Assembly (NCBI GenBank): GCA_947456185.1
Contig: CANGPW010000019.1
Coordinates: 1-38,081, forward strand
Direction: 5' to 3'
DNA length: 38,081 nucleotides
Origin: Bacteroidota bacterium
Lineage (GTDB): Bacteria > Bacteroidota > Bacteroidia > UKL13-3
Part shown: positions 1-38,081 of the stretch, piece by piece
Layout of the letters: the number at the start of each line of letters is the position of its first letter
Numbering within the stretch: position 1 is the first letter of the stretch
Made by a program: the position numbers and the translations under genes
Notes under the pieces: model-generated
Told to the model about the DNA's origin: nothing
Seen by the model: the letters and a program-made list of their open reading frames with translations, nothing else
Databases searched by the model: none

Positions 1-228
1 TACTCCAACACATTGCTCAGCAATGATGTTTACATTTTGCAAGCACAAATTTATGAAATCATGAAACTCTAAAAAATCGCGAGGAGGATAACCACAAACA
101 GATAATTCAGAAAAAATAATTAAATCAGCTTGTTCAGATTTAGCCTTATTAATGGCCTCAATCATTTTTTGTGTATTTAACTCAAAATTACCAGTATGAT
201 AATTCAGTTGCGCTAATGTTATTTTCAA
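1..228 (-). CDS. nadE: NAD+ synthase, glutamine-hydrolysing, N-terminal part (cut by window edge)
   Basis: The gene runs off the left edge; only the first 76 codons are visible. The translation begins (M)KITLAQLNYHTGNF and continues with IIFSELSVCGYPPRDFLEF. This is the start of the nitrilase-type glutaminase domain of glutamine-dependent NAD+ synthetase. FSELSVCGYPPRD contains the glutaminase catalytic Glu region. The enzyme amidates deamido-NAD+ to NAD+ in the cytoplasm, with ammonia from glutamine. The start codon is TTG at 226-228. An in-frame TAA lies shortly upstream and no ATG fits the conserved N-terminus; a second TTG 12 bases upstream is the alternative. It follows the beta-barrel gene on the same strand by about 48 bp, so they may be co-transcribed. 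The ligase domain is outside the window. Confidence 0.85.
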   Translation of the reverse strand, partial: MKITLAQLNYHTGNFELNTQKMIEAINKAKSEQADLIIFSELSVCGYPPRDFLEFHDFINLCLQNVNIIAEQCVGV

Positions 229-276
229 ATTTTTTATCAATAATTATATGATGAAAGGATTTTTTTTAACTAATCC

Positions 277-1026
277 TTAAAAAATAATGCCAATATTTAA
301 GGCAGTATAACTATTATTTGCCGTCCATTTGTCTGCATCCATATAATCAGCCAAACCATTGTCATACCTTAAACCAATATATGCTTTTGTATTACCTACA
401 AGGTCATAAACCAAGCCACCGCCAACAATAAATGAAGGACGTATCAAATTAATTTGTGTGCTATAATTTTTGTCAAACTTATCACTGTTAATATAAAAAA
501 TATCTCCATTATCAGGATTATCAACATCTACATCATTTAATTTTAAAACAGAAGAAGTAACATCTACTTTACTACGCAATAAAAAACTTAAACCAATACC
601 AAATTCGCCATAAGCTTTCCACTTGTCTTTAAATGGATCTGTGGTCATTTTAAACAAAATTGGAATTTGCAAATAACGTAAATGATAATTCAACGACATG
701 TCGGAAGTAGGCGCTCCGACTAATGATTTAGAAGTAGAAAACACTTTGATAGAATCTGTAATTTTAATTTTTGAAGTCATGTTAATTACATTTACCTCAA
801 AAGCAATGGCGTAACGAGAAGTAAATTTTTTAGCCACATGAAAACCATAATTCCAATCTAAACTGATGCCACCGTCAGTAATGCTTTTACTATCGGGCTT
901 ACTCCAACTCACCTGCGGAGAAATTCTTAAGCCAAATTCATACTTCGATTCATCAGAAATTTGTGCATTGGCTTTACTAATTATTAAAGCGCAAATAATT
1001 AAAGCAAAAATGTTTTTTATTCTCAT
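277..1026 (-). CDS. Outer-membrane beta-barrel protein (PorT/OMP_b-brl type)
   Basis: A 249-aa protein with an N-terminal signal peptide (MRIKNIFALIICALIISKANA, cleaved before Q). Alternating hydrophobic/polar strands fill the rest and it ends in Phe (ALNIGIIF), as outer-membrane barrels do. It resembles the porin-family beta-barrel proteins (PF13568 type) common in Bacteroidota: LRISPQVSW near the N-terminus, then GEFGIGLSFLL, GGGLVYDLVGNTKAYIGLRYDNGL and a final strand. The start at 1026 was chosen over one nine codons upstream, because the upstream residues precede the signal peptide and would overlap the divergent gene. Function is unknown beyond outer-membrane location. Only 12 bp separate its start from the gldB start, so its promoter must lie within the gldB coding region. 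Confidence 0.8.
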   Translation of the reverse strand: MRIKNIFALIICALIISKANAQISDESKYEFGLRISPQVSWSKPDSKSITDGGISLDWNYGFHVAKKFTSRYAIAFEVNVINMTSKIKITDSIKVFSTSKSLVGAPTSDMSLNYHLRYLQIPILFKMTTDPFKDKWKAYGEFGIGLSFLLRSKVDVTSSVLKLNDVDVDNPDNGDIFYINSDKFDKNYSTQINLIRPSFIVGGGLVYDLVGNTKAYIGLRYDNGLADYMDADKWTANNSYTALNIGIIF

Positions 1027-1038
1027 ATTTTTGTTGCC

Positions 1039-2085
1039 ATGAAAGCATTGCAATTTATTGATAGTTTTAAGAAAAACAGCAACATTTTTTTTACAGGTAT
1101 ATTTATTTGTTTTTTAGCTGCTTGCGCTAATAATTCAAGCATTGAAAACGAGGCAAAAGATGTTGATCACATTGGTATTACTAGATTTGAACAAGACTTA
1201 TTTTTAAATGATACCAATTTAGTAAATGATGCGCATTTTTCAAATATTGCTAAAAAATATGATGAATTTTACTTTGGATTTTGTGAAAATACACTAGGAA
1301 TACTACCCCAAACCAATGATCCTTTTTATGTCAAAAGTTTAGTTGGCTTTGTAAAATATCCAAGTATTTTAGCCTTAAAACATGAAGTTGATAGCGCCTA
1401 TCCAAATTTAAATAAAATTGAAGAGGAACTTTCGGTAGCCATGAGCCGTTATAAAAAAGAATTCCCAACTGTAAAAATTCCTCATTTTGTAAGTTATATT
1501 TCAGAGTTTACCGAGGCACATAGCGCTTATGATAGCATTATAGGAATAGGATTAGACATGTATTTAGGAAAAGATTATCCCTATTATCCTGCAGAATTTC
1601 CGGAGTTTATGCGCAGCAAAATGAGCAAAGATTATATTGTTCCAAATACCTTAAAAGCCATTGCCATTTCTACTTTCGACAAACAATTAAAGGACAAACG
1701 TTTTTTAGCATACATGCTTTTTGAAGCAAAGGTGAGGTATTTTACAAAAAAAATATTGCCAGAATTAAATGATACTTTGGTGTTTGGATACACTAAAAAA
1801 CAAATGGATTGGTGCAATGAAAGTGAAAATCAAATTTGGAGTTTTTTTGTAGATAAGAAATTATTATATGAAAAAAATCCGAATGAATACATGCGTTTTT
1901 TAACTGACGGACCATTTACTTCAGCTGAAGGAATTCCGCAAGAAAGTGCACCTTCGTTAGGTGTTTATTGTGGCTATAAAATTATAGAAAATTACGCTGA
2001 AAAAACTGGTGCTTCTCTATCAGAAATTATGAATAATAACAATTGGGATGATATATTGAAGCAAAGTGCTTACAGACCAAAATAA
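1039..2085 (+). CDS. gldB: Gliding motility lipoprotein GldB-like
   Basis: A 348-aa lipoprotein. The N-terminal hydrophobic segment ends in a lipobox (FLAAC, Cys29). The body matches the GldB family: RFEQDLF near the N-terminus, GIGLDMYLGKDYPYYP in the centre, then FEAKVRYFTKKILPELNDTLVFGYTKKQMDWC, IWSFFVDKKLLYE and SLGVYCGYKIIENYAEK. GldB is required for gliding and type IX secretion in Flavobacterium johnsoniae; its biochemical role is not settled. Length agrees with the family (about 320-350 aa). nadE lies close by, which I recall as a recurring neighbourhood in gliding Bacteroidota, but this was not checked. No gldC is visible downstream; a repeat-rich spacer follows instead. The name rests on pattern recognition, so a distant paralogue is possible. 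Confidence 0.82.
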   Translation: MKALQFIDSFKKNSNIFFTGIFICFLAACANNSSIENEAKDVDHIGITRFEQDLFLNDTNLVNDAHFSNIAKKYDEFYFGFCENTLGILPQTNDPFYVKSLVGFVKYPSILALKHEVDSAYPNLNKIEEELSVAMSRYKKEFPTVKIPHFVSYISEFTEAHSAYDSIIGIGLDMYLGKDYPYYPAEFPEFMRSKMSKDYIVPNTLKAIAISTFDKQLKDKRFLAYMLFEAKVRYFTKKILPELNDTLVFGYTKKQMDWCNESENQIWSFFVDKKLLYEKNPNEYMRFLTDGPFTSAEGIPQESAPSLGVYCGYKIIENYAEKTGASLSEIMNNNNWDDILKQSAYRPK

Positions 2086-2165
2086 ATTCCCGCATTCACT
2101 TGCAACTTGATAGTGAAACTATTGCCGTTGTTAGTGTATTAGCGCAGCGGCACAAAAAAAATTAT

Positions 2166-2245
2166 TTGCCCGTTGTTGGTGTTTTAGCAAAGCGGCACCA
2201 ACAACAAAATATTTCCCGTTGATAACGCAGATTTTTGCAGGTTTT
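2166..2245. repeat. Dispersed hairpin repeat, copy 1 of an 80-bp direct pair
   Basis: Arms GTTGTTGGTG (2172-2181) and CACCAACAAC (2196-2205) form a perfect 10-bp inverted repeat around a 14-nt loop. The tail TTTCCCGTTGATAACGCAG continues into ATTTTTGCAGG. The whole unit recurs at 2516-2595 with one mismatch in 80 bp. Degenerate relatives lie at 2125-2152, 5541-5600 and 25824-25855 and share the core TAGCGCAGCGRCAC or TAGCAAAGCGGCAC. Confidence 0.85.
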
Positions 2246-2374
2246 TGACCGCATTAGTTCGCATCTTGCGAGTGAAGCTATTGTTTTTACTCCGGCTGAT
2301 TTATTTTTTTATACTCAGAGATTAAGCTTAGCAACTTTTTTTTCTTCTTTCTTTTTCCATTGCTGAAAAAGAAA

Positions 2375-2446
2375 TCCTGCCTTGCAGGACTAGACAATAA
2401 AAAGCTACCCTCCCACAAGGCTTGATGCACGGCCCGCTTTATTGTC
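2375..2446. other. GC-rich double-hairpin element
   Basis: A local GC-rich island in an AT-rich spacer. It contains a tight hairpin TCCTGC-ctt-GCAGGA (2375-2389). It also has a longer inverted repeat pairing GACAATAAAAAGC (2393-2405) with GCTTTATTGTC (2436-2446) around a roughly 30-nt GC-rich loop (CTTGATGCACGGCCC). It could be a structured RNA, a transposable palindrome or a repeat. A 68-codon minus-strand ORF overlaps it but looks spurious. Confidence 0.5.
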
Positions 2447-2515
2447 AGGCCAACGCTCGCCACTAAACAAGCATTTATTTGTTGAAACGTCATTGCGAGG
2501 AACGAAGAAATCTTA

Positions 2516-2595
2516 TTGCCCGTTGTAGGTGTTTTAGCAAAGCGGCACCAACAACAAAATATTTCCCGTTGATAACGCAGATTTTTGCAGGTTTT
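2516..2595. repeat. Dispersed hairpin repeat, copy 2
   Basis: 79 of 80 bases match 2166-2245 at an offset of 350 bp. The left arm has GTTGTAGGTG (2522-2531) and the right arm CACCAACAAC (2546-2555), so the copy-1 stem now has one mismatch. It lies just before the terminator of the collagen/Kelch gene. Confidence 0.85.
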
Positions 2596-2656
2596 ACCAC
2601 ACTTAAACTCACAGGGTTCGAGCGAAAGCGTAAGTTCATTATCAATTCATACCAAC

Positions 2657-2690
2657 AAAAAAAAGCCACCAAAAATTGGTGACTTTTTTT
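2657..2690. terminator. Bidirectional intrinsic terminator
   Basis: Stem CACCAA (2667-2672) and TTGGTG (2676-2681) with an AAA loop, extended by a G-C pair. A T run follows on the plus strand (2684-2690) and an A run precedes it (2657-2664), giving a U tract on the minus strand. It sits 22 bp past the stop of the minus-strand Kelch gene. A near-identical hairpin and flank occur at 5783-5812. Confidence 0.8.
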
Positions 2691-2711
2691 GTTAAATTTA
2701 AAACAATTCAA

Positions 2712-4802
2712 CTAATTCTTCCTGAATAAATACATGTATATATTTTCATAACTACCTAGAGTAGGTGCAAAACGACTAAATCTTTTACCTGATAACGTAT
2801 ATGTATTAAAAATTATCATTTCTGTTCCTGTCCAAAATTTAATAGAATAATAGTCATCCGCTGGAGCATTTATTAAAGAAGAACTTGCCCAAGTATTGGT
2901 TAAAGGATTATATGTTCCCCCATCATTTTGATTAACTGAACCACCCCAAACAATCATTCCATTTCCTGTCCATATTGCAGTATGCGAATTTCTACTAGAA
3001 GGAGCATTTGCCTGAGTTGTGGCGGTCCAAGTATTGTTGGATGGATTGTAACGACCTCCACTATTTGTTGGTTTATTATTGGAAGTATCACCACCCCAAA
3101 TAATCATCTCTGTACCACTCCAAATTGCAGAATGAATCTTTCTTGCAGAAGGCGAGTTTAAAATGGGTAAAGCAGCCCATGAATTGGTGGATGGATTGTA
3201 ACGCCCTCCACTATTAGTTCTATAAGAAGTATAACTTAATGATGTATCTCCACCCCAAATAATCATTTCAGTACCACTCCAAATTGCAGAATGAATCTTT
3301 CTTGCAGAAGGCGCGTTTAAAATGGGTAAGGCAGTCCATGAATTGGTGGAAGGATTATATCGACCTCCACTATTGGCAATTCTAAAATAAGAAGTACCAT
3401 CAACTGCCTGATAAATGGAATCACCACCCCAAATAATCATTTCTGTACCTGTCCAAATAGCAGTGTGAAAAGATCTTTTATAAGGAGCTCCAATTGTTGT
3501 CATATTAGACCAAGTATTTGAAGTTGGATTATAGCGATATCCACTATTTGTTCTATAGATATTTTGCGATGCAGAATCACCACCCCAAATGATTACTTCT
3601 GTACCAGTCCAAACAAGAGAATAACCGCTTCTAAATATTGGCGCGCCAATGGTAGATATTGAAGACCAAGTATTGGTAACAGGGTTATATTTACCACCTC
3701 CATCAAAAACAATCAATTCTGAACCAGTCCAAATTGAGCTTGATTGATTTCCGGAAATTGTAGGTGCACCAACAATTGGAATTTCATCACCCCATTGCCA
3801 AGAAGCAGAGTCCGCTAATTTTTTTTGTCCTGTAGTTTGTATTTTAGTTAAAAAAGTATAACCCGCACTTAACATGCTGGTATCATAAGTATCTAATAAA
3901 ACAACTGATCCAGATTTTTGCATATTACTAACTGCACTCCAACTTAAGTTACCACTTCCGTTATTGGTTAATACTTGCCCATTGCTACCTTGCGTAGCAG
4001 GAAAAGAAGTAGGCACATTATTTATTTTCCTTAAATTACCTATGCTATCTACCTGAAACTGTGAACTTGTTCCCACCGATAATTTTGATTGAGGAGCATT
4101 AGTTCCTATGCCCACATTTCCATTGTTTTTATTATAAATTACTGTACCTGCCATGGCCCATGCGGTATCACCGTTTAAACCCCTAGCACCAGTATCGCCT
4201 TTCACTCCTTGAATACCTTGTAAACCTCTTGCACCACTATCACCTTTTACTCCTTGTATTCCTTGAATTCCTTGTAAACCTCTTGCACCACTATCACCTT
4301 TTACTCCTTGTATACCTTGCGAACCATTTATTCCTCTTACTCCGGTATCGCCTTTTATACCTTGTATTCCTTGAATTCCTTGTAAACCCTGTGGACCGGG
4401 AGCGCTATTTGCGGCAAACAATGCATAAGGCACACTCATTAATTCACTAGTACCAGTTATAGTATAAGTAGCACCTCCGTTAATATCGGTTTCGGTTTTA
4501 ATAAAATAGGGTCCATTGGCCCAATTGATGGTTGAAAAACTTCCACTTACCAATGTTCCTGTTCCAATTTCAATGTTTGCTAATCCATTGGCATTGGTAG
4601 TTGGAAAATGACGTTCTACATATACTGCGGTACCCGTTGCTGAACCTTGCAAAATGCTCACTTGCATACCAATGCCTTTGGAAGCTACTAAGTTATTTGA
4701 ACTGTTCCTGATTACTGCTTGGTAGCTCATTTTGTTTGGCGCTTGCGCAAATAGTTGTGAGCTAAATAAAATAGCTATGATGAATGAATATATTTTTTTC
4801 AT
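2712..4802 (-). CDS. Secreted collagen-like / Kelch-propeller protein
   Basis: A 696-aa protein. Residues 1-20 form a signal peptide ending in Ala-Gln. Residues 21-135 are a beta-rich N-domain of the type that heads many Bacteroidota surface proteins (MSYQAVIRN... [11 protein letters not shown]). Residues 136-213 are about 26 uninterrupted Gly-X-Y triplets ([12 protein letters not shown] repeated), predicted to form a collagen-like triple helix. A VGIGTNAP motif follows, as in tail-fibre-like proteins. The remainder contains seven Kelch-like units built around [11 protein letters not shown] and RYNPSTNSW, consistent with a seven-bladed propeller. It probably trimerises and displays binding propellers outside the cell. 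No C-terminal T9SS sorting domain is visible, so anchoring is unclear. It starts 3 bp after a small T9SS protein and is surely in the same operon. Function and ligand are unknown. Confidence 0.85.
3112..3370 (-). repeat. 159-bp near-identical Kelch-blade repeats inside the gene
   Basis: The DNA from 3112 and from 3271 is nearly identical for about 100 bp, starting GTACCACTCCAAATTGCAG. The offset is 159 bp, exactly 53 codons. Neighbouring blades are more diverged, so this pair looks like a recent in-frame duplication. Confidence 0.75.
4164..4397 (-). repeat. Collagen-like coding repeats, 54-bp period
   Basis: This encodes residues 136-213, the Gly-X-Y tract. A unit starting TTGTAAACCTCTTGCACC recurs at 54-bp spacing (18 residues), and shorter CCTTGTATTCCTTGAATT elements repeat within it. 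Repeat number could change without breaking frame. Confidence 0.75.
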
Positions 4803-4805
4803 GTT

Positions 4806-5282
4806 TTAGTTTTTTATTATTTTAAAGGTCTTGAGGGTATTATTATTTTCAGTAATTTTTATAAAATACGTTGCCGCTGCATAATTATTCATGGCTATTT
4901 TAGTTTCAGTTCCCTCTAGTTTTTGAGTAGCCAATAGTTTTCCATTCATATCAAATAATAAATAGCTTAGGTTTTTAGTAGTAGTACTTTCAATCTTTAA
5001 GGTTAAATTATCGAATGTTGGATTCGGGAAAGCAGACAAATTGATATTTAAATCTTTTGCTTCATCCACACTTGTTACCGTAAATATTTCATATGGTTGT
5101 TGCACTCCTTGGCAGGCAGAACCGCTTGTTCCTGTGTTGGTGGTATAATTCATTTGCCCTACTGAATAACTAACTGTACCTCCAGTTCCAGTGGCATTTC
5201 CTCCTGAAGCATTGGATGATTGTTGTGCTGACAATTTGAAAGTAAAGCACATACCTAAAATGATAAGATATATTGTTTTCAT
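4806..5282 (-). CDS. Small T9SS type A sorting-domain protein
   Basis: A 158-aa protein with a signal peptide (residues 1-19, ending LSA before QQ). A short conserved segment follows (NASGGNATGTGGTVSYSVGQ then TTNTGTSGSACQGVQQPYEI), common at the front of Bacteroidota secreted proteins. The last about 75 residues are a type IX secretion C-terminal domain: FPNPTFDNLTLKIE, YLLFDMNGKLL and AATYFIKIT, ending in KIIKN. The protein is almost all export and anchoring signals, so its own cargo is minimal. It precedes the collagen/Kelch gene by 3 bp. It may be a small surface protein or help to export or anchor its partner; the second idea is inference. A conserved upstream element lies about 140 bp before its start. 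Confidence 0.85.
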   Translation of the reverse strand: MKTIYLIILGMCFTFKLSAQQSSNASGGNATGTGGTVSYSVGQMNYTTNTGTSGSACQGVQQPYEIFTVTSVDEAKDLNINLSAFPNPTFDNLTLKIESTTTKNLSYLLFDMNGKLLATQKLEGTETKIAMNNYAAATYFIKITENNNTLKTFKIIKN

Positions 5283-5393
5283 GTGTTTGTAGTTTATAGT
5301 AAATTATTTATTTTTGATAATCAATTTGTAAATAAAGCTTTATATCTTTTAAAATAAAAATTATCTACATTATTTAAATATTATTTAGCATTT

Positions 5394-5447
5394 CAATATT
5401 AAATAAAAAAATAAAAAAATTTCGTTTCAAGTAATAGCAAGTATTTT
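5394..5447 (-). promoter_or_regulatory. Putative promoter with conserved upstream element, copy 1
   Basis: Read on the minus strand, blocks AATACTTG, ATTACTTG and ACGAAAT are separated by two variable bases each (5419-5447). The TACTTG half-sites therefore recur every 10 bp, one helical turn. About 26 bp downstream lies TAATATTG (5394-5401), close to the Bacteroidota -7 consensus TAnnTTTG. The same arrangement precedes the propeller gene (8393-8447). This could be an activator site; function is inferred. Confidence 0.5.
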
Positions 5448-5540
5448 AATTGTTTAGGTATTTATTTAATCTCTGCATTCGATTGCAACTTTCATTTGAA
5501 TCCATTGATAAGCCTCCGGCTGATTATACCCACAGATTTT

Positions 5541-5600
5541 TGCCCGTTGTTTTAGCGCAGCGGCACCAACAACAAAATTATTCCCGATAATAACGAAAAT
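5541..5600. repeat. Dispersed hairpin repeat, truncated copy
   Basis: TGCCCGTTGT is followed directly by TTTAGCGCAGCGGCACC and AACAACAAAAT, then ATTCCCGATAATAACG. The right arm CACCAACAAC (5564-5573) is intact but most of the left arm is missing. It belongs to the family seen at 2166 and 2516. Confidence 0.7.
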
Positions 5601-5725
5601 ACGACACTATCCTTAGAGTAAGCATAGCGCTCTAATGATTTATGATAATTGTAGTGTCTCTGACACGGGCTAATTTAAAACGAGTTTGGATACTCTTTTT
5701 AATTTGAAATCCGTAGTCTCAGCCC
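5591..5725. repeat. Palindrome-rich segment, possible decayed mobile repeat
   Basis: Several inverted repeats are nested here: GACACTA near 5592 with TAGTGTC near 5652; GTGTC-tct-GACAC; GGGCT (5667-5671) with AGCCC (5721-5725); and inside that AATTTAAAACGAGT (5672-5685) with ACTCTTTTTAATTT (5692-5705), 12 of 14 paired. There is no coding potential. It resembles a small non-autonomous repeat element; identity is unknown. Confidence 0.5.
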
Positions 5726-5782
5726 ACGAATGGCTTGGCTTCAGACAACAGATAGTAATGAAATGTTTCAATTCATACCAAC

Positions 5783-5812
5783 AAAAAAAGTCACCAAAAA
5801 TTGGTGACTTTT
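5783..5812. terminator. Intrinsic terminator of the propeller gene
   Basis: Perfect 8-bp stem GTCACCAA (5790-5797) / TTGGTGAC (5801-5808) with an AAA loop. The A run 5783-5789 gives a U tract on the minus strand. It lies 24 bp past the stop at 5837. It shares both hairpin and flanking ATTCATACCAACAAAAAAA with the terminator at 2657-2690. Confidence 0.85.
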
Positions 5813-5836
5813 ATAAATAATTTTAAATTTTAAATA

Positions 5837-8344
5837 CTATTTTATGATTGATACTTTTTCAAAAGTACTTTTTCCATTGATTGTAATTTCTAAATTAATT
5901 ATACCTGTTATGTTTTCAGGAATATTTAATTCTAATAAACCATTATCTACTAAATTGTATTTTATTTTGATGCAATCTCCCATTATATTCATTGCATTTA
6001 TTTCTATTAAATCGTTCTTATTGATGTCGCCTTTTAAAAACATTTTACCATTATTTGGATTAGGGAAAATTGAAATGTAAGTAGCTTCTTTTATTTTTTG
6101 ATTAATGGAAGTAGACCCAGATGTAAATGAAACTTGATTTCCATAAGCTGTTCCAACACTGTTGGTAGCATATGCACGAACATAATAAAGTGTGTTGGGA
6201 AGTAATGAGGTTATATTACTTGTGAAAATACCAGAACCCGTTCCATCATTTGTTTTACTATTTGTAATAGTTGGATTTGAACTTGTAGACCAACAAACAC
6301 CACGAGCAGATATCAAAACTCCACCATTATCTTGAATGTTTCCACCAGACGTTGCTGCTGTTTTTGTAATGTTAGAAATATTAATTGTTGTGATTGTAGC
6401 AATAGATGCTGGGGCGGGTGTAAGAACTGAAACTCCTTTATCTGTTCCAAACCATACTTTACCTAAACTATCTACATAAATTGAAGATACATTATTGCTT
6501 AAAATATTGCTATTGGTTTTATTATATGTTTTCCATACTTGTCCATCAAAACATGTAACTCCAGAATCTATAAAACATAACCAAATGCGATTATAACGGT
6601 CACAAAAAATATTAGTTGGAGAAAATTGTGAAATAGGACTGTTATAATTAGTCCAAGAAGTTCCATTATATTTTGATAATCCACGATATGGAAAAATATA
6701 ACTATCAGTCCAAATATTACCTAAACTATCAATTGTTAATAAATTTGAAGAGCTATTAATGTTTTTTGTAAAAACTGACCAAGTGGTACCATTATATTTC
6801 ACTATTTCTCCATCAGAATAACTTACAAATACATTTCCATTTTTATCTGCTGCTATCTTTACTAATGATGATGTGTTTTGTGATATTTGAGTTTTTTCAA
6901 AATTCAATATTTTATTAGCACTTATCATTGATACTCCATCATAATTTTTTAATAACCAAATATTACCGAGTTTATCTTCACAAATATTAGTAGCGTAGTA
7001 ATTATCAAAATATTTTAAGCTATCATTTGAATAATATACCCAATCAATATTATTAGATAATAATTTTTGAACACCAAAAGAGGATGGAATCCATTTATTG
7101 TTTTTTGAATCAATAAATACATCTGTATAAGCATCATAACTCAAACCTGAATTGAACGCAGAATACACTTTTGAAGTTTTTTGTAATGTATCTAATATAC
7201 TTATTCCATCGTTATGAGATATAATTAATTGGTTTATATTCCGTCCTTTAATTACATCATTGGTTTGATTATTTAATAAACCTGCATTTTCTTTTGTGTA
7301 TAAATTAAAAGCAGAACCATTATAACGAACAAGGCCTTTATTACTTAAAAATGAATTAAATCCCCAATAACCAGTAAGCCATGCTGTATTTAAATTATCA
7401 AAATATATGGAATTTACTTCTAAATTTAAACCTGTTAAATTATAAGTTGTCCAATTAGTAGTGGAACTATTTTTAAATAGTTTAATATTATTATTTGCAT
7501 AATCTCCCCTAGTTGTCCATACTTTATTATTAATATCAACTCCTATTGGTGAACTTCCGTCTCCTGGGTCATCATCTCTTCTAATCAAAGTATCTAAATT
7601 TCGTTTGTATTGAATCAATACACTTGCCACATATCCATATACATCTCCATTATTATCACTTTTTAAATTATAAACAGATGATGTTGAATTATCATAATCC
7701 ATATAAAGTTTCCAACTAATGCCATTGAACCTTGATAAATTTCCACTACCATAGTAACCAAACCAAACATTTCCATAAGTATCTACAGTTATATCATTTA
7801 CTATATCTCGGTATAATCCACTATTCATGCTCGTATAATTTTGCCAAACACCATTAGGCGAATATTTTACTACACCATTACCACCAAATGTTCCATCACT
7901 GGTTCTACACCAAATATTACCTATTTTATCTATAGCTAATGGATATATTCCAAAATTATATGTGCTTCTAATAAAATGAAAAATTGAATCATATTTTACT
8001 AAACCTGAATAATTTCCCGACGAGGTAAAATATAAATTATTTAGAGAATCTTTTAACATTCTTGATATTCCTCCACTTCCATTTATTCCAGCGTTTGTAC
8101 ATGAATAATTTAACTTGTCTTTATCTCTCCAAGTTCTAAATTGTCCAGATTTTAAATTTGAAAAACCACTATCAGCAGTAGAAATCCAAATTGTTCCTTG
8201 CTTATCCGCAGAAAGTGTGGTAATAATATTGGAAGATAACCCATTGGTTGAATACGTGATATTTTGCCATGTTTGTGCATTAAGTTGGAATGATAATACC
8301 AAAAATACAATCATTAATTTAGCATAGATTTTATTTTTTTTCAT
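5837..8344 (-). CDS. Secreted beta-propeller / FN3-like protein with T9SS sorting domain
   Basis: An 835-aa protein. The start is placed at 8344 (MKKNKIYAKLMIVFLVLSF), because a signal peptide ending NAQ begins there; the 32 codons upstream are AT-rich leader. Residues about 25-640 contain many repeats of the type DSLGNIWTDSY, KYNGTSW, VDSLGKVWFGTDKGVSVL, matching two-component-regulator-propeller (Reg_prop) blades. Here they are extracellular and not fused to a kinase. Residues about 644-743 form an FN3-like domain (ARGVCWSTSSNPTI, LLPNTLYYVRAYATN). The last about 80 residues are a T9SS type A sorting domain (ISIFPNPNNGKMFLKG ... FEKVSIIK). It is likely exported across the outer membrane and anchored on the surface; its ligand is unknown. 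A conserved upstream element is shared with the operon at 2712-5282. Confidence 0.85.
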   Translation of the reverse strand: MKKNKIYAKLMIVFLVLSFQLNAQTWQNITYSTNGLSSNIITTLSADKQGTIWISTADSGFSNLKSGQFRTWRDKDKLNYSCTNAGINGSGGISRMLKDSLNNLYFTSSGNYSGLVKYDSIFHFIRSTYNFGIYPLAIDKIGNIWCRTSDGTFGGNGVVKYSPNGVWQNYTSMNSGLYRDIVNDITVDTYGNVWFGYYGSGNLSRFNGISWKLYMDYDNSTSSVYNLKSDNNGDVYGYVASVLIQYKRNLDTLIRRDDDPGDGSSPIGVDINNKVWTTRGDYANNNIKLFKNSSTTNWTTYNLTGLNLEVNSIYFDNLNTAWLTGYWGFNSFLSNKGLVRYNGSAFNLYTKENAGLLNNQTNDVIKGRNINQLIISHNDGISILDTLQKTSKVYSAFNSGLSYDAYTDVFIDSKNNKWIPSSFGVQKLLSNNIDWVYYSNDSLKYFDNYYATNICEDKLGNIWLLKNYDGVSMISANKILNFEKTQISQNTSSLVKIAADKNGNVFVSYSDGEIVKYNGTTWSVFTKNINSSSNLLTIDSLGNIWTDSYIFPYRGLSKYNGTSWTNYNSPISQFSPTNIFCDRYNRIWLCFIDSGVTCFDGQVWKTYNKTNSNILSNNVSSIYVDSLGKVWFGTDKGVSVLTPAPASIATITTINISNITKTAATSGGNIQDNGGVLISARGVCWSTSSNPTITNSKTNDGTGSGIFTSNITSLLPNTLYYVRAYATNSVGTAYGNQVSFTSGSTSINQKIKEATYISIFPNPNNGKMFLKGDINKNDLIEINAMNIMGDCIKIKYNLVDNGLLELNIPENITGIINLEITINGKSTFEKVSIIK

Positions 8345-8392
8345 ATATTTTATTTTAGTTAAGTAATCAATTTTTAAAACAGTTTTGTAACA

Positions 8393-8447
8393 CAAAATTA
8401 TATATAAAAATATGATGTATTTCGTGCCAAGTAATGTCAAGTATTTT
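8393..8447 (-). promoter_or_regulatory. Putative promoter with conserved upstream element, copy 2
   Basis: On the minus strand the blocks AATACTTG, ATTACTTG and ACGAAAT (8419-8447) are spaced exactly as in copy 1; 25 of 29 bases match. TAATTTTG (8393-8400), an exact TAnnTTTG -7 match, lies 27 bp downstream, against 26 bp in copy 1. The element ends about 41 bp before the start of the divergent HTH-like gene, so it could serve both directions. Confidence 0.55.
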
Positions 8448-8488
8448 TTATTATTATAAATATTTATATATTAGTGGCTGTTTAAAAT

Positions 8489-9610
8489 ATGCCAAAACCC
8501 AAATACGAAACTTCAAACTTTGCATTGAATGAACTGCGAAATCAAATGATTGATAAAGCGGGATTTCCGCTACGTACCAAAGTAGATGCGGGATATTTAT
8601 CGCTCATTATGAAAAATGCTGGCATTGAAAATGTATCAGATTCAACCTTGTACCGTTTTTTTACTTCAAATACAAATGAGCATAAATTTTATTTGAATAC
8701 CTTAGATAAATTAGCTCAGTTTTGTGGAAGAAAAAATTTTGATGATTTTGAAAAATGGGCAGCCCATCAAATAGATTTTGGTTTTACTTATGGGGAATTA
8801 ACCATCAATAAAAAACCTATTAAAAGCTTGATTAAAATATGTGTCCATCAAAATCAATTTAATCCAATTCGTGAATATTTAGAACAGTTGAATGAACTTA
8901 ACACATACATGCAAGTGCAATTAGGTTTTGAATTTTATCAAACTTTGTTAAGCAATCCAAATTCAAATATTCAGTTCTATCAAGAATTTTCTCAATTACC
9001 AGTAATTCGCGAAAGTTTTTTCGAAAAATGCATTGACCCCGAATTTAAAATTCCTGGCTATGAAAAAGGTTTAGAATTATACCTAAAACATATAAATTCA
9101 AAAAGCGATATCAATTTAATTCAAGATTATATTTTTGGAAACAGCATGTTATTCCGTTATCACTATATCAATAATAACCTTTTAGATGCTATTAAATTCA
9201 GTAACTCAATTTATAAAAAAGAAACATATACTGATGCTGATCTTAAGAAGCTATTTATATATCCTCGCATGCGTTATTTATCCTATAAAATATGGTATTT
9301 AATGCTTACAAAAAACAAAAGTGAAGTAGAAGAATATACCAATTGGCTACTCCATTATTGTGATAAAAATATAAAAAACTGGGACAATGCTGAACAACGC
9401 ATTGCCTTTTCGTGCGTTGCGGAAACGTTTGTTTATGGAGATATCAATTTAAAATATCACCATGAACTTAAAAATATTTTCAATGAATTAATCAGTAGCT
9501 ATTCATCTGATTTTTCAAAACATTCACTTAAATATATGATTCCTTATACCGATATGAATGGAATTTATAATTCTAAAAGAATAGCTAAAATTAGTTTATT
9601 AAATTATTAG
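8489..9610 (+). CDS. Uncharacterised protein with HTH-like N-terminus, putative regulator
   Basis: A 373-aa cytoplasmic-looking protein without signal peptide or membrane segment. The first about 90 residues (ALNELRNQMIDKAG, VDAGYLSLIMKNAG, VSDSTLYRFF, YLNTLDKLAQFCGRKNFDDFEKW) are helical. They resemble the XRE-like heads of uncharacterised Bacteroidota proteins in which (S)xxTLYRFF sits in the recognition-helix position. The rest (about 100-373) is Tyr-, Asn- and Lys-rich and predicted helical, possibly a repeat-type sensor. It is transcribed divergently from the propeller gene with 144 bp between the starts, a typical layout for a local regulator. The shared element in that gap suggests it may bind there; this is inference. 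Not recognised as a named family. Confidence 0.65.
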   Translation: MPKPKYETSNFALNELRNQMIDKAGFPLRTKVDAGYLSLIMKNAGIENVSDSTLYRFFTSNTNEHKFYLNTLDKLAQFCGRKNFDDFEKWAAHQIDFGFTYGELTINKKPIKSLIKICVHQNQFNPIREYLEQLNELNTYMQVQLGFEFYQTLLSNPNSNIQFYQEFSQLPVIRESFFEKCIDPEFKIPGYEKGLELYLKHINSKSDINLIQDYIFGNSMLFRYHYINNNLLDAIKFSNSIYKKETYTDADLKKLFIYPRMRYLSYKIWYLMLTKNKSEVEEYTNWLLHYCDKNIKNWDNAEQRIAFSCVAETFVYGDINLKYHHELKNIFNELISSYSSDFSKHSLKYMIPYTDMNGIYNSKRIAKISLLNY

Positions 9611-9636
9611 ATTAAATATTCAATTCAAGTATTAAA

Positions 9637-11277
9637 CTATAGCTTTTCTACTTTTTGAATCAACACTGAATTGGCGGTTCTAATTTTTAAAATATACAAG
9701 CCTCGTTTTAGTTTATTCGATTTGTTCAATGCAAAACGATTGACACCTAATTCAACTTTTTCTTTTTGTTTAAAAACTATTTTTTCTTCTATAGTTTGTA
9801 ATGTAATTTCTAATTTTTGATTCATTGTACTGTTTAAACAAACATGTATATTACTATCGGCTAATTGGTCAGTTTGTATTAAACTATCATTGGTGTAGTA
9901 AGCCAATAACTGATGTGTTAATTTCATATCAGGAATTCCATAACCCAATAATTCATTGGCATGGTAATATTGGTTAGCACTTAGCGTCATTGCTTGCTTT
10001 ACTTCAATTGGTATTTTCATTCTGTTCCCCTGTAACAAACAAGCGGCAGCTCCAGCAATTAAAGGAGCTGAATATGAAGTTCCATTTCCTTTTATAATCT
10101 TTCCATACTCATTTACCAAATTCACCGATTCGCCTAAAGTGGCTAATTCTGGCTTCACTTTATTTCGCTTAACAAAGCCAACAGAAGTAAAAGCCGCAGC
10201 TTTTTTATCAGTATTACAAGCACCAACTGTTATAACGTTATCAGCATCGGCAGGTGTGCTAATAGATTCCCAAATTTTATTTCCTTCATTCCCGGCACTT
10301 ATCACCACTAGTATCCCATTATTTACAGCCATGTTTGCTGCTTGTGCAATGATGGTTTTGTTACCACTAAATTCTTTCTTTTTATGTCCAAATATTTTGT
10401 TATCAAACTCGGTATAACCCAACGATGATGTAATAATATCAACGCCTAAACTGTCGGCTATTTCAGCAGCTTTAGCCCAATTATATTCTTCTATTGGAAA
10501 TTCCGACAAATTATTTTCAGTATTAAATAAATGATAGTTAGCCTCAGGTGCTGCGCCAACATATTTATAAGGAACATTGGCAGCCATACAGCTTATCACA
10601 TTTACACCATGCTCATCGTTATTGGTATAAATATCTTCATTTGCATTTACCAAATTGAAACTGTTTTTAATATTGCCTTGGTTAAAAAATGTCAATTTAT
10701 TTAAATTATTAAAACCAGCATCAAATACAGCAATGTCAATTCCTTTACCATTTAAATTCTGCTGATGTAATTTTTGAGTATTGGTAATCAATATATGCTC
10801 CGTTGCTTTTCCATAATATAAATTAGAATCAACGGCTTCGTTTTTATCAAACCTTTGTTCCAACATATTTATCCTATCGGCTAAGTTTATATTTTCCGAC
10901 TTTTCTTTTACTATGTCGTAACCTATTAATAAAACATCCTTGATGTCTTTATTATTTCTCAAACTATCAGCCAACCCAGCATTGGCTATAACTACAATGC
11001 CATTGAACCATTTAAGCGAATACAAATAATTGGTAACAAAAGGCAATACTGCATGAATATTTTTTTCGGTTACCGGTAAATCATTGAAGGTAATTGCAGG
11101 TAAATGAAACTTCATTCTACGATAAAGACATTTTCGAGCTATAAAACTTTCAGGGTTTAAAGTGGAAAAATTAGCAGTATCTTTTTGTTTAAATGAAACA
11201 AAATAATAATTGCCTTGCGCATGAATTTGCAAAGCAAAAACAACAAGAAGGAAGAATAAAAAAATACTGTTTTTCAT
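9637..11277 (-). CDS. S8 family subtilisin-like serine peptidase, secreted
   Basis: A 546-aa protein with a signal peptide (1-20, ending HAQ). An N-terminal prodomain-like region follows to about residue 150, then a peptidase S8 domain. The triad is visible: Asp186 in AVFDAGF, His223 in DEHGVNV and Ser401 in GTSYSAP. The oxyanion Asn330 sits in ISAGNEGN. The C-terminal about 80 residues form a beta-rich domain ending in KLKRGLYILKIRTANSVLIQKVEKL-like sequence. This resembles a T9SS sorting domain but lacks a clear PNP motif, so secretion by T9SS is likely but not certain. It probably degrades proteins outside the cell. It stands alone, convergent with the 8489 gene, with a repeat array upstream. 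Confidence 0.88.
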   Translation of the reverse strand: MKNSIFLFFLLVVFALQIHAQGNYYFVSFKQKDTANFSTLNPESFIARKCLYRRMKFHLPAITFNDLPVTEKNIHAVLPFVTNYLYSLKWFNGIVVIANAGLADSLRNNKDIKDVLLIGYDIVKEKSENINLADRINMLEQRFDKNEAVDSNLYYGKATEHILITNTQKLHQQNLNGKGIDIAVFDAGFNNLNKLTFFNQGNIKNSFNLVNANEDIYTNNDEHGVNVISCMAANVPYKYVGAAPEANYHLFNTENNLSEFPIEEYNWAKAAEIADSLGVDIITSSLGYTEFDNKIFGHKKKEFSGNKTIIAQAANMAVNNGILVVISAGNEGNKIWESISTPADADNVITVGACNTDKKAAAFTSVGFVKRNKVKPELATLGESVNLVNEYGKIIKGNGTSYSAPLIAGAAACLLQGNRMKIPIEVKQAMTLSANQYYHANELLGYGIPDMKLTHQLLAYYTNDSLIQTDQLADSNIHVCLNSTMNQKLEITLQTIEEKIVFKQKEKVELGVNRFALNKSNKLKRGLYILKIRTANSVLIQKVEKL

Positions 11278-11770
11278 AGGAAAAAAATAAAAAAAATTGA
11301 ATCACATAGGTACATAGAAAACATAGAATTCCAAAATTTATAATATCATGTTGCTTGCCATTTTTGTATGTCTGAGCTTTTAGTTTGTCAATCTGAGCTT
11401 GCCGAAGACCATACACGACCCTTCGGCAGGCTCAGGGTGACATTGCGTTTAGGACGAAAGTTGTTTAGTAAACAAAGTGTCTGTTACTTATTTCTTAAAA
11501 TGCTTAATGTCATGGTGAGCTTGATTTTTTGTCAGTCTGAGCTTGCCGAAGACCATACACAACCCTTCGGCAGGCTCAGGGTGACATTGCGTTTAGGGCA
11601 AAAGTTGTTTAGTAAACAAAGTGTCTGCTACTTATTTCTTAAAATGCTTAATGTCATGGTGAGCTTGATTTTTTGTCAGTCTGAGCTTGCCGAAGACCAT
11701 ACACAACCCTTCGGCAGGCTCAGGGTGACATTGCGTTTAGGGCGAAAGTTGTTATTTATGAATTCATATT
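11278..11770. other. Repeat-filled spacer
   Basis: 493 bp without a credible gene. A short segment reading CACATAGGTACATAGAAAACATAG near 11303 resembles common Bacteroidota intergenic repeats. The 144-bp tandem palindromic array follows (11387-11753). A plus-strand 193-codon ORF exists only because 144 is a multiple of three. Confidence 0.8.
11387..11753. repeat. Tandem 144-bp palindromic repeat, two full units plus a partial third
   Basis: Units start at 11387, 11531 and 11675, exactly 144 bp apart. The third stops after about 79 bp. Each carries CTGAGCTTGCCGAAG (first at 11393-11407) and CTTCGGCAGGCTCAG (11421-11435), which pair at 14 of 15 positions around a 13-nt loop and are followed by GGTGACATTGCG. 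The full units also hold a second palindrome, TTGTTTAGTAAACAA (11461-11475 and 11605-11619). The CTTCGGCAGGCTCAG core resembles a repeat widespread in bacterial intergenic regions. The array ends about 18 bp before a GIY-YIG gene. Confidence 0.9.
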
Positions 11771-12058
11771 TTATTGATTATTTTTGGATAACACTTTCAA
11801 TAATTCTATATCACCATCAATCAACGCTTCCTTCTTTTTTCTTGACCAGCCTTTTAATTGTTTTTCTCTTAAAATTGCTTGGTTTATATCAATGTATGAT
11901 TCATGGTAAACTAAAACAAATGGTCTTTTATTATATGTATATGAATTAATATCAAGCCCAGTTTCGTTTTGACTCAACCTGATATCCAAATTGTTTGTTA
12001 CTCCAATATAGAATGAGTCATCTGCACATTTAAGTATATAAACAAAGTAAGTATTCAT
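11771..12058 (-). CDS. Small GIY-YIG nuclease family protein
   Basis: A 95-aa protein covering a single GIY-YIG fold. Strand one carries FVYILKC (the GIY position reads VYI), strand two SFYIGVT (YIG), and Arg27 follows in NNLDIRLSQ. The segment REKQLKGWSRKKKEALI is typical of the short YhbQ/URI subgroup. These stand-alone proteins are thought to cut DNA or be structure-specific nucleases; physiological roles are mostly unknown. Its 3' end lies about 18 bp from a tandem palindromic repeat array, and its 5' end is 20 bp from the stop of the beta-CASP gene. No clear terminator was seen. It may be a passenger of, or act on, the repeat. Confidence 0.85.
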   Translation of the reverse strand: MNTYFVYILKCADDSFYIGVTNNLDIRLSQNETGLDINSYTYNKRPFVLVYHESYIDINQAILREKQLKGWSRKKKEALIDGDIELLKVLSKNNQ

Positions 12059-12078
12059 TCATTTTCGAATTTATTAAT

Positions 12079-13479
12079 CTACAATTCAAAAACCTGTCCT
12101 TGTTCGGGCATTTCAGCTTTAATTCCAACTAAACTCAAACGTTCATTCATTAAGTTCATTTGAGTTTCATCGCCATGTACTAAAAAAACTTTGTTACATC
12201 CATTTTGATTGGTTTGATAAATATAATTATAAATTTCATCACCATCAGGATGTGAGCTAAATATATCGGTACTTGCTATTTTTGCCAATACGCGTTTGGT
12301 TCTATTTTTAATGCTAATAGTAGATTGTCCATTTAACAAACGATAACCAAAAGTTCCTTCAGCACAATAGCCAGAAATCAAAATAGTAGAATAAGGATTT
12401 TCAATATTATTACTCACATGTTCTTGAATTCTTCCACCTTCCACCATTCCCGCAGCTGAAATAATTACACAAGGTTCACTGTAATACATTAGGGCTTCGT
12501 GGTGTCTTGAATCTTCTAAATATTCAATATCGTTATGTTCCAATAAAGCTCCAAATTCCTTTTGAAATTGCGCAGCTTCTGGATTCAACAATTCTGCATG
12601 CTTTTCGTAAACATGGGTACTTCTAATGGCCAAAGGACTATCAACAAATATTTTAACATACGGAATTAATCCTTTACGTTTTAGTTGATGTATGGTAAAA
12701 ACAATGGATTGCGTTCGTCCAACGCTGAAAGCTGGAATGATTAATCGGCCTCTTATATCAATACAAGTAGTGGTAATGTAATGCAGCATCTCCTCCTCTG
12801 CCGATTGGGTAATTTTATGTTTTCGTCCGCCATAAGTACATTCCGTTACAAGGGTATCAATGCCAGTTAAAATGGTAGCATCGTTAATAAGTTTAGAATT
12901 ACTTCTACCCAAATCACCCGTAAATCCAATGGTTTTACGTTTACCATTTTCCTCCACTTCCATTTTTACAGAAGCAGCTCCTAACAAATGTCCGGCTTCT
13001 ATCAAAGTAACTTTTGCTTCTTTGTTAATGGTAAATGGTTCATTGAAATTAGCCAACACAAATTGGTTCACCGTATCTTTTACTTGCGATGATAAATACA
13101 AAGGTTTCGAAACATTTCCTCGTTTGGTTTTCTTAGCAGTTCCTAATGCTTTGCGGTATTCCATTAACTGAATATTGGCACTGTCGTAAAGCAAAAACTC
13201 TGTTAGTTCGGCAGTAGCAGGCGTGCAAATAATGCTTCCTTTAAAACCTTGATGAACCAAACTGGGTAAATTTCCAGAATGATCAATATGTGCGTGAGTT
13301 AAAATTACTGCATCAATATCGGCAGCGTTAAACGGAAAAATGTCTTCTTTATAAGTTGGATTGCGTTTCAATTCGTAATCCATTCCGCAATCAATAAGTA
13401 TATTATAGCCACTTTGTAAAGTAACAAGGTGCATGCTTCCCGTAACTTGTCGGGCGGCACCTAAAAAGGTAATTTTCAT
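12079..13479 (-). CDS. MBL-fold beta-CASP RNA-processing metallo-hydrolase
   Basis: A 466-aa protein combining a metallo-beta-lactamase core with a beta-CASP insert, as in CPSF73-like ribonucleases of bacteria and archaea. Metal-binding motif HAHIDH is at 62-67, with further ligands His164 (EAGHLLG) and Asp189 (FTGDLG). Beta-CASP motif A may correspond to the region VDSPLA (about 279-284) or the TECTYGG Glu. His410 (SSHPDGDE) and His435 (VHGDE) match motifs B and C. No KH domain is seen, so it is not RNase J proper. It probably degrades or processes RNA in the cytoplasm. Start at 13479 begins directly with the family N-terminus (MKITFLGAARQVTGS). It stands near the GIY-YIG gene on the same strand. 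Confidence 0.88.
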   Translation of the reverse strand: MKITFLGAARQVTGSMHLVTLQSGYNILIDCGMDYELKRNPTYKEDIFPFNAADIDAVILTHAHIDHSGNLPSLVHQGFKGSIICTPATAELTEFLLYDSANIQLMEYRKALGTAKKTKRGNVSKPLYLSSQVKDTVNQFVLANFNEPFTINKEAKVTLIEAGHLLGAASVKMEVEENGKRKTIGFTGDLGRSNSKLINDATILTGIDTLVTECTYGGRKHKITQSAEEEMLHYITTTCIDIRGRLIIPAFSVGRTQSIVFTIHQLKRKGLIPYVKIFVDSPLAIRSTHVYEKHAELLNPEAAQFQKEFGALLEHNDIEYLEDSRHHEALMYYSEPCVIISAAGMVEGGRIQEHVSNNIENPYSTILISGYCAEGTFGYRLLNGQSTISIKNRTKRVLAKIASTDIFSSHPDGDEIYNYIYQTNQNGCNKVFLVHGDETQMNLMNERLSLVGIKAEMPEQGQVFEL

Positions 13480-13501
13480 TAATAATATTAGTTCTTAGTT
13501 T

Positions 13502-13518
13502 TAAGTACAAAGTACTTA
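13502..13518. other. Short perfect palindrome upstream of beta-CASP gene
   Basis: TAAGTAC-aaa-GTACTTA, 7-bp arms with a 3-nt loop, 23 bp upstream of the start at 13479. It could be an operator or an mRNA leader hairpin; no partner copy was seen. Confidence 0.35.
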
Positions 13519-13688
13519 GTTGTTTGGTTGCAATTAAATAATAAAATATGGTATTTTTATTATTCAATTTTATAACATATAACAAATAAAAAAGGAAAAG
13601 AGTTTTCTTTGATAAATAATTCTTCAAAAACTTAATAATCTAATGCTAAAAACACTAATTTCGAACCTTGTAATTATGATAAAAAATA

Positions 13689-14543
13689 ATGGATAATCAA
13701 ATACCAGCAAGTGAATTGATTTTAAATAGTGATGGCTCTATTTATCATTTACATTTATTACCCGAAGATATTGCAAATACCATCATCTTTGTAGGCGATC
13801 AAGACAGGGTGCACGAAGTAAGTAAGTACTTTGACAAAATTGAAATAAAAAAACATAAACGAGAGTTTTTTACACATACTGGTTTTATTGGCAACAAACG
13901 AATTACGGTTTTAAGTACTGGTATTGGCACCGACAATATTGACATTTGTATGAATGAAATAGATGCCTTGGTGAATGTAGATTTAAAGACCCGCGAAATC
14001 AAAAAAAATCATACTGCTTTAAACATTATTCGAATAGGCACTTCAGGTTCTTTGCAATCAAACATTCCAGTGGATTCTGTTGTAATTAGTGAACAAGGTC
14101 TTGGTCTTGATAGCGTCATGCATTTTTACAACAGACAAGTAAATATCGAATTAGAGCATTCAATCAAAGAACAATTGGGTTATGATTTTTTGTATCCGTA
14201 TATTGAAAATGGAAGCACTGATTTAATGAACCAATTGAATCCAAATTATATCAAAGGAATTACTGCTACGTGTTGTGGATTTTATGCGCCACAAGGAAGA
14301 TTTTTAAAAGCAAAAGGAATCAGTTTTGACTTAATTAATAAACTAACTAATTTAAATGTTGGTGGCAAAAAAGTGACTAATTTTGAAATGGAAACTGCTG
14401 CTATTTATGGTTTGGCAAATGTTTTAGGTCACCAGGCTGTTTCAGTAAATTGTATCATGGCTAATAGAATTGACAATGTTTTTAGCAAAAATCCAACTAA
14501 AATAATTGATGATACGATTAAAGATGTGCTAGCTTCGCTTTAA
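13689..14543 (+). CDS. Nucleoside phosphorylase (uridine phosphorylase-like)
   Basis: A 284-aa cytoplasmic enzyme of the purine/uridine phosphorylase (PNP_UDP_1) superfamily, which splits nucleosides with phosphate into base and ribose-1-phosphate for salvage. The N-terminal phosphate loop reads VGDQDR (35-40), with Gln where most relatives have Pro. GTSGSLQ (117-123) is the second phosphate/ribose loop. NFEMETAAIYGLA carries the ribose-binding EMET at 233-236. Substrate preference cannot be fixed from sequence; uridine is the best guess. Start ATG at 13689 gives the expected length. It is followed by a non-coding stretch of about 170 bp, so it is probably a single-gene unit. Confidence 0.82.
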   Translation: MDNQIPASELILNSDGSIYHLHLLPEDIANTIIFVGDQDRVHEVSKYFDKIEIKKHKREFFTHTGFIGNKRITVLSTGIGTDNIDICMNEIDALVNVDLKTREIKKNHTALNIIRIGTSGSLQSNIPVDSVVISEQGLGLDSVMHFYNRQVNIELEHSIKEQLGYDFLYPYIENGSTDLMNQLNPNYIKGITATCCGFYAPQGRFLKAKGISFDLINKLTNLNVGGKKVTNFEMETAAIYGLANVLGHQAVSVNCIMANRIDNVFSKNPTKIIDDTIKDVLASL

Positions 14544-14601
14544 ATATGAATTATGAAGTATGAAGTATGGATGATAAAGTATAAATTATGAAGTATGAAG
14601 A

Positions 14602-14615
14602 CCCGATAAATCGGG
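14602..14615. repeat. Small hairpin in short-repeat spacer
   Basis: CCCGAT-aa-ATCGGG, without a T run, so probably not a terminator. It sits among AT-rich short repeats (ATGAAGTATGAAGTATG from 14549) and a phrase GTAATCTGTGAAATCTGTGGC (about 14676) that resembles recurrent intergenic filler in Bacteroidota. Confidence 0.45.
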
Positions 14616-14714
14616 GAAGTAAAAAAAATAACTTTGATTTCGCTGATAAGCGCAGAAAAACAAAATAAAATATTTGTGTAATCTGTGAAATCTGTGGCAA
14701 AAAAATAAAAAATT

Positions 14715-15119
14715 ATGAAATACATTTATTCAATAAGCATCTTGTTCTTATTTTCTTGCACTTCGGGCAATGAAGACGAAGTAAAAGCATTGCTTAATAC
14801 CAAACTAAAAAACTGTAACAAAGTAATCATTGAAGCCTATCTGAACCGTGATACATTTAAAACATTTACACAAGATAAAACTACCATTATAACTTTTATG
14901 GAGTTAATGAACGGCCGACAAGATAAAAAACTGGGATGCACACCAAAAGGTGGATTGATATTTATGCAGAATGATTCTCTGCTTTTCTCAGCCACCACCT
15001 CCAGCAATTGTACCCAATACAAGTTAAACGGAAAAACTTACCAAACCCGCATGACACTAAGAGCTGGCTTGCTGATAGAAGAAGTGACAGAACGATTAAT
15101 TAAGGAAAGAAAAAAATGA
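14715..15119 (+). CDS. Small hypothetical lipoprotein
   Basis: A 134-aa protein with a short signal and lipobox (LFLFSC, Cys15), so it should be lipidated. The mature part is charged, with two further Cys residues (NC at about 34 and LGCTPKG) that could pair. No family is recognised. The fragment TKGG..FMQNDSLLFSATTSSNCTQYKLNGKTY suggests a small beta-sandwich, but this is a guess. Its stop overlaps the start of the ArsC/Spx-like gene (ATGA at 15116-15119), so the two are translationally coupled. Confidence 0.7.
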   Translation: MKYIYSISILFLFSCTSGNEDEVKALLNTKLKNCNKVIIEAYLNRDTFKTFTQDKTTIITFMELMNGRQDKKLGCTPKGGLIFMQNDSLLFSATTSSNCTQYKLNGKTYQTRMTLRAGLLIEEVTERLIKERKK

Positions 15120-15460
15120 AAATATACGGAATAAAAAGCTGCGATACCATGAAAAAAGCTTTTACGTGGTTAAACAATCATGGCATTGAATACACATTCT
15201 TTGATTACAAAAAAGAAGTTCTATTGGAAGACAATTTCAACTATTGGCTTTCTAAAATAACCTTGGAACAAATTGTAAATAAGCAAGGAACTACCTATAA
15301 AAAATTAACTAATTCACAAAAAGTTGCCATTCAAAATACAGATACAGCTTTTGAAATTATCAAAGAAAACACTTCGGTAATCAAACGTCCATTAATTGAA
15401 ATAAATAACAAAGTTCATGTTGGATTCAATGAAACAACCTGGAATCAAATATTTAAGTAA
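15116..15460 (+). CDS. ArsC/Spx/MgsR-family thioredoxin-fold protein
   Basis: A 114-aa protein of the arsenate reductase-like family (YffB/Spx group). The N-terminus MKIYGIKSCDTMKKAFTWL holds a single Cys9 at the active-site position, followed by Thr-Met and not a second Cys. KRPLIEI near residue 92 carries the conserved Arg-Pro. Bona fide arsenate reductases use additional cysteines or glutaredoxin; the single-Cys YffB type is thought to act in glutathione/thiol chemistry. Spx-type regulators bind RNA polymerase, but this is less likely in Bacteroidota. It overlaps the preceding lipoprotein gene by 4 bp. The murF-alr gene starts 24 bp downstream, possibly in the same transcript. Confidence 0.85.
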   Translation: MKIYGIKSCDTMKKAFTWLNNHGIEYTFFDYKKEVLLEDNFNYWLSKITLEQIVNKQGTTYKKLTNSQKVAIQNTDTAFEIIKENTSVIKRPLIEINNKVHVGFNETTWNQIFK

Positions 15461-15484
15461 ATATTACTATTATTGCTTCAATAA

Positions 15485-17956
15485 ATGACAAATTATTCCA
15501 TCGAAAATATTGCCTCAATTATCAACGGAACCATGCTTTCAAAAAGTATTGGTCATGATAAAATTGTGCATTTACTTTTTGATACTCGTAAAATAATTTT
15601 TGCCGAATCAAGTTTATTTTTTGCTTTAAAAAGCAATAAAAATAACGGACATAAATACCTGAACGATGCCTATGATGCAGGTATTAGAAACTTTATTGTT
15701 AGTGAAACAATGGATGTTTCAAACTTTGCAAATGCAAATATTATATTGGTTGAAAACACACAAATTGCATTACAAAAATTAAGTACACATCACCGGAATT
15801 TATTTCATATTCCTGTAATAGGAATTACGGGTAGCAATGGAAAAACAATCGTCAAGGAATGGCTTTATCAATTGCTGAATCATCAGGTAAACATTTGTAA
15901 AAACCCTAAAAGTTATAACTCGCAAGTTGGAGTTCCATTAAGCGTTTGGCAATTAAATTATCAACATCAATTAGGGATTTTTGAAGCAGGAATTTCGGAA
16001 TCGAACGAAATGAAAACATTGGCTCAAATCATTCATCCAAGCATTGGTTTGTTTAATTATTTGGGCCATGCGCATAGCGAAGGTTTTGCCAACGATGATG
16101 AAAAATTAAATGAAAAACTGCATTTGTATACAAATGTAAAAGAGTTGATTTATTGCGCTGATCAAAGTGAAGTTAAAACTGCCATTGACCATTTTGCTTC
16201 GCAACATTCAATCAATTTGTTTTCTTGGAGTAAACAAGGTGAAAAGGCACATTTCCAATTTACTGTTTACGTACAAAAAAACTTTAGTGAAATAACATAT
16301 AATCAATACAAAATAATTATTCCATTTACCGATGAAGCCAGTATTTGGAATGCTTGTAGCTGTTTGGCATTGGTATTAATGGTAAATGATTTACAATTGT
16401 TTATATTTAATTTAGAAACAGTTTTAGCACAATTTAAAAACCTGCAAGCTGTTGAAATGCGTTTGCAATTAAAGGAAGCAAATAATAATTGTATTGTTAT
16501 CAACGACAGTTATAGCAACGATATTGACAGTTTAAAAATTGCTTTGAACTTTTTATTGCATCAAGGAAATGGATTGAATAAAACGTTGATTATTTCCGAT
16601 ATTTTCCAAAGTGGTTTAATCGATTTAGATTTATGTACTCAAATAAATGAGTTGATAAAAGCCAATCAAATTACCAAGCTAATTAGCATCGGAAATATGT
16701 TTGAAAAGCATAAAGACTTATTTCAAGTAAACACCCTATTTTACCATAACACTCAAGATTTTATTGATGCTTTCAGTAGTTTGACATTTGAAAATGAAAT
16801 CATTTTACTGAAAGGTGCAAGGCAATTTGAGTTTGAAAAAATAAATGCATTATTAGAAAAAAGAGTGCATGAAACGGTGTTTGAAATCAACCTAAATGCA
16901 TTGACCAATAACTTCAATGTTTACCGAAAATTAGTTGAACCTAAAACCAAAATAATGGCCATGGTGAAAGCTTTTAGTTACGGAACTGGAAGTTATGAAA
17001 TAGCAAAAACATTGGCATTTAATCAAGTTGATTATTTTGCTGTTGCCTATGCAGATGAGGGTGTTGTGCTACGCAAAGCTGGAATCAAAACACCTATTAT
17101 GGTGATGAATCCTGAAAAATCTAGCTTTGATTTGATTTTAAAATATAACCTCGAACCAGCCATTTACAATTTAAGTATTTTAAATGATTTAATAAAAGCC
17201 ATCAACGGACAAGAAATTGGAATTCATATAGAACTTGATTCTGGTATGAAACGCTTAGGTTTTGATGAACATCAATTGCAAGATTTATTGTTGGTTTTAT
17301 CACAAAATAGTCACATACAAATAAAAAGTATTTTATCACATTTGGCCTCAAGTGAAGCGCATGAACACGATGTCTTTACTCAAAATCAAATCGATAAATT
17401 TGATGCATTTTCTCAAAAAATAACTGTTGAATTTCCTTATAAAATTCTCAGACATATTTTAAATAGCAGCGGAATAGTTAGGTTTAAAAACGCACAGTTT
17501 GACATGGTTCGTTTGGGAATTGGTTTGTATGGAATTGACCCGGCTTTGGAAGTTCAAAAACAACTGCAAGCCATTGGAAATTTAAAAACAGTAATTTCAC
17601 AAATTAGAAATATTAGTATGGACGAAAGCATTGGTTATGGACGTAAAGGCACGGTAATTAAGCCTTCACGTATAGCCATTGTAGCCATTGGTTATGCCGA
17701 TGGATTGGATAGAAAACTAGGAAATGGAAATGGTTATATGCTCGTAAATGGAAAACAAGCACCAATTATCGGCAGCATTTGTATGGACATGACCATGATA
17801 GATGTTACTGAAATCAATTGCCAAGAAGGCGATGAAGTAATTGTATTTGGTGGTGTGTTAAGCATTGAAATTATTGCTGAAAAATTAGGAACAATTCCTT
17901 ATGAAATATTAACTTCTATTTCTCAAAGAGTAAAACGTGTTTATTATGCTGAATAA
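15485..17956 (+). CDS. murF-alr: Bifunctional MurF / alanine racemase fusion
   Basis: An 823-aa two-domain enzyme. Residues 1 to about 455 are UDP-N-acetylmuramoyl-tripeptide:D-Ala-D-Ala ligase, with P-loop GITGSNGKT at 113-121 and INDSYSNDIDS near 339. Residues about 460-823 are a PLP-dependent alanine racemase. Lys495 in MVKAFSYG is the cofactor lysine and Tyr718 in SIGYGRKG the second catalytic base; CMDMTMIDVT is the family signature. It makes D-Ala from L-Ala and adds the D-Ala-D-Ala dipeptide to the cytoplasmic UDP-MurNAc peptide. This fusion is characteristic of Bacteroidota. The ddl-like gene about 5 kb away supplies the dipeptide. A small gene follows after 3 bp. Confidence 0.95.
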   Translation: MTNYSIENIASIINGTMLSKSIGHDKIVHLLFDTRKIIFAESSLFFALKSNKNNGHKYLNDAYDAGIRNFIVSETMDVSNFANANIILVENTQIALQKLSTHHRNLFHIPVIGITGSNGKTIVKEWLYQLLNHQVNICKNPKSYNSQVGVPLSVWQLNYQHQLGIFEAGISESNEMKTLAQIIHPSIGLFNYLGHAHSEGFANDDEKLNEKLHLYTNVKELIYCADQSEVKTAIDHFASQHSINLFSWSKQGEKAHFQFTVYVQKNFSEITYNQYKIIIPFTDEASIWNACSCLALVLMVNDLQLFIFNLETVLAQFKNLQAVEMRLQLKEANNNCIVINDSYSNDIDSLKIALNFLLHQGNGLNKTLIISDIFQSGLIDLDLCTQINELIKANQITKLISIGNMFEKHKDLFQVNTLFYHNTQDFIDAFSSLTFENEIILLKGARQFEFEKINALLEKRVHETVFEINLNALTNNFNVYRKLVEPKTKIMAMVKAFSYGTGSYEIAKTLAFNQVDYFAVAYADEGVVLRKAGIKTPIMVMNPEKSSFDLILKYNLEPAIYNLSILNDLIKAINGQEIGIHIELDSGMKRLGFDEHQLQDLLLVLSQNSHIQIKSILSHLASSEAHEHDVFTQNQIDKFDAFSQKITVEFPYKILRHILNSSGIVRFKNAQFDMVRLGIGLYGIDPALEVQKQLQAIGNLKTVISQIRNISMDESIGYGRKGTVIKPSRIAIVAIGYADGLDRKLGNGNGYMLVNGKQAPIIGSICMDMTMIDVTEINCQEGDEVIVFGGVLSIEIIAEKLGTIPYEILTSISQRVKRVYYAE

Positions 17957-17959
17957 ACC

Positions 17960-18343
17960 ATGAATTTACCCAAAATTACGCATCAAAATATTGCGCAGCT
18001 TTTAAGCAAAGAAGCCATTATTCACGAAACCATTGCGCAAATTAAAAAAGATTTTGGCATGTACAGCATTGAAATAAGTTTTGATGGAAACATGGAAACT
18101 GCCTATGAACAATTGATGAATAAACTTGGTGCTGAAATCACAAACTTATTGGCAATGGATAAAAATAAATTACAATCTATTTTATACCGAATTGACCTTT
18201 CAGAAATTGCTATCAAAAAAGCCATTCGACTAAGTTCTGGAACCGATATAGCAGAGAATTCAGAAAAAGTAATTGCGCATGAAATCATTGTGAGAGAATT
18301 AAAAAAAGTTTTAACTAGAAATTATTTTAAAAATTTAGGGTGA
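17960..18343 (+). CDS. Small hypothetical protein downstream of murF-alr
   Basis: A 127-aa soluble protein without signal peptide, predicted to be almost wholly helical, ending RELKKVLTRNYFKNLG. Segment LSEIAIKKAIRLSSGTDIAENSEKVIAHEIIVREL suggests a helical bundle. It starts 3 bp after the murF-alr stop, so it is surely co-transcribed and likely translationally coupled. No recognised family. A role tied to cell-wall synthesis is suggested only by position. Confidence 0.65.
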   Translation: MNLPKITHQNIAQLLSKEAIIHETIAQIKKDFGMYSIEISFDGNMETAYEQLMNKLGAEITNLLAMDKNKLQSILYRIDLSEIAIKKAIRLSSGTDIAENSEKVIAHEIIVRELKKVLTRNYFKNLG

Positions 18344-18395
18344 AAATTCCACTAAAAATCTATTTTCGTTTCTTTATAAACCGCTAATTATCTAT

Positions 18396-20450
18396 ATGAA
18401 TATTAAACATTACTTACTATTAAGCACTGCATTTTGTACTTTAAATGTGATTGCACAAAAGCCAAAAATGGAACAAAAAAAACCTACTACCAAACCACCA
18501 ATTGATAAATCAACCATGGATTTTGGTGTAAAACCAACGCATGATTTTTATAGATATGCCAATGGAACTTGGTTAAAAGAAAATCCTGTTCCAAGTACTG
18601 AAAGCCGTTGGGGAAACTTTAATTTAGTAGCTGAAAGAAACAATTTGGTGTTAAGAAATACATTAGAAAATTTGGCTAAAACACCACAAGTTCCTAATTC
18701 TATAGAAGATAAAATTGCTACATTTTATAAATTATATGTTGATACCAATAAACGTAAAAGTGATGGTGTTACAAGAACAGATTATTATTTAGGAAGAATT
18801 GCTGCCATTTCAAACACCAATGAAATGTTTGAATTAATAGCAGAAATGCACAGCAAAGGTTTTCCTGGTTTATTCAGATTTGGAGTTTCACAAGATGCAA
18901 AAAATAGTCAAGTATATATTCCTCAATTATCGCAAGGTGGTTTGGGATTACCAGATAAAGATTTTTACTTTAAAACAGATGAAAAATCTATCAAAATAAG
19001 AAACGAATATGTAGCTTATATTGGTAAAATTTTTAAAGTGTATGGCAAAGATGAAGCTATGCAAAAAAACAATGCTGACTTAGTTTTAAAAATGGAAACT
19101 GATATTGCTTCAGGAAGCATGAACAGACTAGAAAGACGTGATCCAATTAAACAATATAACAAATATAAGCTATCTAATTTTACAGTAGAAAATCCCAATT
19201 TACCGTTCAATATTTATATTACTAAAACTGGAATTATTAACTTCGATAGTTTAATAGTTGGTCAACCTGCATTTTTTAAAAACATCAATACACTCGTTCA
19301 AAAATATAGCATTGAAGACTGGAAAACATATTTAAGTTGGGGTTTTATGAACAATACAGCTTCATTACTAACGCTAGAATTAGAGCAATTGAGATTTGGA
19401 TTTTATGCCACTGTTTTAAGTGGAACCAAAGAACAAAATCCATTATGGAAAAAAGCAATTGCTGCCACAAATGGTGGAGTTGGTGAAATGTTAGGGCAAC
19501 TTTTTGTAAAAGAAACTTTTAGTCCAAACGCTAAACAACAAGTAAATACAATGGTTTCAAACATTTCTGATGCATTTGCAAATCGTTTGAAAAACTTAAC
19601 ATGGATGAGTAAAGAAACACAAGTAAAAGCAAATGCAAAATTGATAAGCATTACACGTAAATTTGGTTATCCCGATAAATGGACTGATTTTTCTACTTTA
19701 AAAATTACCAATAGTTCGTACTTTGAAAATTGCATTGCTGCTAATGAATTTGATTATAAAGACATGATTTCAAAAATGGGCAAACCAATTGATAAAAATG
19801 AATGGGGAATGTTACCTCAAACAGTGAATGCGTATTACAATCCAATCAACAACGAAATCGTTTTTCCTGCTGCTATTTTACAAGCTCCTTTCTTTGATGA
19901 AAATGCTGATGCAGCTTTAAATTATGGTGCTATTGGCGCAGTAATTGGTCATGAAATTACCCATGGTTTTGATGACCAGGGAAGTAAATACGATGGTAAC
20001 GGAAACTTAAATAGTTGGTGGACTGAAAACGACAGAAAGCAATTTGATGCTAGAACAAATGTGTTGGTGGAACAATTCAATAAATTTAAAGTAGCTGATA
20101 GTTTATATGTAAACGGAAAACTAACGTTAGGTGAAAACATTGCTGATATTGGTGGATTAAGCATTGCATTTGATGCATTCAAATTGTACTTGAAACAAAA
20201 TCCAAAAGAGAATGTAAGTAAAGATGGATTTACACCTGAACAACGCTTTTTTATTGGCTTTGCCCAACTTTGGAAAAACAATGCAAGACCAGAAGCCATG
20301 CGCCAATTGGTGTTAACCGATACGCATTCGCCAGGAGAATTTAGGGTAAAAGGGCCTTTGAGTAATATGCCCAATTTTTATAACGCATTTGATGTAAAAG
20401 AAGGTGACGAAATGTTTATCAATACAGAAAACAGAGCTGATATTTGGTAA
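18396..20450 (+). CDS. M13-family zinc metallopeptidase (neprilysin/PepO-like)
   Basis: A 684-aa secreted or periplasmic endopeptidase. Residues 1-20 are a signal peptide (LLLSTAFCTLNVIAQ), followed by a short Lys/Pro-rich linker. The M13 N-domain begins at DFYRYANGTWLKENPVPS. The zinc motif is HEITH with His519, Glu520 and His523; the third ligand Glu580 and Asp584 are in ENIADIGG. NAYYNPINNEIVFPAAILQAPFF and the ending NMPNFYNAFDVKEGDEMF are strongly conserved. M13 enzymes cut short peptides. Length is normal for the family and no T9SS tail is present. A clear terminator follows at 20475-20509, so the unit ends here. Confidence 0.93.
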   Translation: MNIKHYLLLSTAFCTLNVIAQKPKMEQKKPTTKPPIDKSTMDFGVKPTHDFYRYANGTWLKENPVPSTESRWGNFNLVAERNNLVLRNTLENLAKTPQVPNSIEDKIATFYKLYVDTNKRKSDGVTRTDYYLGRIAAISNTNEMFELIAEMHSKGFPGLFRFGVSQDAKNSQVYIPQLSQGGLGLPDKDFYFKTDEKSIKIRNEYVAYIGKIFKVYGKDEAMQKNNADLVLKMETDIASGSMNRLERRDPIKQYNKYKLSNFTVENPNLPFNIYITKTGIINFDSLIVGQPAFFKNINTLVQKYSIEDWKTYLSWGFMNNTASLLTLELEQLRFGFYATVLSGTKEQNPLWKKAIAATNGGVGEMLGQLFVKETFSPNAKQQVNTMVSNISDAFANRLKNLTWMSKETQVKANAKLISITRKFGYPDKWTDFSTLKITNSSYFENCIAANEFDYKDMISKMGKPIDKNEWGMLPQTVNAYYNPINNEIVFPAAILQAPFFDENADAALNYGAIGAVIGHEITHGFDDQGSKYDGNGNLNSWWTENDRKQFDARTNVLVEQFNKFKVADSLYVNGKLTLGENIADIGGLSIAFDAFKLYLKQNPKENVSKDGFTPEQRFFIGFAQLWKNNARPEAMRQLVLTDTHSPGEFRVKGPLSNMPNFYNAFDVKEGDEMFINTENRADIW

Positions 20451-20474
20451 TTTTGTTTAATTAATAAACTTTAT

Positions 20475-20509
20475 AAAAAAAGGAGAAGCATAAAAACTTC
20501 TCCTTTTTT
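20475..20509 (+). terminator. Intrinsic terminator of the M13 peptidase gene
   Basis: Perfect 7-bp stem GGAGAAG (20482-20488) / CTTCTCC (20497-20503) with an 8-nt loop, preceded by an A run and followed by TTTTTT. It lies about 30 bp after the stop and could act in both directions. Confidence 0.88.
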
Positions 20510-20564
20510 ATTTCATAATTATTATGTTTTAAAAAAACAAAATAAAAGATATAGTTGATATTAA

Positions 20565-20600
20565 ATATCTTAAAAAAAACGATTTGTTTTTTTAAGATAT
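20565..20600. repeat. Long AT-rich inverted repeat
   Basis: ATATCTTAAAAAAAAC (20565-20580) pairs with GTTTTTTTAAGATAT (20586-20600) around a 5-nt loop; one extra A bulges. No U tract follows. Possible origin as a relic of a mobile repeat, or an RNA hairpin. Confidence 0.45.
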
Positions 20601-20683
20601 AATTAGAAACAATAGAATTTTTACTAAAAATATTGCTGATGTATTAGGAAAAAGAAATTTATCAATTTATTGCAGTAAATGCG

Positions 20684-20746
20684 GAAATTGATATTAGTAT
20701 ATTGATAAACGGAATTTATTTTATAAAACTGAGAGATAAAATGTAA
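20684..20746 (+). pseudogene. Remnant of a T9SS sorting-domain C-terminus
   Basis: The 20 codons before the TAA at 20744 read EIDISILINGIYFIKLRDKM. This matches the last conserved strand pair of T9SS type A domains (IDIS-L-NGIYFIKL). The same frame continues upstream for only 12 codons to a TAG at 20645, and no signal peptide or passenger is seen. It appears to be the tail of a surface-protein gene whose body has been lost. The match is short, so chance is possible. Confidence 0.4.
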
Positions 20747-20760
20747 AACGTAACCATTGC

Positions 20761-21642
20761 TTAAATACTTTGAGCCGAAACGTCTTTAGCAATTTTCTTT
20801 ACTAAACCTTGCAATACATTTCCTGGCCCACATTCATAAAAATTAGTAGCCCCATCATTTACCATAGCAAGAACTGATTGTGTCCATTTAACAGGAGCAG
20901 TTAATTGAGCAATTAAATTTTCTTTTATTTCATCAACTTTAGTAACTTCCTTAGCTACATAATTTTGATATATTGGACAAATTGGTACATTGAATTGAGT
21001 ATTCAAAATTGCTTCTGCTAATTCTTTTCTTGCAGGTTCCATCAAAGGAGAATGAAAAGCTCCACCAACCGATAACACCAAAGCACGTTTGGCACCGGCT
21101 GCTTTTAGTAATTCACAAGCCTTGTTTATTCCTTCTATCGTTCCAGAAATAACTAATTGTCCTGGACAATTATAATTAGCAGCCACTACAATTTCATCAG
21201 TAATTGATGCACATACTTCTTCTACAATTATATCCTCTAAACCTAAAACAGCCGCCATCGTTGATGGTTGAATCATACATGCTTTTTGCATAGCCATTGC
21301 CCTTGCATAAACTAAACGTAAAGCATCATCAAAATTTAAAGTTTTATTGGCCACTAACGCAGAAAATTCACCTAAACTATGTCCAGCAACCATATTAGGT
21401 TTAAAGCTTTCACCAATACTTAACGCTTTGATTACTGAATGTAAAAAAACAGCAGGCTGAGTAATATTAGTTTGTTTTAAATCTTCATCTGTTCCGTTAA
21501 ACATTACATCTGTAATGCTAAAACCTAAAATTGCATTTGCTCTTTCAAATAATATTTTTGATTCAGGATTTGATTCATATAAGTCTTTTCCCATACCAAC
21601 AAACTGTGCACCTTGACCTGGAAATATGTATGCGTTTTTCAT
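20761..21642 (-). CDS. fabD: Malonyl-CoA:ACP transacylase
   Basis: A 293-aa cytoplasmic enzyme that moves malonyl from CoA to acyl carrier protein to supply fatty-acid elongation. GQGAQFVGMGKDL (9-21) is the oxyanion loop. Ser89 in GHSLGEFSAL is the nucleophile and His197 in GGAFHSPLM its partner. The Gln of GQGAQ and Arg114 region (YARAMAMQ) fit malonyl specificity. Length is typical. It follows the queD-like gene by 17 bp on the same strand and is probably co-transcribed with it, although the pathways differ. Other fab genes are not in the window. Confidence 0.95.
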   Translation of the reverse strand: MKNAYIFPGQGAQFVGMGKDLYESNPESKILFERANAILGFSITDVMFNGTDEDLKQTNITQPAVFLHSVIKALSIGESFKPNMVAGHSLGEFSALVANKTLNFDDALRLVYARAMAMQKACMIQPSTMAAVLGLEDIIVEEVCASITDEIVVAANYNCPGQLVISGTIEGINKACELLKAAGAKRALVLSVGGAFHSPLMEPARKELAEAILNTQFNVPICPIYQNYVAKEVTKVDEIKENLIAQLTAPVKWTQSVLAMVNDGATNFYECGPGNVLQGLVKKIAKDVSAQSI

Positions 21643-21659
21643 GTACTTTTATTTTAAAA

Positions 21660-22085
21660 TTATTCTCCGTAATACTCTACGTAGTTATTTTCCGTTTCTA
21701 CTAATTTTATATAATGTAATTTTCCATTTTGTATTTTAGGCTCTAAAATATTCCAAATTTCTACAATGATGTTTTCAATAGAAGGTAAAATTCCTTTCAT
21801 AAATTCCACATCCTCATTCAAATTACGGTGATCAATTTTTTCAACAATTTCATTTTTAATCATTGATTTCAATTGCTTCAAATCCATTACCATTCCAGTT
21901 TCTGGATTGGCAATTCCTTTAATGGTTACAAATAATTCAAAATTATGTCCGTGATAATATTTATTGGAGCATTTTCCAAAAAAATCTTCATTTTCTTGCT
22001 CCGTCCATTTGGGATTATATAATTTATGAGCAGCATTAAAACGCTCTCTACGTGTAATATATACTATTTTTTGCTTGTCAGCCAT
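21660..22085 (-). CDS. queD: 6-carboxytetrahydropterin / 6-pyruvoyltetrahydropterin synthase-like
   Basis: A 141-aa member of the PTPS/QueD family, zinc enzymes that convert dihydroneopterin triphosphate. QueD makes 6-carboxytetrahydropterin for queuosine, while PTPS makes pyruvoyl-tetrahydropterin. Zinc ligands His20 (FNAAH), His45 and His47 (YYHGHNFE) are present, with Cys39 in FGKCSNKYYHGH. The FGKC...HGHNFE form resembles the eukaryote-like PTPS branch, so the exact product is uncertain. Glu132 region (KLVETENNYVEYYGE) holds the C-terminal catalytic acid. No other queuosine gene is nearby. Start ATG at 22085; 17 bp separate it from fabD. Confidence 0.85.
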   Translation of the reverse strand: MADKQKIVYITRRERFNAAHKLYNPKWTEQENEDFFGKCSNKYYHGHNFELFVTIKGIANPETGMVMDLKQLKSMIKNEIVEKIDHRNLNEDVEFMKGILPSIENIIVEIWNILEPKIQNGKLHYIKLVETENNYVEYYGE

Positions 22086-22250
22086 TCAAACTTTTATTTA
22101 AAAAACTACGCGAATATAAGTGAAGAAATATTTGATAACAAATTTCAAAAAATATATGAAGGAATAGCATATAATTTTTAAATGTCAAATATCTTTTCTA
22201 TTCGCATTACTTATTTGAAAAATTGCTTAATACTAATTGCCAATTATCTA

Positions 22251-22292
22251 TTGCTTATTGCAAGTTGCTTATTGCAAGTTGCCTATTGCAAA
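22251..22292. repeat. Three 14-bp tandem repeats
   Basis: TTGCTTATTGCAAG occurs twice perfectly (22251-22264, 22265-22278) and a third time with two changes (22279-22292). It lies between the pdxH stop and the queD start, in an otherwise featureless 218-bp spacer. It could be slippage filler; no function is proposed. Confidence 0.75.
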
Positions 22293-22303
22293 TTGTAATT
22301 TCA

Positions 22304-22942
22304 CTAAGGAGCTAATCTTTCAATTTTCCATGAATGATCTGCTTGCAATTGATATAAAAAACGATCGTGTAACCTACTTGCACGCCCTTGCCAAAATTCA
22401 AAACTGATGGGTTTTACTATATAACCACCCCAATGAATTGGTCGCAATAAAGGTTCTTCTTCAAATAATGCTTCCATTTTTTTCATGCTTTCTTCCAAAA
22501 CTGCTCTATTGGCAATTACTTTACTTTGAGGGGAAACATGTGCACCTATTTTACTCCCTATAGGTCGACTATTAAAGTATGTATCTGATCTGTCTTCAGC
22601 AATTTTAAATGTATTTCCAACTATACGCACTTGACGTTGTAATTCGGGCCAAAAAAATACCAATGAAACCTTATTGTTTTCTAATAATTCTTGTCCTTTT
22701 TTACTTTCATAATTGGTAAAAAATTCAAATCCATTTGGTACTATTCCTTTTAATAAAACAATTCGAGCAGCTGGATAACCATCAATTCCTATTGTTGATA
22801 AAGTCATCGCATTAGGTTCTAATATTTCTGCTTTTATTGCTTCATCAAACCATATTTCAAATTGCACAAAAGCATTTTGATTTATATCTTTTTCATCAAA
22901 TGTTTTTAGTAAATAATCTGTTCTAATATCTGCAATTTTCAT
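22304..22942 (-). CDS. pdxH: Pyridoxamine/pyridoxine 5'-phosphate oxidase
   Basis: A 212-aa FMN enzyme making pyridoxal 5'-phosphate. MTLSTIGIDGYPAARIVLLKG carries the FMN/substrate loop. FFTNYESKKGQELLENNKVSLVFFWPELQRQVRI is highly conserved. RPIGSKIGAHVSPQS and WGGYIVKPISFEFWQGRASRLHDR are diagnostic, and it ends in the typical IERLAP. Both alanine racemase, nearby on the plus strand, and many other enzymes use its product. It lies 2 bp after the ddl-like gene, so the two form an operon. Confidence 0.95.
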   Translation of the reverse strand: MKIADIRTDYLLKTFDEKDINQNAFVQFEIWFDEAIKAEILEPNAMTLSTIGIDGYPAARIVLLKGIVPNGFEFFTNYESKKGQELLENNKVSLVFFWPELQRQVRIVGNTFKIAEDRSDTYFNSRPIGSKIGAHVSPQSKVIANRAVLEESMKKMEALFEEEPLLRPIHWGGYIVKPISFEFWQGRASRLHDRFLYQLQADHSWKIERLAP

Positions 22943-22944
22943 AA

Positions 22945-25671
22945 TTATTTGCTTAGCATTTTTTGTTCACCAAATTCTAAAATTTTATCTATAAAATCAT
23001 AGGGCTTATAATTATTTAAAGCACACTGATGGAAGATAGCGGTAGCAGGTGTCATTCCTGGCAATGAATTAATTTCAATGATTACTACTTCTACCCTATT
23101 TTTATCAAATATTTTCACAAATGCATCTATCCTGCAATAGCCTTCTACGTTTAAAACTTTTGCTGTTTTTTTCAAAACATCCCTTACCTTTTCACTTATT
23201 TCATTTTGAATTTTTGGACTTTTACTAAACCTACTTGGGGTAATATTTTGCCCTTGTCCTGCTAAAAACTTTTCTTCTAATGAAAGTATTTCTCCTTCTG
23301 CTAATGTTTCACTAGGTTCAAACATTTCATAAGTTAACTTTCCTTTTTTATATTGTGTAAGCAATCCTCCAGTAACTTCCAAAAAGTGTTTAGCTTCTCC
23401 TTTTTCTAAAAATTTTTCAACTAAAAAATACTGTTTCATAGGAAATTCTTCTTTCGGTTTTAAACCTAATTTTTGAGCTAATTTGGTTTCCATTATTTCC
23501 AAAGGTCTAAAAACTCCTCCAGCATAATTGATCAAGTCATCACGTGTTTTAATTTTCTTCACAGCACTACTACAGCCGTCATCAGCTGGTTTTGCTATTA
23601 AAGGATAGCCAATAGTTTCTACCTTTTTTATGACTTCGTCAATGTTATTTTTCCAATCTTTTTGTTGAACCAGCATATGTTCTGCAATCAGAATTTTATG
23701 GTTTTTTAGCAATTCATTGGTATCATATTTATTGATGGTAATCTTACTACTTTCTACACCACTTCCGTTGTATGGAATTTTTAGTTTATTTAAATACGTT
23801 TGAACTGTTCCATCTTCTCCCGGGCGACCGTGTAATGCAATAAATACATTATCCGCCATTTTTTTCAATTCTTTATAATCAATTTTTCTTGGAGCAAATA
23901 ATTGCTTTTCTGCATCACCATATTTATCAATAATGGGTTTGCATTCCGCAATAATTTTATCCATAATTGGCAAGCGTTTGTAACCCGAAAGTTTTTCTTT
24001 GATGTCGTCTGCATTGTCTTTCAACATCACATTTACAGGCAACAACCATAATTCATGCGATTGGTCATTACCAGTTACAAATACTGGAAACGGCTGATAC
24101 TTGGTTGAAGATGCTAATTTTTCATAAATATTTCTTCCACTTTCAACCGAAATATGTCGCTCTGTTGAATAGCCACCCATAAAAACTGCTACACGTTTTT
24201 TATCACTTTTCTTACTCTTATTTTGAGCAATTTGATGGTCTAAATATTCCAATAATTGTATATGATGAAAATGCACTTGTTGTGATTGCACCCTTTCTGC
24301 CAATGAAGTGCGAATAATATAAGTTAAAAACTGTGAAGGATTCAACCCAATTTCAGCTGCTTGATGAAAAAAGAAGCTAGATGGCATCATTCCGCTGGTG
24401 GTATTTGGATCATTCAAAAACAATTTTCCTTCGTTATTGATAAATCCATCAATGCGTGCATACACATGAAAATTGAAAAAAGTAAACAGCTTTTCACAAG
24501 CCGTTCTTATTTCATCGATCTTTTTATCTGCAATATCAATTGGCGTAATTTTCCTGCTTAATCCGGGTAAATACTTACTGCGGTAATCATAAATTTCCTT
24601 ACCTTTTACAATCTCGGTTGGGGGTAATGCCACGGCAGTTCCATCTTCATTTTTAAGTACAATACAACTAAACTCTCTACCTTCAATAAATTCTTCAATT
24701 AAACATTCTGTTTCTGAGTAAATGCTTTCTAATTGAATTGTTGATTTGTTGATTTGTTGATTTGTTGATTTAGCTTTACTCTTTAACTGATTACTAGGTA
24801 CTTCAAACTCACAACTAAATAATGCCCATAAATCATCAGGATTATAAATCAATTCCTTTTTATTGTTCACCGTTGCAATGGCTGGTAAACCAATTCCTTC
24901 TTTTACGTCAGTTATTTTTTGAATGAATTGAGTTTTGGTTTTTTCGTCTTTATTAATCCAATCTTTTGGTGCAATATTTTGTATAAAAAACGATTTGATC
25001 ACCGCGTTTTCAAAGTCTTCAAAGTTATCGTTACTAATAACAGAAACCCCAACAGAACTTCCTTGATTAGCGGGTTTTACCACAAAAGGAAAACCAACTT
25101 GTTTCTTTACATTTTGGTATATATTTTTTAAATGATGGAGTTCCGATTTTTGAAACGATAAATATTTCGGAACATTCATTCCAGCACTTTGCATCAATTG
25201 TTTTTGCAAGCGTTTGTTCATTCCTAAAGAACTTGGCATTATTCCAGAACCACTGTATGGAATGTCCATAAATTCTAACAAACCTTGTATCGTTCCATCT
25301 TCGCCATTGGCGCCATGAAGCGCTAAAAATGCAAAATCAATTAACCCTTTTAAGTCTTCGGCTTTTAAAGTTTTACCTAGTTTTTTGATCAGCGACTTAC
25401 CATTGTCTTCATGAGCTGATGCTAAGTTTTCTGCATAAACTTGGACCTCGGTTTTTTGGTTTTTTAAAGCTGAAACTGGCGGATAAAAATCACGGATTGA
25501 ACCTTTATATATAAAGTGCCAATCGAGCAAAATAAAATTATTAAAGCTATCAACAAAAATAGGAATAGCATCAAAAAGTGTTTTATCTAAATTATCATAA
25601 ACTGTGCGTCCACCGGCAAACGAAACCTCACGCTCACGGCTATTTCCACCAAAAAAAATTCCTATTTTCAT
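22945..25671 (-). CDS. ddl: Tandem (double) D-alanine-D-alanine ligase-like protein
   Basis: A 908-aa protein of two fused Ddl-type ATP-grasp units; typical Ddl is about 310-370 aa. Unit 1 (1 to about 490) has FGGNSREREVS, HGANGEDG (119-126), KPANQGSSVGVS (199-210) and NDPNTTSG (420-427), where the usual Glu-x-Asn metal site reads Asp-x-Asn. Unit 2 (about 492-908) has MGGYSTERHIS, HGRPGEDG (614-621), a divergent KPADDGCSSAV (694-704) and intact EINSLPGMTP (866-875). Each half lacks part of the classic set, so they may divide labour. Ddl makes the D-Ala-D-Ala used by MurF. An insert with four 8-bp DNA repeats lies at residues about 301-313. pdxH follows after 2 bp. Confidence 0.88.
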   Translation of the reverse strand: MKIGIFFGGNSREREVSFAGGRTVYDNLDKTLFDAIPIFVDSFNNFILLDWHFIYKGSIRDFYPPVSALKNQKTEVQVYAENLASAHEDNGKSLIKKLGKTLKAEDLKGLIDFAFLALHGANGEDGTIQGLLEFMDIPYSGSGIMPSSLGMNKRLQKQLMQSAGMNVPKYLSFQKSELHHLKNIYQNVKKQVGFPFVVKPANQGSSVGVSVISNDNFEDFENAVIKSFFIQNIAPKDWINKDEKTKTQFIQKITDVKEGIGLPAIATVNNKKELIYNPDDLWALFSCEFEVPSNQLKSKAKSTNQQINKSTIQLESIYSETECLIEEFIEGREFSCIVLKNEDGTAVALPPTEIVKGKEIYDYRSKYLPGLSRKITPIDIADKKIDEIRTACEKLFTFFNFHVYARIDGFINNEGKLFLNDPNTTSGMMPSSFFFHQAAEIGLNPSQFLTYIIRTSLAERVQSQQVHFHHIQLLEYLDHQIAQNKSKKSDKKRVAVFMGGYSTERHISVESGRNIYEKLASSTKYQPFPVFVTGNDQSHELWLLPVNVMLKDNADDIKEKLSGYKRLPIMDKIIAECKPIIDKYGDAEKQLFAPRKIDYKELKKMADNVFIALHGRPGEDGTVQTYLNKLKIPYNGSGVESSKITINKYDTNELLKNHKILIAEHMLVQQKDWKNNIDEVIKKVETIGYPLIAKPADDGCSSAVKKIKTRDDLINYAGGVFRPLEIMETKLAQKLGLKPKEEFPMKQYFLVEKFLEKGEAKHFLEVTGGLLTQYKKGKLTYEMFEPSETLAEGEILSLEEKFLAGQGQNITPSRFSKSPKIQNEISEKVRDVLKKTAKVLNVEGYCRIDAFVKIFDKNRVEVVIIEINSLPGMTPATAIFHQCALNNYKPYDFIDKILEFGEQKMLSK
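24738..24769. repeat. Four perfect 8-bp tandem repeats inside ddl
   Basis: TTGTTGAT occurs four times without change. It encodes the low-complexity insert STNQQINKST in unit 1 of the ligase. Because 8 is not a multiple of 3, gaining or losing one copy would break the frame. Confidence 0.9.
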
Positions 25672-25823
25672 ATATCAAATATTTGCTTCTCGTTTGATCG
25701 AGATAAACAGCATACAAACCTAAAATAAAATAAATGGATTGACTAATCTTTTTATCTAAATCATGTTGATAAGATTTGGATAGAAATTTTGAATATTGGA
25801 TTTTGAATTAAATGAAATTGCTA

Positions 25824-25855
25824 CCGTTGTGTTATAGCGCAGCGACACCAATAAC
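25824..25855. repeat. Dispersed hairpin repeat, degenerate distant copy
   Basis: CCGTTGTGTTATAGCGCAGCG followed by ACACCAATAAC. It keeps the TAGCGCAGCG core and weak GTT..AAC arms of the family at 2166, 2516 and 5541, about 20 kb away. Confidence 0.55.
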
Positions 25856-25903
25856 ATGTCAAACTCTTATTAAATTAAAGATAACCTTACATTTACCAAT
25901 AAT

Positions 25904-25946
25904 CGTCTGACGCTAGCAATGCTAAACCTATCGAAGCGTCTGACGG
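25904..25946. repeat. CGTCTGACG inverted repeat, copy 1
   Basis: CGTCTGACGCT at 25904-25914 and AGCGTCTGACGG at 25935-25946 form an inverted repeat with one central mismatch, around a 20-nt spacer. The sister copy is at 37586-37633. Confidence 0.75.
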
Positions 25947-26030
25947 TTTGGAAAATTAACTTTATTAAAACAAGATAATTACTAAATTGCAGAACAAACA
26001 AAATTGTTAATTATATAACAAGCCTTAGGC

Positions 26031-28289
26031 ATGAAATACATACTCGCTATTTTATTTTTTATACCAAATATAATTGCAGCACAAATTGCAAATCAATATG
26101 CCGATGCGCTTACAGCGAAGTATGAGCAAGATTTGATAAAAGCAACCCAATTACTAAAACCACCATTTTTAACTACAAAAAAAACAGAAGAAAATGGACG
26201 ATTAATTGAATTCGATGGCTTTGGCGACAATGGTTTTCCAGAGTTTAAAACAACCTGTTCTAATATTGGCCTTGCTGCCACCTTAAATACCAATCAAGTA
26301 TGGCCAAGTGGAGTTTTAGGATTAAATTTAAGTGGAATCGGATATAATAAATTAGGCATGTGGGATGGTGGAGGAGTGAGAATTTCTCATAGAGAATTTT
26401 TGGGCAGAGTAATAAATATGGACACTTCATCCAGTTTATCTTCTCATTCAAATAATGTGGCGGGATTATTAATAGCTGCTGGTTTTAATCCTAATGCTAA
26501 AGGATTGGCTTATCAAAGTAATTTAAAAGCTTGGAACTTTACTAATGATAGAACAGAAATGGCATTATTTGCGAATGATTTATTGGTTTCTAACCATTCC
26601 TATGGAAATGCAGCAGCATGGATATTTTCAGGAGGTTTTCAATATTGGTTAGGCGACACCACATTAAATGCCACCAAAGATTGGAAATTTGGATTTTATG
26701 ATACAAGAACCAAAGATTTTGACAGTATTTCGTGGGCAAATCCAAATTATTTAATTGTAAAAGCAGTTGGAAATGACCGGGGTAATTCAATAGCAGCAGG
26801 TTCTCCACATTTGATTTGGAACGGAACCTCTTTTGTTTTATCAACAGCAAATAGAGATACTGTTGGCCCTTATGATTGTATTGTAACTTATGGAACTGCT
26901 AAAAATATTTTAACTGTTGGTGCTATAGATATTTTACCAAATGGATTTGTATCTGCACCTTTAAATACGATTAGTTATAGCAGTTGGGGACCCACCGATG
27001 ATGGAAGAATAAAACCAGATATTGTTTGTGGAACAAACTCCACCTTTACTCCCACTAGCACAAACGATTCATCTTATAGCTCTTTGGGTGGTACTTCCAT
27101 GGCTGCTCCAGGAGCAACAGGTTCATTGTTGTTGGTACAACAACATTTTTATAATTTAAAAAACAGATTTATGAAATCCGCTACTTTAAAAGGATTGGCT
27201 ATTCATACTGCAACAAATTGTAAAACTACTTTAGGACCAAACTATGAAAGTGGTTGGGGATTATTAAACACTGCAAAAGCTGCTCAAACTATCAGTGATT
27301 CTGTTAAAAACATCATCAAAGAATATAATTTATTAAATAGTGATACTTTTAAATTTATTATTTCTGTAAATGGATTAGATACTGTAAAAACCACTTTGTG
27401 TTGGACCGATCCACCAGCAATTGCAAGTGCTCCCGCTTATAATGATACCATACCAAAATTGATCAATGATTTGGATATTCAAATCATTAGGAACTCAAAT
27501 AGTCAAGTTTATTTGCCTTATATTTTAAATCCAAATAATCCAAGTGCATCTGCAACAAATGGAAATAATTTTAGAGATAATGTAGAACAAATTTATTTGC
27601 CAAACTTACCAAGTGGCACTTACACTATTTTGGTAACTCATAAAAACAATTTGCAAAACAATGCACCACAAGCATTTTCATTAGTTGGAAGTGGATTTGT
27701 ATTAACGGCTACTTTACCTGTAAAATGGCTGAATTTTGATGGTATAAACCTGGGAGATAAAGTTCAATTAAATTGGAGAACAGTGAATGAAGTAAACAAC
27801 GCGGGATTTGACATTGAACGTTCTACCAATAATCAAACCTTTGGGAAAATAGGATACGTTAAGGGATTTGGAAATACGGTTGTAATTCAAAAATACGATT
27901 TTATAGATGAGCTAAATAATTTTACAAATATTGATCCATTTAGCGATAAATTATATTATAGATTGAAACAAATAGACTATGATGGAAACTATCATTATTC
28001 TAGAACCATTTCGATAGATGCTCCAAATATGTTTGGTGTATTTGTGTATCCAAACCCATTCAATGAATCTTTAAATGTTGCTATCAATTCTAATATTTCA
28101 AATCAAAACTGTGATGTAAAATTATTGGATTTGAGTGGAAGAGAATTAATAACCAAAAGTTTTACCACAAATAACAAAGAATTTATTTTTGAAATGAAAG
28201 AGGTAAATATGCTAAATCCCGGAATTTACTTTATAAGAATTATTGTTAATGGTAAAATATTTACAAACAAAATAATTAAGATTAACTAG
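26031..28289 (+). CDS. Secreted S8 subtilisin-like peptidase with T9SS sorting domain
   Basis: A 752-aa protein. Residues 1-17 are a signal peptide (ending IIAA before Q). The peptidase S8 triad is Asp112 (GMWDGGG), His139 (SSHSNNVAG) and Ser356 (GGTSMAAPG); Asn248 in VKAVGNDRG fits the oxyanion position. After the protease comes a beta-sandwich region (DTVKTTLCWTDPPAI, LINDLDIQI, GTYTILVTHKNN) resembling the jelly-roll (CUB/P-like) domains of such proteases. The last about 85 residues are a T9SS type A domain (VYPNPFNESLNVAI ... KIFTNKIIKIN). It is probably released to or held on the cell surface. Its TAG stop overlaps the stop of the convergent gene at a CTAG. Confidence 0.9.
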   Translation: MKYILAILFFIPNIIAAQIANQYADALTAKYEQDLIKATQLLKPPFLTTKKTEENGRLIEFDGFGDNGFPEFKTTCSNIGLAATLNTNQVWPSGVLGLNLSGIGYNKLGMWDGGGVRISHREFLGRVINMDTSSSLSSHSNNVAGLLIAAGFNPNAKGLAYQSNLKAWNFTNDRTEMALFANDLLVSNHSYGNAAAWIFSGGFQYWLGDTTLNATKDWKFGFYDTRTKDFDSISWANPNYLIVKAVGNDRGNSIAAGSPHLIWNGTSFVLSTANRDTVGPYDCIVTYGTAKNILTVGAIDILPNGFVSAPLNTISYSSWGPTDDGRIKPDIVCGTNSTFTPTSTNDSSYSSLGGTSMAAPGATGSLLLVQQHFYNLKNRFMKSATLKGLAIHTATNCKTTLGPNYESGWGLLNTAKAAQTISDSVKNIIKEYNLLNSDTFKFIISVNGLDTVKTTLCWTDPPAIASAPAYNDTIPKLINDLDIQIIRNSNSQVYLPYILNPNNPSASATNGNNFRDNVEQIYLPNLPSGTYTILVTHKNNLQNNAPQAFSLVGSGFVLTATLPVKWLNFDGINLGDKVQLNWRTVNEVNNAGFDIERSTNNQTFGKIGYVKGFGNTVVIQKYDFIDELNNFTNIDPFSDKLYYRLKQIDYDGNYHYSRTISIDAPNMFGVFVYPNPFNESLNVAINSNISNQNCDVKLLDLSGRELITKSFTTNNKEFIFEMKEVNMLNPGIYFIRIIVNGKIFTNKIIKIN

Positions 28290-28819
28290 CCAATCATATT
28301 CCACCATTGAGATATTATTTTGAATAAAAATTCAAAAAAGGAAAGTCCTGCAAAAACAGTGGTGGCCCAAAAACCATTACTTATAATTACACTTAATATA
28401 AACATCCGCCAATCGTGAGCAGTTAATCCATTGTATTCAAAATTTCCTTTGCGTCTAAAAGCTACGGCCACAAAAGGATTGAAATAAATGGATAAGAAAA
28501 CGAATAAAAACAAATGACTTTTTCTAAGTAAATTTACTAAAAATAATTTATAACCTACACTTTCATTACTTTTAATAATGGCATTCATTTTCTCTTTTGA
28601 ATATTCTATTCCTAAAAAATCACGTTTTAAATAATCGTAAATGAGGAAGTAAAACCAGCAAAATAAAAATGATAAAACCACCATGACGCTAAATCCATAA
28701 ATAACTCCTAACTGGTATAAAGCAAATGGGTACAACACAAAATCGAAACTATAATTAATAATAGTAAACGTGCTAGCGCCTGTTAAAAATAATAATATTC
28801 GGTGTAAAATAGGTTTCAT
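28286..28819 (-). CDS. Hypothetical multi-pass membrane protein
   Basis: A 177-aa protein with about four hydrophobic helices: near residues 8-28 (ILLFLTGASTFTII), 35-62 (LGVIYGFSVMVVLSFLFCWFYFLIY), 95-118 (SHLFLFVFLSIYFNPFVAVAF) and 138-170 (WRMFILSVIISNGFWATTVFAGLSFFEFLFKI). No family is recognised. It starts directly after the stop of the DUF2156-like gene with no gap, so the two are translationally linked and may act together in the inner membrane. Its final four bases overlap the end of the convergent subtilase gene. Confidence 0.7.
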   Translation of the reverse strand: MKPILHRILLFLTGASTFTIINYSFDFVLYPFALYQLGVIYGFSVMVVLSFLFCWFYFLIYDYLKRDFLGIEYSKEKMNAIIKSNESVGYKLFLVNLLRKSHLFLFVFLSIYFNPFVAVAFRRKGNFEYNGLTAHDWRMFILSVIISNGFWATTVFAGLSFFEFLFKIISQWWNMIG

Positions 28820-29737
28820 TTAGTTGAATGCAATACTATATGTTTTTAGGTAAAAAGCTGGATTTAATTGCTGCTTAAAATACCTCAATGATTCCACTCC
28901 TCTGTCTTCTTGAAAATTAAAATATTTAAAGTTTTGTTCTACTAATTTAGTTGCCAATTCCTTTAATAAATATATTCCTAAACCATTAAATGTTTTAAAA
29001 AAATGTCCAACGATCCATTCATTGTTTAATTCTTCATAAATGATTAAACCGCTTAATTTTTGCTTGGTATATAACTTCAATATTTTTAAATTGAATGATT
29101 TGTTCGTGTCCAAACATTTTTGAAAAGCCAGCCATTCTTTTTGCAAATTGGCATTATTCAAATTACTTTTATCTGATTTTATTTGCATGCAATCTTCACA
29201 AAAAACCTTTAATTCATCTAAATCATCAATGTCATTTAAATTGAATATTTCGACAGTTAATCCTTCGTTTTCCTTGATGGCTTTGCTAATTGAATTGCGT
29301 TGTTTTTTATATTTGCTACCTTGCAATAAAGCAATATCTGAAAGCTGATAAATGTATTCAAAATCGTCCAAGTCTTCTACTAATTTTAAATTTGGAATAT
29401 TCGTATTTACGGAAATATTTGGACAATTAATTTTTAATTGAAATACCCCTAACTTTACTATTTCATTTTTACAAATTTCAATTAATTCCGGTGTTAAATT
29501 TGAAGTTAGCAAATGTCCAAATGCCATACCAAATGGTGGATTTAATAAAACCAAAAGAAGTGAATTACCGAATGTAAAATAATGAACTTTTGAAGTATCA
29601 TTCCAGAAACAAATGGTAGAAAGTAAAAAATCTGAAGTTGGAATGATTGACATTTTACTTAATTGCGCGGCATAATGATTGTTATTTAAAACTGATTCAT
29701 TTTGTTCAAATAAGGAATTGTCATTTATAAAATTCAA
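28820..29737 (-). CDS. DUF2156 / FemAB-like acyltransferase-type protein
   Basis: A 305-aa soluble protein. The central part (YIYQLSDIALLQGSKYKKQRNSISKAIKENEGLTVEIF) and end (GLGIYLLKELATKLVEQNFKYFNFQEDRGVESLRYFKQQLNPAFYLKTYSIAF) match the DUF2156 / phosphatidylglycerol lysyltransferase C-terminal type. That group has a double GNAT fold related to FemAB aminoacyl transferases. The MprF-like lysyltransferase membrane part is absent. It could transfer an amino-acyl or acyl group to a lipid or peptide; substrate unknown. It sits immediately upstream of the membrane protein at 28286, which might supply membrane anchoring. Confidence 0.65.
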   Translation of the reverse strand: MNFINDNSLFEQNESVLNNNHYAAQLSKMSIIPTSDFLLSTICFWNDTSKVHYFTFGNSLLLVLLNPPFGMAFGHLLTSNLTPELIEICKNEIVKLGVFQLKINCPNISVNTNIPNLKLVEDLDDFEYIYQLSDIALLQGSKYKKQRNSISKAIKENEGLTVEIFNLNDIDDLDELKVFCEDCMQIKSDKSNLNNANLQKEWLAFQKCLDTNKSFNLKILKLYTKQKLSGLIIYEELNNEWIVGHFFKTFNGLGIYLLKELATKLVEQNFKYFNFQEDRGVESLRYFKQQLNPAFYLKTYSIAFN

Positions 29738-29832
29738 ATTATTTTTTTTAGGAGTTCCTGCACATTGTTCAATAATCTTGCCGACAAAATTTACAAGTAA
29801 AATAGTCAGTTTTAATTGATAATATAAACAAC

Positions 29833-29866
29833 AAAAAAGACTGTTTCTTGTTTGAAACAGCCTTTT
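29833..29866 (-). terminator. Bidirectional intrinsic terminator
   Basis: CTGTTTC (29841-29847) pairs with GAAACAG (29854-29860), loop 6 nt. The A run 29833-29838 gives a U tract on the minus strand and TTTT follows at 29863 on the plus. It closes the DUF2807/OMP gene ending at 29888. Confidence 0.82.
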
Positions 29867-29887
29867 AATTACTTCATTACTATAATT

Positions 29888-31294
29888 TTAAAAATTAAAT
29901 GCCAAACCCGTTTGCATGGTTCTAGTATCGGCAACTTTTGCAGTTTCAAACATAGGCACTAGGCCAAAATTAGTAAAAACACTTATATGATTATAACCAA
30001 TTCTAAGAGTGGCATCTGCTCTAAATTTGTTTACAAAAAAATCTGAGCTATAACGTTTTTCATATTCAACTCCATTATTACTGTATTCAGTATAAATTGA
30101 ATTGCCAATATTATAATTTATTATAACACCTGTTGCAAAATAAAAATGATTGTCGTTTTTGTTACAACTACTATTTAATTTAATTAAAAAGGGAATAGTT
30201 AAGTTAAATTGGCTCAATCTGCTAGTTGTTAAAGTTGCATCTGTTGCTTTAAACGCTAATACTTTTGTGCTTTCACCGTCAATTAAAGTGTCTTTATTTT
30301 TAAAACCATAATGGTCAAAACTAAATCCAAATCCTGTTGTAAGTGCCATATAACCTTTTATAATTGGCAAGTCAAAATCACCAAAATTGATTGCAAAACG
30401 CCATGAACTTCCTAAGTTAGTTTCTAAGTATTTATTGGAAGGGTCTAAAGTATTATTCATATTCGGAGTAACAAATGTACCAACACCAAATTCAAATCCA
30501 CCAAATGCTTCGGTCATATCGTTACTATGCTTTTTATATTTATTTTTAGGTTTTATTGAAATTTCGCCTTTAACATGTCCTGCATCATCGTCAATTTCAT
30601 CGCCATTTACTTTTTCAATTTTTGACGCGCCACTTAGGTTTTTATCTACGTTTTTTGGATTTCCGGCATACTCAATTTTTGAAACTCCACTTGCTTCAGC
30701 TTTTAAATTATTTTTTACAGTTGCAGCTATTTTAGAAGCACCATTTGCTTCCACATTTAAGTTTTCAAATGCCATTCCAATTGCATTCACTTTTGAAGCA
30801 CCTGTAACTTCAATTTTTCCTTCAGTCGCCTTTCCATCTAAAGTTAATTTACTGGCTCCATTTATTTCAGCTTTTAGTTTTTCAACTTCTAAATTTAATT
30901 CAGATTTAGTAGCACCATCGGCATAAATTGTAAAACTTGCAGTTTTAAAAATACTGTCATTTCCCATTTTAATTTTGGCGTTTCCTTCTAATTTTAATTC
31001 TTGTAAACTATTAGCATAAATAGTAATATTAAGTGGTATGGCACCATTGAACTCAGCCAAATCGAAAGTAAGCGTATTGTTATTTATTTTGAATCCTTTG
31101 TTTAAATAAGTGGAAGAAAATTTCTTTAAATCAGTTTCATTGAAAGATAAAAAATTGGAATCGCATTTAATTAATTTGATTTCAAAATTAGCGGGAATGA
31201 TCATTTTATTGAAATCAGGAATTGAAATTTTATTTTGAGCAATAGCCACCATGCTAAAAAATGATATTGATAAGGCGAGTATTATTTTTTTCAT
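29888..31294 (-). CDS. DUF2807 (GIN-domain) / outer-membrane beta-barrel fusion
   Basis: A 468-aa protein. Residues 1-19 are a signal peptide. Residues about 22-230 form a parallel beta-repeat domain of the DUF2807 (putative adhesin head GIN) type, with the recurring turn GASK (NGASKLTLDG, TGASKVNAIG, NGASKIAATV, SGASKIEKVN). A Lys-rich hinge follows (KPKNKYKKHSND). Residues about 262-468 form a beta-barrel (FGGFEFGVGTF, LGSSWRFAINFG, FNLTIPFLIKLN) ending in Phe, as in outer-membrane proteins. The fusion suggests an adhesin-like solenoid projecting from a barrel. The terminator lies just after the stop. A lone-gene transcript is likely. Confidence 0.85.
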   Translation of the reverse strand: MKKIILALSISFFSMVAIAQNKISIPDFNKMIIPANFEIKLIKCDSNFLSFNETDLKKFSSTYLNKGFKINNNTLTFDLAEFNGAIPLNITIYANSLQELKLEGNAKIKMGNDSIFKTASFTIYADGATKSELNLEVEKLKAEINGASKLTLDGKATEGKIEVTGASKVNAIGMAFENLNVEANGASKIAATVKNNLKAEASGVSKIEYAGNPKNVDKNLSGASKIEKVNGDEIDDDAGHVKGEISIKPKNKYKKHSNDMTEAFGGFEFGVGTFVTPNMNNTLDPSNKYLETNLGSSWRFAINFGDFDLPIIKGYMALTTGFGFSFDHYGFKNKDTLIDGESTKVLAFKATDATLTTSRLSQFNLTIPFLIKLNSSCNKNDNHFYFATGVIINYNIGNSIYTEYSNNGVEYEKRYSSDFFVNKFRADATLRIGYNHISVFTNFGLVPMFETAKVADTRTMQTGLAFNF

Positions 31295-31424
31295 GAATTT
31301 ATTTATTATTTTTAAGCTTAATACGACAACTAAAGTAATTTGTTACATTTAAGGAAAAAATATTTTATAAATATTGATTATTAACTACTTAAAAAATCTA
31401 AAATAATTAATAACAATCAATAAA

Positions 31425-31432
31425 TAGCTTTG
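31425..31432 (+). promoter_or_regulatory. Putative -7 element upstream of the UvrD-type helicase
   Basis: TAGCTTTG matches the Bacteroidota -7 consensus TAnnTTTG, 58 bp before the GTG start at 31491. The same octamer, followed by TGA, lies before the HU-SPOR gene at 33873-33880. No good TTG -33 partner was found at 19-23 bp, so the call is weak. Confidence 0.3.
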
Positions 31433-31490
31433 TGACTATTTATAGTTAAAATGTTGAAAACACACTTCTATAAATTACTAAATTGCAACC

Positions 31491-33797
31491 GTGGATTATT
31501 TAAGTTTATTAAACCCTAGTCAGCGGGCTGCAGTTGAAAACACCAAAGGACCGGTTATGATAGTAGCTGGAGCAGGCTCGGGAAAAACGCGTGTATTAAC
31601 TTATCGCATAGCGCATATATTAAAGCAAGGAACCGATGCATTCAATATTTTAGCTTTAACATTTACCAATAAAGCCAGTAAAGAAATGCGAGAACGTATT
31701 TATTCAGTAGTAGGTTCCGAGGCTAAAAATCTATTTATGGGAACTTTTCACAGTATTTTTGCTCGAATATTAAGAGTGGAAAGTGAGCGAATTGGTTACC
31801 CCCGAAATTTTACCATTTACGATACCGATGATGCAAAAAGTTTAATAAAAACAATTGTAAAAGAATTAGGCTTAGACGAAAAATTATATAAACCTGCTGG
31901 TGTTTTAGGAAGAATTTCGGCTGCTAAAAATGCTTTGGTCAATGCGCGTGAGTATATTTCCAATGATGAAAACAATGCTTTTGATGAAAGTAGCGGAAGA
32001 CCCCTATTCGGAAAAATTTTTCAAACATATCAAGATCGTTGTTTTAAAGCTAGCGCAATGGATTTTGATGATTTATTATTAAAAACATTTGAACTTTTTA
32101 GGTTTCATCCCGATGTATTGCATAAATACCAACATCAATTTAAGTATATCATGGTGGATGAGTTTCAAGATACAAATCAGGCGCAATATGCCATTATAAA
32201 AAAACTAGCAGCGGTTCACCAAAACATTGCCGTTGTGGGCGATGATGCACAAAGTATTTATGCATTTAGAGGAGCAACCATTGCTAATATATTGGGTTTC
32301 CAAAGAGATTTTAGTGACACACAAGTTTTTAAATTAGAACAAAATTACCGCAGTTCACAAACAATAGTAGAAGCCGCAGGAGGTTTAATAAAACTGAATA
32401 AAGACCAAATCCCTAAAAAAGTTTTTACCACAAATGACATTGGCGAAAAAATAAAAGTTTTAAGAGCATTAACCGATAACGAAGAAGGCCGCATGGTAGC
32501 TAGTTCCATTTTTCAAGAAAAAATGAACACGCATATCATGAATAAAGATTTTGCTATTTTGTACAGAACCAATGCCCAAAGTAGATCTTTAGAGGAAGCA
32601 TTGCGTAAGCTGAATATTCCTTACAGAATTTATGGAGGATTGAGTTTTTATCATAGAAAAGAAATAAAAGACATTTTAGGATATTTACGTTTGGTGTTAA
32701 ATCCAAACGATGAAGAAGCATTGAAACGAATTATCAATTTCCCTGCTCGAGGAATTGGAAAAACTACATTAGATAAATTAACTGTTGTATCATCGGAACA
32801 GGGAATTAGTTTGTTTGAAACATTAGAAAGAGCAAGAGAATTTGGCTTTAAAGGTGCTGAAGTTTTAACAGATTTTGCTATGATGATTCGAAGTTTTCAA
32901 ACCATGTTGCAAAAACCTGCTTACGATGTTGCCATGCATATATCAAAACAAACTGGACTACTAAAAGCATTATATGAAGATAAAACAGTAGAAGGAATAG
33001 CAAGGTATGAAAACATGGAACAACTATTAAATGGTTTAAAAGAGTTCAGTGTGGATGACAGCGTAGATGAAGATGGCGTTCAGAAATATGGTATTTTGGA
33101 AGAATACATGGCCGATATTGCTTTGCTTACAGATGCTGACAATGACAATCCTGCAGATAACGATAGAGTTACCATGATGACAATTCATGCATCAAAAGGA
33201 TTAGAATTTAAACATGTATTTATAGTTGGATTGGAAGAAAATTTGTTCCCTTCACAAATGTCGTTAAACAGCAGACAGGAATTAGAAGAGGAACGTAGGT
33301 TGTTTTATGTAGCAATTACAAGAGCTATGAATAAATTGACACTTTCATTTGCTACAAGTAGGTTTAAATTTGGTACAATCAATAACGCGGAACCAAGTAG
33401 ATTTTTAAGTGAATTAGATCCACAATATTTACAAATGGATGCTATATTCAGTAAAGGAAATCAAGAAATGAGTGTCCAAAGTAGAACAACAGCTCCACCA
33501 TCTCGTTTTGGAAAGACTTTGTCGCCATCTAGTAAAACCGCTGTATCTACTGTTGGTCAAAGATTTAATACACCAACTAAACAAGCTAATGCAGTTCCAC
33601 CACCAGTAGATCCTAACTTTATAGGTGACGACACAAAAAACATCCAAATACAACAAAAAGTTGAACACCAACGATTTGGATTTGGAATTGTAATTAATTT
33701 AGATGGCGTGGGTGAAGGTAAAAAAGCAGAAATTGAATTTGAAGAATTTGGCAAAAAAATGATTGTATTAAAATTTGCTAAATTGAAGTTATTATAA
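31491..33797 (+). CDS. UvrD/PcrA/Rep-type 3'-5' DNA helicase
   Basis: A 768-aa superfamily 1A helicase. Q motif LNPSQRAAV is followed by Walker A AGAGSGKT (26-33), motif Ib region TFTNKASKEM, Walker B VDEFQDTN with Asp223-Glu224, motif III GDDAQSIYAFRGA, motif IV QNYRSSQ, and motifs V/VI TIHASKGLEFKHVF and RRLFYVAITRA. The C-terminus ends in a PcrA-like tail (VEHQRFGFGIVINLDG ... VLKFAKLKLL). It unwinds DNA in nucleotide-excision or mismatch repair and strips RecA. The start is GTG at 31491, the only start fitting the conserved MDYLSLLNPSQ. A -7-like TAGCTTTG lies at 31425-31432. It is 132 bp from the HU-SPOR gene. Confidence 0.93.
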   Translation: MDYLSLLNPSQRAAVENTKGPVMIVAGAGSGKTRVLTYRIAHILKQGTDAFNILALTFTNKASKEMRERIYSVVGSEAKNLFMGTFHSIFARILRVESERIGYPRNFTIYDTDDAKSLIKTIVKELGLDEKLYKPAGVLGRISAAKNALVNAREYISNDENNAFDESSGRPLFGKIFQTYQDRCFKASAMDFDDLLLKTFELFRFHPDVLHKYQHQFKYIMVDEFQDTNQAQYAIIKKLAAVHQNIAVVGDDAQSIYAFRGATIANILGFQRDFSDTQVFKLEQNYRSSQTIVEAAGGLIKLNKDQIPKKVFTTNDIGEKIKVLRALTDNEEGRMVASSIFQEKMNTHIMNKDFAILYRTNAQSRSLEEALRKLNIPYRIYGGLSFYHRKEIKDILGYLRLVLNPNDEEALKRIINFPARGIGKTTLDKLTVVSSEQGISLFETLERAREFGFKGAEVLTDFAMMIRSFQTMLQKPAYDVAMHISKQTGLLKALYEDKTVEGIARYENMEQLLNGLKEFSVDDSVDEDGVQKYGILEEYMADIALLTDADNDNPADNDRVTMMTIHASKGLEFKHVFIVGLEENLFPSQMSLNSRQELEEERRLFYVAITRAMNKLTLSFATSRFKFGTINNAEPSRFLSELDPQYLQMDAIFSKGNQEMSVQSRTTAPPSRFGKTLSPSSKTAVSTVGQRFNTPTKQANAVPPPVDPNFIGDDTKNIQIQQKVEHQRFGFGIVINLDGVGEGKKAEIEFEEFGKKMIVLKFAKLKLL

Positions 33798-33872
33798 ATA
33801 TTTTTCCACTTATTTATAGCTGTAAATCACTACAAACAAATGAACATTGAAAATTTTGATAAATTTTGTTGA

Positions 33873-33880
33873 TAGCTTTG
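33873..33880 (+). promoter_or_regulatory. Putative -7 element upstream of the HU-SPOR gene
   Basis: TAGCTTTGTGA at 33873 matches TAnnTTTG and repeats the sequence found before the helicase. A TTG lies about 23 bp upstream, at the outer end of the normal spacing. Start codon follows after about 50 bp. Confidence 0.4.
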
Positions 33881-33929
33881 TGATAAAAGCTTAGATTGCG
33901 ACATTATATTTGAAATAGAAAAAAATAGC

Positions 33930-35189
33930 ATGCAATCAGAAGTTAACATATGGACTATAGTTAAAAGCTTATTACACAAATATGATTGTGTAATAGTTCC
34001 AGGCTTAGGCGGATTCATAGCGCACCAAGAAAATGCAGTTATTGATCCGGTTTCTATGGTTATCATTCCACCTTCGAAGCATATTACTTTTAATGCTCAA
34101 TTATTAATTAACGATGGTTTGTTAGCTTCTCATATAGCCAATTATTTAAAAATTGATTATGTAGATGCAGTAAAAATTCTAGACATTGAAACTAATAATT
34201 TCAATCAATCATTGAAAAGCAAAAGCCAGTTTCAAATAGAAGGTTTAGGAAATTTCACACTTAATGCTTCTGATAATTTTTTATTTACTCCAGAGAAAAA
34301 TGCTAACTTTTTAAACCAATCATTTGGTTTAGCTCCAGTAAAATTAAATCAGTCGAGTACATTAAAAACAAGCAAAATTATTCAATCTGAAGAAGTTTTA
34401 AGTAAAACCATTATAACAAATAAAAAAAACAATTTGTTAAATTTAGGTGCTGAAAATAAAAACTCGAAAATTAAATCCGAAACAGTAAAAAATAAAAAAC
34501 CTAGAAGAAATAGAAATGGTTTAACTTTTACTGCCATTGGAACTTTTTTAATATTGATTTTAGGTTTAAACGCATATATATTTTTACAAGAAGGAAATTT
34601 AACTCCAATTAGGAATAAATTTGATGAATTGAACTTAGGAATAAAAATAAAATCAATTTTTGATACGAATAATTCAATTGAAAAATTAAGTGTAAAAAGC
34701 AAAAAAAGTTCAACAGAATTATTGGCTGTTTACAATCCAGAAAACACTGAAAAAACAGCAAAATTTAATATTGAATTATTTCCTGTAAATTACAATATCA
34801 TTGAATATCAACTATTCGATAGTTTATTTTGTATAGAAAATTCAATGAATGAAATTTTGTTTGATACAACTTCAATTATTACATCAGATTCTTCATTAAA
34901 TGAAATTGAAAATGCTATTTCAAATCCAACAAATACAGTACATTCAACTACTTATTACATCATAGCTGGTGCATTTAAAGATGAAAATTATGCATTAAAT
35001 TTATCAAAGGAATTGATGAAGGAAGGATTTGTAAATTCAGAGGTAATTCTGAATCCAAGAGCAAAATCAAAATACTTAAAATATTTTGTAACTTATACAA
35101 AATTTGATGAAATGGCTAAAACTACAATTGAGTTAGATTCAATCAATGAAAATGAGAATTCAGATGCTTGGATTTATATCAGTAAATAA
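33930..35189 (+). CDS. HU-CCDC81 / SPOR-domain membrane protein
   Basis: A 419-aa protein. Residues about 5-140 match the paired HU-like (CCDC81 bacterial type) domains: LLHKYDCVIVPGLGGFIAHQENA, then INDGLLASHIANYLKIDYVDAV and FQIEGLGNFTLN. A Lys/Arg-rich segment (KNKKPRRNRNG) precedes one transmembrane helix at about 198-219. The periplasmic part ends in a SPOR domain (about 339-415, TYYIIAGAFKDENYALNLSKEL), which binds denuded glycan strands at the septum. The topology links a cytoplasmic HU-like module to periplasmic peptidoglycan, suggesting a division-associated role. This architecture is known in Bacteroidota, but its function is unproven. The Pif1-like gene follows within about 40 bp. 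Confidence 0.88.
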   Translation: MQSEVNIWTIVKSLLHKYDCVIVPGLGGFIAHQENAVIDPVSMVIIPPSKHITFNAQLLINDGLLASHIANYLKIDYVDAVKILDIETNNFNQSLKSKSQFQIEGLGNFTLNASDNFLFTPEKNANFLNQSFGLAPVKLNQSSTLKTSKIIQSEEVLSKTIITNKKNNLLNLGAENKNSKIKSETVKNKKPRRNRNGLTFTAIGTFLILILGLNAYIFLQEGNLTPIRNKFDELNLGIKIKSIFDTNNSIEKLSVKSKKSSTELLAVYNPENTEKTAKFNIELFPVNYNIIEYQLFDSLFCIENSMNEILFDTTSIITSDSSLNEIENAISNPTNTVHSTTYYIIAGAFKDENYALNLSKELMKEGFVNSEVILNPRAKSKYLKYFVTYTKFDEMAKTTIELDSINENENSDAWIYISK

Positions 35190-35228
35190 TAAAAATCTTC
35201 TTCTCTTTTAATACTATCATTGCCATCT

Positions 35229-37388
35229 ATGAGCATAATTGAATCAACTGACAATGACAATATAACTTTTAACCTTGCCAGTGATTTAGTAAAAAATACC
35301 AATATTAGTTTGTTTTTAACTGGAAAAGCTGGAACAGGAAAAACAACATTTCTAAAACATATTCAAAACACCTGTAACAAACGATTAGTTGTAGTGGCCC
35401 CAACTGGTGTAGCCGCAATCAATGCTGGTGGAGTTACCATGCATTCTTTTTTTCAATTGCCATTTCTTCCTTTTATAAAAGATGCAAACCATGGATTTGG
35501 ACAAGTAGAATGTGTAAATAAATTTACTCATTTTAAAAATGTAAAATTTAACCGTGAAAAAATAGATTTATTGATAGAACTCGACATGCTTATCATAGAT
35601 GAAGTAAGTATGTTAAGAGCCGATATGCTTGATTGTATTGACGAAACCTTAAAGTATTATAGACGTAGTCAATTACCTTTTGGTGGAGTTCAAGTTTTAT
35701 TAATTGGCGATATGTTTCAATTACCTCCAGTAACCAGTGAAAATGAATGGACACTCATGAGTCAATATTATAAAAGTCCATTCTTTTTTAGCTCTGAGGT
35801 ATACCAACAATTAAATCCTGCACACTTAGAATTGAATAAAATTTACCGTCAAAAAGAAGAGCGTTTTATTAATTTGTTGAATAATATTAGGCATAATAAT
35901 ATGGATGATTACGATTTTGAATTACTTCAAGAACGTTATGATCCTGAAGCCGCAAGATACCAAGATGGCTTAATTACATTAACAACTCATAACCGCACTG
36001 CCGACAATATGAACCAACAAAAGTTGGCCGAAATAGAATCGGAAGCCATGTTATTTGAAGGTGAAATAAATGGCGATTTTAACGAAAAGGCTTTACCTGC
36101 AGAAAAGGAATTGAATTTGAAAGAAGGCGCCCAAATTATGTTTATAAAAAACGATTTGGAAAAACGCTATTTCAATGGAAAACTTGCCAAAATAAAACGA
36201 ATTGCTAAAGATGAAATTATCGTAGAATTTGAAAATGGCAGTGAATTAAAAATTGAGAAGGAAACTTGGAAAAATATTCGTTATAATTTAAATCGAGATG
36301 AAAATCAAATAGAAGAAGAAGAAATTGGTAGTTTTAAACAGTTTCCAATCAGATTAGCTTGGGCCATTACCATTCATAAAAGTCAAGGTTTAACATTTGA
36401 TAAATTGGCAATTGATGCGGGTGCTTCATTTGCTGCTGGCCAAGTTTATGTGGCTTTGAGTAGATGTAGAACTTTTGATGGTTTAACTTTGTTGAGTAGA
36501 ATTTACCAAAATAGTATATTAAGTGATGAAAGAATTGTTGAATTTTCATTGAAACAATCAAGTGAGCAAAAGCTAATGGATGGTTTGGAAGATGCTAAAT
36601 TTGAATTCAGTTTATCGCAATTATATAAAACCTTTGATCTACGAAAAGTGCTAAAAGAATATACTTTATTTGAGGCTTATACTGCTACCAAACAAATTCC
36701 TGATAAAGAAGAAACCTTGCAACATTTGTCGGCTATGATTAGAAATTTAAACGAGCATAGAATTGTAGCTGATAAATTTAAAATAAAAATAGAGCAAATT
36801 ATTAAACAAATGCCCATTGATGAAAATCTTTTGAGCGAAAGAGTAAAAAGTGCCAAAATATATTTTGCGCAAAGAATATTAGACGATGCTTTCAAACCAT
36901 TGCAAAGCTTAGAAAATAATTTAAAAGCTAAAGCTAAAACCAAACAATTTATTACCAATTTACAAAAAGTAAAATCGTATACTTGGAAACGAATTCACGA
37001 TATAGAAACTGCCGCATTAGGTACATTTGATTTAAGCATCAATGCCATTGATAAACCATTAGATGTTAACATTTCCGCTGCACAAAAAACAGTAAAAGTA
37101 AACTCAAAAGAAGAAAGCTTTAAATTATATAAAGAAGGAAAAACCATTCATGAAATTGCTACATTCAGGGGAATGGCATCTTCAACAATTGGTGGACATT
37201 TGGCTCATTACGTAGATTTAGGTGAGCTTGATGCACTTGATTTTGTTAGTCAAGAAACAATACAATTGGTAGAAAAATTAATTGCCGAAGGCAAAGAAAG
37301 ATTTGGTGAATTAAAAGCTGAATTACCTGAAGAAGTTACCTACGACCAATTAAGAATGGCGGTTGCCTATTTGAAGAATAAAAAATAA
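35229..37388 (+). CDS. Pif1-like superfamily 1B helicase with C-terminal HTH
   Basis: A 719-aa protein from the ATG at 35229; a TTG three codons earlier (35220) is a possible alternative. Walker A GKAGTGKT is at 32-39, then APTGVAAINAGGVTMHSFFQLP, as in Pif1/RecD2 helicases. Walker B IIDEVSML has Asp124-Glu125, followed by GDMFQLPPV and TIHKSQGLTFDKL, YVALSRC. The C-terminal about 100 residues carry a helix-turn-helix (SFKLYKEGKTIHEIATFRGMASSTIGGHL), of the kind fused to RecQ-type helicases. It should translocate 5'-3' and may unwind special structures. The neighbouring UvrD-like helicase suggests a DNA-maintenance neighbourhood. Confidence 0.9.
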   Translation: MSIIESTDNDNITFNLASDLVKNTNISLFLTGKAGTGKTTFLKHIQNTCNKRLVVVAPTGVAAINAGGVTMHSFFQLPFLPFIKDANHGFGQVECVNKFTHFKNVKFNREKIDLLIELDMLIIDEVSMLRADMLDCIDETLKYYRRSQLPFGGVQVLLIGDMFQLPPVTSENEWTLMSQYYKSPFFFSSEVYQQLNPAHLELNKIYRQKEERFINLLNNIRHNNMDDYDFELLQERYDPEAARYQDGLITLTTHNRTADNMNQQKLAEIESEAMLFEGEINGDFNEKALPAEKELNLKEGAQIMFIKNDLEKRYFNGKLAKIKRIAKDEIIVEFENGSELKIEKETWKNIRYNLNRDENQIEEEEIGSFKQFPIRLAWAITIHKSQGLTFDKLAIDAGASFAAGQVYVALSRCRTFDGLTLLSRIYQNSILSDERIVEFSLKQSSEQKLMDGLEDAKFEFSLSQLYKTFDLRKVLKEYTLFEAYTATKQIPDKEETLQHLSAMIRNLNEHRIVADKFKIKIEQIIKQMPIDENLLSERVKSAKIYFAQRILDDAFKPLQSLENNLKAKAKTKQFITNLQKVKSYTWKRIHDIETAALGTFDLSINAIDKPLDVNISAAQKTVKVNSKEESFKLYKEGKTIHEIATFRGMASSTIGGHLAHYVDLGELDALDFVSQETIQLVEKLIAEGKERFGELKAELPEEVTYDQLRMAVAYLKNKK

Positions 37389-37405
37389 AAAATATTAAAA
37401 CTTAT

Positions 37406-37576
37406 ATGATGATAAAAAAAATAGCAAGCTATTTAACCTTTTGGAAAAAAGACGAAGCTAATAAAACAGCAAACTTTAACTTAAAAGTAATGCATAAAAT
37501 AAACAAGATTTCAATTTTTATTTTCCTGCTTGCAATCGTGTTTTTATTAGTAAGATATTTGATTGCACTGGTTTAA
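37406..37576 (+). CDS. Small membrane protein, DUF6728-like
   Basis: A 56-aa ORF just 17 bp after the Pif1-like stop. It starts with tandem ATG codons (MMIKKIASYLTFWKKDEAN), has the phrase TANFNLKVMHKINKISIFIF, and ends in one transmembrane helix (ISIFIFLLAIVFLLVRYLI). The FNLKxMHxINKISIxxF pattern recalls the short Bacteroidota family DUF6728; this is from memory and unverified. The charged N-terminus should be cytoplasmic. Function unknown; the close spacing suggests co-transcription with the helicase gene. Confidence 0.6.
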   Translation: MMIKKIASYLTFWKKDEANKTANFNLKVMHKINKISIFIFLLAIVFLLVRYLIALV

Positions 37577-37585
37577 TTATAAAAA

Positions 37586-37633
37586 CCGTCTGACGCTTTA
37601 CCAAAGCTATGGCCTTGCTCAATCGTCTGACGG
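37586..37633. repeat. CGTCTGACG inverted repeat, copy 2
   Basis: CCGTCTGACG (37586-37595) and CGTCTGACGG (37624-37633) form a near-palindromic pair with one central mismatch. CCGTCTGACGCT matches the copy at 25904. It sits between the convergent small gene and parE, with no T run, so it is not a standard terminator. Confidence 0.75.
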
Positions 37634-37636
37634 AAG

Positions 37637-38081
37637 TTAAACCAACTCCCCTAGTTCCTCATCAATTTCTGAAACGATAATGTCTTTTTCTATTCTCAAA
37701 TTATTGATAATAAAAGCTTGTCTGTCCATGGTATTTTTACCCATGTAATATTCCAATAATTTTTGAATGGTGATGTCTTGATTTAATAACACAGGTTTTA
37801 AGCGCATATCGCTGCCAATGAACAAACCAAACTCATCAGGACTAATTTCTCCTAATCCTTTAAATCGGGTAATTTCGGGTTTGCCTTTAAGTTCTTGAAT
37901 GGCATTTTGTTTTTCGGTTTCACTATAACAGTAAAATGTTTTTTGCTTGTTTCTAACCCTAAACAATGGCGTTTCCAATATGTATAAATGTCCGTTTTTA
38001 ACTAAATCAGGAAAAAACTGCAAAAAGAAAGTCATAATTAACAAACGAATATGCATTCCATCCACATCGGCATCGGTAGCA
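37637..38081 (-). CDS. parE: DNA topoisomerase IV subunit B, C-terminal part (cut by window edge)
   Basis: The gene enters from the right edge; 147 codons plus stop are visible (codons begin at 38080). The first residues [14 protein letters not shown] hold the TOPRIM DxD metal motif, followed by [43 protein letters not shown] is the type IIA B-subunit signature. The phrase [20 protein letters not shown] distinguishes ParE-type proteins of Bacteroidota from GyrB (GSHIRTLLLTFF). It supplies the ATPase/TOPRIM half of topoisomerase IV, which separates daughter chromosomes. The ATPase domain lies outside the window. Confidence 0.88.

Follow-up and report, generated by a model that had tools for sequence, protein, structure and literature searches.

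The question raised by this locus is how a tandem repeat with a unit of 8 bp, a length indivisible by three, is kept within a gene for D-Ala-D-Ala ligase (Ddl). We analysed a stretch of 38,081 nucleotides from a Bacteroidota genome (contig CANGPW010000019.1), hereafter called the window, for which an earlier note, made from the DNA letters, had put forward two readings: the repeat might be a contingency locus, or it might be a tolerated repeat of intergenic type that had entered an exposed loop. We consider it very probable that an array of a dispersed octamer family was captured in frame at a permissive loop of Ddl and has been carried since as a frame-locked passenger at four copies, with no role as a switch.

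The four units of 8 bp that had been reported at the locus were borne out exactly by the sequence and by TRF (period 8, 4.9 copies, 96% matches, score 71), and the array does lie in unit 1, the first of the two sets of N- and C-terminal Ddl domains (Table 1). A probe of three units, allowing up to two mismatches, matched at the array only (two overlapping matches in the whole window), and it gave no match in 100 dinucleotide shuffles of the window. In the coding sense the array begins at nucleotide 901 of the CDS, that is at residue 301 of the product, from where it encodes the peptide KSTNQQINKST. All three sense frames of the octamer read through, as repeats of INKSTNQQ, and the antisense octamer has a stop in every frame. 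The sense unit lacks G and forms a direct repeat with no long palindrome.

Table 1. Features of the ddl locus, given as positions in the window, with strand and basis of assignment
Feature	Position	Strand	Basis
908-aa fusion of two D-Ala-D-Ala ligase domains	22945..25671	-	ORF, Pfam and NCBIfam
Ddl unit 1, ~residues 1-459, with array	24295..25671	-	Domain matches
Ddl unit 2, ~residues 492-908, without array	22948..24198	-	Domain matches
Genus-specific loop insert of Ddl unit 1, ~residues 286-314	24730..24816	-	Loop comparison and model
Octamer array: plus strand TTGTTGAT x4, coding-sense AAATCAAC x4	24738..24769	-	TRF extent 24733-24771

The window contains further repeats. At 11384-11753 a unit of 144 nt occurs 2.6 times (97% alike) with REP-like inverted CTTCGGCARGCTCAG pairs, CTTCGGCARGCTCAG giving six matches against 0.01 expected by chance; a 193-aa ORF over this stretch has no Pfam match and is therefore probably spurious. 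Tandem repeats are also present in a 696-aa ORF, at 3033-3374 (unit of 159 nt, 2.2 copies) and at 4206-4388 (unit of 54 nt, 3.4 copies).

Pfam and NCBIfam both recognise two Ddl sets in the product of the host gene, each composed of Dala_Dala_lig_N and Dala_Dala_lig_C, and such a fusion is ordinary within the lineage. Some match was obtained in 56 of 58 genomes (own genome included), and within family f1 the fused copy was full-length or nearly so in 32 of 35 genomes, being cut in G002, G005 and G030. Fusions were 53 to 97% identical to the window protein and were not confined to f1: other families have them too, as do named strains of Hymenobacter, Pontibacter, Rufibacter and Adhaeribacter. 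In the genome of the window itself (2.61 Mb in 127 contigs), a search with the fused protein returned one Ddl match (E <= 0.001). The 908-aa fusion is thus the only Ddl found, and, as the genome is 94% complete, a second copy in the missing part is conceivable. The gene is flanked by those for a pyridoxamine 5'-phosphate oxidase (22304-22942) and for an S8 peptidase bearing a Por secretion-system tail (26031-28289).

Residues of unit 1 at K366-Y367 align with the KY of DdlA, and D421 stands at the position of E in three aligned Ddl structures. In unit 2, the counterpart of position 216 in E. coli DdlB, which is Y in 1iov and F in 1iow (a Y216F structure), is F802; this part of the alignment is low scoring, and F802 is invariant in all 42 aligned fusions. 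Judged from these residues, the two units may have different products. The best 50 Foldseek rows were all ligases of the D-Ala-D-Ala, D-Ala-D-Lac or D-Ala-D-Ser type. Their TM-scores were 0.73-0.88 when normalised by target length and ~0.3 by query length, the targets being single Ddl chains that provide no check on the two-unit arrangement. The DDL of plants has been described in one account as a fusion of two DDL genes (PMC9954125), the likeness being that two Ddl are fused. The bacterial fusion is shared by named strains of Hymenobacter, Pontibacter and Rufibacter, and the Bacteroidota fusion could be a candidate source of the plant fusion.

Slippage within the array would be damaging unless it came in threes, because, of the copy numbers from 1 to 7, only 1, 4 and 7 leave the frame open through to the end of the protein. 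The earlier note was therefore correct about the frameshift risk: 2, 3, 5 and 6 units lead to a stop at residues 308, 322, 316 and 330 of 908, respectively. A coding repeat whose unit is no multiple of three, and which truncates the protein on gain or loss of one or two units, is what speaks for a contingency locus, where slippage would turn the ligase on and off within populations; octa- and heptanucleotide repeats have indeed been proposed, in an account of Haemophilus influenzae, as phase-variation tracts (PMC2651432). The relatives argue against it. Copy number, which the note had suggested comparing among strains, was compared between species, our sample comprising one assembly for each: all five perfect arrays have four units (G000, G001, G007, G008 and G009, the last four with a protein 87-96% identical to the window Ddl). 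G003 has a degenerate array of the same length as a four-unit one, the G006 loop holds about two degenerate units in frame, and none of the nine readable loops among the ten genomes of the genus (G002 being cut) was out of frame. Moreover, the gene is the only Ddl found, and the period-8 span of its array is 34-39 nt, as against 134 nt reached by an intergenic array of the family. We therefore regard a contingency locus as highly improbable. One- or two-unit slippage would instead end the product of this gene, the only Ddl found, somewhere around residues 308-330, a truncation which we infer to be lethal, so that selection would keep copy number at four (1 or 7 also being in frame) and switching within species would not be expected.

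Copy changes only in threes, which the earlier note had named as an outcome that would speak against its proposal, were seen in one comparison. In MurC, another host of the octamer, the loops of G004 and G009 differ by exactly 24 nt, or three octamers, which fits the rule, though the length differences of further MurC loops are at least 6 nt and no multiples of the octamer. The assembly of G008 contains two ddl contigs, one of which (L194, G008:C228) ends within the octamer array; perhaps two strains share one bin, and the contig end within the array could hide copy-number variation.

The array is predicted to encode an unstructured loop. An AlphaFold model of the fused Ddl, built on an alignment of 42 sequences, had a mean pLDDT of 85.5 and a pTM of 0.86, with pLDDT below 50 at residues 294-296 and 298-308; these residues lie in or after a weak helix (293-300), ahead of a strand (312-316). 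The stretch corresponding to residues 278-334 is 120 nt long in most f1 genomes fetched outside the genus, while the window has 171 nt, G005 216 nt, G004 159 nt and G006 141 nt, in a comparison that left out the partial loci L026 and L057 and matches below 40% identity. The filling differs as well: G004 and G005 have a REP-like repeat instead of the octamer, with a CTTCGACAAGCT stretch in both and additionally a GTCATCCTGAGCGAAGTCGAAGGAC stretch in G005, and outside the genus neither kind of repeat is present in the loop of most fused Ddl. As to the earlier note's question whether close relatives lack the insert, there are relatives without it and others with a different filling. The array would be tolerated because the octamer is stop-free in its three sense frames and the loop is, by prediction, unstructured, and variable among homologues.

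By parsimony, a short tract holding the content of the loop would have been exchanged two or more times. In a tree computed without the loop, G005 groups with the octamer-bearing G000, G001, G008 and G009, and G004 is placed beside G003. Recombination of a large segment was considered as the source of the G005 loop and rejected, as the informative sites on either flank mostly side with the clade of G005 until the loop is reached, and only a short tract around the loop differs. A REP-like stretch read as VILSEVEG was seen in frame in the IcmF of G003 (L110:1999-2019) and in the Ddl of G005 (L009:2443-2463), adjoining the octamer or replacing it.

The octamer itself belongs to a dispersed family with the unit (AATCAACM)n. 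The pattern ATCAACMAATCAACMAATCAAC, with at most one mismatch, had 12 overlapping matches at seven places in the genome of the window, in which the reversed pattern had none; it matched in 15 of 58 genomes (own included), and the reversed control in none of the 58. A shorter pattern matched in nine of the ten genomes of the genus, the exception being G006, while its control had no match in these ten, and in the own genome it gave 21 matches at 12 distinct sites. A wider pattern had control matches in five of the ten genomes, most of them in G009 (14), and was therefore used solely to find more sites, 12 such places joining the genus set. Across the class, a pattern without mismatches matched in 6 of 198 genomes (own included). 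The family is concentrated in the home genus and patchy elsewhere, and none of the open-access papers covered by our searches was seen to describe it.

Genes were called from ATG to stop with a minimum of 80 aa and no gene finder. By this rule, eight of the 12 sites in the own genome are intergenic and four are coding (ddl, murC, icmF and a DsbD-like gene). The genus set comprises 74 sites in 73 loci, drawn from among the matches listed and with ddl arrays left out except for one G008 fragment; 54 of the 72 placed sites are intergenic and 18 coding, with two more at contig edges, in fetched DNA (272,504 genus bases) of which ~85% is coding by the same simple rule. A dispersed octamer that is mainly intergenic in the genus, lodged in an insert predicted to be disordered, supports the second reading of the earlier note, that of an intergenic-type repeat tolerated where it entered an exposed loop.

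All 18 coding sites of the genus are in the sense, stop-free orientation. They fall in MurC (6), IcmF (4), SufS (2), HisRS (2), a DsbD-like protein, an epimerase-like protein, the ddl fragment and L113 (one each), and they place the peptide INKSTNQQ in MurC, IcmF, SufS, HisRS and others, the copies measured spanning 19-39 nt. L113 is coding by the ORF rule, yet it is the orthologue of the intergenic leaders L104 and L117, with a leader in common with L180, and is probably a leader array. When one member of each protein was scanned with NCBIfam, MurC and HisRS met the cut-offs and IcmF, SufS, DsbD and the epimerase fell below them; for IcmF and SufS, the limits of the fetched stretch or the choice of start had made the scanned protein shorter.

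In other genera, the 24 sites in 24 loci divide into 12 coding (again all in sense), nine intergenic and three at edges. Coding sites thus outnumber intergenic ones, so that 'intergenic-type' describes the home genus rather than every carrier. The hosts include RsmE, GcvP and MutS2, MurC and SufS in G029, and, below the NCBIfam cut-off, IcmF in G032 and a DsbD-like protein in G027; NCBIfam gave no match for L199 and L212 at 1e-30 or for L211 at 1e-15, and L217 and L218 were outside the scan. Pairwise alignment places the octamer peptide at the home-genus position in IcmF (81% identity), SufS (82%) and MurC (69%). The MurC of G019, a genome that shares its genus label with G029, is without the octamer peptide, and the capture in the G029 MurC therefore looks independent.

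An alternative for the ddl array is that slippage expanded one octamer-like stretch already present in the loop, unlinked to the intergenic copies. The homologous loop of G006, with its two or so degenerate units, is compatible with such an origin. So is the unit type, which from species to species is mostly gene-specific (AAATCAAC for ddl and CCAATCAA for murC; the G003 ddl is among the exceptions) and hence suggests that arrays are inherited in place once gained. Nevertheless, one and the same octamer recurs in many unrelated genes and intergenic sites while the reversed control stays at zero; a shared source or a shared bias is needed, independent slippage alone being insufficient. We regard growth in place as doubtful.

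Intergenic copies are placed with a marked polarity. Reading the array as AATCAAC, its 3' end is closer than its 5' end to a gene edge at 47 of the 53 sites between genes in the genus (binomial p 5.8e-9; one tie among the 54 was dropped, and two genus sites and three from other genera at edges were out), and at 31 of 35 (p 3.5e-6) when one site is counted per orthologous neighbour. The 3' end lies within 30 nt of an edge at 40 of 54 sites, equally divided between starts in sense (20) and stops in antisense (20), and the 5' end does so at 3 of 54. In aligned displays, arrays run into the ATG and stop codons run into the reverse complement. Since the rule was drawn post hoc within the genus, the set from other genera was fetched as a test, in two batches; it stood at 6/6 and then at 8/9 (p 0.039). 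At the single miss, L222, an ATG follows closely after the array, and the gene call may be wrong.

Base composition was discarded as the cause of the polarity, as the skew is weak over 199 edges with arrays excluded (the 40 nt that precede starts hold 40% A and 35% T, and the 40 nt that follow stops hold 37% A and 37% T). A gene-calling artefact was excluded in part: the stops at L102, L203 and L206 do not look array-derived, and at some other stop-edge sites (for example L116, L130 and L136) the stop codon is perhaps derived from the array. The polar placement holds for intergenic copies, and coding copies such as that in ddl are outside its terms.

Such polarity, seen in the genus, after reduction to one site per orthologous neighbour and in other genera, would suit a functional octamer, for example a translational leader element, whose coding copies are kept for their nucleotides or as a useful flexible linker. 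The TAACTGA repeats discussed below have been proposed as translational sites (PMC4679880). A second point in favour comes from codons. Between G000 and G007, codons are identical at 13/13 shared residues of a 14-codon stretch at the ddl array, as compared with 63% of same-residue positions elsewhere (p 0.0027). With codon-specific rates the value is ~9e-6. Three pairs were computed and this one is the strongest, those with G001 and G009 giving p 0.022 and 0.0055; all these values are descriptive, coming from one locus in genomes with a common history. The 18 non-octamer nucleotides before the array are unchanged too; in G003, of the same clade as G007, the array has changed. On this comparison the array DNA is more conserved than would be expected of a neutral passenger, and this counts against the passenger reading. 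The conservation could stem from selection, from recombination of a short tract or from homogenisation within the array, though the last does not explain the 18 unchanged non-octamer nucleotides. On the other hand, a leader function leaves unexplained the 26 of 54 intergenic sites that face a stop codon, two congeners have filled the Ddl loop with an unrelated repeat, and most fused Ddl outside the genus manage with neither. On balance we consider a function of the octamer unlikely.

We thus return to capture of a passenger, in which an array of a family residing mainly at gene borders would have lodged in frame in the surface loop of Ddl unit 1. As to how the arrays spread, we tentatively raise the possibility, which is far from the most probable, of a polar, edge-anchored octamer element that spreads in the lineage, sets its 3' end against starts in sense and stops in antisense, and repeatedly seeds INKSTNQQ at the same permissive loops of essential enzymes. 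If this were true, short non-coding repeats would turn into protein sequence repeatedly at the same sites. Several housekeeping enzymes share the octamer, with matching positions across genera, and this offers a natural experiment in the conversion of a non-coding repeat to protein. Judging by the ddl array, a repeat with a unit length indivisible by three may persist, unswitched, in a gene of essential type, given a stop-free unit and a permissive loop.

The array resembles several known repeat systems. Long simple sequence repeats of prokaryotes, with units of 5-11 nt, are described as slippage-prone (PMC4679880), and the octamer has in common with them and with the phase-variation repeats of H. 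influenzae (PMC2651432) a tandem unit that three does not divide. The latter are reported from genes for surface structures, whereas the host of the octamer is a single-copy housekeeping ligase in which no frame-shifting difference was seen. The Rickettsia palindromic element (RPE), as portrayed in PMC10969869, is a dispersed repeat that inserts in frame in unrelated metabolic genes and adds a repeat-encoded peptide. The octamer likewise occurs in frame in unrelated genes and adds a peptide; however, the RPE is ~150 bp long and palindromic, and octamer arrays are short direct repeats.

In placement, the octamer resembles the TAACTGA heptamers, which form short tandem arrays, mostly intergenic and forward where they meet start codons. 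In the account of MacGregor (2015; PMC4679880), F. litoralis DSM 6794 has 14 sets; 12 lie between genes in forward orientation, with a start 1-43 nt further on, and one is reversed directly behind a stop, the same edge polarity as that of the octamer. Some TAACTGA sets lie inside ORFs. The edge polarity of the octamer thus has a precedent, because TAACTGA sets show it. The units differ, a heptamer there and the octamer AATCAACM here, and so do their coding properties: forward TAACTGA stops in all frames, so that forward coding sets are found at ORF ends and internal ones are reversed (PMC4679880), whereas the forward octamer is stop-free and sits within housekeeping genes. Edge polarity therefore provides a testable rule, one which extends the TAACTGA observations.
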